64,000 nt of DNA from Methylomarinovum tepidoasis. Lineage in GTDB: Bacteria > Pseudomonadota > Gammaproteobacteria > Methylococcales > Methylothermaceae. The position numbers and the translations under genes are program-made. The notes under the pieces are model-generated. The model searched no databases. It saw only the letters and a program-made list of their open reading frames with translations, and was not told where the DNA came from. Of this stretch, positions 1 to 64,000 are shown in pieces (the stretch's first letter is position 1; each line of letters starts with the position of its first letter). The DNA lies in NCBI RefSeq assembly GCF_030294985.1, contig NZ_AP024718.1, positions 1,875,001 through 1,939,000 on the forward strand, written 5' to 3'.

Positions 1-3
1 ATC

Positions 4-79
4 TGGAGCTGGCGACAGGATTCGAACCTGCGACCGGCGGATTACAAATCCGCTGCTCTACCAACTGAGCTACGCCAGC
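4..79 (-). tRNA. tRNA-Thr (anticodon UGU)
   Basis: Read on the minus strand this folds as a full cloverleaf. The acceptor stem GCTGGCG pairs with CGCCAGC, the D-arm carries TAGCTCAG, the anticodon loop is TTTGTAA with anticodon TGT, and the T-arm contains GGTTCGAATCC. The 3' CCA is encoded at positions 6-4, preceded by a T discriminator. Anticodon UGU reads threonine ACA/ACG codons. Confidence 0.95.
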
Positions 80-175
80 ACAGCTGCTGGATTTTACCCG
101 GCGAGGAATTTGACTGGCAAATGTTTTTTGTATCCGCCATCATTGCTCCATTTGGATGATATCAGGAAGGAGAGG

Positions 176-754
176 GTGTCGCAGGCGAAAAATCCCTGGA
201 TGAAGCGGGTGGAGTTGATCTTCGAGGCCGCCCTGTGGCGAACCCGCCTGGTGGTGCTGATCGCTGTGCTTGCCAGTCTGGTGACGGCGTTTGCAGTCCT
301 TTACGTGGCGACGGTCGATGCCTGGATTCTGGTTTCGGAATTGGCCCATTATGCCGATCCGGGTCTGACGCCTGAGGTACGGAAAGTGCTTCGGGCCCAG
401 TCCATCGCTCATGTGGTGGAGGTGATCGACGGTTATCTGCTGGCGACGGTGTTGCTGATATTCTCACTGGGGCTGTACGAACTGTTCATCAGCACGCTGG
501 AGGAGGCCCGCCGTAGCGACGCCTTTGCCAAGGTGCTGGTCATCCGCAATCTGGACGACCTGAAAAGCCGCCTTGGGAAGGTGATTTTGATGATCCTCAT
601 CGTCAAGTTCTTCGAACGGGGCATCAGCATGAAATTCGACGGGCCTTTGGACCTTCTGGCGTTTGCGGGCGGCATCGCGCTGGTGGGGTTCGCACTGTTT
701 CTGTCCCATTCGGCGATTTATCACATGACCGGCAAAGACGGCCAGGTGGACTGA
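176..754 (+). CDS. YqhA/UPF0114 family inner-membrane protein
   Basis: The protein has about 192 residues and several hydrophobic segments. It resembles the YqhA (UPF0114) family of small membrane proteins of unknown function, whose typical beginning is a charged 'KRVE..FEAALWR.R' stretch before the first helix. Seen here are the KRVELIFEAALWR start, a long first transmembrane helix and a later LYELFIS segment. I chose the GTG at 176 because AGGAAGGAG lies just upstream; the ATG at 200 is a possible alternative. An in-frame ATG at 110 would add residues unlike the family. The 3' end overlaps the convergent L,D-transpeptidase gene by 34 bases. The family has no established biochemical role, so no function is claimed. 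Confidence 0.8.
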   Translation: MSQAKNPWMKRVELIFEAALWRTRLVVLIAVLASLVTAFAVLYVATVDAWILVSELAHYADPGLTPEVRKVLRAQSIAHVVEVIDGYLLATVLLIFSLGLYELFISTLEEARRSDAFAKVLVIRNLDDLKSRLGKVILMILIVKFFERGISMKFDGPLDLLAFAGGIALVGFALFLSHSAIYHMTGKDGQVD

Positions 755-1242
755 TCACCGCTTTCGGTGATCCACACCCGGGCGCCGGGTTCGATCCGGT
801 CGTACAATTCTTGGATGTCGGCGTTGCGCATCCGAATACAGCCGCAGGAACCGGGTCGGCCGTCGATCAGATGATCGGGGCTGCCGTGGATGTAGATGTA
901 ACGGCGGAAGGTGTCCCGGTCCCCAAGGCGGTTGAAGCCGGGTTCCAGGCCGCAGAGCCAGAGAATGCGGCTCAGGATCCAGTCCCGTTTTGGATGCCGC
1001 TGTGCCAGCTGGGGGGAATAGATTTCGCCGGTAAAACGCCGTCCCACCAGAACGGCGTACCGAGGGAGTCCGGTTCCGATCTTGGCGCGCACGTAATGCC
1101 AGCCCCGGGGGGTGCAGCCGCTGCCGGTTCGTTCGCCACAGCCGTTGCGGGCGGTCGAAACCGGGTATTCCTGAGTAATTATACCGTTATCTAACAAAAA
1201 CAACCGCTGCTGAGGAATGCTGACGATGAGCCAGTATGTCAC
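721..1242 (-). CDS. L,D-transpeptidase (YkuD domain) family protein
   Basis: This 173-residue protein is essentially a single YkuD domain. L,D-transpeptidases form or edit 3-3 peptidoglycan cross-links or attach proteins to the wall using a catalytic cysteine. The core reads IHGSPDH near residue 117 followed by SCGCIRMRN near residue 133; the usual motif is S/T-H-G-C-h-R/N, so the histidine before the catalytic GC is replaced by cysteine. No convincing signal peptide is visible at the N-terminus, which is odd for a wall enzyme. The start overlaps the rlmD stop by four bases, so it is the last gene of the cysM-ydbH-ydbL-rlmD operon. One copy of the TTATACCGTTAT repeat lies within codons for DNGI near residue 18. 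Confidence 0.85.
   Translation of the reverse strand: MTYWLIVSIPQQRLFLLDNGIITQEYPVSTARNGCGERTGSGCTPRGWHYVRAKIGTGLPRYAVLVGRRFTGEIYSPQLAQRHPKRDWILSRILWLCGLEPGFNRLGDRDTFRRYIYIHGSPDHLIDGRPGSCGCIRMRNADIQELYDRIEPGARVWITESGDQSTWPSLPVM
1179..1190 (+). repeat. TTATACCGTTAT repeat, copy 1
   Basis: Exact 12-mer, followed by CT, inside the L,D-transpeptidase gene, where the minus strand reads codons for Asp-Asn-Gly-Ile. The flanks are AT-rich compared with the gene. It is identical to four other + strand copies in the window. Function unknown. Confidence 0.8.
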
Positions 1243-2564
1243 GGTGTCAGCAGGGCGATGGATTCGACGTGCGCGGTGTGGGGGAACATGTCCATGATCC
1301 CGGCGCGGATCAGCCTGAAACCGTGCTCGTGCACCAGCCGGCCCACGTCACGGGCGAGCGTGGCGGGGTTGCAGGAGACGTAAACCACCTGCTTGGGACG
1401 CCAGCGGGGCAGCCACGCCATCAGCTCGAGGGCACCGCTGCGGGCCGGGTCCAGGAGGATCTTGTCGTAACGCGCCTCGGCCCAGGGCTGGTCCCCCAGG
1501 GGTTGGGTGAGGTCGCAGACGTGAAATTCCACGTTGTCGATGCCATTGGCCCGGGCGTTGTAGCGTCCCATCTCCACCGCCCGGGGGTTGCCTTCCACAC
1601 CGACGATACGCCCACCTCGGCGTGCGAGCGGCAGGGTGAAATTGCCAAGACCGCAGAACAGATCCAGGAGGGTTTCCTCCGTCCGGGGAGCGAGCGTTTC
1701 CAATACCCGGGCGATCATCTTGTGGTTGATGTCGGCGTTCACCTGGGTGAAATCCAGCGGGCCGAACCAGAGGGTGACGTCCTCTGGCAGGAAATAGCAG
1801 GGTAGCGGGGGATCTGCCGGGCAAAGCGGCTGAAGTGATTCCGGCCCCTTGGGTTGGAGGTAGATGTCGAAATTGCAGCGGCGGCCGAAATCGCTCAGTC
1901 GCTGGCGGTCTTCCGCGCGCGGCGATTGCAGCACCCGGAACGCCAAGGCGCTGCGGTTGTCGCCGATGGCGACCTCGATCTGGGGCAGCTGCTCGCGGAT
2001 GCTCAAGGCATCGATCAGTCCCGCCAGGTCCTGCAGCCGCTCGCCGACCCGGGGGTGCAGGGTGAGGCAGGATTCGATCTCGGCCACTTTGCCGCTGCCG
2101 CGCTCGCGGAATCCCACCAGCACCTTGCCTTTGTTGCGGACGTAGCGAACGCCGAGGCGGGCCTTGCGCCGATAGCCCCACACCGGACCGGCCAAAGGCG
2201 GCCAGCGTTCGAAGTCGTCTATTCCGCCGATGCGCCGCAGTTGCTCGGCCAGCAGCGCTTCTTTGGCCCGGATCTGCGCGGCGTGGTCCAGGTGCTGCAA
2301 ACTGCAGCCGCCACAGCGGCCAAAGGCGCTGCAGGGCGGGGCGACCCTCTCCGGGGCGGGCCTGAGCACTTCGACGACCTGGCCGCTGCCGTGATCGCGG
2401 CGCAGCTCGATGTAGCGAAAGCGGACGGTTTCCCCCGGCAGCGCCCCGGTGATGAAGATGGCTTTGCCGTCCACGTAGGCGATGCCTCGGCCGTCGTGGG
2501 TCAGTTTTTCGACGGTGGCCAAGGCCGGCTCGGTCGGCAGCGGTCTGCGCCGGCGTCGTCCCAT
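1239..2564 (-). CDS. rlmD: 23S rRNA (uracil-1939-C5)-methyltransferase RlmD
   Basis: The 441-residue product matches RlmD/RumA, which uses SAM to make m5U1939 in 23S rRNA. An N-terminal TRAM-like RNA-binding region (about residues 10-70) is followed by a 4Fe-4S cysteine cluster at C78, C84 and C87, with a fourth cysteine near residue 166. A SAM-binding DLFCGLGNF motif lies near 300, and the catalytic cysteine is in SCNPATLARD near 397. All signature elements are intact and the length is typical. It starts three bases after the DUF1318 lipoprotein stop, and its own stop overlaps the next gene by four bases, so expression is probably operonic. Confidence 0.95.
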   Translation of the reverse strand: MGRRRRRPLPTEPALATVEKLTHDGRGIAYVDGKAIFITGALPGETVRFRYIELRRDHGSGQVVEVLRPAPERVAPPCSAFGRCGGCSLQHLDHAAQIRAKEALLAEQLRRIGGIDDFERWPPLAGPVWGYRRKARLGVRYVRNKGKVLVGFRERGSGKVAEIESCLTLHPRVGERLQDLAGLIDALSIREQLPQIEVAIGDNRSALAFRVLQSPRAEDRQRLSDFGRRCNFDIYLQPKGPESLQPLCPADPPLPCYFLPEDVTLWFGPLDFTQVNADINHKMIARVLETLAPRTEETLLDLFCGLGNFTLPLARRGGRIVGVEGNPRAVEMGRYNARANGIDNVEFHVCDLTQPLGDQPWAEARYDKILLDPARSGALELMAWLPRWRPKQVVYVSCNPATLARDVGRLVHEHGFRLIRAGIMDMFPHTAHVESIALLTP

Positions 2565-2567
2565 GGG

Positions 2568-3152
2568 CTATTTCCGTACCCAGCGGCCGTTGGGAAGTTG
2601 GACGTGCCAGCCCGGTTTGGCGTTGGCGATCCAGCGTTTGGCGAAGGTGGCCTGGATGTCGTCGGCCCATTCGGGATGGCCGTTGGCGCGGGCGATGGCC
2701 TGATACAGGGCGAGCCGGTCCCGGTTTTCCGCCGCCACCAGGCGCTCGACGATCGCCCGTTCCCTGAGCGGAATCTGGGCCTTGTTGACCACCGCCACCA
2801 GGCCGTTGTTGGCGTAGCCGATCCAACCTCGGTCGAGATAGGTTTTCAGTTTGGGGAAACGGCGTTTCATCGAGGCGCGGATGGCGCGGATTTCCGCACT
2901 GTCGATGTCCAGGTCCGCGGCCGCCTGGACGCTGCCGACGCCGAGCAGGGCCCACAGATCGATGCGTACCTGCCAATAGGGTAGGGCCGATTGCGGCGGG
3001 TTTTCCTTTTCCGCTCCTTCCTGGATCTCCTTGATGATCCGGTCGGCGGCCTTTTCCGCCGCGGCGGCCGGAAAGTAGATGTTGATAGTGACGCAGGCGG
3101 CGATGCCAAGCATCAGCAACAGCGGCATCAGCGGGGTGAGTGTTTTTTTCAT
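2568..3152 (-). CDS. YdbL/DUF1318 family lipoprotein
   Basis: This 194-residue protein begins with a lipoprotein signal: a hydrophobic MPLLLMLGIAAC segment with the lipidated cysteine at about residue 20. The TINIYFPAAAAEKAADRII stretch that follows is typical of the DUF1318 (YdbL) family. YdbL homologues accompany YdbH, which belongs to the AsmA-like group implicated in lipid transport between the membranes. Here the gene directly follows the ydbH-like gene with a four-base ATGA overlap, keeping that conserved pairing. The C-terminal half contains a basic W-rich tail. A separate ynbE lipoprotein gene is not seen between the two; the short lipidated N-terminus may stand in for it (inference). 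Confidence 0.85.
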   Translation of the reverse strand: MKKTLTPLMPLLLMLGIAACVTINIYFPAAAAEKAADRIIKEIQEGAEKENPPQSALPYWQVRIDLWALLGVGSVQAAADLDIDSAEIRAIRASMKRRFPKLKTYLDRGWIGYANNGLVAVVNKAQIPLRERAIVERLVAAENRDRLALYQAIARANGHPEWADDIQATFAKRWIANAKPGWHVQLPNGRWVRK

Positions 3153-5191
3153 CGGATGACAGGTCCTTGGACTTGGGTGATGCGTTTGAGCCGGGCGATC
3201 AACGTCGGCCAGTCGATGCAGCGATTATAGCCGATCACGTCGATACGCGGCAGGTAGCTCCCCTGGACGATATAGAAGCCCTGCGGGGCAGCGGCGATGC
3301 CCCGCAATTCGCAGACGTTGTGGCGCAGGCGGCAGCCCAGCCCCAGGCGCCGGTAATGGAATTCGTCGAACAGGCGCAGGACCAGCCGTGACAGCACGCC
3401 GACCGCACCGCCCCCTCCCACGGTGGTGAGATTCTCCACCGCTTTCTGGCTGATGCGCTTGCGGGACCGGTCATCGCCGGGGGTGGCGAACCAGGCATCG
3501 AAGGTCACTGGACGCCAGTTTTCCAGCTGAAGATTTTTGACATAACCTTCCAGCCGTCCGGTGATGCGGCCGAAGGAAAAATGCCCGGTCACCTGTTCCA
3601 GGTCCAGGTCGTGGAGATAGATGTCGGCCCGAAGCCGGGGGAGGGCGCCGAACAGATCGGTGACGACGAGATTCTCCACCACGATCCGGCCATCGAAGAC
3701 GTCGACGACCAGCTGACCGTCCACTTTGAGGATGTGGCGGCGGTGATCGTAAGTCACCTTGGGGATATGGCCGTCGAGGCTTCCCGCAAGCGGCGGCAGT
3801 CCCAGCACCCGGGTCAGGACCTCCAAGGAAATCCGTTCCAGATCGCCGGCGAAGTGCAGCCTGGGGGTGCGGGTCAGATCCAGAATCTCCAGCTCGCGGA
3901 TATGCAGCCGGCCGTCGACCACCGGGATCGTCGCCGGGCGGAGCAGGCGGATGTCGTCATCGAGCAAGCGCAGCAGGAACCTGGCGGCGCCGAATGGAAT
4001 GGCGTAAAGATGGCCGGCGTGCCACGCCAGCCGGGAAGTGGGAAAGGCTTGGGCGCCGGCGTCGAGGCTGCGTTGCCAGTATAGCTCGGCATGCAACCGG
4101 TTCAGGCCGAGGCGGCGCTGGCGGTCATCCAGGGTCAGCCGTTCCAGCGCCAGGCGGACCTGGCGCGGGCCGTTCCGCCAGCGGACCTGGCCGCAGGTCC
4201 GCCCCGTGACCACACTCAGGCCTTCCCAGTTTCCGCCTTCCAGCAACGGTTTGAGGTAATTGTCGAACAGAGCCGGGAGCCGGCCGTGAAAAATCAGATC
4301 TCCCCGTGTTTTTATACCGTTATCATGTTTTAATTCGAAATCCACCCCCCCCAACGTCCAGACGTTAGTCTGGCGAAGGCGGAAATCCTGCAGTATCAGC
4401 GACCGAGATCGGGGGTGCCAGCGCCACTGACCGGAAAAGTGGAAGGGATGGGCGGTGAAATTCCAATAAAAGGGTAGCCACAGGCCTTCCCCCTGATCGA
4501 GGTGTAAATCGAGGGTGCCGTGCCAGTCAGCGCGCTTTCGGGATGCCTGCAGCCTCACGCGCAGACCTGCCTGGTCCAGCACCCGAGCGTAGTCGCTGTC
4601 GTGCAAGTGAAGCGAGCCGCCTGTCAGCTTCGCCTGCCAGTGCTGGGCCTCGGCCTGGCCCCGTCCGCTCGCCTGCAGGTGCAGGTTTCCTCCCAGGGTC
4701 TCGATTCCCTGCAGCGATCGGGGCAGCAGAGGACGCAGCCAGACAAGCGCCAGGGGCTGGTGACCCTGAAGATCAAGATGCCAGTCGCTTTCCTGCTGTG
4801 ACCACTGCAGCCGCCATTTCCCCCGGGCGAAGCGAAGCGGATCGAGCCGCAATTGCACAGCGGGGTTCAAGGTCAGGCGATAGCGGGCGCTTGCTGACCG
4901 GCGCAGCAGGGGGAGATCCAGACGCAGACGGCCCCGGGGGCAGGCGAAGGATTCGGAGCTGTTTCGGCTGTCGGGGCAGTCGAGCTGCAAATTTTCCAAG
5001 GTATAGGGCGGCAAGGGGAATCGCAGCGATTCGAGGCTCAGGTGGTGGCCCCGGCCGAGCTTCCCGTCGAGCCCCGACAGGGTGACGGCACCGTAGCGGA
5101 GCCGTTCCAGCTGTAGCGCGATCGTGGCGGCCCGCCCTCCATCCGGCAGAAACAGGAGAAGTATGAAGGCGACAGCGAATGGGCGGGTCAG
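3149..5191 (-). CDS. YdbH-like AsmA-superfamily periplasmic protein
   Basis: This long beta-rich protein (about 680 residues) resembles the DctA-YdbH family, AsmA-like proteins thought to bridge the envelope and move phospholipids. The first conventional start (TTG at 5014) would remove an obvious signal peptide: reading upstream in frame gives a hydrophobic AVAFILLLFLP core and an ATIALQLERLRYG continuation with no stop. No ATG, GTG or TTG precedes that segment in a plausible place. The only natural start is the CTG at 5191, which overlaps the cysM stop as CTGA. The C-terminal part (IDVIGYNRCIDWPTL) is typical of the family. A TTATACCGTTAT copy lies in the middle. The product call is firm to family level; the exact start is uncertain. 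Confidence 0.75.
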   Translation of the reverse strand: MTRPFAVAFILLLFLPDGGRAATIALQLERLRYGAVTLSGLDGKLGRGHHLSLESLRFPLPPYTLENLQLDCPDSRNSSESFACPRGRLRLDLPLLRRSASARYRLTLNPAVQLRLDPLRFARGKWRLQWSQQESDWHLDLQGHQPLALVWLRPLLPRSLQGIETLGGNLHLQASGRGQAEAQHWQAKLTGGSLHLHDSDYARVLDQAGLRVRLQASRKRADWHGTLDLHLDQGEGLWLPFYWNFTAHPFHFSGQWRWHPRSRSLILQDFRLRQTNVWTLGGVDFELKHDNGIKTRGDLIFHGRLPALFDNYLKPLLEGGNWEGLSVVTGRTCGQVRWRNGPRQVRLALERLTLDDRQRRLGLNRLHAELYWQRSLDAGAQAFPTSRLAWHAGHLYAIPFGAARFLLRLLDDDIRLLRPATIPVVDGRLHIRELEILDLTRTPRLHFAGDLERISLEVLTRVLGLPPLAGSLDGHIPKVTYDHRRHILKVDGQLVVDVFDGRIVVENLVVTDLFGALPRLRADIYLHDLDLEQVTGHFSFGRITGRLEGYVKNLQLENWRPVTFDAWFATPGDDRSRKRISQKAVENLTTVGGGGAVGVLSRLVLRLFDEFHYRRLGLGCRLRHNVCELRGIAAAPQGFYIVQGSYLPRIDVIGYNRCIDWPTLIARLKRITQVQGPVIR
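4312..4323 (+). repeat. TTATACCGTTAT repeat, copy 2
   Basis: Exact 12-mer followed by CA, inside the ydbH-like gene, where the minus strand again encodes Asp-Asn-Gly-Ile. It sits in a local AT-rich patch (preceded by a T-run, followed by tgttttaatt) within otherwise GC-rich coding sequence. Confidence 0.8.
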
Positions 5192-6096
5192 GCCGGAAAC
5201 ACTCCCGTGGACAGGTAGCGGTCGCCCCGGTCGCAGATGATGGTGACGATGACGGCGTTTTCCACCTGCCGGGACAGTTGCAGGGCGGCGGCAACCGCCC
5301 CGCCGGAGGAAATGCCGCAGAAGATGCCTTCCCGGGCGGCCAGTTGGCGGGTGGTCTCCTCGGCCGTCTCCTGGGAGACGTCCAGGATCCGGTCCACCCG
5401 GGAGGCGTCATAGATCTCGGGCAGGTATTCTGGAGGCCAGCGGCGGATGCCGGGAATCTTGGCGCCTTCGCTGGGCTGGACGCCGACGATCTGGACCGCG
5501 GGATTCTTTTCCTTCAAAAACCGGGAAACCCCCATGATGGTGCCGGTGGTTCCCATGGCGCTGACGAAATGGGTGACGGTGCCGAAGGTGTCGCGCCAGA
5601 TTTCCGGGCCGGTGCCTTCGTAGTGGGCGCGGGGATTGTCCGGATTGGAGAATTGGTTGAGGAGTTTGCCTTCGCCGCGGGCGGCCATGGCTTCGGCCAG
5701 GTCGCGGGCCTCTTCCATGCCGCCCTCTGCCGACACCAGCATGATCTCGGCGCCGTAGGCCCTCATGACCGCACGCCGCTCCACGCTCATGTTCTCGGGC
5801 ATGATCAGGGTCATGCGATAGCCCTTTATGGCCGCCACCATGGCCAGGGCGATCCCGGTGTTGCCGCTGGTGGCTTCGATCAAACGATCGCCGGGGCGGA
5901 TCTCACCCCGTTCCTCGGCGTGTTTGATCATGCTCAGGGCTGGCCGGTCCTTGACCGAGCCGGCGGGATTGTTGCCCTCCAGCTTGGCCAGGATGAGGTT
6001 GGAGGTTTCACCGGGCAGCCGTTGCAGGCGCACCAGAGGCGTGTTGCCGATACAGGCTTCGACGGTGGGGAAACGGCTGGGATCGATGGCGGTCAT
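5188..6096 (-). CDS. cysM: Cysteine synthase B (O-acetylserine sulfhydrylase)
   Basis: The 302-residue PLP enzyme makes cysteine from O-acetylserine and sulfide or thiosulfate. The PLP lysine K49 sits in NPAGSVKDR and the phosphate-binding loop reads SGNTGIALA. The length and a C-terminal CGISSGGAVAA loop fit CysM rather than the longer CysK group. It is the first gene of a minus-strand operon whose next start overlaps its stop. An extended -10 promoter lies about 30 bases upstream of the ATG, between this gene and the divergent trhP. Confidence 0.93.
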   Translation of the reverse strand: MTAIDPSRFPTVEACIGNTPLVRLQRLPGETSNLILAKLEGNNPAGSVKDRPALSMIKHAEERGEIRPGDRLIEATSGNTGIALAMVAAIKGYRMTLIMPENMSVERRAVMRAYGAEIMLVSAEGGMEEARDLAEAMAARGEGKLLNQFSNPDNPRAHYEGTGPEIWRDTFGTVTHFVSAMGTTGTIMGVSRFLKEKNPAVQIVGVQPSEGAKIPGIRRWPPEYLPEIYDASRVDRILDVSQETAEETTRQLAAREGIFCGISSGGAVAAALQLSRQVENAVIVTIICDRGDRYLSTGVFPA

Positions 6097-6127
6097 GAAA
6101 CTTCCAATTTTTAGGAAAACGGAAAAA

Positions 6128-6136
6128 ATTATACCA
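6128..6136 (-). promoter_or_regulatory. Extended -10 promoter for cysM operon
   Basis: On the minus strand the sequence TGGTATAAT is a consensus -10 hexamer with an upstream TG. It lies about 30 bases before the cysM ATG, and a transcription start near 6121 would leave a short leader. No good -35 is visible, as expected for an extended -10 element. Its + strand form TTATACCATT partly resembles the repeated TTATACCGTTAT. Confidence 0.5.
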
Positions 6137-6168
6137 TTGATAAATTACCCTGCCTGAGCCCGATCTTT

Positions 6169-7452
6169 ATGACCCAAGTCGAACTTTTGTCCCCCGCCGG
6201 TACGTTGCGGCACATGCGTTATGCCTTCGCTTACGGCGCCGATGCGGTTTACGCTGGCCTGCCGCGTTACAGCCTCAGGGTGCGCAACAACGATTTCACT
6301 CTGGCCAATCTCGAAACGGGAATCGCCGAGGCCCACGCCCAGGGTAGGAAATTCTACCTGGCCGCCAACGTGTTGCCCCACAACGGCAAGGTCAAGACCT
6401 TCGTCAAGGATTTCCACCCCATCGTCGAGGCCGGACCCGACGCCCTCATCATGGCCGATCCGGGGTTGATCCTGCAGGTCCGGGAAACCTGGCCAGAGAT
6501 GCCGATTCACCTCTCGGTGCAGGCCAACACCATGAATTATGCGGCGGTGTGTTTTTGGCAACGGTTGGGGATCGAACGCATCATTCTGTCGCGGGAACTG
6601 TCCCTGGACGAGATCGCTGAGATTCGCCAGCGCTGTCCCGACGTCGAACTGGAAGTGTTCGTCCACGGCGCGCTGTGCATCGCCTATTCCGGCCGTTGCC
6701 TGCTGTCCGGTTACTTCAACCGCCGCGATCCCAATCAGGGCACCTGCACCAATGCTTGCCGCTGGGAGTACCGGGTCAAACCCGCCGGGGCAAGCGGGGG
6801 GCAGCGCCATCCGGCAGCCGACCGCACCTACCTGCTCGAGGATCCCGGTCGCCCCGGTGAGTACATGCCGATTCTGGAGGATGAACATGGCACTTACATC
6901 CTCAATTCCAAAGATTTGCGCGCGGTGGAGCACGTCCACAAGTTGGTGGCGCTGGGGATCGACTGCCTCAAGATCGAGGGCCGGACCAAATCCCACTACT
7001 ACGTCGCCCGCACCGCTCAGGTTTATCGCCAGGCGATCGACGATGCGCTCGCCGGCCGCCCGTTCGATTCCCGTCTCATCGGCGTGCTCGAAAATCTCGC
7101 CAACCGCGGTTATACTGACGGTTTCTATCAGCGCCATCACAGCCACGAATACCAGAACTATCTCCAGGGGGCTTCCCGCAGTCACCGTCAGCAGTTCGTC
7201 GGTGAGGTGGAGGATTACGATCCCGCCAGCGGCAAGGCTCAGCTTCTGATCAAGAACAAGCTGCGCCGGGGCGACCGCATCGAATGGATTTCACCCGCCG
7301 GCAACCGCGATCTGACGGTGGACCATCTGGAGGATCTGGAGGGAAACGCCCTGGAGGAAGCACCTGGCGCCGGCTGGCGGGTCCGGCTTCAGGTTCCCTC
7401 GGCGGGGCGTTACGATCTGGTGGCGCGTTATCTGGAAGGCATCGTACCCTGA
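6169..7452 (+). CDS. trhP: U32-family tRNA hydroxylation protein TrhP (YegQ-like)
   Basis: This 427-residue protein belongs to the peptidase U32 family, YegQ/TrhP branch. TrhP takes part in prephenate-dependent 5-hydroxylation of wobble uridine in tRNAs. It opens with ELLSPAGTL, as expected, and has the cysteine-bearing U32 signature from about residue 166 (HGALCIAYSGRCLLSGY, then GTCTNACRW), which ligates an Fe-S cluster in the family. The C-terminal beta-barrel region (GDRIEWISPAGN) is present. Transcription diverges from cysM. The ATG follows an AT-rich intergenic stretch. Confidence 0.9.
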   Translation: MTQVELLSPAGTLRHMRYAFAYGADAVYAGLPRYSLRVRNNDFTLANLETGIAEAHAQGRKFYLAANVLPHNGKVKTFVKDFHPIVEAGPDALIMADPGLILQVRETWPEMPIHLSVQANTMNYAAVCFWQRLGIERIILSRELSLDEIAEIRQRCPDVELEVFVHGALCIAYSGRCLLSGYFNRRDPNQGTCTNACRWEYRVKPAGASGGQRHPAADRTYLLEDPGRPGEYMPILEDEHGTYILNSKDLRAVEHVHKLVALGIDCLKIEGRTKSHYYVARTAQVYRQAIDDALAGRPFDSRLIGVLENLANRGYTDGFYQRHHSHEYQNYLQGASRSHRQQFVGEVEDYDPASGKAQLLIKNKLRRGDRIEWISPAGNRDLTVDHLEDLEGNALEEAPGAGWRVRLQVPSAGRYDLVARYLEGIVP

Positions 7453-7548
7453 GACTGTGACCGGATCGACATTTTTCATGCCCAGCCGGCTTGTCGCGGC
7501 GATCTCGACTATGCTTGAAAAGTGGCAACCGAGATTCAGGGGAAGACG

Positions 7549-8223
7549 ATGAACGGATACGCAGATTCTCCCGTGGAGGCTGCGTTTTTTCTCGACCGCT
7601 GGTTGCGTCTGCAGCCGGTGGATCAACTCGATTCCTCTGCCGCCTGGTCCTTCCTGACCCGGGAAGTTCACCGCGATCCCCGCCGGCTGGTGCTGCACTT
7701 GGCCCGAATTCGCGTTGCTTGGGAGCTGGATGCGGAGGCGCTTTATGCTGCCCTTGTGGATCTGGTGCTGACCCTGGAAGGGCGGGGTCGCCGCTTGCAG
7801 CGCCGCATGATCCGGGGCACGAGAAAACGGCTGAGAGCGGAGCGCCGGCAGGTTCTGGAACGTTATCTTGCCGAACATCTGCCGCCGCAGTCCCTGCCGC
7901 TCTCCCCGCGTTCCGTCCTCCAGGCCGGCACCATCGGCGAGTTGCAGATAACCGCATCCGGTACCAAGTCGACAGCGGCGCAAGTCGATCTCGTCGAAGC
8001 CGCCCGGTCCTGTCTGGCGCTTGGCCAGCTGGAACAGGCCCGGGAACTGTTCGAGCAGAAATTGTTCGAGGAACCGGACTGCCAGGTGGCCCGCCAGGAG
8101 CTGCTGGTCATCTACCGCGCCCTCGATGATCGGAAAAATTTCGCCCGCCTGCACGCACATCTCCAAAGCCACGGTTGCCTGGACCCAGACTGGGAGGCGT
8201 TTCATACCGGGGCATTGTCATGA
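7549..8223 (+). CDS. Uncharacterised helical protein, TPR/FimV-like C-terminus
   Basis: The first gene of the small-GTPase operon encodes about 224 residues. I chose the ATG at 7549 because AGGGGAAG lies about eight bases upstream; a GTG at 7522 would add nine residues. I do not recognise a named family. Residues about 160-215 (VDLVEAARSCLALGQLEQAR then LFEEPDCQVARQELL) read like the TPR-type C-terminus of FimV-like proteins that mediate protein contacts. The centre is rich in arginine. There is no signal peptide or transmembrane segment. The stop overlaps the next start by four bases (ATGA), so it is co-translated with the regulator downstream. A scaffold role is only a guess. Confidence 0.7.
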   Translation: MNGYADSPVEAAFFLDRWLRLQPVDQLDSSAAWSFLTREVHRDPRRLVLHLARIRVAWELDAEALYAALVDLVLTLEGRGRRLQRRMIRGTRKRLRAERRQVLERYLAEHLPPQSLPLSPRSVLQAGTIGELQITASGTKSTAAQVDLVEAARSCLALGQLEQARELFEQKLFEEPDCQVARQELLVIYRALDDRKNFARLHAHLQSHGCLDPDWEAFHTGALS

Positions 8224-9224
8224 AAGTGATGCTTCAAGGCACTTCCAAGCGTTTTCTGCGCTTGCTGCGTCATCTGTTGGTTCGTGACTGCCGGTTGACG
8301 GTGGTCGAGGACCCTGAGGCTGCCGATGTCTGCCTGCTGGACTGGGACAGCCTGGGGGCGGCCGAGTTGCTCGAGCGTCACCGGCGTCGCTGGCCCCGTG
8401 TGCCGGTTCTACTGTTGGCGCTGAATCCGCCGACCCAGACGGGGCTGCCGTGGGTGCGAAAGCCTCTCCAGGCCGAATCGCTCTTGGACGCCCTGAAACA
8501 AATTTCCTCCCAAGCGGACGCGGCGGTGACTGAAGAGCCACCGACTGCTTCCGTTTCCGCCTCCAGGTCGATTTCGGTAAATTTCCGCCACTATGATCCG
8601 GAGCGATATCTGCAGGGGCCTTTAACCCGTGCCTGCCGTCAGGCCGTGATGACGGGTATCGCGCTGCGGGTGGAGACCGGCTGGGAGCCGATTCTGGTGT
8701 TTCCCAAGCCCAGGGTGATCCAGGTCGATACCGACGACAAGAAATTGCGGGCGTTTTGCCGCCTTCCATTGCAGAAGTTCTGCCAACTCTCCGGGGAAGC
8801 GGACCAGGGGCCGGCCATCGTGCCCGATCCGCAAATGCGACCGGGATGTTTTTCCGGCGCACACCAGCGAATGGACGCGTTCCTCTGGAAAGTTGCCTGG
8901 TGGAACGCCGGCGGCCGCCTGCCGATCTCGATTTCTCCTGAGCAATGCCTGCACCTGAGACGCTGGCCAAATCTGACCCGCTACTGGCATCCGCCCCAGG
9001 CGCTTCGTATCGCAGCAGCCTGGTATCGACAGGATATGTCGCCCCTTCGCCTGGCACGCATGGTGGGAAGCGCCGAGACGGTGGCCAGTTTCATCAGCGC
9101 CGCCAATGCGGTCGGCCTGGTAGAGGTGGTGGAAATACCCCAGGCATCCCGGCGGACGGGACCGCAGGCGCCCCCGGAAGGTCTCCTCAAACGGATCCTG
9201 AAACGACTTCGGAAAGCGGCGTGA
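8220..9224 (+). CDS. Uncharacterised regulator-like protein with receiver-like N-terminus
   Basis: The protein has 334 residues. The first 100 resemble a response-regulator fold (VMLQGTSKRFLRLL, then VCLLDWDS, then a VRKPLQAESLLDAL region like the K-P loop of receivers), but the acidic pocket is not fully conserved. A central part of unknown type follows. Near residues 270-315 (ALRIAAAWYRQDMSPLRLARMVGSAETV) there is a segment that could be a helix-turn-helix. The C-terminus is strongly basic. It overlaps the upstream gene by four bases and the GTPase gene by one base. It may play the part that DUF742 or sensor proteins play in conservon-type operons; this is inference from position. Confidence 0.65.
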   Translation: MKVMLQGTSKRFLRLLRHLLVRDCRLTVVEDPEAADVCLLDWDSLGAAELLERHRRRWPRVPVLLLALNPPTQTGLPWVRKPLQAESLLDALKQISSQADAAVTEEPPTASVSASRSISVNFRHYDPERYLQGPLTRACRQAVMTGIALRVETGWEPILVFPKPRVIQVDTDDKKLRAFCRLPLQKFCQLSGEADQGPAIVPDPQMRPGCFSGAHQRMDAFLWKVAWWNAGGRLPISISPEQCLHLRRWPNLTRYWHPPQALRIAAAWYRQDMSPLRLARMVGSAETVASFISAANAVGLVEVVEIPQASRRTGPQAPPEGLLKRILKRLRKAA

Positions 9225-9787
9225 TGAAGCCTGACAAGGTTTATGACAAACTGATTTTCACCGGTCCGGTCGGTGCCGGCAAGACCACCGCCATCGCCAG
9301 TATCAGCGACACGCCGCCAGTGCGTACCGATGCTTGTGCGACGGACATGACCTTGGCGCGCAAGCCGGAGACGACGGTGGCGCTGGATTACGGGGTGCTC
9401 CGCCTGGACGACGGTAGCAAGCTGCATCTGTACGGCACTCCGGGTCAGGAGCGCTTCGATTTCATGTGGGAGATCCTGATCCGGGGCGGGATCGGTCTGG
9501 TGCTGTTGCTGGACAACACCCGCCCCGATCCCTTTCAGGACATGCGCTTCTTTCTCCAGCGCTTCCGTTCCTTCATCGATGCCACCGGCGTGGTCGTCGG
9601 GGTGACCCGGATGGACCTCAAGGCGGCTCCGCCGCTGGAGTCCTATCACAAGTCCTTGGAGCAGCTGGGGCTTAGGGCCCCGGTCCTGGAGATCGATGCC
9701 CGCCGCCGGGAGGATGTGGCACTGTTGGTGCAGACGCTGTTGTTCCACCTGAATCCGGGTATCCTCATGGAGGAATCCGATGCTTGA
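9224..9787 (+). CDS. Small Ras-like GTPase, conservon CvnD/MglA type
   Basis: This 187-residue P-loop GTPase has the Walker A motif GPVGAGKT at residues 14-21, a switch II region GTPGQERFDFMW at 71-82, and TRMD at 128-131 in place of N/TKxD. The sequence around TVALDYGVLRLDD and FDFMWEILIRGG is strongly reminiscent of the CvnD GTPases of actinobacterial conservons and of MglA-like proteins, which act with roadblock/LC7 partners as polarity or signalling switches. It lies directly upstream of one probable and one certain roadblock protein, with overlaps of one base (upstream) and eight bases (downstream). Cytoplasmic, with no lipidation motif. The biochemical class is secure; the process it controls is unknown. 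Confidence 0.85.
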   Translation: MKPDKVYDKLIFTGPVGAGKTTAIASISDTPPVRTDACATDMTLARKPETTVALDYGVLRLDDGSKLHLYGTPGQERFDFMWEILIRGGIGLVLLLDNTRPDPFQDMRFFLQRFRSFIDATGVVVGVTRMDLKAAPPLESYHKSLEQLGLRAPVLEIDARRREDVALLVQTLLFHLNPGILMEESDA

Positions 9788-10400
9788 GAAAGAAATTTCC
9801 TACGCGCTGCCGACCCCTGCCGGTGCTTACTATGCCGTATCCACCGCAGAAAGCGATCCCCCCCGCAGGCTGTTGCGCCTGCTGCTGAGCCAGACCGAAT
9901 CCCCCCGTCTGTCCCCGGAGAAACTGCCGCAGGGGTGCGACCGGGAATGCTTCGAACGCATCCAGCGGATGGGTTGGTTGCAGTGGCTGGCCGAACCGTT
10001 GACGGTCATGGAGCAGCCGTTGGAAACGATCCTACCGGAGCTGTTGGCCCCCTTGAGTGACGGCGGCAAGGTGCTGTTGGCGGACGCGCAGGGATTTTAC
10101 ATCGGTTCCAACGGTTTTCCCCATGAGACCGCAGAGGAGTTGGCGGCGTTGAGTGCCGATTTTCTGGGTCTGCAACAGCGTTATCGGGGAGTGTTGCAGG
10201 GAAACCTGCATCTGAATGCGGAAGCCTGGGGGATCGTGGATGCCGGAGGTCACACCCGCCTGGGCGTTTGGCCGCTACACATCGGCAAGCACATTTTCGC
10301 CCTGGTGATGACCGGTATTCCCCATTTCAACCACCCTGATTTCGTTCAGCTGGTCTGGACCCTAATGACCCGTTACGCCCCGGCTTCCATCGTTTTGTAG
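9780..10400 (+). CDS. Divergent roadblock/LC7-like protein
   Basis: This 206-residue cytoplasmic protein overlaps the GTPase gene by eight bases. Residues about 80-205 look like a roadblock/LC7 fold: KVLLADAQGFYIGSNGFPHE followed by a helix (TAEELAALSADFLGL) and later strands (HIFALVMTG). The N-terminal 80 residues are not recognised. Roadblock proteins bind and regulate small GTPases (MglB, CvnB), so the neighbour is the obvious partner. The assignment rests on pattern and context rather than a strong signature. Confidence 0.6.
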   Translation: MLEKEISYALPTPAGAYYAVSTAESDPPRRLLRLLLSQTESPRLSPEKLPQGCDRECFERIQRMGWLQWLAEPLTVMEQPLETILPELLAPLSDGGKVLLADAQGFYIGSNGFPHETAEELAALSADFLGLQQRYRGVLQGNLHLNAEAWGIVDAGGHTRLGVWPLHIGKHIFALVMTGIPHFNHPDFVQLVWTLMTRYAPASIVL

Positions 10401-10426
10401 AACCCACGATCACAGAGGATATGACC

Positions 10427-10789
10427 ATGCGTGAACAAATGTTGACCTCCATTCTGAATGAGCTGAACGGAACCTCGGCGGATATCGAGGCTTCCGGTGT
10501 CATTTCCATCGATGGCCTGATGATGGCGGCGGTCCTGCCCCAGGGGATGGATGAGGATCGTGTCGGGGCCATGAGTGCGGCGATGTTGTCGCTGGGGGAC
10601 AGGACCGCCCAGGAACTGGCGCGCGGCGAACTGGAACAGGTGCTCATCAAGGGGGACAAGGGCTACGTGCTCATGACCCACGCAGGACGGGAGGCGGTGT
10701 TGACCGTGCTCGCCAAACCCCAGGCCAAGCTCGGACTCATTTTCCTCGATGTCAAGCGGGCCGCTGAGAACATTGCCCAGTTGATCTGA
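10427..10789 (+). CDS. Roadblock/LC7 domain protein
   Basis: This protein of about 120 residues is a stand-alone roadblock/LC7 domain. It shows the helix MLTSILNELNG, the strand pair ASGVISIDGLMMAAVLP, an Ala/Met-rich helix (AMSAAMLSLGDRTAQEL), the strand GYVLMTHAG, and a last strand and helix (AKLGLIFLDVKRAAENIAQLI). These resemble the archetypal bacterial GTPase-regulating family. The ATG at 10427 is preferred over 10421 because AGAGGA is then about eight bases upstream. It probably pairs with the adjacent CvnD/MglA-like GTPase as homodimer or heterodimer with the preceding roadblock-like protein (inference). Confidence 0.85.
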   Translation: MREQMLTSILNELNGTSADIEASGVISIDGLMMAAVLPQGMDEDRVGAMSAAMLSLGDRTAQELARGELEQVLIKGDKGYVLMTHAGREAVLTVLAKPQAKLGLIFLDVKRAAENIAQLI

Positions 10790-10800
10790 GGGAAGCGGAA

Positions 10801-11295
10801 ATGTTGCAGGATATGGATCCAGCCGATGTGAAAGGTGAATATCGGGAATACACACTGGAATTGTATGGTGTGGGGCCCCGCAAGGTTCTGGTCACCGATG
10901 AGGAGGTGCCTTATCCCGACGGTCGCCTGATCGTCTCCCGCACCGACACCGACGGTATCATCACCCATGTGAACCGCTCTTTCGTGGTCATGTCCGGCTA
11001 TGAAGAGGAAGAGCTGATCGGGGCGCCCCATTCCATCCTGCGCCACCCGGACATGCCGAAGGCGGCGTTTCGGGATCTGTGGGCTACGGTCCAGCGCGGC
11101 GATATCTGGCAGGGATACGTCAAGAATCTACGCAAGGACGGAGCCTATTATTGGGTCAAGGCGACAGTCATCCCCAATATCCGGGGTGGCCAGGTTGTCG
11201 GTTATACTTCGGTGCGGCGCAAGCCGGATCGGCGCAAGGTCGAGGAATGCATCGACTTGTATGCCAGGATGCGACAAGAGGAGGCGGCAACATGA
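10801..11295 (+). CDS. Aer-like PAS domain protein
   Basis: The 164-residue protein is a single PAS domain close to the N-terminus of the aerotaxis receptor Aer. Diagnostic stretches are THVNRSFVVMSGYEEEELIG, PHSILRHPDMPKAAF, and GYVKNLRKDGAYYWV followed by GYTSVRRKP. In Aer this type of PAS binds FAD and senses redox state or oxygen. No output domain follows, so the signal must be passed to a partner, presumably the roadblock/GTPase pair encoded just upstream. Its stop overlaps the next start by four bases. FAD binding is inferred from the motif only. Confidence 0.85.
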   Translation: MLQDMDPADVKGEYREYTLELYGVGPRKVLVTDEEVPYPDGRLIVSRTDTDGIITHVNRSFVVMSGYEEEELIGAPHSILRHPDMPKAAFRDLWATVQRGDIWQGYVKNLRKDGAYYWVKATVIPNIRGGQVVGYTSVRRKPDRRKVEECIDLYARMRQEEAAT

Positions 11296-12047
11296 GCTAT
11301 ACCTTCACGGTGAGTCCCGATTTCAGTCCCGACTATATCGCCGGCTGGTTCGTGTTCAATACCTGGTTGCAGCGGACCCTGGAAACCGGATTCCATCTGG
11401 AGCTGATGGATGATTTCGACAGCCTGCACAACGCCATCAGGCAGGACCGGATCGATCTCGTTTACGCCAATCCCTACGATGCCGCCATGCTGGTGCGGGA
11501 GAAGGGTTTCACCGCTTTGGTCAAGCCCCGGGGCGGTGCCGACGAGGCGCTGATCGCCGTGGCGGCGGAAAGTGAGACGAGGGCGGTGGAAGACCTGCCG
11601 GAGGGAGCACGGATTGCCGCTACGGACGACCCGGACGTCCAGCTGATGGGGATGATCCTGTTGGAGCCGGCAGGTTTGGGGAAGGACAACACCGTGCGGG
11701 TGGAATGCGATAATTACGTGCTGGTCGCTAAGCGGCTGCTGACAGGGGAGAGCGACGCCGGCATCTTCCTCACCAAGGCTTTCGACGAGCTGAGTCGGCC
11801 GGTACGGGAAAGGCTGAAGGTGCTGGTCCGCAGTGACATCCAGGTCATTCATCATTATCTGATGGCAGGGCCCAGGATCGCCGATTTGCACCCGAAATTG
11901 CAGAAGGCGCTGGTGAATATGGGGGAGGCGCCGAAGACGGTCCGGATTCTGGAACAGCTGAAGCTGCCCGGTTGGGACCCGGTCGATCCTGAGGAGGTCG
12001 AATTCATGATCGATCTGATGGAAACGCTGAAATTCAGCCCAGCCTAA
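11292..12047 (+). CDS. PhnD-like periplasmic-binding-fold protein lacking signal peptide
   Basis: This 251-residue protein has the type 2 periplasmic-binding fold of the PhnD family: VSPDFSPDYIAGWFVFNTWL at the N-terminus, then DLVYANPYDAAMLVREKGFTALV, and DAGIFLTKAFDEL. PhnD-type proteins bind phosphonate, phosphite or related anions for ABC transporters. Here there is no signal peptide and no permease or ATPase nearby, so it is probably a cytoplasmic ligand sensor within the GTPase operon. It overlaps the PAS gene by four bases. The ligand is unknown, and a transport role is not supported. Confidence 0.75.
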   Translation: MSYTFTVSPDFSPDYIAGWFVFNTWLQRTLETGFHLELMDDFDSLHNAIRQDRIDLVYANPYDAAMLVREKGFTALVKPRGGADEALIAVAAESETRAVEDLPEGARIAATDDPDVQLMGMILLEPAGLGKDNTVRVECDNYVLVAKRLLTGESDAGIFLTKAFDELSRPVRERLKVLVRSDIQVIHHYLMAGPRIADLHPKLQKALVNMGEAPKTVRILEQLKLPGWDPVDPEEVEFMIDLMETLKFSPA

Positions 12048-12049
12048 TT

Positions 12050-12061
12050 TTATACCGTTAT
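12050..12061 (+). repeat. TTATACCGTTAT repeat, copy 3
   Basis: Exact 12-mer in the short junction between two convergent genes. It starts three bases after the PhnD-like stop and covers the stop codon of the CDF transporter gene. It is followed by a T-run, which gives AT-rich flanks on both sides. No hairpin is formed, so it is not a simple terminator. Confidence 0.8.
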
Positions 12062-12966
12062 TTTTTGTTGTCTGGTTCGACAAAACTCCAACGCACCTGT
12101 GGAACCGCCTTCTTGATTTCCGCCTCGAGGCGATTGATGCTCTCAACTGCCTCGCCGAGCGGTAGCTGGGCCGGCATGCGGATTTTGGCGGCCACCATCA
12201 CGTCAGGACCGAACTGGAGGGTGATGAGGTTGAGCAGTTCCAAAATCGCAGTGTCGGACTCGATGACCCCCGTGATGGCTGAGACGATTTCAGGATCGGC
12301 GGAGCGGCCGACCAGCAGGGTGCGAATGTGCAGGGCGACGAACAGGGAGACGCAGATCAGCACCGTACCCACGGCCATCGAGCCCATGGCGTCATAGACC
12401 GGGTCTCCCGTCGCGGTGGCGGTTCCCAGTCCCACCAGAGCCAGACTCAGGCCGATCAGGGCGGCGGTGTCCTCACCGAGTACCACCACCAGTTCGGCGT
12501 TGCGGGTCTGGTGCAGCCATTGCCACAGCGAACGCCTGCCACGCAGCTTTCTGATTTCCCGCAGGCATCCCAGCAGGCTGAGACTCTCAAGCACCATGGC
12601 GCTGATTAGGATCAGCAGCCCGATCCACGGCTGATGGAGTCCTTCCTGACTGGCAAGCTTGTGCCAGCCTTCGTAGATGGAGAACAACCCTCCCATGGAG
12701 AACAGCAGGAGAGCGACGATGAAGCTCCAGAAATAGGTCAGCTTGCCGTAGCCGAGGGGGTGTTCCGCATCCGGGGGGCGTTGGGCTTGCTTCAGCCCCA
12801 GATAAAGTAACATCTGGTTGCCGCAGTCGGCGACCGAATGGATGGCTTCCGCCATCAGACTGCCGGAGCCGGTGAAGAGGGCCGCCCAGACCTTGGCGAG
12901 GGCGATGCCGAGGTTGGCGAGGAAGGCGTAGAGGATCGCTTTCAGACTTTGATGGGTATCGCGCAT
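12058..12966 (-). CDS. Cation diffusion facilitator family transporter (ZnT9-like)
   Basis: The product has 302 residues with six predicted membrane helices. CDF transporters exchange Zn2+, Co2+, Fe2+ or Mn2+ for protons. The first metal site appears in AIHSVAD (H43, D47). The second reads LGEDTAAL, as in the ZnT9/SLC30A9-like branch where the usual HD is altered. A short cytoplasmic domain forms the C-terminus (FGPDVMVAAKIRM). The substrate cannot be predicted, because ZnT9-type members often lack a complete transport site. It faces away from the dynamin-like gene and converges on the GTPase operon. Confidence 0.85.
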   Translation of the reverse strand: MRDTHQSLKAILYAFLANLGIALAKVWAALFTGSGSLMAEAIHSVADCGNQMLLYLGLKQAQRPPDAEHPLGYGKLTYFWSFIVALLLFSMGGLFSIYEGWHKLASQEGLHQPWIGLLILISAMVLESLSLLGCLREIRKLRGRRSLWQWLHQTRNAELVVVLGEDTAALIGLSLALVGLGTATATGDPVYDAMGSMAVGTVLICVSLFVALHIRTLLVGRSADPEIVSAITGVIESDTAILELLNLITLQFGPDVMVAAKIRMPAQLPLGEAVESINRLEAEIKKAVPQVRWSFVEPDNKK

Positions 12967-13161
12967 GGGGGCTGAATTTTTTCGCCAGGAATAGGTCTAT
13001 CCAATAGAAAAGGAACGGCACAAGGGTGTCCCGAGTGGATTATTTTTGCCATCGGCGGGATTTTTGCCCTAAAATCGGCCCATTCTCCAGCCGGCAAGGG
13101 TGGCGGGATTCGGACCGAAACCGCTGTTCATGGATCAAATGACTTAGGAACCCCCTACATT

Positions 13162-14625
13162 ATGCAGGCAAGCGAAATCTACGTACAGAATCTGGAGCGC
13201 CACCTCGCCCAGGAAAATCCCCTGCTGGTGGACGTAGCCAAGAATTTCCAGACGATCGACAAGGTCGCCAACAGCTTGGGGCTGTTGCGTTCGGACCAAT
13301 CCACCGCTCGCCAGATTCCCTGGTGGCCGCTGGTTTCGGTGCTCGGCCTGTTCTCTTCCGGCAAGTCCACCTTCATCAATCATTTCCTGGGACAGAAGGT
13401 GCAGCGCAGCGGGGTGCAGGCGGTGGACGACAAATTCACCGTGCTTTGTTACAGCCCCGATCCCGAGGTCAAGACTCTGCCCGGTCTGGCCCTGGACGTC
13501 GATCCCCGCTTCCCGTTCTACCGCATCAGCCAGGAGATCGAGGAAGCGATGGAGGGCGAGGGCAAGCGCATCAACGCCTATCTGCAGCTGAAAACCTGCA
13601 ACAGCGAGAACCTCAAGGGCAAGATTCTGATCGATTCGCCCGGTTTCGACGCCGATGCCCAGCGCAGTGCCACGTTGCGGATCACCAAGCACATCATCGA
13701 CATTTCCGATCTGGTGCTGATCTTCTTCGACGCCCGGCGGCCGGAACCGGGGGCGATGCGCGACACCCTCGAATACCTGGTCAAGACCTCGGTCGATCGC
13801 CATGATTCGGAAAAGTTCATCTACATCCTCAACCAGATCGACGTGACCGCCCGCGAGGACAGTCTCGCCGAGGTGGTGGCGGCCTGGAAGAGCGCCCTGG
13901 CCGAGCGCGGTTTGAACGTGACCCACTTCTACACCATCTTTTCGCCGGAAGTGGAGATCAACTGCGACAACGACTACGTCAAGCAGCGCCTGATCGCCCG
14001 GCGTGACCGGGATCTGGAGGAAATTCACCGCCGCATCAAACAAGTGGAGGTCAAGCGTGCTTACCGGGTGCTGAGCACCCTGGACCAGACCGCCAAGGAA
14101 CTGAAGGACCAGGCGATTCCCGAGCTGGTGAAAGCGCTCACCGGCTGGCGCAACTGGACCCTGCGGCTCGACACGCTGATACTGGCGGCCCTGATCGGGG
14201 CGGTGGTGTTCGGTGGTGTCACCACCGGTTTCTGGTTCAATCCCCTGGCCGATGCCATCGCCGCCGGCGCCGGCCTGGTGATCCTGGGGATCTTCCATTG
14301 GCTGTTCTCCAGTATCTTCAAGGCGATCTACCGCCGCCGGCTGGCGCGTCGGCAAAAGCAATTGGGGTTGCGTTTCAATCTGGTGCGCGCCTTCAATCAG
14401 TGCGCCAACTGGCGCCTGTTCGCCACCGGCAAGATCAGGGGCTGGAGCGACAAGGTCGGCGAGGAGCTGGAAAAGATCGTCAATCAGGCCGACATTCTGA
14501 TCCAGCGTCTCAACGATCAGATGACCAACCCCTCCGGGGAGAGCTCGGCCAAAAAGGAAACGGAGAAGCCGGCAGTGGCCGAAGCGGCCAAGGCCGAGCC
14601 GGTCGCCGCCGCCCCAGTTTCCTGA
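13162..14625 (+). CDS. Dynamin-like membrane GTPase
   Basis: The 487-residue protein has a P-loop LFSSGKST at about residues 63-70, a G3 motif DSPGFDAD near 156, and NQID (G4) near 215. A hydrophobic hairpin spans about residues 332-380, and a charged Ala/Glu/Lys-rich tail ends the protein. This order (GTPase, helical stalk, paired membrane segments) fits bacterial dynamin-like proteins, some of which remodel or tether membranes. It stands alone between a divergent CDF gene and a convergent pfp gene, and ends in a strong bidirectional terminator. It is distinct from the GTPase pair at 58.8-62.1 kb. The specific role is unknown. Confidence 0.75.
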   Translation: MQASEIYVQNLERHLAQENPLLVDVAKNFQTIDKVANSLGLLRSDQSTARQIPWWPLVSVLGLFSSGKSTFINHFLGQKVQRSGVQAVDDKFTVLCYSPDPEVKTLPGLALDVDPRFPFYRISQEIEEAMEGEGKRINAYLQLKTCNSENLKGKILIDSPGFDADAQRSATLRITKHIIDISDLVLIFFDARRPEPGAMRDTLEYLVKTSVDRHDSEKFIYILNQIDVTAREDSLAEVVAAWKSALAERGLNVTHFYTIFSPEVEINCDNDYVKQRLIARRDRDLEEIHRRIKQVEVKRAYRVLSTLDQTAKELKDQAIPELVKALTGWRNWTLRLDTLILAALIGAVVFGGVTTGFWFNPLADAIAAGAGLVILGIFHWLFSSIFKAIYRRRLARRQKQLGLRFNLVRAFNQCANWRLFATGKIRGWSDKVGEELEKIVNQADILIQRLNDQMTNPSGESSAKKETEKPAVAEAAKAEPVAAAPVS

Positions 14626-14650
14626 ACCGGTCCTTCACGGGCCTGAAAAA

Positions 14651-14682
14651 GGCCGGAAGCGGCAAAGCTTCCGGCCTTTTTA
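14651..14682. terminator. Bidirectional rho-independent terminator
   Basis: A perfect ten-base stem, GGCCGGAAGC with GCTTCCGGCC around a six-base loop, is preceded by AAAAA and followed by TTTTT. It serves both the dynamin-like gene and the convergent pfp gene. Confidence 0.9.
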
Positions 14683-14684
14683 TT

Positions 14685-15950
14685 TCAAGGCTCGAAGGGG
14701 GTATTGAGAATCTTCGCCACCGGGGCGTTTTGCAGGCGGACGTAGCGGGGCAGCCCGTCTTCTGCGAACGGTGGATAGTCCTCGCCGCGTATCAACGGCT
14801 GCAGATAATGGCGGCAGGCATCGGTGATGCCGAAGCCGTCCGCGGTGATGAAGTCGGCCGGCATGTGCTTTTCCCGGTTGGCGATTTCTTCCAGGGGCGC
14901 GCTGCCGATCTCCCAGCGGTAGGGGTCGTCGGCGCTGCGCTCGATGGTCGTCATCAGGGCATTGCCGCCGGCGATCGCCAGTTCCACCGCCGCCCTGCCG
15001 ACGGCATATGCGTGTTCCACATCGGTGCGGGAGGCGATATGACGTGCCGAGCGCTGCAGGTAATCGGCGACCGCCCAGTGGGTGCGGAAGCCCAGCTCCC
15101 CGTGGATCATCCGCGCCACCACCGGGGCTACCCCGCCGAGCTGGGTGTGGCCAAAGGCGTCGGTGTAACCGGCGTCTGCGAGAAATTTGCCGTCCGCGCG
15201 CCTGACGCCCTCGGACACCACCACCGAGCAGTAACCGTGTTCGCCGACGGTGGCTTTCACTCTGGCGAGGAATGCGTCCTGATCGAAAGGCACTTCCGGA
15301 AACAGGATGACGATGGGCACCGGCCGCTTAGCGGTCGATGCCATCCCGCCGGCAGCGGCGATCCAGCCGGCGTGCCGCCCCATGACCTCGAAGACGAACA
15401 CTTTGGTCGAGGTGGCGCTCATGGAGGCCACATCCATGCTCGCTTCCAGGGTGGACAGGGCGACGTATTTGGCGGCCGAGGCGTAACCGGGACAGCAATC
15501 GGTGACCGGCAGGTCGTTGTCCACGGTTTTGGGAATGTGGATGGCGCGGATGGGGAAACCCATCGCTTCGGAAAGCTGGGAAACTTTGTGGCAGGTGTCG
15601 GCAGAATCGTTGCCGCCGTTGTAGAAGAAATAACCGATGTTGTGGGCCCGGAACACCTCGATCAGGCGTTCGTACTGGGCCCGGTTTTCCTCCAGGCTCT
15701 TGAGCTTGTAGCGGCAGGAGCCGAAGGCAGCGCCGGGAGTGTGGCGCAGGGCGGCGATGGTTTCATCGCTTTCTTGGGAAGTGTCGATCAGATCTTCGGT
15801 CAGGGCCCCGACGATCCCGTTGCGGCCGGCATAGACCTTGCCGATCTTGTCCGGGTGACGGCGGGCGGTTTCGAGCACCGCACAAGCGGAGACGTTGATG
15901 ACGGCGGTGACGCCGCCGGATTGGGCGTAGAAAGCATTCTGCGGGGTCAT
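14685..15950 (-). CDS. pfp: PPi-dependent 6-phosphofructokinase
   Basis: This 421-residue enzyme interconverts fructose 6-phosphate and fructose 1,6-bisphosphate with pyrophosphate as phosphoryl donor, reversibly. The PFK fold is clear from QSGGVTAVIN near the start, GGNDSADT near residue 115 and PKTVDNDL near 140. The lysine of PKTVDND and the GGNDS (in place of ATP-type GGDGS) mark the PPi group. In methanotrophs PPi-PFK is the usual form and also acts on sedoheptulose phosphates in the RuMP cycle (established for relatives). The bpt gene downstream overlaps its start by four bases in the order aat-bpt-pfp. Confidence 0.9.
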   Translation of the reverse strand: MTPQNAFYAQSGGVTAVINVSACAVLETARRHPDKIGKVYAGRNGIVGALTEDLIDTSQESDETIAALRHTPGAAFGSCRYKLKSLEENRAQYERLIEVFRAHNIGYFFYNGGNDSADTCHKVSQLSEAMGFPIRAIHIPKTVDNDLPVTDCCPGYASAAKYVALSTLEASMDVASMSATSTKVFVFEVMGRHAGWIAAAGGMASTAKRPVPIVILFPEVPFDQDAFLARVKATVGEHGYCSVVVSEGVRRADGKFLADAGYTDAFGHTQLGGVAPVVARMIHGELGFRTHWAVADYLQRSARHIASRTDVEHAYAVGRAAVELAIAGGNALMTTIERSADDPYRWEIGSAPLEEIANREKHMPADFITADGFGITDACRHYLQPLIRGEDYPPFAEDGLPRYVRLQNAPVAKILNTPFEP

Positions 15951-16675
15951 GGTCGGCTCCTGGGGTTGATGGTGGGGGAGGGAATGGGTAGCCAGCGGCC
16001 GTCGGTATAGTATTCCAGCGGCTGAAAGTGGTTTTTGTAGGCCATTTTGTCACAGGCGGCGATCCAGTAGCCCAGATAGAGATAGTCCAGCCCCATGCGC
16101 CGGGCGGCTTCGATCTCGGTCAGGATGGCGTAGGTTCCAAGCCCCCGCCGGGGATGGTCCGGATCGAAGAAGGTATAGACCGCCGACAGGCCGTTGTCGA
16201 GCAGGTCGACCACGGCGACAGCCATAAGCCGGTCCCGGAGGCGAAATTCGTAGAACAGGGTGTCGCACCAGCTGCAGATGAGAAAGTCAGTGTAGTCCTC
16301 CGGCGTCGATTCGGCCATGCCGCCGCCAGGGTGACGGGCCTTGAGATAACGGAGATAGAGATCGTAATGCTCGTCTCGGAATTGCGCCGGCAGGGCGATC
16401 AGCTCCAGGTCCTGGTTGCGCTGCAGGCAGCGGCGCTGGCTGCGGTCGGGGCGGAAACGGTGGACCGGCACCCGTACCGAGACACAGGCCTGGCACAGGC
16501 TGCAGTGGGGTCGGTAGACCAGGCGGCCGCTGCGCCGGAAACCCTTGGCCACCAGGTGGCTGTAATCGGCCATCGAGAGCTCCAGGTCCGGCGCCAGGAA
16601 CAGCATCCGTGCTTCACGCTGCGGCAGGTAGTCGCAAGGGTGGGGGCGGCTGAGGTAGATCTCCGTCGCTTCCAT
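15947..16675 (-). CDS. bpt: Aspartate/glutamate leucyltransferase (Bpt)
   Basis: The 242-residue protein transfers leucine from Leu-tRNA to N-terminal Asp or Glu, marking proteins for N-degron degradation. The N-terminal cysteine region (CDYLP, then CSLCQACVSVRVPV) and the GNAT-like C-terminus (YTFFDPDHPRRGLGTYAI, then YLGYWI) are typical of the Bpt/Ate family. The start is the ATG at 16675, which shares one base with the aat stop (TGATG); longer readings upstream are just aat in another frame. The trxB-aat-bpt order is conserved in many gammaproteobacteria. Confidence 0.92.
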   Translation of the reverse strand: MEATEIYLSRPHPCDYLPQREARMLFLAPDLELSMADYSHLVAKGFRRSGRLVYRPHCSLCQACVSVRVPVHRFRPDRSQRRCLQRNQDLELIALPAQFRDEHYDLYLRYLKARHPGGGMAESTPEDYTDFLICSWCDTLFYEFRLRDRLMAVAVVDLLDNGLSAVYTFFDPDHPRRGLGTYAILTEIEAARRMGLDYLYLGYWIAACDKMAYKNHFQPLEYYTDGRWLPIPSPTINPRSRP

Positions 16676-17364
16676 CACGTGCGCCACGCCTCCGGGGCGC
16701 AGGGCGCAGCGCAGTAACGCTGCAGCAGGGCGGTGAAGTGGTCGCGGGGAATTTCCTCGGCTCCGAAGCGTTGCAAGTGGTGGGTGTGCACTTGGCAGTC
16801 GATCAGACGATAATTCCAGCGGCGCAAATGTTCGACCAGGGTGACGAAAGCGACCTTGGAGGCGTTGCTTTTCCGGTAGAACATCGACTCGCCATAGAAG
16901 ACCTGCCCGATTGCCACCCCGTAAAGCCCGCCAGCCAGTTCCCCTTCGTACCAGCATTCCACCGAGTGGGCGTGTCCCTGACGATGCAGGGTGAGGTAGG
17001 CGGCCCGCATCTCCGGGGTGATCCAGGTGCCCGATTCGTAGGGTCTGGGCGCGGCGCAGCCGTCGATGACCGCCTCGAAATCGCGGTCGAAACTGATCTC
17101 GAATTCGCCCTTGCGCAGCAGCTTGCGCAGGCTGCGGGACACCTTGAGCCGCTCCGGGAACAGCACCAGTCGTGGATCGGGGGACCACCACAGGATCGGT
17201 TCGCCAGGGTTGTACCAGGGAAAGATCCCCTGCCGGTAGGCCTCCAGCAGCCGGGTGGGGGAAAGGTCGCCGCCGACGGCCAGAAGGCCGTTGGGTTCGC
17301 TCAGGGCCTCGGCCGGCGGCGGAAACGGCTGGTGGGGATTGTCGGGATCGAGCAGGGTCAGCAT
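16675..17364 (-). CDS. aat: Leucyl/phenylalanyl-tRNA-protein transferase
   Basis: The 229-residue Aat enzyme adds Leu or Phe from tRNA to proteins with N-terminal Arg or Lys. Conserved stretches seen are [47 protein letters not shown], and [18 protein letters not shown]. Length and order are normal. With bpt it forms the two-branch N-degron pathway, and the two genes are translationally coupled. trxB lies immediately upstream with a six-base gap. Confidence 0.96.
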
Positions 17365-17370
17365 GCCCGG

Positions 17371-18360
<990 letters not shown>

Positions 18361-18509
18361 TCAGGCTAAATTGTATCGCTTTGACTGTGGCGCCGCTAAG
18401 AACCTGTCTCAGGGCAATTGGGTAAGGCAAGACGGCTCCTGGTCGTCTCCAGCGAGCGCTATCGGGCTTAGCTGCTTGGATGGACGTAGTTCATGCGATT
18501 GAACTGAGT

Positions 18510-18538
18510 TTGTACTGAAAAGCCAAACAGGATAGAAT
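18510..18538 (+). promoter_or_regulatory. Sigma-70 promoter for tRNA-Arg
   Basis: A -35 TTGTAC (18510-18515) and a -10 TAGAAT (18533-18538) are separated by exactly 17 bases and end 15 bases before the mature tRNA. A six-base dyad AGTTCA/TGAACT (18488-18505) lies just upstream. The rest of 18331-18509, between trxB and this promoter, shows no gene. Confidence 0.65.
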
Positions 18539-18553
18539 TTTGAGAGTTCAAAA

Positions 18554-18630
18554 GCGCCCGTAGCTCAGCTGGATAGAGCGCAGGCCTCCGGAGCCTGAGG
18601 TCAGAGGTTCGAATCCTCTCGGGCGCGCCA
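18554..18630 (+). tRNA. tRNA-Arg (anticodon CCG)
   Basis: A full cloverleaf of 77 bases includes encoded CCA. The acceptor GCGCCCG pairs with CGGGCGC, the D-arm is TAGCTCAGCTGGATAGAGC, the anticodon loop is CTCCGGA with CCG, and the T-arm is GAGGTTCGAATCCTC. It reads the CGG arginine codon. The reverse strand gives the well-known spurious protein 'ERIRTSDLRLRRPALYPAELRALL', which should not be annotated. Confidence 0.96.
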
Positions 18631-19075
18631 GATAAATCAGTTGCTTGCGGGATGGCTGCTACAGTAGTTATCCCGTTTTTGCTTTCTATCGTAGCCAAAA
18701 CCCAATTCCGTAACGCTATGGTCGTGTCTTACCGGTAGGGTGTGTGCTTTTTTGAGATCGCCTTCGGTTCCAACTTCGGCGCTCGATTTTCGGCGGCGTC
18801 GGATGGGATTCGCCACCACTGTCGCCGACTGGTTTCCCATCGCCACCTACGTCCCCACGTGTTTTCCCAGGTCATCCCAGCGGCGGCGGTTTGGTGATCG
18901 GTTCTTTCAATTCTTGCACAAACTGCGCTAATGCGATATCAACAGTCTCAGAAGTGGCGACATCCAATGTTCCTTCAACTTGTTCGTTGAAACAGCCGTG
19001 ATCATGTTGTCACTTTCTCCATAAATCAACATCTTATGTGCTTAAGTCGGTGCGTATGCCGGAAAAGGGTGATAT
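18631..19075. other. Gene-poor stretch between tRNA-Arg and galE
   Basis: This 445-base stretch holds no convincing complete gene. On the minus strand, positions 18967-18872 encode a protein-like fragment (LDVATSETVDIALAQFVQEL, then a proline-rich end). It has only a TTG start, and a stop lies just upstream in the same frame. A different frame upstream reads MLIYGESDNMITAVSTN, suggesting a small gene broken by a frameshift. No integrase fragment, attachment-site duplication or terminator was recognised. Confidence 0.35.
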
Positions 19076-20122
19076 GTGAAACGGGTATTGGTGACTGGTG
19101 GCGCCGGTTATATCGGTAGTCACACCTGCGTGGAACTGCTCAGTGCCGGCTATGACATCGTCGTGGTCGACAATCTCAGCAACAGCAAGATCGAGGCGGT
19201 TCGCCGGGTCGAGGAAATCACCGGCAGGGAGGTGCCGTTCTTCCTCGCCGACATCGGCGATACGGATGAGATGCGGCGCCTGTTCGAAGTCTATCCCGAC
19301 ATCGCCGTGGTCGTCCACTTCGCCGGCCTCAAGGCGGTGGGGGAGTCCTGGGAAAAGCCGCTGCTGTACTACCAGAACAACATCGCGGGGACCTTGAATC
19401 TGTGCGAGGCGATGCAGCGGGCCGGGGTCAAGCGAATGGTGTTCAGCTCCTCGGCCACCGTCTATGGGGATCCCGCTTCGGTGCCGATCACCGAGGATTT
19501 TCCTCTCCAGGCCACCAACCCCTACGGTCGCACCAAGCTGTTCATCGAGGAGATTCTGCGCGATCTGGTGGAATCGGACCGTCTCCATCGACGCGAGCCG
19601 CCGTGGACCGCGACACTGCTGCGTTATTTCAATCCGGTCGGGGCTCACGAAAGCGGCCGCATCGGCGAAGATCCCCACGGCATTCCCAACAACCTGATGC
19701 CCTACATCACCCAGGTGGCGGTGGGCAAGTTGCCGGAGCTGCAGGTCTTCGGCGGTGACTGGCCCACTCGTGACGGGACCGGGGTGCGCGATTACATCCA
19801 CGTGGTCGATCTGGCCAAGGCCCACGTCAAGGCGGTGGAAAAGCAACTGGAGAATCCGCCCGGGCGGGTCTATACCTACAACCTCGGCACCGGCGAGGGC
19901 TACAGCGTGCTGGAGATGGTGGCGGCCTTCGAGCGGGTCACCGGCCGCCGGATTCCCTACCGCATCGTCGCGCGTCGGCCGGGGGACGTGGCCGAATGTT
20001 ACGCCGATCCTTCCCGGGCGGCCGAGGAACTGGACTGGCGGGCGGAGAAGGGGATCGATGACATGGTCCGCGATGCCTGGCGCTGGCAGTCGCAGAATCC
20101 GGACGGCTATCCGGATTCGTGA
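19076..20122 (+). CDS. galE: UDP-glucose 4-epimerase
   Basis: The 348-residue short-chain dehydrogenase-type epimerase interconverts UDP-glucose and UDP-galactose. The NAD-binding GGAGYIGS is at residues 8-15, the catalytic serine region reads FSSSATVYG, and the YGRTK motif (catalytic Tyr/Lys) is near 150. It also has RYFNPVGAH and the late [15 protein letters not shown], as in GalE. Translation begins at a GTG (19076) after an AAAAGGGTGA site. The gene directly precedes the C1-cofactor genes but is probably an envelope sugar gene rather than part of that pathway. Confidence 0.92.
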
Positions 20123-20167
20123 AATCTCAGGCGGCCTCGAGCTGGTAATACCTTCCAGAAGCAATAC

Positions 20168-21286
20168 ATGCGGAAGCCGGCGATCCTCATCGTCGCCCGT
20201 TCCGGCCGCCTGCTTGCCCAGGCGGCCCGTCTGGCCGGTTGCCGGCCGCTGGTGGTGGATGCCTTCGGGGATCTGGACACTCGGGCGGCGGCGGAGGCGG
20301 TCGAGGTGGTCGGCAGTTTCCAGCCGCCCGCCTTGCTGGCGGCCGCCCGTGCGCTGATCGCCCGACATGCACCGGACGGCTGGTTGTACGGTCCCGGCGT
20401 GGAAGCCTTCCCAGAAACAATCGCCGAACTGTCCCGTCTTTGTCCGCTCTACGGCAATCCCGCCGAGGTGGTGCGCGAATGCGTCGAGCCTGGGCGTTTC
20501 TTTCGCTGGCTGCGCGCCCTGGAGATTCCGTTTCCAGAGGTACGCTGGCGCGCGCCCGGCGGGAAAGGTGTGTGGCTGTTCAAGCGTCCGGGAACGAGCG
20601 GCGGCGAGGGGGTGTATCGCTGCCCGGGGCCGGCCGATGGGGGTGACGGTTACTTTCAGCGTTACGTGCCGGGGCCGGTTCATTGTCTGGCCTTCGTGGC
20701 TGACGGGGAGGAAATTCACTGGCATGGCTTTAACACCCTTTTGACTTGCCCCTATAATGACGGCCGCCCTTACGGCTTCAAAGGGATCGTCAACCGGGCC
20801 TGGCTGTCGCGCCGGGCTGCCTGCCGGGTGATCGGCGCCGCCAGGCGTCTGGTATCGGTCCTGGGGTTGCGCGGCTGGCACGGTCTGGATTTCGTCCTCG
20901 ACCCCGCCGGCTGTCCGCAGGTGCTGGAGCTCAATCCCCGTCCTGGCGCTGCGGTGGCGGTATGGGGACGCGCGTGGGCAGCCGGACCTGTGGCGTTGCA
21001 ACTGGCGGCCTGCAGCCGCCAGCCACTGCCGCCGGTGCGGTTGCCGCCGCCGGCCGCATGGGAGATCGTTTTCGCCCCCCGGCGGCTGCGCCTGGAGCGA
21101 TGGGATTGGCCGGCCTGGTGCGCTGACCTGTCGGCACCGGGGGCCGTGATTCCGGCCGGCGCGCCGGTTTGCGGTATCGAGGCCCGTGGGCGTTCGCCGC
21201 AGCAGGCGCTGGGACGTCTGGCGTTGCGGCGCCGTTGGCTTGAACGACAATTGAAATCCATGATGACAGAGGTGGAACGACGATGA
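20168..21286 (+). CDS. ATP-grasp protein of the methylotroph H4MPT cluster (OrfY-like)
   Basis: This 372-residue protein has an ATP-grasp fold: [15 protein letters not shown] near residue 142 (nucleotide loop), [11 protein letters not shown], and the metal-binding end LEQL-like [12 protein letters not shown] near 265. It lies directly upstream of mch and overlaps it by four bases, as the ATP-grasp gene orfY does in the archaeal-type cluster of Methylorubrum. OrfY-type proteins are implicated in tetrahydromethanopterin/methanofuran biosynthesis, presumably forming an amide or peptide-like bond, but the exact step is unproven. The sequence is Arg/Pro rich and less conserved than its neighbours. 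Confidence 0.75.
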
Positions 21287-22257
21287 CGGAACAAATCGGG
21301 GTCAGCATCAATTTCACGGCCCAGCCGCTAGTGGAGAGCCTGGTGCGGGATGCGGCGCTGCTGCGCCTGAAGGTGGAACGGCTCGACAACGGTGTCACCC
21401 TGGTGGATGCCGGGATCGAGGCCGATGGCGGTCTGGAGGCCGGGCGGCGGATCGCGGAGATCTGCATGGGCGGCATGGGGACGGTGACTCTGGCCCACAG
21501 CGCCCTGACCCCGGACTGGCCGCTGCGGGTCCACGTTCATGCCACCGATCCGGTGCTGTCGTGCCTGGGAAGCCAGTATGCCGGCTGGAGCCTGTCCCAC
21601 GGCAAGGGCAAGGAGGCGTTTTACGCCTTGGGTTCGGGGCCGGCCCGTTCCATGTGCGTCAAGGAAGCGCTGTTCAAGGAACTCGATTACAAGGACAAGG
21701 CTGATGCCACCGTGATCGTGTTGGAGGTGGACAAGTATCCACCCCTGGCGCTGCTCGACAAGATCGCCGCCGACTGCGGCGTTGAGCCGGCCGGACTGAC
21801 GGTGATCGTCACCCCCACCTCCAGCCTCGCCGGCGGCCTGCAGGTGGTGGCGCGGGTGCTGGAAGTGGCCATGCACAAGGCCCACGAATTGGGCTTCCCG
21901 CTGGAGCACGTCGTCGACGGTTCCGGCAGCGCCCCGGTGCCGCCGCCGGCCCCGGACTTCATCACCGCCATGGGGCGGACCAACGACGCCATCCTGTTCG
22001 CCGGTCAGGTGCATCTGTTCGTCAAGGGCGAAGATGAGGCGGCGGAAAAGCTGGCCCATGACCTGCCCAGTTCCACCTCCCGCGACTACGGCAAGCCCTT
22101 CGCCCAGGTGTTCAAGGAATACGAGTACGATTTCTTCAAGGTCGATCCGATGCTGTTCAGTCCCGCCAGCGTGATGGTGACGGCGATCGAATCCGGGCGG
22201 AGCTTCCGCGCCGGCCGGCTCGACGAGGAACTGCTGGCCCGCTCCTTCGGTGCATGA
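21283..22257 (+). CDS. mch: Methenyltetrahydromethanopterin cyclohydrolase
   Basis: This 324-residue enzyme hydrolyses methenyl-H4MPT to formyl-H4MPT in formaldehyde oxidation to formate. Conserved elements include [11 protein letters not shown] at the start, [14 protein letters not shown] (written here as [13 protein letters not shown]), [26 protein letters not shown] (in parts), and [20 protein letters not shown]. The presence of mch is one of the strongest markers of an H4MPT-dependent methylotroph. It overlaps the genes on both sides by four bases within a translationally coupled operon. Confidence 0.95.
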
Positions 22258-23138
22258 GGCGCCGGATTGCCATCGTCACCGACGATCCGGGATGGCATGG
22301 CGCCAGACTGCGGCAGGCGTTGGCCCGGCGGGGCTTCGAGGCGGTGTTCACCAGCCTCAACGGCGGCCGCCTGCAGACTGCTGTACTCCCCCCTGTGGTC
22401 CTGCCCGGTTTCGAAGACGACCTGCCGGCCGGAGTCTTCGTCCGCGGGATTCAGGGCGGGACGCTGGAGCAGCTCATCCTGCGCCTCGATTTGCTACACG
22501 CCTGCGAGGCCCTCGGGGTGACGGTCTACAATCCGCCGCGGGCGATCGAGCTCAGCGTCGACAAGGGCATCGCCAGCCTGTTGTTGTCCCGGGCGGGGGT
22601 GCCAACGCCCCCCACCTGGGTGACGGCCGAACGCGACCGGGCGCTGGCCATCGCTGCCGGAGAGCTGGCCGCAGGTCACCGGCTGGTTTCCAAACCGTTG
22701 TTCGGCTCCCAGGGGGAGGGGGTCGAACGCCATCAGGACCTTGCTTCCCTGGAGACCCTGCGACCGGCAGGCGGGGTCTATTATCTGCAGCGTTTCGTCG
22801 GCATCGACCCGCCGGAGGATTACCGGGTGTTCGTCGTCGGCGGCCGCGTCATCGCCGCCATGCGCCGGCGGGGGATGGAATGGCGCACCAACGTAGCCCG
22901 GGGCGGGCGTTGCGAGGCGGTGGCGCTCGAAGGGCTGCCGGTGCAGCTGGCTTTGGATGTGGCGCGAATTCTTGGGATGCGTTATGCCGGTGTCGATCTG
23001 CTGCGTGACGGTGAAGGGCGATGGTGGGTGATCGAAGTCAACGGAATTCCGGCCTGGAAGGGACTGCAAAGCGTGTGTGAGGTGGACGTTACCGAAATGT
23101 TGATTCAGGATTTCCTGTCCGGAATCGCATCATTCTGA
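22254..23138 (+). CDS. RimK-type ATP-grasp ligase of the H4MPT cluster (Orf5-like)
   Basis: The 294-residue protein resembles RimK/glutathione-synthetase-type ATP-grasp ligases. ATP-binding segments include [17 protein letters not shown] near 145 and the C-terminal metal site [16 protein letters not shown] near 265. In methylotroph clusters this gene (orf5) follows mch and is required for or associated with H4MPT biosynthesis. RimK relatives such as MptN add glutamate to tetrahydrosarcinapterin in archaea, so an amino-acid ligase acting on the pterin side chain is a reasonable inference. It overlaps mch by four bases and the next gene by one. Confidence 0.8.
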
Positions 23139-24013
23139 TGGCTTCGGTGCTGGAAGTCTGTTACCGGGAAGCCTGCCGCCTTGATGTCGAGGCTTTCAAG
23201 CCCGGCAATGTCAGCGTCTATGCCGAGGGGCATGGCATGGGCGTCGTCCACTTCCTCCGCAGCGCCGAGGTCAGCGCCCCCTGGCTGTGCCGTTTTGATC
23301 TATCCTTGGGGGAGCGCATCTACCGGGCGATGCGGGCGACCCTCGACGCCGTCGGCTGCAATACCAATCTGGGGATCGTATTGCTGGCGGCGCCGCTGTT
23401 GGCGGCCGCCTCGCAGTCCGGTGACGGGAATCTGCGGGATGCCTTGCGCCGGGTGCTGATGGCGACCACCCGCGAGGACGCCGCCTGGGTGTATCGGGCG
23501 ATCCGCGAGGTCGAACCCGGCGGTCTGGGCCGGGTGGCAGAAGGGGACGTGCGCGAAGAACCGAGGATGACCCTCCGGGAAGCGATGGCGTTGGCGAAAA
23601 ACCACGATCGCGTTGCTTTTAACTATACTTTTTATTACGAAGATATTTATACGCTGGGGATTCCTGGGTATCATAATGGGGTTTATCGATGGGGGGATGA
23701 GCGTTGGGCGACCGTGCTGGTCTTTACGACTTTGTTGCGGCGCATTCCCGACACCCATGTCGAACGTAAGTTCGGTAAACGGTTCACAGGGATGATCCAG
23801 GCGGAAATGTCGCGTTTGGAGTCTTTGTTGCTCGAAACCGACGCGCCCGAAACGCTTGAGCCGGCGATCCGTGCGATCGACGCGCGTTTCAAGCGGGAAG
23901 GGATCAATCCGGGCACCACGGCCGATCTGACGGTCGCTACCTTGTTGGCCGTGCGCTTGGAGCAATGGCTGTCTTCGCACAGGTCGGAGGCAGGGCGGGT
24001 GCGGGGAGCCTGA
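23138..24013 (+). CDS. Triphosphoribosyl-dephospho-CoA synthase-like protein (Orf7-like)
   Basis: This 291-residue protein belongs to the CitG/MdcB-like family (triphosphoribosyl-dephospho-CoA synthase). The N-terminus YREACRLDVEAFKPGNVSVYAEGHG is typical, and NTNLGIVLLAAPL is the conserved central motif. In methylotroph clusters this is orf7, between orf5 and fae, with a role in C1 cofactor biosynthesis that is not biochemically settled. A stretch around 23610-23700 encoding YTFYYEDIYTLGIPGYHNG is markedly more AT-rich than the rest of the gene. The stop codon lies in the loop of a seven-base-pair hairpin ahead of fae. Confidence 0.8.
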   Translation: MASVLEVCYREACRLDVEAFKPGNVSVYAEGHGMGVVHFLRSAEVSAPWLCRFDLSLGERIYRAMRATLDAVGCNTNLGIVLLAAPLLAAASQSGDGNLRDALRRVLMATTREDAAWVYRAIREVEPGGLGRVAEGDVREEPRMTLREAMALAKNHDRVAFNYTFYYEDIYTLGIPGYHNGVYRWGDERWATVLVFTTLLRRIPDTHVERKFGKRFTGMIQAEMSRLESLLLETDAPETLEPAIRAIDARFKREGINPGTTADLTVATLLAVRLEQWLSSHRSEAGRVRGA

Positions 24014-24020
24014 GGCTCCC
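24004..24020 (+). other. Hairpin spanning the orf7-like stop codon, upstream of fae
   Basis: GGGAGCC and GGCTCCC form a perfect seven-base stem whose loop is the TGA stop. There is no T-run, so it is not a terminator by itself. It lies 27 bases before the fae start and could stabilise the highly expressed fae message after processing (inference). Confidence 0.45.
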
Positions 24021-24046
24021 GGTCACTCATCAAGGGGAGGCACGAG

Positions 24047-24622
24047 ATGTCATTGATTCAAAAGATTCTGGCGTTATTTTCATCAACCGATCAAGAGGAA
24101 ACAGCGAGAATGGCAAAAATAAACAAACTGCGCGTGGGCGAATCCCTGAAGGGCGAGGGCAACGAAGTCGCACACATCGATTTGATCATCGGTCCCAGAG
24201 GTTCGGCGGCGGAAACCGCGTTCGCTAACTGCCTGACCAACAACAAGTCCGGTCACAGTGCCCTGCTGGCGGTGGTGGCCCCCAACCTGATGTGCAAGCC
24301 GGCTACGGTGATGTTCAACAAGGTCACCATCAAGAATGGCAAGCAGGCTACCCAAATGTTCGGGCCGGCCCAGCGCGGCGTCGCCATGGCGGTGACCGAG
24401 TGTCTGGAGGATGGCACCATCCCCATGGACGAGGCCGACGATCTGTTCATCTGCGTCGGTGTTTTCATCCACTGGCTGGCCGAGGATGACGCCAAGATCC
24501 AGGATTACAACTACGAGGCGACCAAGGAAGCGATCAAGCGTGCAGTGGCCGGAGAACCTACGCCCAAGGAAGTGGTGGAAAAGGCCAAGGAAGTGCACCA
24601 TCCGTTCGCGGCTCACGACTGA
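24047..24622 (+). CDS. fae: Formaldehyde-activating enzyme
   Basis: Fae condenses formaldehyde with tetrahydromethanopterin to methylene-H4MPT, the entry step of formaldehyde oxidation. The core is intact: [16 protein letters not shown] with the catalytic histidine (H43 in this numbering), [16 protein letters not shown], and [14 protein letters not shown]. Usual Fae proteins begin at the MAKI methionine, here residue 22. The ideal ribosome site GGGGAGG is six bases before the ATG at 24047, so this protein probably carries 21 extra residues (hydrophobic, then acidic). A start at 24110 is the alternative. A terminator follows. Confidence 0.93.
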
Positions 24623-24639
24623 TACCGCACCGTACGGAT

Positions 24640-25332
24640 TCAGGAGCCGTCATCGCCCGCGATGGCGGCTTTTGTCATTCTTGGCAGGGCGCCCTGGTGG
24701 AGCGCGGTGGCGACCAGCACTGCGTGGATGCCCATTGCCGCCAGCCGGTCCAGATCCCTCTGATGACGGACGCCGCCGGCGGCGATCCAGCGGATTTGCG
24801 GAAAACGGCGGCGGAAACGTTCCAGGCGCGCCCAGTCCGGTCCCTGGCCGCTGCCCACCTGGGGCAGGCTCATGAGGATGATCCGGGAAGGCCAGCATTC
24901 CGATTGGCGGAGCAGCCAGTCCGGCCCCCGGAAACCGTAGGCGTCGAAATCCAGGGACAGGATCCAGTCGTGGCGCCAGCCCGCCGCTTCGTCTTCGGCG
25001 TCCGGCGGCAGGGTTTCGCTGCCGACCACCGGCAGGATGCCGGGGACTGGCCGGGCTGGCGGCCAGCCGGCATCGATCCAGAGGGTGAGGTTGGGGTGAC
25101 GCCGTTGAATGGCGTCGATAATTATACCGTTATCTCCTTGCTGAAGAATCCGGTCCAGATCCGCGACATACAGTGTATCGAAGCGGCAGCAGGCCAGATA
25201 GCCGCTGACCAGTTCCAAGGGATCGCCGTTCCGGCACAGAGGGGAGCGGACCGGCCGGTAGCACTGGCGCTTTCCCTGCTGGCCCAGGACGGCCTTGCCG
25301 CCGAGTAGGTCGAGGACGGGAATCAGTTTCAT
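24640..25332 (-). CDS. HisA-like protein of the C1-cofactor cluster
   Basis: The protein has about 230 residues and looks like a (beta/alpha)8 relative of HisA/HisF. It shows LIPVLDLLGGKAV at the start, LYVADLDRI near residue 65, ILSLDFDAYG in the middle, and IAAGGVRHQRDLDRLAAMG near the end. Such proteins occur in methylotroph and archaeal methanofuran gene clusters, but their reaction is not known. I chose the ATG at 25332 because AGGA is six bases upstream; the ATG at 25338 is also possible. The start overlaps head-to-head with the start of mfnD on the other strand. A TTATACCGTTAT copy lies within codons for DNGI near residue 70. Confidence 0.75.
   Translation of the reverse strand: MKLIPVLDLLGGKAVLGQQGKRQCYRPVRSPLCRNGDPLELVSGYLACCRFDTLYVADLDRILQQGDNGIIIDAIQRRHPNLTLWIDAGWPPARPVPGILPVVGSETLPPDAEDEAAGWRHDWILSLDFDAYGFRGPDWLLRQSECWPSRIILMSLPQVGSGQGPDWARLERFRRRFPQIRWIAAGGVRHQRDLDRLAAMGIHAVLVATALHQGALPRMTKAAIAGDDGS
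24645..24673 (+). terminator. Rho-independent terminator after fae
   Basis: An approximately 12-base stem, AGCCGTCATCGC with GCGATGGCGGCT and one G-T wobble, is followed by TTTT. It ends the orfY-mch-orf5-orf7-fae operon and lies inside the 3' end of the convergent HisA-like gene. Confidence 0.8.
25122..25133 (+). repeat. TTATACCGTTAT repeat, copy 4
   Basis: Exact 12-mer followed by CT inside the HisA-like gene; the minus strand reads codons for Asp-Asn-Gly-Ile. Flanked by AT-rich bases (gataa before) in a GC-rich gene. Confidence 0.8.
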
Positions 25333-26296
25333 GGCCATTCTCCTGTTCGAATATGTTACCGGGGGCGGCATGGCGGCGGAACCGCTGCCTGCCGGCCTGG
25401 TGGCCGAGGCCGAGTGCATGTTGACGGCTTTGCGCCGCGAATTGGCGGCGGAACGGGTTTTACTGCTGCGCGATGCCCGTCTTCCCTTGACCTGTTGCGG
25501 CACCAACGAAACCGTCATTCCGGTGGCCAGTGAGGCGGAATTTGCGGCCGCCTGGGTGCAGGGCCTGGATGCGGCGGATTATGTCTGGCCACTGGCGCCG
25601 GAAACCGGTGGAATCCTGGCGGATTTGAGCCGCCGGATTCAGGTAGCCGGCAAGGTGCTGCTGGGAAGCCGCCCGGATGCGGTTCGCCTGTGTGGGGACA
25701 AGTATGCGACTTTCCGGCGACTTCGGGAACAGTCGATTGCCTGCGTGCCGACCCGGCGTCACGATGAAGTCGATGCCGGTTTGCCGCCTCCCTGGGTGGT
25801 CAAGCCCGCCGACGGCGTCGGTTGCGAAGGGGTGCGCCTGGTGACCGGGAAGGATGACCTCGGCCCGGGATTGGTGCAGCCCTATCTGCAGGGGAAGCAT
25901 CTCAGCCTCAGCGCTGTCTTCGCCGCAGGAAAAGGGGTGTGTCTGAGCGTCAACCGCCAACGGATCGGAATCGAAGCGGGATTTTTCCATTTGCGAGGCT
26001 GTGAAGTCAACGTGCTGCCGGTGTCGGAATGGCAAGATCCGGTCGCCCGGATCGCCGCCGCCGTGCCGGGGCTTTGGGGGTATGCAGGCGTCGATCTGAT
26101 CGTAACGGCCGAAGGTCCGGTGGTGGTCGAGATCAATCCGCGCCTGACCCTGTCCTATGCAGGGCTGGGGGAGGCGCTGGGGGAGACGGTGGCACCGAAG
26201 GTTCTGGCCCTGGCGCGGGGACAAACCGATATAGACGACATCGCCCGCTGGCGTCGCCGGTTGGGCCGGGGGCGGCCTGTGGAGGTCAGGACATGA
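25331..26296 (+). CDS. mfnD: ATP-grasp ligase of methanofuran synthesis (MfnD-like)
   Basis: The 321-residue protein is an ATP-grasp of the MfnD type. It starts ILLFEYVTGGGM, has the nucleotide-binding PPWVVKPADGVGCEGVRLV near 155, and ends with the metal site VVVEINPRLTLSYAGL near 265, which is typical. Archaeal MfnD ligates glutamate to tyramine; bacterial methanofuran is reported to contain tyrosine, so the bacterial substrate may differ. It starts by overlapping the divergent HisA-like start and is coupled to mfnF by a four-base overlap. The ATG at 25331 matches the family start. Confidence 0.8.
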   Translation: MAILLFEYVTGGGMAAEPLPAGLVAEAECMLTALRRELAAERVLLLRDARLPLTCCGTNETVIPVASEAEFAAAWVQGLDAADYVWPLAPETGGILADLSRRIQVAGKVLLGSRPDAVRLCGDKYATFRRLREQSIACVPTRRHDEVDAGLPPPWVVKPADGVGCEGVRLVTGKDDLGPGLVQPYLQGKHLSLSAVFAAGKGVCLSVNRQRIGIEAGFFHLRGCEVNVLPVSEWQDPVARIAAAVPGLWGYAGVDLIVTAEGPVVVEINPRLTLSYAGLGEALGETVAPKVLALARGQTDIDDIARWRRRLGRGRPVEVRT

Positions 26297-27333
26297 CGGA
26301 TTTCGTCGGCTGGGATCTGGGTGGCGCTCATGTGAAGACGGCGCTGGTGCGCGAGGGGCGGCTGGTGCGGATCTGGCAGCGGCCTTGTCCCCTGTGGCGC
26401 GGTTTGGAGCAGCTCGACCAGGCCATGGAACCTATCCTGGCGCAATTGCCTCCGAATTCCCGCCACGGCCTGACCATGACCGGAGAAATGGTGGATCGCT
26501 TCGCCAACCGCAGCCAGGGGGTGATGGCCCTGCTGGCGCGCTTCGCCTCTCGGGTGACAGGAGCGGTTAGGATATTTGCCGGCACTGAATTTATACCGTT
26601 ATCTTTTATTACTCAAAAAACCACAAAAAACATCGCCTCCACAAACTGGCGCCTACCGGGATTATGGTTAGCCAGACGACGCCAGACGGAGTTGTTCATC
26701 GATATCGGCAGCACCACCACCGACCTGTTGCCCCTGGAAGCGGGACGATTGCTGTGTCGGGGGGAGGACGACTATGGCCGCCTGTGTGCCGGTGAACTTC
26801 GTTACACCGGGAGCGTGCGGACACCATTGATGGCGCTGGCGGACGAAATCCTTTTTCGCGGTGAAAGGGTGGGGATGATGGCAGAACACTTCGCCACCAC
26901 TGCTGACGTCTACCGCCTGCTAGGGCAACTGCCTTCGTACGCCGATCAAGCCGAAACCGCCGACGGAGGACCGAAGACGGCCGAGGCCAGCGCCCGGCGC
27001 CTGGCGCGGATGATCGGTCTGGACGCCGAGGATGCGAACATGGGGGAATGGCAGGCACTGGCGCGGGCCTTCCGGGAGCGCCACTGGCAACAGCTGACCT
27101 GGGATTGCCTGCGTCAGCTCGGGCGTCTTTCCAAGCCGGCGCAATCCCTGATCGGCGCCGGGGTCGGCCGTTTCCTGCTTCCGGAGGTGGCCCGCCGTCT
27201 CGGAATTGCCTATCGGGATTTTTCCGAGCTGGTTCCGGCGGCGACGACGACGGTTTTCGATCCGGCCGACTGCGCCCCGGCCGCGGCCCTGGCCCTGCTG
27301 CTGGCGGCCGATGATGATAAGATGACAAGCTGA
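26293..27333 (+). CDS. mfnF: H4MPT-linked C1 pathway protein, MfnF-like
   Basis: This 346-residue protein belongs to the family once listed as a probable H4MPT-linked C1 transfer protein with an actin/sugar-kinase-like fold. Archaeal MfnF joins the aminomethylfuran phosphate to tyramine-glutamate. Seen here are VGWDLGGAHVKTALV at the N-terminus (phosphate-binding loop), LTMTGEMVDRFANRSQGV near 65, and FIDIGSTTTDLLPL near 135. A TTATACCGTTAT copy and a following AT-rich stretch encode FIPLSFITQKTTKNIAS between two conserved blocks, unlike the rest of the gene. It is translationally coupled to mfnD and lies 24 bases before pabB. Confidence 0.82.
   Translation: MTDFVGWDLGGAHVKTALVREGRLVRIWQRPCPLWRGLEQLDQAMEPILAQLPPNSRHGLTMTGEMVDRFANRSQGVMALLARFASRVTGAVRIFAGTEFIPLSFITQKTTKNIASTNWRLPGLWLARRRQTELFIDIGSTTTDLLPLEAGRLLCRGEDDYGRLCAGELRYTGSVRTPLMALADEILFRGERVGMMAEHFATTADVYRLLGQLPSYADQAETADGGPKTAEASARRLARMIGLDAEDANMGEWQALARAFRERHWQQLTWDCLRQLGRLSKPAQSLIGAGVGRFLLPEVARRLGIAYRDFSELVPAATTTVFDPADCAPAAALALLLAADDDKMTS
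26591..26602 (+). repeat. TTATACCGTTAT repeat, copy 5
   Basis: Exact 12-mer followed by CTTTT inside the mfnF-like gene. This is the only copy in a + strand gene, so it encodes a different peptide (within FIPLS). About 60 bases downstream are unusually A/T rich. Confidence 0.8.
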
Positions 27334-27357
27334 TTTCGACGCGCTTCTAAGGGATTC

Positions 27358-28737
27358 ATGCACATCAAAGCGCTTGGCTACCGCCCTGACACCGCGACCC
27401 TGTTTTCCCACTGGGCCCAGAAACCCTGGGCTGTTTTCCTCGACAGCGGCTATCCCTTCATTCAGCAGGGCCGTTACGACATTTTCGCTGCTGACCCGCG
27501 CGTGACCCTGGTCACCCGTGGGAAGATGACCGAGATTCGTACCCCGGAAGGCGTACGCTTGGCGCCGGACGATCCCTTCGCGCTGCTCCGGGAGCACCTG
27601 GGCGAGCGGCGCGACAACCCGGCCGGACTGCCGTTCTGTGGTGGTGCGATCGGTTATTTCGCCTACGATCTGGCCTGGCGCCTGGAGCGTCTGCCACGCT
27701 CGGCCAGGGCCTTGAATCCGCTGCCGGAGATGGCGGTGGGAATCTACGACTGGGCGGTGGTGGTCGACCATCAGCAACAGCAGGCGTTTCTGGTTTGCCG
27801 TGACTGCAGTCTGTGGCCGGCGCTGCAGGCGCAGATCCGGGCGTTGTGGCGGCGGCCGGCGATCCCCGGCGGCGATTTCCAGCTTGCCGCGCCGGTGGTT
27901 TCCCATCTCGACCGCAAGGCTTACCTGGCCGCCTTCGAACGCATCCAGCATTACATCCGCGAAGGGGACTGCTACCAGGTCAATTTCGCCCAGCGCTTCA
28001 GCGCTCCGGCCAGCGGCGATCCCTGGACGGTGTATCGGGAGCTGCGCGCAGCCAATCCGGCGCCTTTCGGCGCTTTTTTGCGCCTGCCTCAGGGGGCGGT
28101 GCTCAGTTCCTCTCCGGAGCGCTTCCTGCAGGTCCGGGATGGCCGGGTGGAGACCAAACCGATCAAAGGGACCCGCCCCCGCTGCCTCAATCCGGAGGAG
28201 GATCTCTATCAGGCCCAGGCGCTGCGGGAAAGCCCCAAGGACCGGGCGGAAAACCTGATGATCGTCGATCTTTTGCGCAACGATCTGGGGAAAAGCTGCC
28301 AGCCGGGTTCGGTGAAGGTGCCGAAGCTGTTCGAGGTGGAAAGTTTCGCCACGGTCCATCACCTGGTCAGTACGGTGATCGGCCAGCTACGCGAAGACCG
28401 TCATGCCCTGGACCTACTGCGAGGCTGTTTTCCCGGCGGATCGATCACCGGTGCGCCGAAGCTCCGGGCGATGGAGATCATCGAGGAGCTGGAGGGCATC
28501 CGCCGCGGCGTTTACTGCGGTGCCATCGGATACGTCGGTTACGACGGGGCGATGGACACCAACATCGTCATCCGCACCCTGGTGCACACCCAGGGGGAGA
28601 TCCATTTCTGGGCCGGGGGCGGCATCGTCGCCGATTCCAAAGGACCTCAGGAATACCAGGAGAGTTTCGACAAGGCCGCCGCGCTGATTCAAGTTCTATC
28701 CCGTTTCCGTGCCTCCCGCGACCGTGTGGGTGGTTAA
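27358..28737 (+). CDS. pabB: Aminodeoxychorismate synthase component I
   Basis: The 459-residue chorismate-using enzyme makes 4-amino-4-deoxychorismate, precursor of p-aminobenzoate. The C-terminal chorismate-binding domain has YQVNFAQRFSAP, PERFLQVRDGRVETKPIKGT (PIKGTRPR marks PabB), and GSITGAPKLRAMEIIEELE. p-Aminobenzoate is needed for both folate and methanopterin, so its place amid H4MPT/methanofuran genes makes sense. A single-domain PabB is seen here; no PabA or PabC fusion is present. Confidence 0.92.
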   Translation: MHIKALGYRPDTATLFSHWAQKPWAVFLDSGYPFIQQGRYDIFAADPRVTLVTRGKMTEIRTPEGVRLAPDDPFALLREHLGERRDNPAGLPFCGGAIGYFAYDLAWRLERLPRSARALNPLPEMAVGIYDWAVVVDHQQQQAFLVCRDCSLWPALQAQIRALWRRPAIPGGDFQLAAPVVSHLDRKAYLAAFERIQHYIREGDCYQVNFAQRFSAPASGDPWTVYRELRAANPAPFGAFLRLPQGAVLSSSPERFLQVRDGRVETKPIKGTRPRCLNPEEDLYQAQALRESPKDRAENLMIVDLLRNDLGKSCQPGSVKVPKLFEVESFATVHHLVSTVIGQLREDRHALDLLRGCFPGGSITGAPKLRAMEIIEELEGIRRGVYCGAIGYVGYDGAMDTNIVIRTLVHTQGEIHFWAGGGIVADSKGPQEYQESFDKAAALIQVLSRFRASRDRVGG

Positions 28738-29302
28738 GCTCGGCGGCAGCTGGGCCGACCATGACCGCCTGCCCCACTGGCTGCAAGCGCTCGTCCACGA
28801 CGGCGGCGGGCGGGTCGTGCTGGTGCCCGGCGGCGGTCCCTTCGCAGACCAGGTGCGCCGGATGCAGCGGCGCTGGCGCTTCGGCGACCGTCACGCCCAC
28901 CGCATGGCTCTGCTCGCCATGCACCAGTACGCCTGGATGCTGGCGGCATTGCGCCCTGATCTTGCACCGCTGGAGGAGATCGAGGCGCTGGGAACATGCG
29001 TCCGGCAGGGGAGGGTGCCCGTCTGGCTGCCGCGGCTGGAAGATCTCGACGCCGCCGGCGTTCCCGCCGACTGGACCGTCACCTCCGACAGCCTGGCCGC
29101 CTGGCTGACATCCCGCCTGAATGCGGTTGGACTGGCGCTCCTGAAACAGGTATCCGTTCCCGGGCCAAATCCCTGCACCTTGCAGTGTGAGGGCATCGTC
29201 GATGCCGCTTTCCCGCGCTGGTTCCCAAGGAACAAAACCCTGCAGATCTTCGCACCCGACCAGCTCGAGGACTTCAGGGAATTCCTGCGCCGGTTGCCGT
29301 GA
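28709..29302 (+). CDS. mfnE: Amino-acid-kinase-fold protein, MfnE-like
   Basis: The 197-residue protein has the amino acid kinase fold: VVKLGGSWAD at the N-terminus, VVLVPGGGPFADQVR near 32, and DWTVTSDSLAAWLTSRL near 115. It matches the group that includes archaeal MfnE, which phosphorylates aminomethylfuran phosphate in methanofuran synthesis, and its location next to mfnD/mfnF-like genes supports this. Translation begins at a GTG (28709), 29 bases inside the pabB end, which is a large overlap. The alternative is a generic kinase of the same fold; the substrate is not proven. Confidence 0.75.
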   Translation: MPPATVWVVKLGGSWADHDRLPHWLQALVHDGGGRVVLVPGGGPFADQVRRMQRRWRFGDRHAHRMALLAMHQYAWMLAALRPDLAPLEEIEALGTCVRQGRVPVWLPRLEDLDAAGVPADWTVTSDSLAAWLTSRLNAVGLALLKQVSVPGPNPCTLQCEGIVDAAFPRWFPRNKTLQIFAPDQLEDFREFLRRLP

Positions 29303-29341
29303 CCGCCGTCACGTTTTCGGGACCGGTTGATCTCCGGGAAA

Positions 29342-29375
29342 ATGGCGATGGGCCTCTCCATCGTCCCATCGCCAT
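29342..29375 (-). terminator. Terminator hairpin at the mtkB end
   Basis: A perfect eleven-base stem, ATGGCGATGGG with CCCATCGCCAT, is followed on the minus strand by TTTT. It lies nine bases beyond the mtkB stop and 40 bases after the convergent MfnE-like gene. Confidence 0.75.
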
Positions 29376-29383
29376 CGGCCGTT

Positions 29384-30268
29384 TCAGGCCAGTCCGTTTT
29401 CCTTCAGAGCCCGCATCACGGTTTCACCGATGTGAGCCGGATTTCTGGCCACGTACAGACCCAGTTCTTCCATCGCGTCCATCTTGGCCTTGGCGGTATC
29501 GTCCGCGCCGGAGATGATGGCGCCGGCATGCCCCATGCGCCGTCCCGGCGGGGCGGAAATGCCGGCGACGAAGCCGACGATGGGCTTTGTCATGTTCTCC
29601 CTGGCCCAGCGGGCGGCGGCCACTTCCTGGGGGCCGCCGATCTCGCCGATCATCACCACGGCGTCGGTGTCCGGATCCGCCTCGAAGGCCTTGAGTACGG
29701 TGACGAAGTCGGTGCCGTTGACGGGATCGCCGCCGATGCCCACCGAGGTGGACTGCCCCAGCCCCAGGGCGGTCATCTGTTCCACCGCCTCGTAGTTGAG
29801 GGTGCCGGAACGCGATACCACACCGATGCGGCCCGGACGATAGATGTGGGCCGGCATGATTCCCACCTTGCACTCGCCGGGGGTGATGATGCCCGGGGTG
29901 TTGGGACCGATGACCAGGGTGTCGCGGCCGGCGCGGTAGCGCTGCACCCGCACCATGTCCTGCACCGGGATGCCGTCGGCGATCACCACCGCCACCCGGA
30001 TGCCGGCGTCGATGGCCTCCATGATGGCGTCGGCGGCGAAAGCGGGAGGAACGAAGATGGCCGACACGTCGGCGCCGGTGGCCTCCACCGCCTCGGCCAC
30101 GGTGTCGAACACCGGCCGGTCCAGGTGGGTGGCGCCGCCCTTGCCCGGCGTGACGCCGCCGACCACGTTGGTGCCGGTCCTGATCGCCTCCTCGGCGTGG
30201 AAGGTGGCGTGCTGGCCGGTAAAACCCTGGAAAATGACCTTGGAAGCTTTGTTGACGAACACACTCAT
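29384..30268 (-). CDS. mtkB: Malate thiokinase (malate-CoA ligase) alpha subunit
   Basis: The 294-residue subunit belongs to the succinyl-CoA synthetase alpha family. It has the CoA-binding [17 protein letters not shown] and GGVTPGKGG regions and the phosphohistidine in [10 protein letters not shown] near 255. SucD and MtkB are close, but the adjacent malyl-CoA lyase gene and the C1 clusters indicate malate thiokinase, which makes malyl-CoA from malate in the serine cycle. The start overlaps the mtkA stop by four bases. Confidence 0.88.
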
Positions 30269-31440
30269 GCGCTTTCTCCCTTGACGGTGGCGACGGCTTT
30301 GGCGGCGGCGTCATCCAGGTTGGAGGCCTGGACGAAGGGCAGTCCCGATTCCTCGAGGATCCTGCGGCCTTCCTCGACGTTGGTGCCGGCCAGACGCACC
30401 ACCATCGGCAGCTCGATGTTGAGGGTCTGATAGGCCTGGATCAGGCCGGTGGCGATCCAGTCGCAGCGGTTGATGCCGGCGAAGATGTTGACCAGCAGGG
30501 CCTTGACGTTGGGGTCTTCCATGACGATGCGGCAGGCGTTGGTGACCTTTTCCGGTGAGGCGCCGCCACCGACGTCGAGGAAGTTGGCGGGACGGCCACC
30601 GTGGAGGGTGATGGCGTCCATGGTGGCCATCGCCAGACCGGCGCCGTTGACGATGCAGCCGATGTCGCCGTCGAGGGCGATGTAGTTGAGGCCGTGGCCG
30701 GAGGCTTCCACCTCCTTGGGGTCTTCCTCGTCCAGATCGCGTAGTTCATTGATGTCGGGATGGCGGTACAGGGCGTTGTCGTCGAAATTGAACTTGGCGT
30801 CCAGACAGATGAGCCTGTCGCCGTTCACCTGGGCCAGAGGGTTGATCTCGGCCTGCAGGGCGTCCTTGTCGCGGAAGCAGCGGTAAATGCGCTTCATGAT
30901 CCGTACCAATTGGCTCATGCGCGCCTTGTCGCGCACGCCTAGGGCGGCGGCCACCTTGCGGCACTGGAAGTCGGCCAGACCGATGGCGGGATCGATGGTT
31001 TCCTTGACGATGGCGTCGGGATTACGCTTGGCGACCTCTTCGATCTCCACCCCGCCCTCGCTCGAGGCGACGATGGTGATGCGCTGGCTGGCGCGGTCGA
31101 TGACGAAGCCAAGATAGAATTCATCGACGATGTCACTGGCCTCTTCGACCAGCACCCGTTTGACCACCCGCCCTTTGGGACCGGTCTGATGGGTCACCAG
31201 GGTCATGCCGATCATTTCGTCGGCGATCTTGCGCACCTCGTCGAGGGACCTGGCCACCTTGACCCCGCCGGCCTTGCCGCGGCCGCCGGCATGGATCTGA
31301 GCCTTGACCACCCAGCGGTCGCCGCCGAGTTCCTCGGCGATGGAATGGGCCTGGGCGTCGGAAAAGGCGACGTTTCCGGCCGGGACCGGCACGCCGTAGG
31401 AACGCAACAGTTCTTTGGCTTGGTACTCGTGGATGTTCAT
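30265..31440 (-). CDS. mtkA: Malate thiokinase beta subunit
   Basis: The 391-residue ATP-grasp subunit resembles SucC. It starts [19 protein letters not shown], and has the ATP-binding [18 protein letters not shown] near 45 and the late [14 protein letters not shown] motif near 270. I start at the MNIHEY methionine (31440), preceded by GGAG, rather than at an upstream start that would add 17 residues. With mtkB and mcl it forms the serine-cycle module that makes and cleaves malyl-CoA. SucC is the alternative name if function is not serine-cycle. Confidence 0.88.
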
Positions 31441-31462
31441 CGGTTTGCTCTCCTCAAGCAAA

Positions 31463-32428
31463 TCAACCCTGGCGGGCCTGAATCTGGTCAATCTTGGCGA
31501 TCAGGTTCTCCGCCATCCTGATGGAAGCGGCATCAATCAGGCGACCGTCGAGGGAGACGGCGCCCTTGCCCTCGCGGGCGGCCTCTTCCATCGCCGCCAG
31601 AATGCGGCGGGCCTTGGTCACCTCCTGTTCGGAAGGGGTGAAGACCTGATTGGCCAGTTCGATCTGGGAGGGATGGATGGCCCACTTGCCCTCGCAACCC
31701 AACGCAGCGGCGCGTTTGGCGGCGGCCACGTAACCGTCCGGATCGCCGATGTCGCCGTAGGGGCCATCGATGGGGCGCAGTCCGTTGGCGCGGCAGGCCA
31801 CCACCATGCGGGCGATGGCGAAATGCCACTGGTCGCCCCAGTGCCGTTCGCGGTGGCCGTCCTCGAAGGGATCGGTCAGTACCGCATAATCAGGATTGGC
31901 GCCGCCGATGTTGGTGGTGCGGGCCTGGATCGACGCGGCGTAGTCGGCCACCCCGAACACCAGCGCTTCCAGCCGCTCCGGACAAGCGCGGGCGATCTCG
32001 CGCACGTTGTCCATGCCGGCGGCGGTTTCGATCAGGGCGTGGAGGTTGATGGGCTTCAGCCCCTTGGCCGCCTCGATCTGGCTCAGCAGGGTGGCGACGA
32101 AATGGATGTCTTCCGGGCCGTTGACCTTGGGGATCAAGATCGTGTCGAGATGACCGCCGGCCTGTTCCACCACTTCGACGATGTCACGGTAACAGTAATG
32201 GGTATCCAGGCCGTTGATGCGCACCGACACCGAACAGCGGGACCAGTCGTAGGTGTTTAGGGCATCGATGACGTTGCGCCGCGCCTGTTCCTTGTCGTCG
32301 GGGGCGACGGCGTCTTCCAGATCCAGAAACACGACATCGGCGCCGGCGTGGGGCGCCTTTTCCAACATTCTCGGGTTGCTGCCGGGAACGGCGAGCTCGC
32401 TACGGTGAAGGCGGTTTTTTACGGCCAT
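31463..32428 (-). CDS. mclA: Malyl-CoA lyase
   Basis: The 321-residue HpcH/HpaI-family (CitE-like) enzyme cleaves malyl-CoA to acetyl-CoA and glyoxylate. Conserved elements are [38 protein letters not shown] (the glutamate and aspartate bind Mg2+), [22 protein letters not shown], and [15 protein letters not shown]. It is the first gene of mcl-mtkA-mtkB, with a 22-base gap before mtkA. A TATAAT box lies 90 bases upstream. Confidence 0.92.
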
Positions 32429-32517
32429 GGATTGTCAATTCCGTCAGCAGGTTGTGGGAAGAGCGTGCAGCCCGGTCGGTCGGGCGACCCGGGACTGCAG
32501 GCGTTTCAAAACCGTCC

Positions 32518-32523
32518 ATTATA
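32518..32523 (-). promoter_or_regulatory. -10 box for mclA-mtkA-mtkB
   Basis: Perfect TATAAT on the minus strand, preceded by CG rather than TG. The -35 region is weak, so an activator may be needed. The predicted leader is about 80 bases, with a CCCGGTCG/CGACCCGGG stem within it. Confidence 0.45.
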
Positions 32524-32585
32524 CGATGTTCCCGGCTCGAATTGGACCGGCGGTGAATGCGCTGACAGGACTCGGTTTGCTTTGC

Positions 32586-32681
32586 CGGGCACCGGGAAGG
32601 GTCTGCCGGACCGAAATTCGTCCGTGAATTTAGGCCTGGCGCGGCCATCCCTGGCTACTGACAGACCCTTCCCGGTCCCCG
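32586..32681. other. Long inverted repeat, possible structured RNA or miniature element
   Basis: Twenty-base arms at 32586-32605 and 32662-32681 are complementary at 19 positions, with a central perfect 15-base run (ACCGGGAAGGGTCTG). The 56-base inner part can form a CGGAC/GTCCG stem and a GGCC/GGCC stem. There are no T-runs, so it is not a terminator. It could be a small RNA, a 5' leader element of ndk, or a decayed miniature transposable element. Confidence 0.5.
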
Positions 32682-32763
32682 CGGAAGTGACAGAAAGGCT
32701 TAGTCAAGCGCCTGTCCGTCGGTTAAAATAAGCCGTTTTTACAATTTGGAAATTGGGGGATTC

Positions 32764-33195
32764 ATGGCTATCGAAAGAACGCTTTCCATCATCAAACCCG
32801 ATGCCGTCGCCAAGAACGTCATCGGCGAGATCATCAGCCGCTTCGAAAAGGCGGGGCTGTGCATCGCCGCCCTGAAGATGATGAAGCTGACCCGGCAGCA
32901 GGCGGAAGCCTTCTACGGGGTCCACCGGGACAAACCTTTCTTCGACGACCTGGTCGAATACATGATTTCCGGTCCCGTGGTGGTGCAGGTGCTGGAAGGG
33001 GAGAACGCCATCGCCAAAAACCGCGAGCTGATGGGCGCCACCAACCCCAAGGAAGCTGCCCCCGGCACCATCCGCGCCGATTTCGCCGACAGCATCGACG
33101 CCAACGCGGTGCACGGTTCCGACAGCCCGGAAACCGCGGCGCAGGAGATCGCCTTCTTCTTCAAAGACGATGAGATCTTCCCCCGTTTTGACTGA
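32764..33195 (+). CDS. ndk: Nucleoside diphosphate kinase
   Basis: The 143-residue enzyme balances NTP pools by phosphoryl transfer through a histidine. It shows [15 protein letters not shown] at the start, [16 protein letters not shown] in the middle, and [12 protein letters not shown] with the catalytic histidine near 117. GGGGA is upstream of the ATG. The ndk-rlmN-pilW order is a typical gammaproteobacterial block; rlmN starts 26 bases before the ndk end. Confidence 0.97.
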
Positions 33196-34273
33196 GACCA
33201 AACCCGTCAATCTCCTGGGCCTGCCGCGCCAGGCCCTCGAGGCGTTCTTCCTCCAGCTGGGTGAGAAGCCGTTTCGCGCCCGCCAGCTGCTCAAGTGGGT
33301 GCATGCCCAAGGCGTTCTCGATTTCGCGGCGATGACCGATCTGAGCAAGGCGCTGCGGGCCCGGCTCCAGGTCGAAGCCCGTCTAGACCTGCCCGAGGTG
33401 GTGCGGACCCAGGTGTCGCGCGACGGCACCACCAAATGGCTGATGCAGCTGGCCGACGGCAACCGCATCGAAACCGTGTTCATCCCGGAGGAGAAGCGTG
33501 GCACCCTGTGCGTCTCCTCCCAGGTGGGCTGCGCCCTCAACTGTGCCTTCTGCGCCACCGCACGCCAGGGGTTCAGCCGCAACCTGAGTGCCGCCGAAAT
33601 CATCGGCCAGGTGTGGCAGGCCCACCGGCTGCTGGAATCCGGCCGGATCACCAACGTGGTGCTGATGGGCATGGGCGAACCGCTACTCAATTTCGACGCC
33701 GTGGTCGCCGCCACCGAGCTGATGATGGACGATCTCGCCTACGGTCTGGCCAAGCGGCGGGTGACGGTGTCCACCGCCGGGCTGGTTCCGGCCATCGACC
33801 GCCTCGGGGAAGTCTCCGACGTCAGCCTGGCGGTGTCGCTCCACGCCACCACCGACGCGCTGCGCGACGAACTGGTGCCGCTCAACCGCAAGTATCCTCT
33901 GGCCGAACTGATGGCGGCCTGCAGCCGTTTCATCCACGGCGAGCGCCAGCGCGGGCGCAAGATCACCTGGGAATACGTGATGCTCGACGGCGTCAACGAT
34001 TCGCCTACCGACGCCCGCAGGCTGGTGAGGCTGCTGAGCCGGATTCCGTCCAAGATCAACCTGATTCCCTTCAATCCCTTCGAAGGGGCGCCGTATCGGC
34101 GCTCGTCAGATGCGGCGATCCAGCGGTTCCAGCAGATCCTCCAGGAGGCCGGTTTTCTCACCACCGTGCGCCGTACCCGCGGCGACGACATCGACGCCGC
34201 CTGTGGCCAGTTGGTGGGGAAGGTGCAGGCCAAATCCCGCCCCCGCCCGAGGATTCCGGTGGAGGCGGCGTGA
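33170..34273 (+). CDS. rlmN: Dual-specificity rRNA/tRNA adenine-C2 methyltransferase
   Basis: The 367-residue radical SAM enzyme methylates A2503 of 23S rRNA and A37 of some tRNAs. The radical SAM cysteines are C121, C125 and C128 in [10 protein letters not shown], and the second-site cysteine that forms the methylated intermediate is near 351 ([10 protein letters not shown]). The N-terminal region [14 protein letters not shown] and the motif [13 protein letters not shown] are also present. The start lies within ndk; a TTG further down (33188) would shorten it by six residues. Confidence 0.95.
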
Positions 34274-34986
34274 TGCGCTGGGCGACCGCAGGATTGTTGG
34301 TAGTGCTGGCCGGTTGCAGCCTCTCCCCCGACCAGGAGGAGATCGACCGCAAGAAGCTGGCGCAGATCTACACCGAAAAGGGCATCGCCTATCTGTCCCA
34401 GGGTCAGCCCCAGAACGCCCTCGCCGATCTGCGCCACGCCCTCGAGATCGATCCCGACAACGCCGCCGCCCACGAGGCAATCGCGGTGCTGTACGAGAAG
34501 TTCGGCATGGACGACAAGGCCGCCGAGCACTACCACCGCGCCCTGGCGCTGCAACCGGACGACGCCCGGCTGCTCAACAACTACGGCCTGTTCCTGTGCA
34601 ACCGTGGCGATTACGATGCCGGGATGAAGCGGCTCGTCCGGGCCGCCAACAACAAGTTGTACGCCCAGCGCTGGAAGGCGATGACCAACGCCGGTCTCTG
34701 CGCCCTCAAAGCCGGCCGCCTCCAGGAGGCCGAAGACTGGCTGCGCCAGGCGCTGAAGCTCGAGCCGGACGCGCCCCAGCCGCTGGCGGCGATGGCCCGG
34801 CTGATGGCCAAAAAACGGCGGTGGCTGGCGGCAAGGGCCTTCCTGCAGCGCTACGAGGCGGTCGCCGAACCGACGCCGCAGCTGCTTCAGCTTGGCGTTC
34901 AGATCGAATCCGCTCTCGGAGACGAGCAGGCTGCCGCCGCCTACCGCAGTCGCCTGGAACGGACAACCCCAAAAAACCATCCCTGA
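34273..34986 (+). CDS. pilW: Type IV pilus biogenesis lipoprotein PilW/PilF
   Basis: The 237-residue protein starts with a lipoprotein signal ending at the cysteine in LVVLAGCSLS (about residue 15), followed by several TPR repeats (KGIAYLSQGQPQNALADLRHALEIDPD, in pieces, then YHRALALQPDDARLLNNYG). PilW/PilF helps assemble the PilQ secretin multimer in the outer membrane. It shares one base with the rlmN stop. In many relatives rodZ and ispG follow; here hisS comes next, 12 bases on. Confidence 0.9.
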   Translation: MRWATAGLLVVLAGCSLSPDQEEIDRKKLAQIYTEKGIAYLSQGQPQNALADLRHALEIDPDNAAAHEAIAVLYEKFGMDDKAAEHYHRALALQPDDARLLNNYGLFLCNRGDYDAGMKRLVRAANNKLYAQRWKAMTNAGLCALKAGRLQEAEDWLRQALKLEPDAPQPLAAMARLMAKKRRWLAARAFLQRYEAVAEPTPQLLQLGVQIESALGDEQAAAAYRSRLERTTPKNHP

Positions 34987-34998
34987 TAAAAACCCTCC

Positions 34999-36273
34999 AT
35001 GAGTCAAAAACTGCAAGCCGTCCGTGGCATGCACGACATTCTCCCGGACGAGACGCCCCTGTGGCGCAACGTCGAGATGATTCTGGTCCAGGAACTGGAT
35101 CGCGCCGGTTTCGACGAGATCCGCCTGCCCATCGTCGAGAAGACCGAACTGTTCAAGCGTTCCATCGGCGAAGTCACCGACATCGTCGAGAAGGAAATGT
35201 ACACCTTCCAGGACAAGAGCGGCGATTCCCTGACGCTGCGCCCGGAAGGCACCGCCGGTTGCGTGCGCGCCTGCATCGAACACGGTCTTTTGCGCACCGG
35301 GCAGCTGCGGCTTTGGTATCTCGGCCCCATGTTCCGTCACGAACGGCCGCAAAAGGGGCGTTACCGCCAGTTCCATCAGCTGGGGGTGGAGGTGTTCGGC
35401 ACGTCCGGGCCTGACATCGACGCCGAGCTGATCTTCCTCAATGCCCGCTGGTGGCAGCGCTTGGGTATCGCCGATAAAGTGGAGCTCCAGATCAATTCTC
35501 TCGGCACCCTGGATGAGCGCCGAGCCTACCGTGACGATCTGGTGGCCTATTTCAGCACTTACGAGGACGCTCTAGACGCCGACAGCCGCCGCCGCCTCCA
35601 CACCAACCCCCTGCGCATCCTCGACAGCAAGAATCCGGAAATGCAGGGCCTGATCGAGGGGGCGCCGAAGCTGCTGGACTATCTGGGGGAGTCCTCCCGT
35701 GCCCATTTCCGCGGCTTCACCGATCTGCTCGATGCCGTCGGCGTTTCCTACGTGGTCAATCCACGCCTGGTGCGCGGCCTGGATTACTACGGTTTGACCG
35801 TGTTCGAATGGGTGACCTCGGAACTGGGGGCCCAGGGCACCGTGTGTGCCGGCGGCCGTTACGACACCCTGGTGGAACAGCTGGGCGGCAGACCGACGCC
35901 GGCGGTGGGCTTCGCCTTAGGGATGGAACGCCTGCTCGCCCTGCTGGAAGGCTCGCAGCTGGCCCGGAAGGAAGCGCCGCATTTCTATCTGGTCCGGGTC
36001 GGGGCGGCTGCCGAACGTGCAAGCACGGTGCTGGCAGAAACCTTACGGCGCCGCTTCCCCGGGTTGCGTCTCATCGTCCATTGCGGCGGCGGCAGTTTCA
36101 AGAGCCAGTTCAAGAAGGCCGACAAAAGCGGGGCCCGTTATGCCCTGATCGTCGGCGACGAGGAGGCCGCCGCCGGAAAGGTGGCGCTCAAGCCGTTGCG
36201 CGAGACGGGCGAGCAACGCATCCTCACCCAGACCGAACTGATCGAATTCATCGAAAATCGTTTACTCGTCTGA
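34999..36273 (+). CDS. hisS: Histidyl-tRNA synthetase
   Basis: The 424-residue class II synthetase charges tRNA-His. It shows [17 protein letters not shown], the motif-2 loop [11 protein letters not shown] with [17 protein letters not shown], the histidine signature [13 protein letters not shown], and a typical anticodon-binding C-terminus. Length is normal. YfgM follows 13 bases downstream. Confidence 0.97.
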
Positions 36274-36286
36274 CAAGGAGGCTTTC

Positions 36287-36928
36287 ATGGCCGCACATCT
36301 GGAAGAAGAAGCTCAAGTCGAACAACTCAAACGCTGGTGGAAGGAGAACGGCACCTCGATCATCGCCGGTGTCATCCTGGGACTGGTGGCGATTTTCGGA
36401 TGGAACGCCTGGCAGAAGCACCAGCGCACCCAGGCCGAGCAGGCTTCCAACCTGTACCAGCAGATGCTGGATGCCGTAGCCGAAGGCCAGGACGATCTGA
36501 CTTTTGGTCTGGCCCAGCGCCTGACCGGCGAATTCGCCAGCACCGCCTATGCCGATTTCGCCCGCCTGCTGACGGCCCGCGCTGCGGTGGACAAAGGGGA
36601 GCTGCCCAAGGCCCAGGCCGCTTTGGAGTCCTTGCTACAGGAGACGGGGGATGACAACTTTCGCCACCTCGCCCGCCTGCGTCTGGCCCGGGTCCATCTG
36701 GGTGCCGGCAAGCCCCAGGCAGCTCTGGATGTGCTGACTACGGCCGACATCGGCGATCCCGGCCGTTTCGCCGGCCAGTACGAGGAACTCAAGGGGGACG
36801 CCCTTGCCGCCCTGGGGAAACCTAAGGATGCGGCACTGGCCTACCGCAAGGCACAGGCTCTGGGACGGGATTACGAATACCTGGAGATGAAGCTGAACGA
36901 TCTGGGTGTGGCCGCGTCGAAACCGTGA
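36287..36928 (+). CDS. yfgM: YfgM-like ancillary translocon protein
   Basis: The 213-residue protein has a cytoplasmic N-terminus (EEEAQVEQLKRWWKENG), one transmembrane helix (SIIAGVILGLVAIFGWNAW) near residue 25, and a TPR-like periplasmic domain. YfgM associates with SecYEG and PpiD during export. The AAGGAGG ribosome site is strong. The hisS-yfgM-bamB-der order is conserved in gammaproteobacteria. Confidence 0.92.
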   Translation: MAAHLEEEAQVEQLKRWWKENGTSIIAGVILGLVAIFGWNAWQKHQRTQAEQASNLYQQMLDAVAEGQDDLTFGLAQRLTGEFASTAYADFARLLTARAAVDKGELPKAQAALESLLQETGDDNFRHLARLRLARVHLGAGKPQAALDVLTTADIGDPGRFAGQYEELKGDALAALGKPKDAALAYRKAQALGRDYEYLEMKLNDLGVAASKP

Positions 36929-38130
36929 TGATGCGTCTTTCTTCCCTCCCGCTGCTACTGCTGCTGGCCGGGTGTCAGTCCATGGGCGCCGGTTTCAGCA
37001 ACCTGGTGTCCGGCACCATCGATCTGGTCACCGGCGCAGACGAGGCGACGGAACCGCCCCGTGAACTGGTGGCGATCACTCCCCAGCTCCATATCGAGAC
37101 GGTGTGGGACACGGATGTCGGCGCCGGCGACGGCGGTTACCGGCTGGCGCTGGGTCCTGCGGTGGCGGACGAGATCGTCTATGCCGCCGATCACGAAGGG
37201 CACGTTGCCGGCTTGCGCCTTGCCGATGGGGAGGAAATTCTGGAACTGGAGGTGGACCGTCCGCTTTCGGCCGGTCCTGCGGTCAGTGCCACCAGCCTGC
37301 TGCTGGGCACTTCCGAAGCCGAAGTGCTGGCCCTGGAGCGGGAAACCGGCCGACAGCGTTGGCTCGCCCGGGTGTCCAGTGAGGTGTTGGCCAGACCGGC
37401 GGTGGCCGAGGGCATCGTCGTGGTTCACACCAACGACGGTGCCGTGTTCGCCCTGGCGGAAGACAGCGGCCAGCGGCTGTGGAGCTACGGCAAGGCGGTC
37501 AGCCGTCTGTCGCTGCGGGGTGCGGCACCCCCGGTCATCACCGACGACACCGTCCTGATCGGTTTCGCCAACGGCCGCATGGCGGCGCTGCGCCTCGGCG
37601 ATGGCAAGCTGATCTGGGAGCGCCAGCTGGCCATCCCGACGGGACTGTCGGAAATGGAAAGGGTGGTGGACATCAATGACGCCCCCACGGTCCACAGCGG
37701 GATGCTGTACGCGACGGCTTTCCACGGCGGCGTCGTCGCCGCCTCCCTGGTGGATGGCGAGGTCATCTGGCGCAACGCCGAGATCGTCGCCGACTCGACT
37801 CCGGCGGTGAGCTGGCGTTACGTCTTCGTCACCGATACCGAAGGCAATGTCTGGGGGCTGGACGAAACCACCGGCCGCGCCTACTGGAAACAGGACGCCT
37901 TCTATCACCGCGAGGTGACCGCTCCGGTCGTCTATGGCGACTTCATCGCCGTCGGCGACTACAAGGGCTACGTCCACTTCCTGGCCCAGGAGGACGGCCG
38001 CCAGCTCGGGCGCATCCGGGTCGCCAGAAGCCCTATCCGCGCGCCGCTGGTGGTGGCGGGAGATTATTTGATCGTCTATGCCGGCAATGGCGATTTGACC
38101 GTTTTGAAAGCCGAACCGAAAGATGAATAA
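36928..38130 (+). CDS. bamB: Outer-membrane protein assembly factor BamB
   Basis: The 400-residue lipoprotein carries a signal ending at LLLLAGC and repeated WD/PQQ-like blades such as [37 protein letters not shown], and [11 protein letters not shown]-type segments. It forms the beta-propeller of the BAM complex that inserts outer-membrane proteins. I start at the ATG at 36928, which shares one base with the yfgM stop; a GTG three bases earlier is also possible. der begins eight bases before its end. Confidence 0.95.
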
Positions 38131-39532
38131 GTCGCTGCCTGTGGTCGCCCTGGTGGGGCGTCCCAACGTGGGAAAATCCACGTTGTTCAATTGGCTGACC
38201 CAGTCCCGCGACGCCCTGGTGGCCGACTATCCCGGGCTGACCCGCGACCGGCACTACGGCCGCTGCCGCCGGGGAGCGCGGGAATTTCTGGTGGTGGACA
38301 CCGGCGGCGTCGCCGACACCGTGGAAGCGGTGGACCAAGCGGCGCTGCGGCAGGTGGAACAGGCCCTGGAGGAGGCCGATCTGATTCTGTTCCTGGTCGA
38401 TGCCCGCGAGGGGCTGACCGCCGCCGACGAGGACATCGCCGCGCGACTGCGCCGCCTGGACAAGCCGGTAGTTTTGGTCATCAACAAGATCGACGGCGAG
38501 GATCCGGCCCTGGCGGCGGCGGAGTTTTCCGTCCTGGGATTTGCGGAGCCGGTAATGATCGCCGCCGCCCACGGCCGGGGCACTGCCAAACTGCTGGCGC
38601 GCATCGAGGCGCTCTTGCCGCCGGCGCCGCAAAGCACTACCGAAGCGGATGGGGACGAAGCCATCCGGGTCGCGGTCATTGGCCGTCCCAACGTCGGCAA
38701 ATCGACGCTGGTCAACCGCCTGCTGGGAGAGGAGCGGGTGGTGGTGGCCGACCATCCCGGCACCACCCGTGACGCCATCGAGATCCCCTTCGAGCGCGAC
38801 GGCCACCGTTACGTGCTGATCGATACCGCCGGCATCCGCCGCCGGGCGCGGGTGGAGGAGGCGGTGGAGAAGTTCAGCATCATCAAGGCTATCCAGTCGA
38901 TGGAGCAGGCCGACGTGGTCGTGTTCCTGATCGACGCCTCCGAGGGCGTCACCGACCAGGACGCACGCCTGCTCGGGATGGTGCTCGAAGCCGGCAAAGC
39001 CCTGATCCTCGGCCTCAACAAGTGGGACGGACTTTCCCGGGAACAGAAGCAGAAGGTGCGCGACCAGCTGGAAGCCCGGCTGCAGTTCGTCGATTTCGCC
39101 GAAAAACTGCCGCTTTCAGCCCTGCACGGTACCGGCGTGGGGGATCTGTTCGATCGGGTCGCGCCGCTTTATGAACAGGCCCAGGCCGAATTCGGCACCT
39201 CCGAGCTGACTCGGATCCTGCAGGACGCCGTCGATTCCTATCCGCCGCCGTTGGCCGGCGGGCGGCGCATCAAGCTCAAGTTCGCCCACCAGGGCGGCAA
39301 GAAGCCGCCGCTGATCGTCATCCACGGCAACCAGACCGAGAAGGTGCCGGCCAGCTACCGGCGTTATCTCAACCGTGCTTTCCGCGAAGCGCTGGGGATC
39401 AAAGGGACGCCGTTGCGGCTGGAATTCCGTTCCAGCGCCAATCCTTTCGCCGGCCGCCGCAACAAGCTCACCCCCAGGCAGCTGCGCAAGCGTCAACGGC
39501 TCTTGCGTCATGCCAAGAAGAAAGGGCGGTGA
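38123..39532 (+). CDS. der: Ribosome-assembly GTPase Der (EngA)
   Basis: The 469-residue tandem GTPase has two G domains, GRPNVGKST near residues 12-20 and again near 188, with DTGG/DTAG, NKID and NKWD motifs and a KH-like C-terminal domain. Der acts in 50S ribosomal subunit assembly. The basic C-terminal tail ([15 protein letters not shown]) is typical. It ends the hisS-yfgM-bamB-der operon and converges on the RND gene. Confidence 0.97.
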
Positions 39533-39591
39533 CAACCGCCGGTTGACTGATCGAGAGCCGCTTTATCCGCATCAGGTGGCCTTCGAATCCG

Positions 39592-42500
39592 TCATGCAGA
39601 CGTTTCCCGGTTACGGTTGAGCAAGTAGTACACCACCGGCACCACCAGCAGGGTGAAGCTGGTGGAGGCGAAGATGCCGAAGATGAAGCTCCAGGCCAGC
39701 CCTGAAAAGATCGGGTCGAGGGTGATGACGAAAGAACCGAACATCGCCGCCCCGGCGGTGAGGAAGATCGGCCTGAGACGCACCGCGCCCGCTTCGATCA
39801 GCGCCTCGGTCAGAGACTTGCCCTGCGCCTCGAGGCGCTGGATGAAGTCGATGAGAATGATGGAGTTGCGCACCACGATGCCCGCCAGGGCGATCATGCC
39901 GATCATGGCGGTGGCGGTGAAGAACACCGGGTTGGGATAAGGGCCGATGGGCTCCGGCAGCAGGTTCAGTAGCCAGAAGCCGGGCATGATGCCGATGATG
40001 GTCAGGGGGATGGACATCATGATGACCAGCGGCATCCCCAACGAATCGGTCTGCATCACCAGCAGAATGTAGATCATCACCAGGGCGGCGGCGAAGGCCA
40101 GTCCCAGGTCGCGGAACACGTCCACCGTGATCTTCCATTCCCCCTCCCCGCGCAGGGTGAAGTCGTAGCCCTCGGGCAGGGGATTTTCCTCGAACATCCG
40201 GGTGAGGGCGATGACGGCCTCCACCGGCGCGTGGCCCGCCATTTCAGCGATCACGTAGCCCACCGGCTTGAGATTCTTGTGGTAGCGGGTCACCGGCACC
40301 GGTTCTTCGACGAAGTGGCCCAGCTCGCTCAAGGGAATCAGCTTGCCGTCGCGGCCGTGCACCCGCAGGCTGGCGAGGATTTCCGGATGGGAGCGCAGGG
40401 GCCGTTCGATGCGGACGATCGCCGGGGCCGGCTGGCGTTCGTGGGGGGCGTGCAGCAGACCGACCCGGGTACCGCCCAGGGCGGCGGCGATGGTGCGGGA
40501 AATCTGCCCGACGCTGATGCCGTGCAACGCCGCCTTGGCCTGATCGACGTGGAAATCCAGCCGGGTTTGGGGTTCGTCCACGAAGTCGTCCACGTCCACC
40601 AGAATGTCGAGCTTTTCGAAACCGTCGTGGCGCATCCGCAGGGTATTGGTCACCAGGTCGTCGTAAGATCCCCCCGGCGGGCCGTAGACCTCGGCCACCA
40701 CGGTGGAAAGTACCGGTGGTCCGGGAGGGATCTCGACGATCTTGACGCTGGCGCCGTGACGGGCGGCGATGGCTTCGATGTCGGGGCGGATCCTGAGGGC
40801 GATCTCGTGGGACTGGTGCTCGCGCTGATGCTTGTGGATCAGGTTGATGCGGATATCACCCTGATAGCTGGCATGGCGCAGATAGTAGTGGCGCACCAGG
40901 CCGTTGAAGTCCATGGGCGAGGCGTGGCCGATGTAGGTCTCGAAATCGGTGACCTCGTTGACCGTGGCCAGATAGTCTTCCAGGTCCCGGGCCACCGCGT
41001 CGGTTTCCTCCAGGGTGGTGCCGCGGGGCATGTCGATCACCAGCTGCATTTCGTTCTTGTTGTCGAAAGGCAGCAGTTTCAGCGGGATGCCGAACACCAC
41101 CAACAGGCACGAGAGCACGAACAGCAGCGCCACCACCCCCAGAAAAACGCGCGCACGCCAGGGGTGGGCGATCAGCGGCCCCAGCGTTTTGCGGTACCCG
41201 TGGTAAACGGGGCTTTCGTGGATGTCATAAGGCTTTTCCCCCGCCTTGCCGTACTCGGCCTTGAGCAGGTGATAGCTGGCCCAGGGGGTGACGGTGAAGG
41301 CTACCAGTAGCGACATCAGCATCGCCACTGGCACGTTGAAGGCCATCGGCGCCATGTAGGGGCCCATCATGCCGGTGATGAAGAACATCGGCAGGAAAGA
41401 GACGATGACGGTGAAAGTCGCGTAGATGGTGGGTGGCCGCACTTCGTCCACCGCGGTCAGGGCCGCCTGCAGCGGCGGCTGTCTGCGCAGCTTGAAGTGG
41501 CGGTAGATGTTTTCCACGTCCACGATGGGGTCGTCCACCAACAGCCCCAGGGACAGGATCAGGGCGAAGAGGGTCACGCGGTTGATGGTGTAGCCGAACA
41601 CCAGATCGCAGAACAGGGTCACCCCCAGGGTCATGGGCACGGCGATGGCGACGATGAAAGCCTCACGCACGCCCAGGGCCAGGGCCAGGAGGACGATGAC
41701 GGTGGTGATGGCGATGAACAGATGCTCGACCAGTTCGTTGACCTTGTCGTTGGCGGTTTCGCCGTAATCGCGGGTGACGGTGACGGTGACGTCGGAGGGA
41801 ATCACGTTGCCGTGCAGGGAGCGGATCTTCTCGATCACCTCACGGGCCACAGTGACGGCGTTGGCACCGCGGCGTTTGGGGACGGCGATGGTGACCGCCG
41901 GGTGGCCGTCGCCGGTCTGCGCTTCGGGGCCGGCGATGCGTTTGCTGTGCGCCACCTGGGGACCGAAGCCGATGCGGGTGAGGGTTTCCACCTCGGCGGG
42001 GCCGTCCTCGAGACGGGCCACTTCGCGCAGGTACACCGGGCGTCCCCGGTACTGGCCGACCACGGTGGCGGCAGCCTGCTCCAGCGTCTGCCAGAAGGGA
42101 CCGGCCTCCAGACGCAGGCGGCGGTTGCGGTGGTCGAATTCCCCGGCCTGGAGATTGAAGTCCGCTTGTTGCAGCGCCTGCATCAGCTGCAACAGGCTCA
42201 GACGATGGGCGGCGAGTTTGGCGGGATCGGGATAGATGCGCAGGGTGCGGCGTTCACCACCGGCGATCCACAGCTTGCCGGTGTTTTTGACCTGCCCGAC
42301 CTTGTCCAGCAGTTCCTCGGCGATGCGGCGCAGCTCGTAGGTACCGTAGGCCGGATCGGGAGAGGACAGGGTCAACAGGACGATGGGGACATCGTCGATC
42401 TCCACCGGCTTGACCGTCCAGGAGGTCACGAACGGCGGGATCAGGTCGCGGTTGGACATCAGTTTGCTCCAGGTCTTGAGCAGACTGTCCTCGCGGTCTT

Positions 42501-42819
42501 CACCTACGTAATAACGCACCGTGGCGATGGCCCGCCCCGGCATCGACATGGAATACACGTATTCCACCCCGGGAATCTCCCACAGCTTCTGCTCCAGGGG
42601 GGTGGCCACCAGCTTCTCTACCTCGTCCACCGAAGCCCCGGGGGCCTCGACGAACACGTCCATCACCGGAACCACGATCTGCGGTTCTTCTTCGCGCGGC
42701 GTCAGCAGCAGGGCCGCCAGACCCATGAGCAGCGAGCCGATCAGGATCAACGGCGACAGGCGCGATTCGATGAAGAGCTTGACGATGCGGGCGGTAAAGC
42801 CCAGTTTTGTCTCCGCCAT
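39592..42819 (-). CDS. RND-family efflux pump permease
   Basis: The 1075-residue protein has the twelve-helix RND plan with two large periplasmic loops. Proton-relay aspartates lie in helix 4 (GLLVDDPIVDVENIYRH), as in AcrB-like pumps, and a second repeat contains ALAGIVVRNSIILIDFI. It is the last gene of a TolC-MFP-RND operon, two bases after the MFP stop. The family includes drug and hydrophobe exporters; the substrate is unknown. A heavy-metal pump is less likely because the metal-site Met/Glu pattern is not evident. Confidence 0.9.
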   Translation of the reverse strand: MAETKLGFTARIVKLFIESRLSPLILIGSLLMGLAALLLTPREEEPQIVVPVMDVFVEAPGASVDEVEKLVATPLEQKLWEIPGVEYVYSMSMPGRAIATVRYYVGEDREDSLLKTWSKLMSNRDLIPPFVTSWTVKPVEIDDVPIVLLTLSSPDPAYGTYELRRIAEELLDKVGQVKNTGKLWIAGGERRTLRIYPDPAKLAAHRLSLLQLMQALQQADFNLQAGEFDHRNRRLRLEAGPFWQTLEQAAATVVGQYRGRPVYLREVARLEDGPAEVETLTRIGFGPQVAHSKRIAGPEAQTGDGHPAVTIAVPKRRGANAVTVAREVIEKIRSLHGNVIPSDVTVTVTRDYGETANDKVNELVEHLFIAITTVIVLLALALGVREAFIVAIAVPMTLGVTLFCDLVFGYTINRVTLFALILSLGLLVDDPIVDVENIYRHFKLRRQPPLQAALTAVDEVRPPTIYATFTVIVSFLPMFFITGMMGPYMAPMAFNVPVAMLMSLLVAFTVTPWASYHLLKAEYGKAGEKPYDIHESPVYHGYRKTLGPLIAHPWRARVFLGVVALLFVLSCLLVVFGIPLKLLPFDNKNEMQLVIDMPRGTTLEETDAVARDLEDYLATVNEVTDFETYIGHASPMDFNGLVRHYYLRHASYQGDIRINLIHKHQREHQSHEIALRIRPDIEAIAARHGASVKIVEIPPGPPVLSTVVAEVYGPPGGSYDDLVTNTLRMRHDGFEKLDILVDVDDFVDEPQTRLDFHVDQAKAALHGISVGQISRTIAAALGGTRVGLLHAPHERQPAPAIVRIERPLRSHPEILASLRVHGRDGKLIPLSELGHFVEEPVPVTRYHKNLKPVGYVIAEMAGHAPVEAVIALTRMFEENPLPEGYDFTLRGEGEWKITVDVFRDLGLAFAAALVMIYILLVMQTDSLGMPLVIMMSIPLTIIGIMPGFWLLNLLPEPIGPYPNPVFFTATAMIGMIALAGIVVRNSIILIDFIQRLEAQGKSLTEALIEAGAVRLRPIFLTAGAAMFGSFVITLDPIFSGLAWSFIFGIFASTSFTLLVVPVVYYLLNRNRETSA

Positions 42820-42820
42820 C

Positions 42821-43993
42821 TCAGCTGCCTCGGCGCGGAGGGGATGGGGGGAACGATTCGCGGGGACGCCGTGAATCCCTCCCTGGAGGCTTCACCGCGG
42901 CATCCCTGCCGCGGAGACCCCGCTCACCGTTCCCCCCATCCTCTTCGGGGAGTTGCACCCGGTCGCCTGCCTTCAGCCCGGAAAGGATCTCCACCTGGCC
43001 ATCGATGTGGCGACCGGTGCGCACCAGGCGGGTCTGGACTCGGCCATCGCGCACCAAGTCCACTTCCTCCAGTTGACCCACCCGGCGCACGGCCTGCCGC
43101 GGCAGCAGCAGGACCGTCTCCTCACCACAGGTCTGGCCGACCCAGGCGAAGGCGCCCGGAAGGATGGCCTGTCCGGTCGGCAGCGCCGCCTTGACCTCGA
43201 TGGTGTGGGTGAAGGGGTCGGCAGCGGCGGCCATTTCCGTCACGGTCGCCATGAGCTGCATGCGGCGGCCGGGAATCTCGATCCGTACCCCGGCGCCCGG
43301 ATGCAGATAGACGGCACAGCTTTCCGGCACGTGGGTGTGGACCTCCAGCCGGTTGGGGTTCTGCAGCACCAGGATCGGTTGTCCGGGCATCCCCATGTCG
43401 CCAGGATCTGCCAGCCGTTCGATGACGCTGCCGGCGAAGGGGGCATACAGGCGGGTTTCCTTGAGCTGGGAACGGATGGCCTGAATCTGCTGGCGCGCCT
43501 GTTCCACCTGCGCCTTCGCGGTGCGCTCGGCGGCGACGGCGGCATCGAGATCGCGCTGGGTGGCGGCCTGTTGTCTGAAAAGGTTGCGGATACGCCGGGC
43601 ATCGGCGGCCGCCCGTTGTGCCTGGGCCTGGGCGGCGGCCAGCGCCGCCTGCGCCGCCTTGAGACGGGCGCGAATCTCGCTGTCGTCGAGACGGGCCAGC
43701 AATTGTCCCCGTTCGACCTTGCTACCGATATCGACGCCGATTTCCACGATCCGCCCGGGAATCTTGGGGGCGATGCGGGCTACGGTGTCGGCGCTGACGG
43801 TACCGGGCCAGCGCAGCCGCCGCGGCAGGGTGGTCTGTGCCACCGTCGCCATCGGCCCGGAGACGGTTTTTCCAGGTCGCGCCGTATTCCCCGGCGGTAC
43901 CTTGGTGGCAAAGGCCCCCTGGACCCAGGCCAGCAGCAGCACCAGTCCCAGAAAAGCGAGCGGTCCCCAGACGAGTTTGCTGGTGAGTTTCAT
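42821..43993 (-). CDS. RND efflux periplasmic adaptor (MFP)
   Basis: The 390-residue protein has one N-terminal membrane anchor (LAFLGLVLLLAWVQ), then beta-barrel/lipoyl halves (RIAPKIPGRIVEIGVDIGSKVERGQLLARLDD), a long alpha-helical hairpin rich in Ala/Gln, and LYAPFAGSVIERLADPGDM. Such adaptors link RND pump and TolC. I start at the ATG at 43993, overlapping the tolC-like stop by four bases. The C-terminal tail is Arg/Pro-rich and may be non-conserved. Confidence 0.9.
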   Translation of the reverse strand: MKLTSKLVWGPLAFLGLVLLLAWVQGAFATKVPPGNTARPGKTVSGPMATVAQTTLPRRLRWPGTVSADTVARIAPKIPGRIVEIGVDIGSKVERGQLLARLDDSEIRARLKAAQAALAAAQAQAQRAAADARRIRNLFRQQAATQRDLDAAVAAERTAKAQVEQARQQIQAIRSQLKETRLYAPFAGSVIERLADPGDMGMPGQPILVLQNPNRLEVHTHVPESCAVYLHPGAGVRIEIPGRRMQLMATVTEMAAAADPFTHTIEVKAALPTGQAILPGAFAWVGQTCGEETVLLLPRQAVRRVGQLEEVDLVRDGRVQTRLVRTGRHIDGQVEILSGLKAGDRVQLPEEDGGNGERGLRGRDAAVKPPGRDSRRPRESFPPSPPRRGS

Positions 43994-45345
43994 GTGCCAT
44001 CCTCCGTTGACCACACTCCCGTGGCCCGTTTCAATTCCGCTTCCGCCACCAGAGCCCCGAAGCGGGAAGAAATCAACTGCAGGCGGGCGCCGGCGGCATC
44101 GGTTTCGGCTTCGAGAAAACGGGTCACGGTGGCGGTACCGCCGCGATACTGGGCCCGCACCAGTTTGAGAGCCTCCTCGGCGGCGGCCACGGCGTTGGTC
44201 GCCACCTCGACCCGGGCCAGGGCGTCGCGCAGGTCGAGCCAGGCGCTTCGGACTTCCTTTTCCACCCGCAGGCGGGTGCTCTCTTCCACCTGTTTGGCCT
44301 CCTCCAGGCGCTGGCGGGCTTGACGAACCCGGGCGTTGACGGCGCCGCCGGAGAACAGGTCGATCTCGGCTTTCAGCCCCATGGTCCAGTTGTCTTGGGA
44401 GGTGGGAAAGCGCGGATTTTTGCTGTTCATGCCGTAGACCACGAAGGCGTCCACCCGGGGCAGATGTCCGCCCCAGGCGGCCTTGAGCTCCTTTTCCCGC
44501 ATTTCCACCTGTTTGCGGGCGGCGAGCCATTCGGGGCGGTGGGCCAGGGCCTGCTGGAGCCAGCGGGCGAAATCGCCTTCCGAGGGCAGCAGTCGGCGGG
44601 ATTCATCCTGCACTGCCAGCGGGGCGTCGGCGGGCAAGCCCAACAAGGTGGCCAGGGCGGTGCGGGCCGCCAGCTCGGCGTTTTCGGCACGGATGCGGTC
44701 CTGGCGGGCCTGGGAGAGGCGCACTTCCAGCGACAGCACGTCGGACTTGAGGGCGGTGCCCTCGCGCTGGCGGGCGCGCATCAGTTCCAGTTCCTTGCGG
44801 ACCGTCGTCAGGGTCTTGTCGGCCACATCCACCCGTCTGGGGGCTTCTAGCAGGGCGTAAAAAGCCCGGCTGGCGGCGGCGGCAAGCAGATTGTGCAGCT
44901 CGCTGCGCTGCAGCCGGCGGCTGTCGATCCCCAATTTGGCTGCCTGGCGCGCGTACCAGTCCTGGCCGCCGCGGAACAGGGACCAGTAGGCACCGATCTC
45001 AGGACGGAAGTCCTCCACGTAACCGGGATGGTTGATGTCCATGCCGAAGTCGAAGCGCCTCTGGGATACGATCATGCCGAAGGCGCGGGCGGGATCGTTG
45101 CTGTGGAGGTAATGGACGCCAGCCTTGATCCGGGGCAGGAAGGCGGCATTCACCTCGTCGAGGCGGGCGGCGGCCTGTTCGATACGGGCCTGGGCGGCCC
45201 GGAGGTCCGGGTTGCGCTGGCGGACCAGGGCAAGGGTTTCCGTGAGGGACAGCGGGTGTGACGGCAGGACAGGGGTGTCTGCGGCAGCGTTCAGCCCCAG
45301 ACACAACAAAAGCACGAAGTGGAAAGCGCGTGCCGTGAACCCCAT
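43990..45345 (-). CDS. TolC-family outer-membrane efflux protein
   Basis: The 451-residue protein has a signal peptide ending near AAADTPVL and the TolC helical duplicates: SLTETLALVRQRNPDLRAAQARIEQA, and in the second half a similar LRDALARVEVATNAVAAAEEALKLV stretch. It forms the outer-membrane channel of this pump and is the first gene of the operon, which is typical. The start is 146 bases past the NtrC-type stop; the gap has a small GC hairpin (45430-45449) and no clear promoter. Confidence 0.9.
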   Translation of the reverse strand: MGFTARAFHFVLLLCLGLNAAADTPVLPSHPLSLTETLALVRQRNPDLRAAQARIEQAAARLDEVNAAFLPRIKAGVHYLHSNDPARAFGMIVSQRRFDFGMDINHPGYVEDFRPEIGAYWSLFRGGQDWYARQAAKLGIDSRRLQRSELHNLLAAAASRAFYALLEAPRRVDVADKTLTTVRKELELMRARQREGTALKSDVLSLEVRLSQARQDRIRAENAELAARTALATLLGLPADAPLAVQDESRRLLPSEGDFARWLQQALAHRPEWLAARKQVEMREKELKAAWGGHLPRVDAFVVYGMNSKNPRFPTSQDNWTMGLKAEIDLFSGGAVNARVRQARQRLEEAKQVEESTRLRVEKEVRSAWLDLRDALARVEVATNAVAAAEEALKLVRAQYRGGTATVTRFLEAETDAAGARLQLISSRFGALVAEAELKRATGVWSTEDGT

Positions 45346-45491
45346 GTCATCGCCCTGATGATTGTTATGGCCATCATTCTATTAGGGGGGGCGAATATAG
45401 TCCATCCTCCGTTGGCAGGAACCGAGCATCCCCGCTTTCTCAGGCGGGGCTGGGGCAAGGGTCTGCAGTGGCCAGGGAGGGCCGCGCCGGA

Positions 45492-46862
45492 TCAGCTTTC
45501 CAGGCCGAACTTCTGTACCCGGTAGCGCAGGGTCTCGCGCGAAGTCTTGAGGAGGCGGGCGGCGGCGGTGACGTTGCCGCCGGTTTTGTCGAGGGCGGCG
45601 GCGAGGATGCGGCGTTCCATCTCCTCCAGGGACAGGCTGCCGTCCAGGGGCAGGCACAGGCGGTCGCCATCCCCCAGGGGCACGGTGAGGCCCGGCAGGC
45701 CGAGCCACTGAAGCGGCAGCGTGTCGTCTTCCGCCAGCAGCACGCAGCGCTCGATCAGATTGCGAAGTTCGCGCACGTTGCCGGGCCAGTCGTAGCGCTC
45801 GAAGGCACGCCAGGCGGCTTCGGGGACGTGTCGGACCTGCTTGCCGGCCTTGGCGTTGAATTCGGCTACGAACAGTGGGACCAGGGCTTTCAGGTCCTGC
45901 TTACGCTCCCTAAGTGGCGGGATGGTGAGCTGGAACACGCTCAGGCGGTGATAGAGATCCTCGCGGAAACGCCCTTCCCGGACCTGGGCCTTGAGATCGC
46001 GGTTGCTGGCGGCGATGATCTGGACGTCCACCTGGATTTCCCGTTCCCCGCCAAGGCGGCGGAAGCGCTTGTCCTCCACCGCCTTGAGCAGCTTGGCCTG
46101 GATACCCGGTTCCAGTTCGCCGATCTCGTCCAGGAACAGGGTGCCGCCGTCGGCCTGTTCTAGCAGTCCCCGGTGGCGGCCCTTGGCGCCGGTGAAGGCG
46201 CCCGGTTCGTAGCCGAACAGCTCCGCTTCCACCAGCTCGTGGGGCAGAGCGGCGCAGTTCAGCTCTACCCAGGGCCCCTGGGCGCGGGTTCCACCGGCGT
46301 GGAGGATCTTGGCCGCCACCCCCTTGCCGGTCCCGGTCTCTCCCAGGAGTACCAGGGAGGAGAACGGTACTTGGGCCAGGCGGGTCAGCATCTGCCGCAG
46401 CCGTACCGTGGCCGGGCTGTCGCCGGCGAACAGCTGAGGGGTGTAGCGCTGATGCTGTTGGGCGTGCTCTTCGGACAGACGCCGCTGAGCGCGGGCGCTG
46501 CGCACCGCCGCCTCCAGCACCATCTGCAGGCGGTTGGGGTCGCAGGGCTTTTCCAGGAATTCGTAGGCCCCCAGACGCAGGGCGCGCACCGAGTCCGGGA
46601 CGCTGCCGTAGCCGGTGAGGAAGATCCATTCACAGCCCGGCCGGCGGCCGCCGCGTCGTTCGAGAAAGTCCAGGGCGTTGCCGTCGGGCAGGTTCATGTC
46701 CGAGAGCACCGCGTCCGGTTCCAGCCCCTCCCGATCCAGCACCCGTTGGGCGCCGGCCAGATCACGGACCCACTCCACTTCCCAGCTGAGGCGCTGGAAG
46801 TGGCGCTTTAGTTCCTCGCCCAGCAGGGGCTCGTCTTCGACGATCAGCAGGGTGGCGCGCAT
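45492..46862 (-). CDS. NtrC-family sigma-54 response regulator
   Basis: The 456-residue regulator has a receiver domain with phosphoacceptor D55 (AVLSDMNLPD), an AAA+ domain with Walker A GETGTGKG at 174-181, the sigma-54 contact loop GAFTGA at 221-226, and a Fis-type helix-turn-helix at the C-terminus (GGNVTAAARLLKTSRETLR). It therefore should activate sigma-54 promoters from upstream sites. It is the last gene in the minus-strand run that starts at SulP, after its kinase, overlapping it by 19 bases. A strong sigma-54 promoter stands before SulP, an obvious target. Confidence 0.93.
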   Translation of the reverse strand: MRATLLIVEDEPLLGEELKRHFQRLSWEVEWVRDLAGAQRVLDREGLEPDAVLSDMNLPDGNALDFLERRGGRRPGCEWIFLTGYGSVPDSVRALRLGAYEFLEKPCDPNRLQMVLEAAVRSARAQRRLSEEHAQQHQRYTPQLFAGDSPATVRLRQMLTRLAQVPFSSLVLLGETGTGKGVAAKILHAGGTRAQGPWVELNCAALPHELVEAELFGYEPGAFTGAKGRHRGLLEQADGGTLFLDEIGELEPGIQAKLLKAVEDKRFRRLGGEREIQVDVQIIAASNRDLKAQVREGRFREDLYHRLSVFQLTIPPLRERKQDLKALVPLFVAEFNAKAGKQVRHVPEAAWRAFERYDWPGNVRELRNLIERCVLLAEDDTLPLQWLGLPGLTVPLGDGDRLCLPLDGSLSLEEMERRILAAALDKTGGNVTAAARLLKTSRETLRYRVQKFGLES

Positions 46863-48235
46863 GGAATCTCCAGAGTGACCTGGGCGCCGCCGCCGTCCCG
46901 GTTGGCCAGCCGCAGGCGGCCGTCGAGGCTGGCGGCGAAGCGTTTGACCATCAGCAGGCCCAGGCCGGTGCCGCCGTCGCGGCCGCTGGCGAAGGGGCGG
47001 ACCCCATGGGCCAGCAGCGCTTGAGGGAAACCAGGGCCGTCGTCGCTCACCGTCAGCAGCAGGCGTCCTGCTTCGATGTGGGCTTCGATCTGGATGCAGC
47101 CCCGGGTTTTCATGGCCTGGGCGGCGTTGAGCACCAGATTGATGAGCACTTGGCGCAAGCCGGTTTCCGGCAGCTGCACCTGCAGACCAGTGGGGATGCG
47201 CCACTGGAGATCGATGGTGGGAGGCAGTTGATAGCGCAGCAGTTCCAGGGTTTCCTGAACCACCGGGGCCAGCTCGAAGCTGCGCGGCGGTTCCGGTTGA
47301 TGGCGGGCCTGGTCCAGCAGCTGATTGAGGTGGCGATTGATCCGCTCCAGTTCGGCAATGACCAGGTCGAGGCGGCGCCGGGTTTCAGGATCGTCCGTAT
47401 CGCTGCGCAGGTTGTGGAGCGCCAGACGAATGCCGGCCAGGGGGTTGCGCAGCTCGTGGGCCAGACCGGCGGCGACTTCGCCCACCGCCGCCAGGCGCTC
47501 GGCCCGGGCCAGGTCGCGGTTCTGGGCTAGGAGCGTGCCGGCGGCCCGGCGCACCTGGGATTCCAGCTGCTCGGTGCGTTCCCGCCGGGACCGTTCCAGT
47601 TCGGCAAGACGACGGACCATACGGTTGTAATTGTCCAGCAGAGGACGCCAGGGCGAGCTGCTGTCGGGGTTGTCGATGGGTTCGAAGCGGCCGTCGGCCA
47701 GCTGCAGCAGCAGGAGATTCATGCGCCGCAGGGGAAGCAGCAGCCAGCGCCAGGTCAGCAGAGCGCCAAGCGCGAGCAGCCCTGAAAGGACGATCAGACC
47801 GGCGAAGGCGGCCCGGCGTTCCATCTCGGTATCGGCGACGATCTGGGCCAGAAGGCGGCTTTCCCGCTGGTTTTCCCGGCCGAGGAGGGCCTGGAGGCGG
47901 CGGACGGCGCTTTCCAGGCGGGGCGGTGAGGGGTCCTCCAGGGCGCCGAGAATAGGGGGAACCAGATCCGGCCATTCCGGTCCCAGCTGCCGCAGTTGCG
48001 CGCGGATGTCCGCCAGCATCCGGGGATCGGGGCCGTCGAGCAGCATAGCCTGAAGTTGGTGATCGATGACCTGGAGCTGGTTGACCTGGCCGACGGTGGC
48101 CTCGATCCGGTGGATACGTGCCAGGTTTCGGTCGCTGAGGAAAATGAAGGCAGCGATGACCGCTACCACCGCCAAGCTCGCCAGCACGGTGGCGGCAATC
48201 AGGGGCCGGTAGAGCAGTCGTTTAATGGAAGGCAC
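46844..48235 (-). CDS. Sensor histidine kinase of the NtrB/GlrK type
   Basis: The 463-residue membrane kinase has two helices (about 8-30 and 145-170) around a small periplasmic domain. A HAMP-like region and HisKA follow, with phosphohistidine in GLAHELRNPLAG, and a complete HATPase_c part (NLVLNAAQA, DDGPGFP, GTGLGL). It begins at GTG 48235, 20 bases after the PhnA/YjdM stop, and overlaps its response regulator by 19 bases. The periplasmic sensor region is not recognised, so the signal is unknown. Confidence 0.88.
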   Translation of the reverse strand: MPSIKRLLYRPLIAATVLASLAVVAVIAAFIFLSDRNLARIHRIEATVGQVNQLQVIDHQLQAMLLDGPDPRMLADIRAQLRQLGPEWPDLVPPILGALEDPSPPRLESAVRRLQALLGRENQRESRLLAQIVADTEMERRAAFAGLIVLSGLLALGALLTWRWLLLPLRRMNLLLLQLADGRFEPIDNPDSSSPWRPLLDNYNRMVRRLAELERSRRERTEQLESQVRRAAGTLLAQNRDLARAERLAAVGEVAAGLAHELRNPLAGIRLALHNLRSDTDDPETRRRLDLVIAELERINRHLNQLLDQARHQPEPPRSFELAPVVQETLELLRYQLPPTIDLQWRIPTGLQVQLPETGLRQVLINLVLNAAQAMKTRGCIQIEAHIEAGRLLLTVSDDGPGFPQALLAHGVRPFASGRDGGTGLGLLMVKRFAASLDGRLRLANRDGGGAQVTLEIPCAPPC

Positions 48236-48255
48236 CGGGTGACGGCTACCGGGGT

Positions 48256-48597
48256 TCAGGCCTTTTTGACGAATTCCGACTTCAGTTTCATAGCGCCGAT
48301 ACCGGGGATTTTGCAGTCGATGTTGTGATCCCCTTCCACCAGACGGATGTTCTTGACTTTGGTGCCGACCTTGACCACCGCCGAGGCGCCCTTGACCTTG
48401 AGGTCCTTGATGACGGTGACGCTGTCGCCGTCGTGCAGGACGTTGCCATGGGCGTCGGTGACGGTCAAGGTATCTTCGGCGGTTTTGCCCGCTTCGTCCT
48501 GCCCCCATTCGTGGCCGCATTCGGGACAGACGTACAAGTGGCCGTCTTCATAGGTGTATTGGGACTGGCACTGGGGGCAGGGGGGCAGGGCGCTCAT
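48256..48597 (-). CDS. PhnA/YjdM family zinc-ribbon protein
   Basis: The 113-residue protein has an N-terminal zinc ribbon (CPQC and CPECGHEW) and a beta-rich C-terminal domain containing [16 protein letters not shown]. The PhnA/YjdM family was linked to alkylphosphonates by name, but its function is not established. It sits within the SulP-Hyf-kinase run: 11 bases after the DUF2490 gene and 20 before the kinase. No phosphonate lyase genes occur nearby, so the name should not imply phosphonate use. Confidence 0.88.
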
Positions 48598-48608
48598 GCA
48601 AACCTCGC

Positions 48609-49313
48609 TTAAAGATGAAAACCGATATTGACGAAGAGGATATGGTTCAATTGGCTGGTCTTGGACGTGCCCTTGCGCACGAACTGGTTCATATAACCGA
48701 CGGTCAGTTTGGTCTTGTCTGCCAGGGGAATGTCGAAACCGGCGAAGGCACGGTTTTCGGCGAAGCCGTCGCTGCGCCAAGCACTGGAGTTAAGGTACCA
48801 CATCACCTCGTCATTGAGGATGAAGCCCACCTGCTCCCATCCTGGCACCGGATGGCTCCACTGCGCCAGTTCGCGGACGCGCAACCCCATGTCGTTGGAG
48901 TCGAGCTTGTCGTTGACCCGCTGTTCCAAGCGGGTGCGGGTGGTCAGCCGGCCCCAGTCGGCCATCCTGGAATGCCAGCCGATCTCCTCGTAGGCGCGGT
49001 TTTCGTTGAAATGGTCGAGCCAGTCGCGGGTGTAGCCCAGGCCGAGGTGGAGCTGGTCGTTGACGTGGTAATTGAACTGGATGAACAGCAGGTTCTCGGT
49101 CAGCTTGTTGGCCTTACCGGCAAACAGAGGCTGAGGGGTATGACTGAGACGGGCCTGGTTGAGGAAGCTCCAGCTGAACTTCTCCAATTTGGGGGACAAC
49201 GCGCTCAGACCGCCCTGAAGTGAGAAGCCGTACCAGCCAAAGAAGGCATTGTCGGCAGCCAGTGCCGGCAGGGCGGCCAGACCGAGCAGGATCGCTCCCA
49301 GTGATTTTCTCAT
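48609..49313 (-). CDS. DUF2490-family outer-membrane protein
   Basis: The 234-residue protein has a signal peptide ending at ALAADNAF and alternating beta strands. Aromatic caps (for example [21 protein letters not shown], in two parts, and TVGYMNQFV) and a terminal hydrophobic residue (NIGFHL) fit an outer-membrane barrel of the DUF2490 family. Its ATG overlaps the hyfI stop (ATGA), so it is co-translated with the Hyf-like complex. Function unknown; a role in passage of the transported ion or in envelope coupling is guesswork. Confidence 0.82.
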
Positions 49314-49837
49314 TTCTTTTTTCTCACTTTTCCGAGTGCTTCCAGAATTCCCGCCAACAGCACCGCCGGTGACGGCGGACAGCCGGGAATTTTAACATCC
49401 ACCGGAATGACGTTTTCCACCGCACCGCAGCTGACGTAGGATATGCCAAACTCGCCGCCGCACACGGCGCAGTCGCCGCAGGCGATCACCCACTTGGGAT
49501 CGGGGGTGGCCTCATAGGTGCGGATGAGGGCCGCCTCCATGTTACGGGACACCGGTCCTGTCACCAGCAGCACGTCGGCGTGGCGCGGCGAGGCGACGAA
49601 ATGTACCCCGAAGCGTTCGACGTCGTAATAGACGTTGTTCAGGGCGTGGATTTCCAGCTCGCAGCCGTTGCAGGAGCCGGCATCCACCTCGCGGATCGCC
49701 AGGCTGCCGGCGAAATCCCGGTCCACCCGCCGCTTGACCTCCGCCCCCAGGCGTTCCACGTCGGGATCGCGGACAATCTTGCGCACCGGTTCGGTCTTGA
49801 TCCCGGTCTTGAGCATTTTGAGATATTGGCGCAGCAT
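49310..49837 (-). CDS. hyfI: HyfI/NuoB-like Fe-S small subunit
   Basis: The 175-residue subunit corresponds to HyfI/HycG/NuoB. The 4Fe-4S-binding pattern is complete: CNGC at 56-59, GDCAVCGG around 121-128, and PGCPPSP at 151-157. It should carry the electron-transfer cluster next to the large subunit. It starts nine bases after the hyfG stop and is coupled to the downstream DUF2490 gene. The retained Fe-S pattern contrasts with the altered large subunit. Confidence 0.9.
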   Translation of the reverse strand: MLRQYLKMLKTGIKTEPVRKIVRDPDVERLGAEVKRRVDRDFAGSLAIREVDAGSCNGCELEIHALNNVYYDVERFGVHFVASPRHADVLLVTGPVSRNMEAALIRTYEATPDPKWVIACGDCAVCGGEFGISYVSCGAVENVIPVDVKIPGCPPSPAVLLAGILEALGKVRKKK

Positions 49838-49846
49838 GGCAGTCTC

Positions 49847-51415
49847 CTATAAATCCACCCCGGAATACGAGCCGTTGACCGACTTGTTGCACACCGGGAA
49901 GTCCGGGACGATGTTCTCCAGCACGATGCGTTCCAGGGCTGGCCAGTTGAGCCAGCTGGGATCGCGGGGAAAGAAACGGTCGATGCGGCCGTCGTCGCCG
50001 AAGCGTACGTAGGTGACGATTTCGCCGCGCCAGCCTTCGACGATCCCCAACCCCTCGGCGCCGGCCGGTGGGGGCGGCAGTTCGGTGCGGATGTCGCTTT
50101 CGGGAAGCCGTCCCAGCAGCACCCGCAGCAGCCGCAGGGAAACGCAGATTTCCTTGTAGCGCACCCAGAAGCGCGAGGCCACGTCGCCGGCCTCCTCCAC
50201 CACGCCTTTGACCGTGAGCTGGTCGTAGGGAGGATAGGGGGCGTCGCGGCGGGCGTCGAAGCCCTGGCCGGCGCAGCGGCCCACGTATCCCAGGCAGCCG
50301 AAGGCGGCGGCGGTTTTCACCGTCAACCGGCCGGTGGTGTAAAGGCGGTCGCCCAGGGTGGTGTTGCGGTCGCAGATGTCGATCAGCGTGTCCAGCTCCC
50401 TTCCCAAGCGGTTCAGTTCGGCATCCAGGCGGTCGGTGGCGGCCTTGTCGAGATCGACGTTGACCCCGCCGGGAACGATGCGGTCCATCAGCAGGCGGTG
50501 GCCGAACAGCGCCCGCTGGGTGCGCAGCCAGTCCTCCCGCAGACGACCGAACTGGTAGTGGGCGAAGGCGAAGGCGACGTCGTTGCAGATCGCCCCCAGG
50601 TCCCCCAGGTGGTTGGCGATGCGCTCGCGCTCGGCCAGGATCGCCCTCAGGAAGGTGGCCCGCTCCGGCGCTTCGACGCCGCAGGCCCGTTCCATGGCCA
50701 GACAGGCGGCCCAGGCGTGGCCCACGGTGGTATCGCCGGAAACCCGTCCCGCCAGCCGCGCCAGGCCTTCCGCGTCGCGGCCTTCGGCGATCTTCTCGAT
50801 GCCCTTGTGGACGTAGCCCAGCCGTTCCTCCAGATTGAGGATGGTCTCGCCCACCGCCTGGAAGCGGAAGTGGCCCGGTTCGATGATGCCGGCGTGCACC
50901 GGTCCGACGGGGATTTCATAGACGCCGGCTCCCTGGGCGGCGACGAAGGGATAATCGTGGTCCGGCGGCGTCGTCTCCGGCGGCTCGCCACCGACGGGGA
51001 AGTCCTTGCGCAGCGGATGTTCGGTTTCGTTCCAGGCATGGTGCCGGGTCCAGCGCCGCCCGTCGCCGCCTTCGAAGTCGATGCCGAGCAGATCGCGGGT
51101 GTGGCGCTCGCTGCGGTCTGCGGCCGGATAATGAAGCGCCTGCGACGGCAGCACCGGGTTTTCGGCAGGCACCTCGGCGCGCAGCAGCAGATAACGGCCT
51201 TCCCTTTCCAGCAGGGCGTTGATCTGCAGGCGCTCGCCCAGATCCTCGCCCCAGCCGGCGCTCCAGCGCCAGCCCCGGATTTTGGCCAGTTCCGCGGCCC
51301 GCTCCCAGGCGATCGCTGGAATCCGCCATACCGAGGCCGGCGTCAGGGAACCGGTCTCGGTGGTTTCGATGCCTGCGGCATTCAGGGCGCTCAGGTATTC
51401 GCTCAAAACGGTCAT
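49847..51415 (-). CDS. hyfG: HyfG-like large subunit lacking [NiFe] ligands
   Basis: The 522-residue protein combines a NuoC-like N-terminal domain (about 1-150) with a NuoD/hydrogenase-large-like domain starting at VGPVHAGIIEPGHFRF near 170. In real group 4 hydrogenases a CGxC pair occurs in RVCGICxxxH; here that segment reads RVSGDTTVGH (224-233). The C-terminal DPCxxC pair is also gone; the end reads VCNKSVNGSYSGVDL. It therefore cannot bind the NiFe site and is not expected to make or use H2, resembling complex I NuoCD in this respect. The start overlaps the hyfF stop by four bases. Confidence 0.88.
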   Translation of the reverse strand: MTVLSEYLSALNAAGIETTETGSLTPASVWRIPAIAWERAAELAKIRGWRWSAGWGEDLGERLQINALLEREGRYLLLRAEVPAENPVLPSQALHYPAADRSERHTRDLLGIDFEGGDGRRWTRHHAWNETEHPLRKDFPVGGEPPETTPPDHDYPFVAAQGAGVYEIPVGPVHAGIIEPGHFRFQAVGETILNLEERLGYVHKGIEKIAEGRDAEGLARLAGRVSGDTTVGHAWAACLAMERACGVEAPERATFLRAILAERERIANHLGDLGAICNDVAFAFAHYQFGRLREDWLRTQRALFGHRLLMDRIVPGGVNVDLDKAATDRLDAELNRLGRELDTLIDICDRNTTLGDRLYTTGRLTVKTAAAFGCLGYVGRCAGQGFDARRDAPYPPYDQLTVKGVVEEAGDVASRFWVRYKEICVSLRLLRVLLGRLPESDIRTELPPPPAGAEGLGIVEGWRGEIVTYVRFGDDGRIDRFFPRDPSWLNWPALERIVLENIVPDFPVCNKSVNGSYSGVDL

Positions 51416-52878
51416 TGCGGCATCCCTCCACTGATCAGTTGCGCGGCCTGGTCGAACCAGTCCGCCAGCACGCCGGGAATCGTCAGCCCCAGCAGCAGCA
51501 CCAGCCCCAAGTGGACGAACACCGGCATCATGTTGGCGGCCACCGGCTGCTGCCCTTCGGGTCTGCGGCCGAAGACGATGGGCTGAATATGGCGGAACAG
51601 GCCGCCGAAGGCGATCGCCAGCCCCAGCAGCAGCGGCAGGGTCAACCACGGATAGCTTTCCATGGTGGCCACCAGCACCAGGAATTCACTGACGAACACC
51701 CCAAAGGGCGGGAAGCCGGCGATGGCCAGGGTGCCCACCAGCAGCCCCCAGCCCACCTGGGGCTGGGTGGCGATCAGGCCGCGGATCTTGTCCATGCGCT
51801 GGGTGCCGGCGATCTGGGCTGCATGCCCCACGGTGACGAAAATCGCCGACTTGGTCAGCGAATGCACCGTCATGTGCATCAGAGCGGCGAAGGTAGCCAA
51901 GGGGGTGCCGATGCCGAAAGCGAAAGTCATGGTGCCCATGTGCTCGATGGAGGAGTAGCTGAACAGGCGCTTGATGTCGCGCTGGCGGTGGAGGAACAGC
52001 ACCGCCACCAGGAACGACACCAGCCCGAAGCCCATCATCAGATAGCCAGGCAGCGGCCCCGGCACCGCCTGGGTGACGATCATCTTGCTGCGGACGATGG
52101 CGTAGAGGGCGTCGTTGAGCAGCAGGCCGGAGAGGATCGCCGACATCGGCGTCGGACCTTCCGAGTGGGCGTCCGGCAGCCAACTGTGCATGGGCACCAG
52201 CCCCACCTTGGTGCCGTAGCCGACGAGCAGGAACACGAAGGCGATCTTCAGCACCGCGGGATCGAACTCGCCGGCGTGGGTGTAGAGGGTGGCCCACTCC
52301 AGCGCGGCCTCGCCCGCGCCCAGCACCTGGGTGGCGGCGTAGTACAGCAGGATGGTGCCGAACAGGGCCTGGGCGATGCCGACGCCGCAGAGGATGAAGT
52401 ACTTCCAGGCCGCCTCGACGCTCTCCGGGGTGCGGTACAGGCTCACCAGCAGCACCGTGGCCAGGGTCGCCCCTTCCATCGCCACCCACAGGATCCCCAT
52501 GTTGTTGGTCACCAGGATCAGGTACATGGCGAGCATGAAGCCCTGGTACATGGAATAGTAAAGGCGCAGCCGGCGGGGATTGAGGCGGCCGATTTCCTTT
52601 TCGTGTTCCATGTAAGGGCCGGAAAAGATGCCGGTGGTCAGCCCCACCAGGGCGGTGAGGGCGATGAGATAGACGTTGAAGGCGTCCACCAGCCAGTATC
52701 TGTCGTCGGAGATCAGGGTGCCGGCGCGCAGCACGATCAGCGCCAGCACCAGGGCCGCCGCCAGAGTGGCGGCGTTGAGCCAGTTGTTGAGGCGGCCGGC
52801 CCAGGGTTTGTGTCCGTTCAGGGCCAGCAGCGCCATCCCTGCCAGTGGGATCGTCAGCAGCAGATACAGGGCGATCAT
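51412..52878 (-). CDS. hyfF: HyfF/NuoN-like antiporter subunit
   Basis: The 488-residue membrane protein has about 13-14 helices and the antiporter-type motifs of NuoL/M/N and HyfF: the helix-5 glutamate in LWVAMEGATLATVL, the lysine-bearing KVGLVPMHSWLPDAHSEGP, and later ALMHMTVHSLTKSAIF. It should form one proton- or sodium-channel unit. Coupled to both neighbours by four-base overlaps. Confidence 0.92.
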   Translation of the reverse strand: MIALYLLLTIPLAGMALLALNGHKPWAGRLNNWLNAATLAAALVLALIVLRAGTLISDDRYWLVDAFNVYLIALTALVGLTTGIFSGPYMEHEKEIGRLNPRRLRLYYSMYQGFMLAMYLILVTNNMGILWVAMEGATLATVLLVSLYRTPESVEAAWKYFILCGVGIAQALFGTILLYYAATQVLGAGEAALEWATLYTHAGEFDPAVLKIAFVFLLVGYGTKVGLVPMHSWLPDAHSEGPTPMSAILSGLLLNDALYAIVRSKMIVTQAVPGPLPGYLMMGFGLVSFLVAVLFLHRQRDIKRLFSYSSIEHMGTMTFAFGIGTPLATFAALMHMTVHSLTKSAIFVTVGHAAQIAGTQRMDKIRGLIATQPQVGWGLLVGTLAIAGFPPFGVFVSEFLVLVATMESYPWLTLPLLLGLAIAFGGLFRHIQPIVFGRRPEGQQPVAANMMPVFVHLGLVLLLGLTIPGVLADWFDQAAQLISGGMPQ

Positions 52879-53558
52879 GATTCGCTTTCCTCGCTTTCGG
52901 TCAGGCGGCTCAAGGCGTCCACGTCCAGAGAATCGATGCTTTCTCGAATCTGGAAGAAGAACACCCCGAAGATCACTGCCGCCACCATCACGTCGAAGGC
53001 CACCCCTAGTTCCACCACCATCGGCATTCCATGGGTCGAGACCACGGCGGAGAAGAACAGGGCGTTCTCCATCGCCATGAAGCCGACCACCTGGCTGATG
53101 GCCTGGCGGTGGGAGATCATCAGCAGCATCCCCAGCAGCAACGTGGCGGTGCTGGCGGCGATGATGTTGCGGGTCTCCAGTTCCGACAGCTGCACCACCG
53201 GCAGGGTGATCCAGTAGCTGAACACCACCAGGGAGGCGGCGCCCAAAAGCAGCTGCAGGGGGCGCCGCACCTCGTCGGTGGCGCGGTGCAGCCCCATGCG
53301 CAGGATGAGCCAGTGGAGCAACAGGGGGATCAGGATCACCTTCAACCCCAGGGTCAGGGTCGCCGACACCAGCAGGTGGGGCGAATTCTGGACGATGGCC
53401 ACCAGCGCCGTGGTGCCGGTCAGCAGCAGGCCCTGGAGGGCGAACAGGTTGACTAGAGTAGTGACCCGGCTCTGGGCCAGCATCACGAAGGAGGTGAACA
53501 GCACCAGGGCGGCGAGCAGGAACACCGCCTGGCCGTAGAGGGATTCGAGGGTTGCCAT
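52875..53558 (-). CDS. hyfE: HyfE-like membrane subunit
   Basis: The 227-residue protein has about six helices and resembles HyfE, whose C-terminal half corresponds to NuoK. Features include the acidic helix SELETRNIIAASTATLLLGM and the end MAMENALFFSAV, then VVELGVAFDVMVAAVIFGV. I start at MATLESLYG (53558), which shares one base with the hyfC stop. Confidence 0.88.
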   Translation of the reverse strand: MATLESLYGQAVFLLAALVLFTSFVMLAQSRVTTLVNLFALQGLLLTGTTALVAIVQNSPHLLVSATLTLGLKVILIPLLLHWLILRMGLHRATDEVRRPLQLLLGAASLVVFSYWITLPVVQLSELETRNIIAASTATLLLGMLLMISHRQAISQVVGFMAMENALFFSAVVSTHGMPMVVELGVAFDVMVAAVIFGVFFFQIRESIDSLDVDALSRLTESEESES

Positions 53559-54499
53559 CAGCCGACCTCCAGAATCACGTGGGTGAGCATCCCCAACAGC
53601 CCCAGCAGATAGGCGAAGCCGAGGAAGTGGGGGGCGCGGAACAGCCGCATCTTGGCCAGCACCGCCTCGGCCAGCACCAATACCAGGGCCAGCAGCGCCA
53701 GCTTGACCGCCACCGCCACCAGCCCCCAGCCCAGGGCCGCCGGCGCGAAGGACTCGGCCAGCCCCCAGGGCAGGAAAATATTGACCAGCAGCACTGCGTA
53801 GATGGCCATGCGGATCTGCGCCGCCCATTCGATCAGGGCTAGGTGGTGGCCACTGTATTCCAGGATCATGGCCTCGTGGATCATGGTCAGCTCCAGGTGG
53901 GTGGCGGGGTTGTCCACCGGGATGCGGCCGGTTTCGGCCACCGCCACCAAGGCCAGGGCCAGGGCTGCGAACACGAACGAGGGCCGGATGGTGACCGGCT
54001 CCTGGAGCAGGGTGTGGATGGCGGCGGCCAGGTTGGTGGTGGACATGGACACCGCCAGGGTGAACACCGCCATCAGCATCGCCGGTTCCGCCAGGGAGGC
54101 GACGGTCATCTCCCGCGACGAACCTATGCCGCCGAAGGCGGTGCCGATGTCCAGTCCCGCCAGGGCTTGGAAAAAGCGCGCCAAGCCGAAGAAGCCCACC
54201 AGGACGATGATGTCGGCCATGCGGGCGCTGGGCACGTCCACCGCCACCAGCGGCACGATGGCCGCTGCGAGCACGGCCACCGCGAAGATGATGTAGGGAG
54301 CGGTATGGAACACCCAGGAGGCGTTTTCCGCCACCACCGTCTCCTTGCGCAGCAGCTTGAACAAGTCCCGGTAGGGCTGCAGGATCGAAGGCGCCCTGCG
54401 GTTCTGGCTCCAGCACTTGAGTTTCTTGATCCAGCCCGACAGCAGGGGAGCGGCGGCCACGAACAGGATCACTTGCAACAGGTTGATTAACCAGGCCAT
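53558..54499 (-). CDS. hyfC: HyfC/NuoH-like membrane subunit
   Basis: The 313-residue protein matches the NuoH-like HyfC: ILQPYRDLFKLLRKE near 40, ETGRIPVDNPATHLELTMIHEAM near 200 (in two conserved parts), and about eight helices. In complex I-like enzymes this subunit links the Fe-S arm to the antiporter units. I start at MAWLINLLQ (54499), sharing one base with the hyfB stop. Confidence 0.92.
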   Translation of the reverse strand: MAWLINLLQVILFVAAAPLLSGWIKKLKCWSQNRRAPSILQPYRDLFKLLRKETVVAENASWVFHTAPYIIFAVAVLAAAIVPLVAVDVPSARMADIIVLVGFFGLARFFQALAGLDIGTAFGGIGSSREMTVASLAEPAMLMAVFTLAVSMSTTNLAAAIHTLLQEPVTIRPSFVFAALALALVAVAETGRIPVDNPATHLELTMIHEAMILEYSGHHLALIEWAAQIRMAIYAVLLVNIFLPWGLAESFAPAALGWGLVAVAVKLALLALVLVLAEAVLAKMRLFRAPHFLGFAYLLGLLGMLTHVILEVG

Positions 54500-56691
54500 C
54501 AGCTGATCACCCACAGTAAGAGAATTAAAGTCACGAAGGAATAGCCCAGATAGACGCGTATGTTGCCGGTCTGGATGCGACCGACGTAGCGCACGCTCCA
54601 ATGCAGGGCCCGGGTCACCGGCTCGTAGAACCAACGCCACAGCAGATCCTCCACGTGGAGGCGGTATCGGATGGCGGTGACCTTGAGCCCGTCGGCGCCG
54701 CTGGTTTCCTTGTCGATCTCCTCGTGAATCACGAAACAGTCGGCGAAGATGCGCCGCAGGGGCATGGCGAAGGCGGTGGCGCCGTACTGCATTCTCGGGG
54801 TCAGGCGGCCGAAGCCGCAGTCCCAGGGATAGGCCTGGCGCTCCGGGTGTTCGTGGCCGGGATGGAGCCATTCGTAGCTCAGCAGCCAGGCCAGGCCCAT
54901 CGCCAGCATGACCAGCACCGCGGCATAGGAGGCGGTTTCCGGTGACACCGGCGCCAGCCATAAGATGCCGCGGCTGGCGGTTTCCGGCAGTCCGCTGCCG
55001 GTCAGCTGCAAGTTGACACCTTCCAGGGTCCGCACCAGCGGCGTCGGCAGGATGCCGAGCAGCAGGCACAACCCCGCCAGCCAGCCCATGCCGGCCAAGG
55101 CCGGTTTTGATTCCAGCCGCCGGGCCCGTTGGACATGGTGGCTGCGGGGCTTGCCCAGAAACACCACTCCGAACACCTTGACGAAGCAGGCTGCCGCCAG
55201 CCCGCCGGTGAGGGCCAGCATCGCCGCGGTCACCGGCACGAAACTGCGCAGCACGCCGCTGTCGAGGGCAGAGACCTGTAGGGCGGCTTGATAGGTGAGC
55301 CATTCGGAGACGAAGCCGTTGAAGGGCGGCAGGGCGGAGATGCTGATGCAGCCCACCAGGAACAGCACCGCGGTCACCGGCATGCGGTGAATCAGCCCGC
55401 CCATGCGTTCGAGATCGGATTCGTGGGTGCGCTGCAGGATCACCCCGGCGCCCAGAAACAGCAGGCTCTTGAAGACGGCGTGGTTGAGGCAGTGATAGAG
55501 GGCGGCGATCAGTCCGATGGCGCCCAGGGTGGGTTTGCCGTCGGCATAGAACAGCAGCGCCAGGCCCAGTCCCATGAAGATGATGCCGATGTTCTCCACC
55601 GAGTGATAGGCCAGCAGACGCTTGAGGTTGTGCTGCATCAGGGCGTACAGCACCCCCAGCACCGCCGAGGCGCTGCCGGCCGCCAGCACCGCCACGCCCC
55701 AGCCCCAGTGGAAGCGTTCGATGCCCACCAGGTCGAAGGTGAAGCGGATGAAGCCGTATACCGCCACTTTCAGCATCACCCCGGACATCAGGGCGGAGAT
55801 ATGGGACGGGGCTACCGGATGGGCCTCAGGAAGCCAGGCGTGCAGGGGCACGATCCCGGCCTTCATGCCGAAGCCCGCCAGAGCCAGCGCGAACGCCACC
55901 GCCGCCCACAGGGGGGTGAGCTGGGCGTGGCGCATCTGCTCGAAGGTGAAATCGTCGCCGAAACCCACCAGCACCCCGTAAGCGAGGATGATGAGCAGGG
56001 CGCCGATTTCCGCCATCAGCAGGTAAATGAAGGCGGCGTGGCGGTTGGCGGCGTGCTCGTGGCTGTAGGCCACCAGGAAGTAGCTCGCCACCGACATCAA
56101 CTCCCAGGCGATCATGAAGAAGAAGGCGTCGCTGGCCAGCAGCACCAGCTGCATGCCGGCGACGAACAGGCCGGTGGCCAGTCCCAGCAGCGACAGCGGA
56201 TGGGGACCGTGTTCGTATTCGATGACGTACTGCGGCCCGAACAACGCCACCGCCACCAGCACCACGCTGATGACGCCGAGGAAGAAGCCGGCCAGGGCGT
56301 CCAGGTGCAGATGCCAGACCAGCCACGGCAGTCCCAGCGGCAGGGTCAGGTCCAGATTCACTTGGGCGACGAGGGCGGTGCCCCCGGCCAGGAGACCTGC
56401 GATGCCAGACAACCCCAGCAGCCCGAAGGCGGTATGGCGCAACAGTCGGGGATGACGGTCGGCTCCCAGGCTGACCAGCCCCGAGGCCAGGGCGAAGCCG
56501 ATGGCCAGCAGGCTGAAGGGCAGGGCGGCGCGGCCGCCGGTGATGGCCCAGTAGCCCAGTGCCAGCAGAATGCCGCCGACCATGACCGCGGCGATCTGGG
56601 GGCGCTGGCGCAGCCAGCACAGAGTGGAAGCCAAAGCCAGACCTTGGCGCCGGATCTGATCGAAGCCGACAGCGGCGAGATTGCGAATCAT
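54499..56691 (-). CDS. hyfB: HyfB/NuoL-like antiporter subunit
   Basis: The 730-residue protein is of the HyfB/HycC type, with 16 or more helices. Antiporter-type motifs include MIAWELMSVASYFLVAY with the helix-5 glutamate, GIVPLHAWLPEAHPVAPSH, and LYHCLNHAVFKSLLF. The long C-terminal part (RQAYPWDCGFGRLTPRMQYGA and following) is like HycC/HyfB. Its ATG overlaps the SulP stop as ATGA, the direct physical link between the transporter and the Hyf-like complex. Confidence 0.93.
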   Translation of the reverse strand: MIRNLAAVGFDQIRRQGLALASTLCWLRQRPQIAAVMVGGILLALGYWAITGGRAALPFSLLAIGFALASGLVSLGADRHPRLLRHTAFGLLGLSGIAGLLAGGTALVAQVNLDLTLPLGLPWLVWHLHLDALAGFFLGVISVVLVAVALFGPQYVIEYEHGPHPLSLLGLATGLFVAGMQLVLLASDAFFFMIAWELMSVASYFLVAYSHEHAANRHAAFIYLLMAEIGALLIILAYGVLVGFGDDFTFEQMRHAQLTPLWAAVAFALALAGFGMKAGIVPLHAWLPEAHPVAPSHISALMSGVMLKVAVYGFIRFTFDLVGIERFHWGWGVAVLAAGSASAVLGVLYALMQHNLKRLLAYHSVENIGIIFMGLGLALLFYADGKPTLGAIGLIAALYHCLNHAVFKSLLFLGAGVILQRTHESDLERMGGLIHRMPVTAVLFLVGCISISALPPFNGFVSEWLTYQAALQVSALDSGVLRSFVPVTAAMLALTGGLAAACFVKVFGVVFLGKPRSHHVQRARRLESKPALAGMGWLAGLCLLLGILPTPLVRTLEGVNLQLTGSGLPETASRGILWLAPVSPETASYAAVLVMLAMGLAWLLSYEWLHPGHEHPERQAYPWDCGFGRLTPRMQYGATAFAMPLRRIFADCFVIHEEIDKETSGADGLKVTAIRYRLHVEDLLWRWFYEPVTRALHWSVRYVGRIQTGNIRVYLGYSFVTLILLLWVIS

Positions 56692-58589
56692 GCCGATTTA
56701 TCCTTTTGGTTTGACGAACTCTCCAATCCCCGCACTTCGAGGCGGGCGCTCGGATTGGCATCGAGGAAGGCATTGATGTAATCCAGGGGCGGCTGGGCGA
56801 AACACCAGGCGTCGGACAGGTCGAAGACGATTTTCCGGTCCTTCGGCAGCCGTTCCAGTTCCTCGCGCAGCTCAGCGTTGAGGCGTTCGAGCAGTTTGGC
56901 GCCGCCGATCCGGACCTCGACGTGGTCGCCCCTGTCTTCTACCTTCAGGAAGGTGTTCTTGAGGCGCTCGGCCGCCTGACGCCGCGCCGCCAGCGGATGG
57001 GCGGAGGCGGCCTCGTGCAGCTCCAGGCCGCGGAACTGGCAGTGGCCGCCGCGGCGTTCGTAGTCCTCACAGAATTCGTGCAGGAACTCCATCACCGTAT
57101 GGTCGATGAAATCGGCGTGGGTGAGGTCGAAGAGCACCTTCTTGCCCGGCGGCAGCTGCGCCAGGGCGGTCTTGAGGCTGAGGAAATTGGAGAAGATCGC
57201 CGCCCCGTCGATGCGGACGTGGTAGCTGTCGGGATCGGTCTGCTCGATTTGGAACGAGATCTGCAGCAGCTGCTTCAGATTGACCCCGCGCAGCACGTGA
57301 AGCACGATCTTGGCGGCGATGCCGATGGCCACCCCGATCAGAAGGTCGGTGGCGAGTACGGCGACGATGGTGAGGACGAACAGAAACAGCTGTTCCTTGC
57401 CGATCTCCCAGGTCTTATAGAACTCCCGCGGCGAGGCCAGTTTGTAGCCGGTGAACACCAGAAGTGCCGCCAGCGCCGCCTTGGGAATCTCGTGGATGAG
57501 GCCCGGGAACAGGGCCACGAACACCAGCATGAACAGGCCGTGGAAGAAGTTGGACCACTGGGTGCGGGCGCCGAACTGGATGTTGGCGGTGGACCGGACG
57601 ATTTCCGAGATCATTGGCAAGCCGCCGATGGCGCCTGACACCGATGAGCCGATCCCAAGGGCGCGCAGGTCTTTGTTGAGGTCGCTCTGGCGCTGGAAGG
57701 GGTCGAGCTTGTCGATGGCCGCCGCCGACAGCAGGCTTTCGAGGCTGGAAACCAGGCAGATGCTGATCACCGCGATCCAGAAGGCGGCGCTGCCGACCAT
57801 GGAGAAGTCCGGGAAGGCGAAACCGTCCCAGAAGGACTGAGGCACCGGCAGCAGTTCCTGGGGGCCGACCTGATAAAAGGTGGAATGCCAGGAGTATTTG
57901 TGCTGATGTTCCAGATCGAAGTACACGCCTAAAGCCATGCCCACCGCCACCACCACGATGGGGGCCGGCACGATCTGCATCCATTTGAACTTCGGTTTCA
58001 GGATCTCCCAGGCGATGACGATCGCCAGGCTGGCAAAGCCGATGATGGCGATTTCCGGGTTCATCTCCTGCAAAGCGTGGGGGATGCCGGCCAGATTCTC
58101 CAGCAGTTCTCCCTCCGGCTTGACGTCGATCATGACGTAGAACTGCTTGATGATGATGATGATGCCGATGGCCGCCAGCATGCCGTGGACTACCGAGGCC
58201 GGCGCCAGGGCCACGAAGCGCCCGGCCTTGAGTTGGGCCAGAACCACCTGCAGCAGGCCGGCGACGACGATGGCCGCCAGGGCTCGATGGTAACCCGCAA
58301 GCGGATCGCCTTGTCCTAAGCTTTCCACCGCCCCCAGGGTGACGACGATGAGACCGGCGGCCGGTCCCGAGATGGTGACGTGGGAGCCGTTGATGCGCGA
58401 CACCAGAAGCCCACCGACGAAGGCGGCGATGATTCCGGCCATGGGCGGGAAGTTGGAGGCCATCGCGATCCCCAGACACAGGGGCAGGGCGATGAGGAAG
58501 ATCTGGAAACCGGCGATCAGGTCGTAACGCCAGTTTTCCTTGAGACCGGCCAAGCCGGTTTTGGGTAGCGATGCGGCAGTGTCGTTCAC
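56688..58589 (-). CDS. SulP-family anion transporter with two STAS-like domains
   Basis: The 633-residue protein has a SulP membrane domain (about 14 helices, residues about 15-440) including LPLCLGIAMASNFPPMAGI and GGLPMISEIVRSTANI. SulP proteins move sulfate, bicarbonate or other anions. The C-terminus has a STAS domain (HVRIDGAAIFSNFLSL to QFRGLE) and then a second, shorter copy (HVEVRIGGAKLLERL to EVRGLE). I chose the GTG at 58589, eight bases after GAGGAG; the GTG three codons earlier is too close to that site. It heads the hyf-like operon behind a sigma-54 promoter. The substrate is unproven; bicarbonate is a plausible idea. Confidence 0.88.
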   Translation of the reverse strand: MNDTAASLPKTGLAGLKENWRYDLIAGFQIFLIALPLCLGIAMASNFPPMAGIIAAFVGGLLVSRINGSHVTISGPAAGLIVVTLGAVESLGQGDPLAGYHRALAAIVVAGLLQVVLAQLKAGRFVALAPASVVHGMLAAIGIIIIIKQFYVMIDVKPEGELLENLAGIPHALQEMNPEIAIIGFASLAIVIAWEILKPKFKWMQIVPAPIVVVAVGMALGVYFDLEHQHKYSWHSTFYQVGPQELLPVPQSFWDGFAFPDFSMVGSAAFWIAVISICLVSSLESLLSAAAIDKLDPFQRQSDLNKDLRALGIGSSVSGAIGGLPMISEIVRSTANIQFGARTQWSNFFHGLFMLVFVALFPGLIHEIPKAALAALLVFTGYKLASPREFYKTWEIGKEQLFLFVLTIVAVLATDLLIGVAIGIAAKIVLHVLRGVNLKQLLQISFQIEQTDPDSYHVRIDGAAIFSNFLSLKTALAQLPPGKKVLFDLTHADFIDHTVMEFLHEFCEDYERRGGHCQFRGLELHEAASAHPLAARRQAAERLKNTFLKVEDRGDHVEVRIGGAKLLERLNAELREELERLPKDRKIVFDLSDAWCFAQPPLDYINAFLDANPSARLEVRGLESSSNQKDKSA

Positions 58590-58630
58590 GGTGTACACTC
58601 CTCGACTGAAATGGATCTATGCAAGAGAAA

Positions 58631-58647
58631 AGCAATCGATATGCCAA
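58631..58647 (-). promoter_or_regulatory. Sigma-54 promoter of the SulP-Hyf operon
   Basis: On the minus strand TTGGCATATCGATTGCT fits the -24/-12 consensus, with GG and GC separated by exactly ten bases. The predicted transcription start is near 58620, giving a leader of about 30 bases before the SulP GTG. An NtrC-type activator is encoded at the other end of the same operon. Confidence 0.8.
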
Positions 58648-58670
58648 CTATTTGTTACGGAAAGATCGAC

Positions 58671-58765
58671 AAATTAAGATCGAGACGGTGATGTGGTGGT
58701 GGATATCGACCGGCAGCGGTGGGGGAAATCCACCAGGCGAAGGCTTTGACGGGAAGTCTTAATTT
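58671..58765. promoter_or_regulatory. Nested inverted repeats upstream of the sigma-54 promoter
   Basis: Outer arms AAATTAAGA (58671-58679) and TCTTAATTT (58757-58765) are perfect complements; inner arms TGGTGGAT (58697-58704) and ATCCACCA (58728-58735) are too. Their centres are within two bases of each other (about 58716-58718). They lie about 50-145 bases upstream of the predicted start, the usual enhancer range for NtrC-type activators. Binding is inferred. No other feature was seen in 58590-58792. Confidence 0.6.
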
Positions 58766-58792
58766 CTGACGTTGAGGTGGGTGCTGGGGCTT

Positions 58793-60403
58793 TCAGCTTT
58801 TTTCTGTGTGGATGAAAATGCGCTCTAGTAAGCCACTATTCTGTGGGGGGTCTTCGGTTAGCGCAGCCTGGCGTAATCGCTGAAGCTGCGCTCTGCCCTG
58901 TCGTTGCAACGTTTTCAACTCGGTTGCCAAGTCCTGCAATTGGGAGACGACTTCGGCCTCGATTTGCTCGAATCCCTGGTGAATACCCGCACGAATACCG
59001 CTTTCGGCCACCTTCTCCAGGGAAGGCTCGAGCAGGCGGTGGAGCAGAAAGGGAATCAGCCAGGCCAGGCCGATAAGCAACAGGCTGTGGATGGCGAAAT
59101 TGAGGCCGAGATATTCGCCTTCTCCGGTAAAGCCGCGGTAATAGCTTTCGACCACCTGCCAGGCGACCCAGCCTCCGGCGGCCAGGGGCAGGAGGTAACG
59201 CAGCACGGCGGTAAGCCACAACACCCCCCGGCGCAGGCTGCGGCCGGGACGGGCCAGGGCGGCGCGGACCGTGCGCTGGACCTGGTCGATCAGAATACGG
59301 TCGAGGCGTTGCCTGACAGGCGCCAGGCGCTGTTTCAGGAGTGCGGTGGGCAACCCCCGTTCGCCGGCTTCGAGCACCAGCCGGTCCAGCGCGTCCTCAA
59401 GCTGCTTTTGGCTCCAAAGATCCCAAAGCAGCGTTTCGCTGGAATTTCCCTGCTCGGATTTGAGGCGTTTCTGGCCCTTACCAGCGATTTCCTGGGCCAG
59501 GGCTCTGGTGGGCCATTCCAGGGAAGGCGCCAGCTCGTCACAGGTCTGGCGCCAAAGCCGTCGCCACTGTTTCACCAAGGGCGCGACGCTTTCAGGATCG
59601 AGTTTCCGCACCAGCCGCTCGATGCGGTCGGCCAGTTCCTGCATCCTGTGGCTGCGATTGCGCCGTTGCAGGCGATCGGCGCCGCCGTTTCTGGCCAGCC
59701 GGGTGAGGATTTCCTCCAGTTTGCCGAAATCGTCCGGGCGGCGCCGGTCAAGGTCTTCGCGGCTGTCGCAACGCAGCACCACAGGCGCCCTGAAGCCTGC
59801 CTGCCGCAACATCCGGGTGAAGTCCTCGATCTGGGACTCGTGTCCCTGGTCCCAGTGGTTCATGACGAACAGCCAGCCGTGGCGGTGACCGAAGCGTTGC
59901 AGCATCTGCCAGCCGGTATCGTCCTTGTAGCGTTCCGGACTGACCACGTAGATCAGGACGTCCACGTGGGGCAGGCACTGGAACACCAGTTCGCGGTTGC
60001 TTTCCTCGACACTGTCGATGTCGGGCATGTCGATCCAGACCACGTCGCGGCGGTTGGGATTGGCGTGGCGGGCCAGACGCAAATGCTCCAGGGGCAGTTG
60101 CTGTTCCAGGGCTTCGGTGGGCAGGGACTGGTGCAGATAGACCGTGATCTCCCGCGAGGTTGGCCGTTCGATGCCGGTTCGGGCGACCGGTTCGCCTGCC
60201 AGGCGATTGAGCAGGGTGCTTTTGCCCACGCCTGTGCCGCCGAAGAAGGCGACGATCAGCGGGGGGCGTTCCACCTCGAACAGGGGGCCGCCGTCATCGC
60301 GGGCGGCGGAAAGATACCGCTCCGCTTCTTCAGGGGTGAGGAAACCTGCGGCGGCAAGGTGCTGGAACCACTGAGAGAGAGGCTCAAAAGAGACGGAGTC
60401 CAT
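58793..60403 (-). CDS. Dynamin-like GTPase, second of a pair
   Basis: The 536-residue protein has P-loop FFGGTGVGKST (about residues 53-63), G3 DMPDIDS near 132, and NHWD near 180 in place of NKxD. A hydrophobic pair near 395-450 (VLWLTAVLRYLLPLAAGGWV, then LLLIGLAWLIPFLLH) and C-terminal coiled regions complete a dynamin-like plan. It overlaps the upstream GTPase gene by 20 bases. Paired bacterial dynamins often work as hetero-oligomers in membrane binding, so the two neighbours probably act together (inference). Confidence 0.75.
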   Translation of the reverse strand: MDSVSFEPLSQWFQHLAAAGFLTPEEAERYLSAARDDGGPLFEVERPPLIVAFFGGTGVGKSTLLNRLAGEPVARTGIERPTSREITVYLHQSLPTEALEQQLPLEHLRLARHANPNRRDVVWIDMPDIDSVEESNRELVFQCLPHVDVLIYVVSPERYKDDTGWQMLQRFGHRHGWLFVMNHWDQGHESQIEDFTRMLRQAGFRAPVVLRCDSREDLDRRRPDDFGKLEEILTRLARNGGADRLQRRNRSHRMQELADRIERLVRKLDPESVAPLVKQWRRLWRQTCDELAPSLEWPTRALAQEIAGKGQKRLKSEQGNSSETLLWDLWSQKQLEDALDRLVLEAGERGLPTALLKQRLAPVRQRLDRILIDQVQRTVRAALARPGRSLRRGVLWLTAVLRYLLPLAAGGWVAWQVVESYYRGFTGEGEYLGLNFAIHSLLLIGLAWLIPFLLHRLLEPSLEKVAESGIRAGIHQGFEQIEAEVVSQLQDLATELKTLQRQGRAQLQRLRQAALTEDPPQNSGLLERIFIHTEKS

Positions 60404-62111
60404 GACGGCGTTCCTGCAGCTGTTGATCGATGGCGGTCAGGGTCTCGGCATCGAAGCCGAAGCGGTAGGCGGGCTCGATGGTCCCGGGCAATTGGAGCAG
60501 ACGCTGGCCGAACCGGGCTGCGAGCATGTTCTGGACCGCCTCCAGTTGCCGTCGTTTGAGCTGGGCGGCGATCCGCTCCATGTACTTGCCCAGGGCGGTT
60601 TCCGATAGCCACGAGGTCAGTGACAGGACCGCCGGGGCCAGGAAGAAATCGTGCGGTCCGATGCCGCCGGTCTGGAGCAGCAGGGCCAGTCCGGCGGCAT
60701 CGGCGCTGAGTCGGGTGGCGCGCAGCGCATTGAGGGTGACCGGCATTTCCTTGAGTCTTTCGTAGAGTTCACGGGCGGCCGCTTCCACCTGGGGCTGGAA
60801 TTCCCGGTAATAACGGCCGGCATCCTGTTGGAAGGCATCGAGCGTGTCCGGCATGGTTTCCTGATAGCGGCGGGACAGGGACTGCCACCACGGCCGGGCT
60901 AGTTCGGAGGGCGGGGGTTCGGCCAGCGCTTGGCGCAACCGGCGCAGGGCGTGCTCGACGCTGTGGGTCAGCACCCGCAATTCCTCAGGGATCGCCTGGT
61001 CTTGCTTGCCTTTTCCCAGCAATTGGCGCAGCGGCCAGGTCAAGGTCCGCCGCATCCACAGCATCGGCTTGCCGATACCGGGAATCTCCAGCAGGATCAG
61101 CAGTTCCGCCAGCGCCCGCTGGAAGGTTTCATAGGCGATCGGATGGTCGAGGAAGTCGTGGCGGTAGATTTCGATGGCCTGGGTCAGCGCCGCCTCGACC
61201 TGCGTGCGCCAGGCTTTATCTGCGGCGATTTCCGCCGCCAGCGGCTGCCGCCAGGCGGGCCAGTGACGGCGGGCCAGTTCGAGGATCCGCCTGGGCTGCT
61301 GGCTGCGGTGGCGGCGGGCAGGCGGCAGGCGCTCTAGCAAAGCGGCCCGCAATTGGGCCCCGGCTTGGCGGTGTTCTTCCTCGTCCTGCCAGTAGGGCAG
61401 CGGGATCACCGGCGGCGGCGGGTCTCCGCGGTGGGTGCGCCATTTTTCGTTCCAGGATCGCAGCAGGGTGTCACGGCCCTTGGGGGTGACCTTGTTGAGG
61501 CAGACCAGGACAGGCTGCCCGAGGGGTTCGAGCAGGGTGAGCATGTCCCAGACCGCCCGGTCGGCGTACTTGTCCTTGCTCACCACCACGAGCAGGAGAT
61601 CGGCTAGTGCTGCGGTGCGCAGGAGCCCGTGCAGATAATGGCGGGCCCGTAGGGAATCGAAATCCGGCGTGTCCCACAGGGTCAGGGCGGGAAGTTCCGG
61701 GCGGCCTGAAACCGGCTCGGCGGCAAAGTGCGTGTAGCGGTCCGCAGGCAATTGTGCCCGCGGCAGGCGCCGGTAACCTTCGAAGTAGGTGTCCAGCCAG
61801 TCGGCAGGTTCCGCCCGGTGGACGAATCCTTGAGGGTGCACGGTGTAGCCGGCCAGGGGGCTGACGCCGGCCGCCTCGGTGTCTAGGATCAGGTTGACGA
61901 TACTGCTCTTGCCCGCCTGGGTCGGGCCGATGACGGCGACCTGCAAGGTATGGTCGGGCGGCAGTTCGGTCTTGGCCAGGGCGGCACGGGTCAGTTCCAG
62001 GGAAGGTTCCAGCTCTGTCAGCAGCCTTGCCAGCGGGGATTCGGCGGGCAGGTGCGCCTGCAGGGCGCAGCTTTGCTGCCGGTACCGGTCGAGAAAGGCT
62101 TTCAGTTCCAA
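60384..62111 (-). CDS. Dynamin-like GTPase, first of a pair
   Basis: The 575-residue protein has a P-loop IGPTQAGKSS (61-70), G3 WDTPDFDS near 147, and LNKVTPKG (G4-like) near 205. A hydrophobic segment around 500 (DFFLAPAVLSLTSWLSETALG) may touch membranes. Translation appears to start at TTG (62111), three bases after the DUF2959 stop. It is clearly related in plan, but not closely in sequence, to the partner downstream. It could be named LeoA-like, but the exact subfamily is not certain. Confidence 0.75.
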   Translation of the reverse strand: MELKAFLDRYRQQSCALQAHLPAESPLARLLTELEPSLELTRAALAKTELPPDHTLQVAVIGPTQAGKSSIVNLILDTEAAGVSPLAGYTVHPQGFVHRAEPADWLDTYFEGYRRLPRAQLPADRYTHFAAEPVSGRPELPALTLWDTPDFDSLRARHYLHGLLRTAALADLLLVVVSKDKYADRAVWDMLTLLEPLGQPVLVCLNKVTPKGRDTLLRSWNEKWRTHRGDPPPPVIPLPYWQDEEEHRQAGAQLRAALLERLPPARRHRSQQPRRILELARRHWPAWRQPLAAEIAADKAWRTQVEAALTQAIEIYRHDFLDHPIAYETFQRALAELLILLEIPGIGKPMLWMRRTLTWPLRQLLGKGKQDQAIPEELRVLTHSVEHALRRLRQALAEPPPSELARPWWQSLSRRYQETMPDTLDAFQQDAGRYYREFQPQVEAAARELYERLKEMPVTLNALRATRLSADAAGLALLLQTGGIGPHDFFLAPAVLSLTSWLSETALGKYMERIAAQLKRRQLEAVQNMLAARFGQRLLQLPGTIEPAYRFGFDAETLTAIDQQLQERRHGLRLF

Positions 62112-62113
62112 GA

Positions 62114-62800
62114 TTACGGCTTCGGTAATTCTTTGGGTTCTTCCAGCGTGCGGATGAAGCGGTCGGCCTGCTGGATGGACTGTTCCATGACCTTGATCAT
62201 CGCCGCAATGTCGACGCTGACGTGGTTCAGTTCATGCTGCAGGGCGGCGATAGCCTGGGCGTTGAGGTTGTGCTTGAGAAACAGGATCTGGTCGCGGAAG
62301 GCGCCCAGGACCGGATCGATGCGGCTTTCCGCCTTGCGCATGGCGCCGATGAGGCGTTTGTAGTGGCGCTGTGTCAGCCTCAGCTTCTGACGGCTCTTGC
62401 TGCGCAGACTGCGGTTGGTGTAAAGCGCCAGTTCGTCCTCCCATTCGGTGAACAGGGATTCGGCCAGGGATTCGATGGTGTCGATGTGATCCCGGACTTC
62501 CTCGGCCTTCTGTTCGCTGCGGTCGAATTCCCGCTTGAGGGCGCGGTAGTAGCTGGCGAGGCTGCCGCCGTCGTAAGCGATCAGGGCACTGAAACGTTCC
62601 AGGGTGGTCTGGAGCTGCTCCTTGGTTTCCTCCAGGCCGGTGCGGGCGTCTTCCACCCGGGCGACGAGGAAATCGCGCTTGTGGGAGCCGGTGGCCGATT
62701 CCGCCATCCGGTAATAGGCCTGGCGGATCCGCTCCAGCACGAACCGGCTCAGGCGTTGGGACAGGGTGCGGCGGCGCTCTGCACGGACGGGGAGTTTCAT
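62114..62800 (-). CDS. DUF2959-family coiled-coil protein
   Basis: This 228-residue, mostly helical protein matches DUF2959: KRDFLVARVEDARTGLEETKEQL near 40 (in parts), FSALIAYDGGSL, LFTEWEDELALYTNRSL, and FRDQILFLKHNLNAQAI near 165. It is charged, with no signal peptide or membrane helix. It is the first gene of the GTPase operon, with two bases to the next gene, and lies divergent from the polX-like gene. A role as partner or scaffold for the dynamin-like pair is inference. Confidence 0.82.
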   Translation of the reverse strand: MKLPVRAERRRTLSQRLSRFVLERIRQAYYRMAESATGSHKRDFLVARVEDARTGLEETKEQLQTTLERFSALIAYDGGSLASYYRALKREFDRSEQKAEEVRDHIDTIESLAESLFTEWEDELALYTNRSLRSKSRQKLRLTQRHYKRLIGAMRKAESRIDPVLGAFRDQILFLKHNLNAQAIAALQHELNHVSVDIAAMIKVMEQSIQQADRFIRTLEEPKELPKP

Positions 62801-62862
62801 GGTCTGATGGACAAGCGATTACAATGACGTTTCAACATTCTAACATTGGTCCCAGCCGCGCC

Positions 62863-64000
62863 ATGGCCCTCAGCAACAGCGAAATCGCCGATCTTTTCGA
62901 CGAACTGGCCGACCTCCTCGACATCGAGGGGGAGAACCCCTACAAGGTCCGCGCCTACCGCAACGCCGCCCGGATCATCCGCAGTCTGCCCCGCAGTCTG
63001 GCGGAGATGGTCGCAGCCGGGGAGGATCTGACCCGGCTGCCCGGCATCGGCGAGCGCATCGCCCGGAAGATCGAAACCGTCGTCAAGACCGGCAAGCTGC
63101 CCCAGCTGGAACAGGCGCTGGCGCGCACGCCGCCGACCCTGCTGCAGCTGCTTAGGATCGAGGGGCTGGGGCCGAAACGGGTCAAGGCCCTGTTCGGCGC
63201 CCTGGACATCCGCACTCTGGAGGACCTGGAGCGGGCCGCTCGCAGCGGAAAGATCCGTCAGTTGCCGGGATTTGGACCCAAAATCGAGGCATTGATTCTC
63301 AAACATCTGGATCAGGCCCTGGAAGGAGAGCGGCGCTATCTGCGTTTCGAGGCCGAGAGCATCGCCACCGCCCTGATCGCCCACCTGCGCCAGGCGCCCG
63401 GGATCGACCGCATTGAGGTGGCCGGCAGCTACCGGCGCTGGAGGGAAACCGTGGGCGATCTCGACATCCTGGTGACGGTTCAGGGGGATTCGCCGGTCAT
63501 GGAGCGGTTCGTCGCCTACGAGGGGGTGGCGGAGGTGCTTTCCCGCGGCGGCACCCGTTCCAGCATCCGCCTGCGCAACGGCATGCAGGTGGATCTCAGG
63601 GTGGTGGCGAGCGAGAGTTTCGGGGCGGCGCTGCAGTATTTCACCGGCTCCAAGGCCCACAACATAGAGATCCGCACCCTGGCGGTCAAGCAGGGGCTCA
63701 AGATCAACGAATACGGGGTGTTCCGCGGCGAAAAGCGGCTCGCCGGCGAGGCCGAGCGCGACGTCTACGCCTGTCTGGGTCTGGCTTACATCGTCCCAGA
63801 GCTGCGCGAAGGCCGCGGCGAGGTGGAGGCCGCTTTGGAAAACCGCCTTCCCAGGCTGGTGGAACTGGCCGACATCCGCGGCGACCTGCACGCCCACACC
63901 CAGGACACCGACGGCCGCGACGACCTGGAGACCATGGCTCAGGCGGCCAAAGCGCTCGGCTACGAATACCTGGCGATCACCGACCATTCGCGCCGGGTCA
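62863..64000 (+). CDS. polX: PolX-family DNA polymerase/PHP phosphoesterase, partial
   Basis: The gene runs off the window; about 379 codons are visible. The N-terminal helix-hairpin-helix part reads ALSNSEIADLFDELADLLDIEG, then LTRLPGIGERIARKIE. The polymerase nucleotidyltransferase motif is AGSYRRWRETVGDLDILV, with aspartates in DLDI and later VDLRVV. The PHP domain starts with DIRGDLHAHTQDTDG near 340. PolX enzymes act in base-excision and gap repair. The ATG at 62863 fits the family start; an in-frame ATG at 62824 would add 13 residues. The C-terminal phosphoesterase part is outside the window. Confidence 0.9.
   Translation, partial: MALSNSEIADLFDELADLLDIEGENPYKVRAYRNAARIIRSLPRSLAEMVAAGEDLTRLPGIGERIARKIETVVKTGKLPQLEQALARTPPTLLQLLRIEGLGPKRVKALFGALDIRTLEDLERAARSGKIRQLPGFGPKIEALILKHLDQALEGERRYLRFEAESIATALIAHLRQAPGIDRIEVAGSYRRWRETVGDLDILVTVQGDSPVMERFVAYEGVAEVLSRGGTRSSIRLRNGMQVDLRVVASESFGAALQYFTGSKAHNIEIRTLAVKQGLKINEYGVFRGEKRLAGEAERDVYACLGLAYIVPELREGRGEVEAALENRLPRLVELADIRGDLHAHTQDTDGRDDLETMAQAAKALGYEYLAITDHSRRV

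Follow-up and report, generated by a model that had tools for sequence, protein, structure and literature searches.

A run of seven genes in a 64,000-nucleotide stretch of the genome of Methylomarinovum tepidoasis, a methane-oxidising bacterium (the stretch is hereafter the window), raises the question of what kind of signalling unit it encodes. An earlier note, made from the sequence alone, had described the run as a conservon-like GTPase/roadblock operon joined to PAS and PhnD-like sensors, and had proposed that it may be a new GTPase-based signalling unit. Here, we address the question in terms of the conservation of the locus, the class of its GTPase, the output of the switch and the signals that it reads.

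The seven genes and their conserved order

The locus begins with the gene of a TPR protein (positions 7549..8223 of the window, 224 aa), followed by the genes of a receiver-like protein (8220..9224, 334 aa), a single-domain small GTPase of the MglA family and Group 3 type (9224..9787, 187 aa), a divergent roadblock protein with an N-terminal extension of about 75 residues (9780..10400, 206 aa), a roadblock/LC7 protein of the MglB type (10421..10789, 122 aa), a stand-alone Aer-like PAS protein (10801..11295, 164 aa) and a PhnD-fold (PF12974) protein (11292..12047, 251 aa). As the earlier note had described, the genes mostly overlap and include neither a kinase nor a chemotaxis gene: all seven frames are present on the + strand, four of the six junctions overlap, and the remaining two are gaps of 20 and 11 bases. 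Pfam matches are found for the GTPase (ATP_bind_1, E-value 3.1e-12; Ras, 1.7e-6), the MglB-type roadblock (Robl_LC7, 1.1e-16), the PAS protein (PAS_3, 1.9e-14) and the PhnD-like protein (Phosphonate-bd, 1.2e-38); the matches of the TPR protein (0.0067) and the divergent roadblock (0.089) are below the cut-off, and none is obtained for the receiver-like protein, these three assignments being backed by profile or fold evidence instead. Among the four flanking genes that have been scanned, there is a U32 peptidase gene upstream, a convergent cation-efflux gene downstream and no pilus gene; a scan of the locus for promoters and terminators has yielded nothing above chance.

For the comparison of gene order, we have used loci on genome contigs that are the best 80 of 506 candidates, picked by GTPase similarity, and are therefore not a random sample. 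All seven genes lie on one strand and in the same order in 67 of these 80 loci, exactly so in 66 and with an extra PAS-PhnD pair in one (L069); this conservation of order among related loci is far above chance. The earlier note had called for this comparison and had held that genes that are not co-conserved would speak against its reading; the seven genes are co-conserved, so this objection does not arise from the genomes. The incomplete loci are of several kinds: the sequence ends at most 153 bases past the last matched gene in L045, L053, L100 and L106; L080 and L092 lack a divergent roadblock within the sequence available after the GTPase (2.3 and 1.6 kb, respectively); and at least 3 kb extend beyond the last core gene with no PAS-PhnD tail in L037, L046, L048, L057, L062, L084 and L091. 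Among these seven, a PhnD gene precedes the core in place of the tail in L037, and core genes are missing from L048 and L062, too.

The divergent roadblock occurs in 4 of 299 phylum-wide genomes (M. tepidoasis itself counted), all four of the same class, and related, Group 3-like loci have been found in methanotrophs and Thiothrix. In two genomes of a class-wide sample of 229 (G161 and G205), the receiver-like protein and the roadblocks are kept, with the GTPase neither located between them nor found at E 1e-20; the roadblocks may thus have other partners.

The class of the switch core

The motifs of the GTPase are GPVGAGKTT (G1), KPETTVALDYG (G2), GTPGQ (G3, within YGTPGQER), the Lys-less TRMD (G4, within GVTRMDL) and DAR (G5, within EIDARRR), and its best match among solved structures is 'Gliding protein mglA' (3t12, 2.7e-8). 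In the classification of Wuichet and Sogaard-Andersen, published in 2014 (PMC4316618; here and below as given in the part of the text that is cited), Groups 2-5 of MglA have GTPGQ and no arginine in G2, Groups 2 and 3 often have a Lys-less G4 and have DAR in G5, and the G4 motif of Group 2 is NxFD. Group 1 has been ruled out for the M. tepidoasis GTPase, which has GTPGQ rather than TVPGQ and no arginine in KPETTVALDYG; the G motifs separate Group 3 from Group 2 through G4 alone. In a FastTree tree of 66 sequences, which includes 11 of the 80 named loci and carries no support values and no published reference alignment, the GTPase groups with proteins of other beta/gamma-proteobacterial cores and with a partial Neisseria sequence, at a distance from those of Streptomyces, Thermus and Deinococcus; two Streptomyces plasmid GTPases, which we have labelled CvnD from their roadblock and DUF742 neighbours, are on a branch apart from it.

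The conservons (Group 2) have in common with the locus an operon with an MglA-type GTPase and a roadblock, as well as GTPGQ and DAR, but the locus differs from them in its G4 motif (TRMD versus NxFD), its separate branch and its gene content: a CvnA-like sensor histidine kinase is absent from the seven proteins and the four scanned neighbours, and no match to CvnC (DUF742) is found in the seven proteins with Pfam. The missing CvnA and CvnC, together with the position in the tree, exclude conservon membership, and the 'conservon-like' description of the core has to be given up.

In Group 3 systems, MglA is accompanied by a receiver-like protein and by one or two MglBs; the systems are almost restricted to beta/gamma-proteobacteria and are present in Neisseria, Stenotrophomonas and Xanthomonas (PMC4316618). 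The locus is alike in its small single-domain GTPase (187 aa, with under 240 aa expected), its GTPase motifs, its receiver-like partner, its beta/gamma distribution and its MglB-type roadblocks, of which there are two, the second by predicted fold; these sequence features place the core among the Group 3 MglA systems and not among the conservons. A record from N. gonorrhoeae contains the TPR, REC, GTPase and both roadblock genes arranged as they are here, with several of the genes in pieces.

The MglB-type roadblock is the most conserved member of the locus, with a mean identity of 83 percent between the M. tepidoasis copy and 45 relatives, and its residues Asp31-Gly32 are kept in at least 97 percent of the relatives. 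None of 32 members of the divergent roadblock family is matched by an NCBIfam model; its AlphaFold2 model (pLDDT 91.6) has M. xanthus MglB as the top Foldseek match (1.1e-4) and is aligned by VIA-align with roadblocks at Z up to 10.0 (rmsd 2.9, 80 residues aligned, rows spanning residues 78-201). By its predicted fold, this protein is a true roadblock, which bears out its earlier label of 'divergent roadblock-like'.

The proposed novelty of the unit stands in part: the core has been known since 2014 (PMC4316618), and what appears to be new is the FimV-like TPR gene at the head and the Aer-like PAS and PhnD-fold genes at the tail. With respect to Group 3, the PAS-PhnD tail and the protoglobin slots of related loci are additions, and the cited part of PMC4316618 names no TPR, PAS or PhnD. 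In the open-licence literature, we have found no publication on a roadblock, a GTPase, PhnD and a PAS domain together, on a roadblock in Methylococcales or on a protoglobin with a roadblock.

The output of the switch

There is, in our estimate, about an even chance that the seven genes form one cytoplasmic signalling unit, in which redox and ligand sensors act through the roadblock pair on the GTPase, with type IV pili as the likeliest output. The Aer-like PAS protein would read the redox state through FAD, and the PhnD-fold protein would read a cytoplasmic small molecule; the states of both would act on the roadblock pair, a putative heteromer of the MglB-type protein, with its Asp-Gly pair, and the divergent protein, probably a regulatory partner. 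The pair, possibly in the role of a GAP, would contact the GTPase and set its GTP-bound lifetime, and GTPase-GTP would act via the TPR protein, the receiver-like protein or both; the FimV-like module of the TPR protein would point to the polar type IV pilus hub, and the number, pole or activity of these pili would be the likeliest target. With pili under the control of the sensors, attachment or twitching would follow the redox state and the nutrient supply.

The likeness to FimV concerns the C-terminal 80 or so residues of the TPR protein, compared with the cytoplasmic TPR module of FimV, and it offers a concrete idea of what a Group 3 switch may control. The profile of the TPR family matches 20 of the 22 FimV-core loci of relatives (two of the 20 being one protein) and finds no match in the other two, L184 and L204; the FimV modules score 23.9-47.0 bits per domain (median 41.8), and the best solved generic TPR protein scores 30.6 bits, as a whole-sequence score, with the same alignment. 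The comparison with hhalign gives 98.2 percent over 81 columns, a flattered score, since its FimV segments were chosen by the TPR profile. TPR modules are, moreover, widespread. In NCBIfam, no FimV model has matched the M. tepidoasis protein (P0001), and among 30 of its relatives, matches are found to PEP_TPR_lipo (8 relatives, best E-value 0.0023), LapB (7, 2.6e-4), PilW (7, 0.0016) and FimV_Cterm (4, 0.007); LapB and PilW are matched at better E-values than FimV_Cterm, so the protein may be a generic TPR.

Precedents for a pilus output exist: in Myxococcus, MglA-GTP acts on pili via the TPR protein SgmX (PMC7519303, in the part cited), and in Snodgrassella, a Group 3 species, a mutation in an orphan mglB altered colony spreading, which the authors ascribe to pili (PMC11112851, likewise); the latter is the only experiment on Group 3 MglA that we have found in the open-licence literature. 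The M. xanthus MglA/MglB-SgmX system (Group 1) resembles the locus in its GTPase, roadblock and TPR protein and in the possible pilus output, but the M. tepidoasis GTPase has neither TVPGQ nor the G2 arginine, its TPR protein is FimV-like and of 224 aa compared with the 1,060 aa of SgmX (PMC7519303), and its sensors are encoded within the operon. A PilT-family match is found in 38 of 38 GTPase-positive genomes and 167 of 191 others (p = 0.018), a weak association that is confounded by shared ancestry. In a neighbourhood survey of 127 loci (L032-L158), a bactofilin-family gene is nearby in eight (by clustering; two verified with Pfam), and the core is followed by pilB-, pilC- and pilD-like genes in L115 alone, where, going by Pfam, they could be type II secretion homologues instead; pilus genes as regular neighbours of the core have thus been rejected, which, like the lack of a pilus gene among the four scanned flanking genes, counts against a pilus output.

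With the same sensors, the output could instead be gene expression, as the 2014 authors suggested for Group 3, with the receiver-like protein binding DNA under the control of the GTPase and the roadblocks; the receiver partner in Group 3 is typically winged-helix-like (PMC4316618, in the part cited). The AlphaFold2 model of the M. tepidoasis protein (pLDDT 89.1, pTM 0.61) consists of an N-terminal receiver fold, a middle domain and a C-terminal helical region: the receiver fold is confirmed at residues 1-108 by VIA-align (Z 13.8, rmsd 2.6, 107 residues aligned), its phosphorylation residues being partly lost in this copy, and the C-terminal helix pattern is compatible with a winged helix. However, among 28 members of the family, just two match MarR_2 (best 0.055) and one matches HTH_20 (0.075) in Pfam, all below the cut-off, and the fold searches with the whole protein are filled by receivers; we regard transcription as a possible output, on the unlikely side.

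The putative sensors

The coupling of an MglA/roadblock switch to a PAS protein and a PhnD-like protein, which the earlier note had put forward, is upheld by the families and by the co-conserved genes. The PAS protein strongly resembles the Aerotaxis receptor 8dik (E-value 1.9e-36, residues 33-154), in line with its designation as Aer-like, and also 3ewk, listed as Sensor protein (7.6e-29); it is probably FAD-binding, going by this likeness. Its PAS domain is similar to that of Aer, but it stands alone, without the receptor signalling domain.

The PhnD-like protein has the PF12974 fold in common with the periplasmic PhnD/PtxB proteins; its profile weakly matches PtxB (1.8e-5), ArrX (0.0023) and a phosphonate-binding protein (0.0048). 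In contrast to these proteins, each of the 22 sequences in the alignment starts with the mature domain, as read from the alignment and not from a signal predictor, so the protein should be cytoplasmic; there are no transporter genes beside its gene, whose direct neighbours are the PAS gene and the convergent cation-efflux gene; and the Ser-Thr-Ser loop of PtxB, which is the oxyanion loop of PtxB-type proteins, is replaced by a loop that contains Pro-Asp-Val (the profile reads tddP..dv). A 'small anion' input, as put forward in the earlier note, finds no support in these features, and phosphonate or anion transport has been ruled out on the lack of a signal peptide and of an adjacent transporter gene and on the altered loop; the protein is a probable cytoplasmic ligand sensor. 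The conserved pair suggests that switches of this type can be driven by the redox or nutrient state, and gives a concrete idea of what a Group 3 switch may listen to.

Of the 127 surveyed loci, 13 have genes of protoglobin, a further gas-sensor fold, within or next to the core (4 of those 13 verified with Pfam), and a Thermus plasmid GTPase/roadblock locus has two such genes. HGbRL of Methylacidiphilum (PMC4476040, in the part cited) is similar, as a haem sensor tied to a roadblock in a methanotroph, but its globin is fused to the roadblock, whereas the related operons carry the protoglobin as a separate gene, which the M. tepidoasis operon lacks. A broader reading, which we find rather doubtful when all its parts are taken together, is that these loci are modular Ras-like switches, where swappable sensors (flavin PAS, protoglobin, PhnD-fold) would act on a roadblock heteromer, the GTPase and a FimV pole hub, as a kinase-free pilus energy taxis, and where the PhnD-fold sensors would derive from the binding proteins of transporters, now intracellular.

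In L037 and L183, a PhnD of this operon's family occurs as a fusion with STAS, which lends independent support to the PhnD fold as a putative cytoplasmic sensor. These fusions also fit a stress or partner-switch input, with PhnD and PAS in an RsbU/STAS-like phosphorylation network that the MglA core only modulates, and so do L037 and L100, where a PAS-SpoIIE phosphatase gene and, directly after it, a PhnD gene lie upstream of the core, the PhnD protein of L037 being the one with STAS; yet the seven proteins have no STAS or SpoIIE match in Pfam, and PhnD is upstream of the TPR gene in only 2 of the 80 loci (best 80 of 506), which leaves such a network improbable.

Within the single signalling unit that we prefer, PAS-PhnD would not be essential to the switch, as the tail is missing from 10 of the 18 core loci of the class sample. 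This absence, and the duplication of PAS-PhnD as a unit in L069, would also suit a separate two-gene sensor module that only shares the promoter of the switch, but we consider it quite unlikely, as all 12 PhnD genomes of the 229 belong to the 25 in which the divergent roadblock occurs (Fisher p 1.6e-13, which ignores relatedness), not only the 10 with PhnD in the operon, but also the two with PhnD elsewhere (G086 and G231).

The sole other PF12974 match in the M. tepidoasis genome is a 592-aa open frame, located far away, in a region that reads like a set of binding protein, permease and ATPase.

Layout and conservation of the operon

The seven genes, which the earlier note had read as mostly overlapping, are all located on the + strand within positions 7549-12047 of the window, where they overlap or almost abut, and family scans, combined with fold and profile evidence, give their order as TPR, receiver-like, small GTPase, divergent roadblock, roadblock, Aer-like PAS and PhnD-fold. 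A U32 peptidase gene ends upstream, at 7452, and a convergent cation-efflux gene lies downstream; a Dynamin_N GTPase gene is also found near the operon (13162-14625). The genome that contains the window is 2.44 Mb in size, and its nearest named relatives by GTPase similarity, among the matches listed, from which very near records may be omitted, are Methylothermaceae and other Methylococcales.

Conservation has been examined first of all in 80 loci, picked by GTPase similarity from named genomes (the best 80 of 506 candidates): mostly Methylococcales, several Thiothrix and two with betaproteobacterial names (L086 and L098). All seven genes occur in order in 67 of these 80 loci, which bears out their co-conservation across relatives; the full set is also present in the laboratory methanotroph Methylotuvimicrobium buryatense 5G (L095); the operon is a real, conserved signalling unit. 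In the relatives' alignments, the roadblock protein has the highest mean identity to the window (83 percent), followed by the PAS (69), GTPase (63), PhnD (54), divergent roadblock (47), receiver-like (30) and TPR (27 percent) proteins, with incomplete or off-length rows dropped and 46 to 80 sequences per family, the window counted.

A class-wide sample of 229 genomes, less biased than the GTPase-similarity set, contains the GTPase in 38 genomes (E 1e-20), the divergent roadblock in 25 (E 1e-12) and PhnD in 12 (E 1e-25); all 12 PhnD genomes fall within the 25 divergent-roadblock genomes (Fisher p 1.6e-13, uncorrected for relatedness). PhnD is located inside the operon in 10 of the 12 and elsewhere in genomes G086 and G231; in G086, the PhnD-fold gene of the operon's family (locus L181) adjoins an SCP2-domain gene and precedes a type II secretion protein C gene. 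Among the 47 GTPase stretches examined in this sample, 18 combine the core with a divergent roadblock, and the PAS-PhnD tail is present in 8 of the 18 and is thus optional. Across the phylum, sampled with 299 genomes, the divergent roadblock occurs in 4, all four from the window's class.

The GTPase core and its roadblock proteins

The GTPase contains the motifs GPVGAGKTT, KPETTVALDYG, GTPGQ, TRMD and DAR. According to the main text of the MglA classification (PMC4316618), Groups 2-5 have GTPGQ and lack the G2 arginine, Groups 2 and 3 often have a G4 without lysine and DAR as G5, and the G4 of Group 2 is NxFD; since the motifs of the window GTPase match in this way, they fit Group 3, while G4 separates it from Group 2, to which the actinobacterial conservons belong. 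The same source gives, as Group 3 neighbours, a protein that joins a receiver to a winged-helix-like part, together with one or two MglBs, and places the group almost exclusively in beta- and gammaproteobacteria; the window operon shares this distribution and, as neighbours, has a receiver-like protein and two roadblocks. In a FastTree of 66 sequences (shown without support values), the window GTPase is placed with beta- and gammaproteobacterial core proteins and a Neisseria piece, apart from Thermus, Deinococcus and two Streptomyces conservon GTPases. Motifs, neighbours and tree position therefore point to a core of a known type, Group 3 MglA, and the conservon likeness proposed in the earlier note is not upheld.

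Published experimental footing for the Group 3 core is thin, as far as the literature searched goes: a Snodgrassella locus has been placed in Group 3, and a mutation in an orphan mglB has been linked to colony spreading, ascribed to pili (PMC11112851). An N. gonorrhoeae record (L159) contains a five-gene core that looks like a decayed or frameshifted locus, its REC, GTPase and divergent-roadblock matches each being split over more than one frame.

The single-chain AlphaFold2 model of the divergent roadblock (32 sequences, pLDDT 91.6) has MglB as its best Foldseek match (1.1e-4, TM 0.35/0.51) and aligns with a roadblock in VIA-align with Z up to 10.0 (rmsd 2.9, 80 residues), most rows covering residues 78-201. 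An Asp-Gly pair has been noted for MglBs of Groups 2-5 (PMC4316618); it is conserved as Asp31-Gly32 in the other, MglB-type roadblock, while the conserved Asp102 and Gly105 of the divergent roadblock are non-adjacent, from which we infer a regulatory rather than a GAP role. In the model of the receiver-like protein (pLDDT 89.1, pTM 0.61), residues 1-108 match receivers (Z 13.8, rmsd 2.6, 107 aligned), and the C-terminal part could be a putative winged helix. The phosphorylation site is mostly kept in 28 aligned sequences (Asp 24/28, Lys 27/28, Ser 25/28), and 18/28 carry one acidic residue at strand 1; the window copy has neither the serine nor this acidic residue.

In some roadblock operons, no GTPase is seen. 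Loci L180 (genome G205) and L210 (G161) contain the TPR, receiver-like and both roadblock genes, with no GTPase between the receiver-like gene and the divergent roadblock, and four loci (L211, L212, L215 and L216) contain TPR-divergent-roadblock pairs, in whose stretches no GTPase has been recognised; L215 and L216 additionally have a roadblock and weak protoglobin and receiver matches. Because of these loci, the roadblocks may serve more than one partner. L180 also encodes an additional PhnD-domain protein of ~400 aa between its roadblocks. A second operon type (L214-L216) runs from a receiver-like gene through roadblock, protoglobin-like and TPR genes to the divergent roadblock, the receiver-like and protoglobin-like matches being weak, and no GTPase is visible in these stretches; genomes G137 and G263 have this operon type in addition to the GTPase type.

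Candidate sensors

The PAS protein matches the Aer PAS structure 8dik (1.9e-36) and 3ewk (7.6e-29), listed as Sensor protein, which we take to be MmoS, and is predicted to bind FAD. All 22 aligned sequences of the PhnD-fold protein start directly with the mature domain, and STAS-PhnD fusions in two loci (L037 and L183) support a putative cytoplasmic use of the fold. In PtxB, a Ser-Thr-Ser loop serves in anion binding; a different loop occurs at this position in the window protein, and therefore its ligand is probably neither phosphonate nor phosphite, which leaves the proposed small-anion input unsupported. A parallel to the PhnD association is found on a plasmid of Streptomyces sp. NBC_01717 (L163), where the gene immediately after a conservon encodes a binding protein for branched-chain amino acids.

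The conserved sensory extension of the operon is joined to a known Group 3 MglA core, and we have found no description of it in the open-licence literature searched, main-text sections of PMC4316618 among it; of the new GTPase-based unit suggested earlier, the novelty thus stands for the extension and falls for the core.

Protoglobin genes occur in 13 of 127 loci, placed either between the two roadblock genes or behind the second (4 of the 13 Pfam-confirmed), and a Thermus brockianus plasmid has the order GTPase, protoglobin, unknown, roadblock, protoglobin, EAL; in the methanotroph Methylacidiphilum, in contrast to these separate genes, a globin is fused to a roadblock (PMC4476040). These cases suggest that gas or redox sensing recurs beside GTPase/roadblock switches.

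Possible output of the switch

FimV is the polar hub of type IV pili, and in profile searches its TPR module is matched by the C-terminal part of TPR-family proteins. The TPR-family profile matches 20 of 22 FimV-core loci from relatives (two of the 20 being one protein) with domain scores of 23.9-47.0 bits (median 41.8); in a control search of solved structures with the same alignment, the best protein, a chain of four repeats that looks designed and is listed as a putative kinesin light chain, scores 30.6 bits, and the others at most 21.9 bits. Comparison of the two profiles gives 98.2 percent over 81 columns, the FimV segments having been chosen by the TPR profile itself. Counting against the FimV likeness, LapB and PilW are touched with better E-values than FimV_Cterm when 30 TPR members are scanned with NCBIfam.

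PilT-family matches occur in 38/38 GTPase-positive genomes and in 167/191 others (p 0.018), and in Myxococcus MglA-GTP stimulates pili via the TPR protein SgmX (PMC7519303). Because of the FimV-like module, the PilT association and the SgmX precedent, we place pilus control first, as the likely output, and transcription second. In eight records, five of them named Thiothrix, the fourth gene position upstream of the GTPase is taken by a divergently oriented bactofilin-cluster gene (L088, L091, L093, L097, L099, L101, L105 and L116; 2/8 Pfam-checked).
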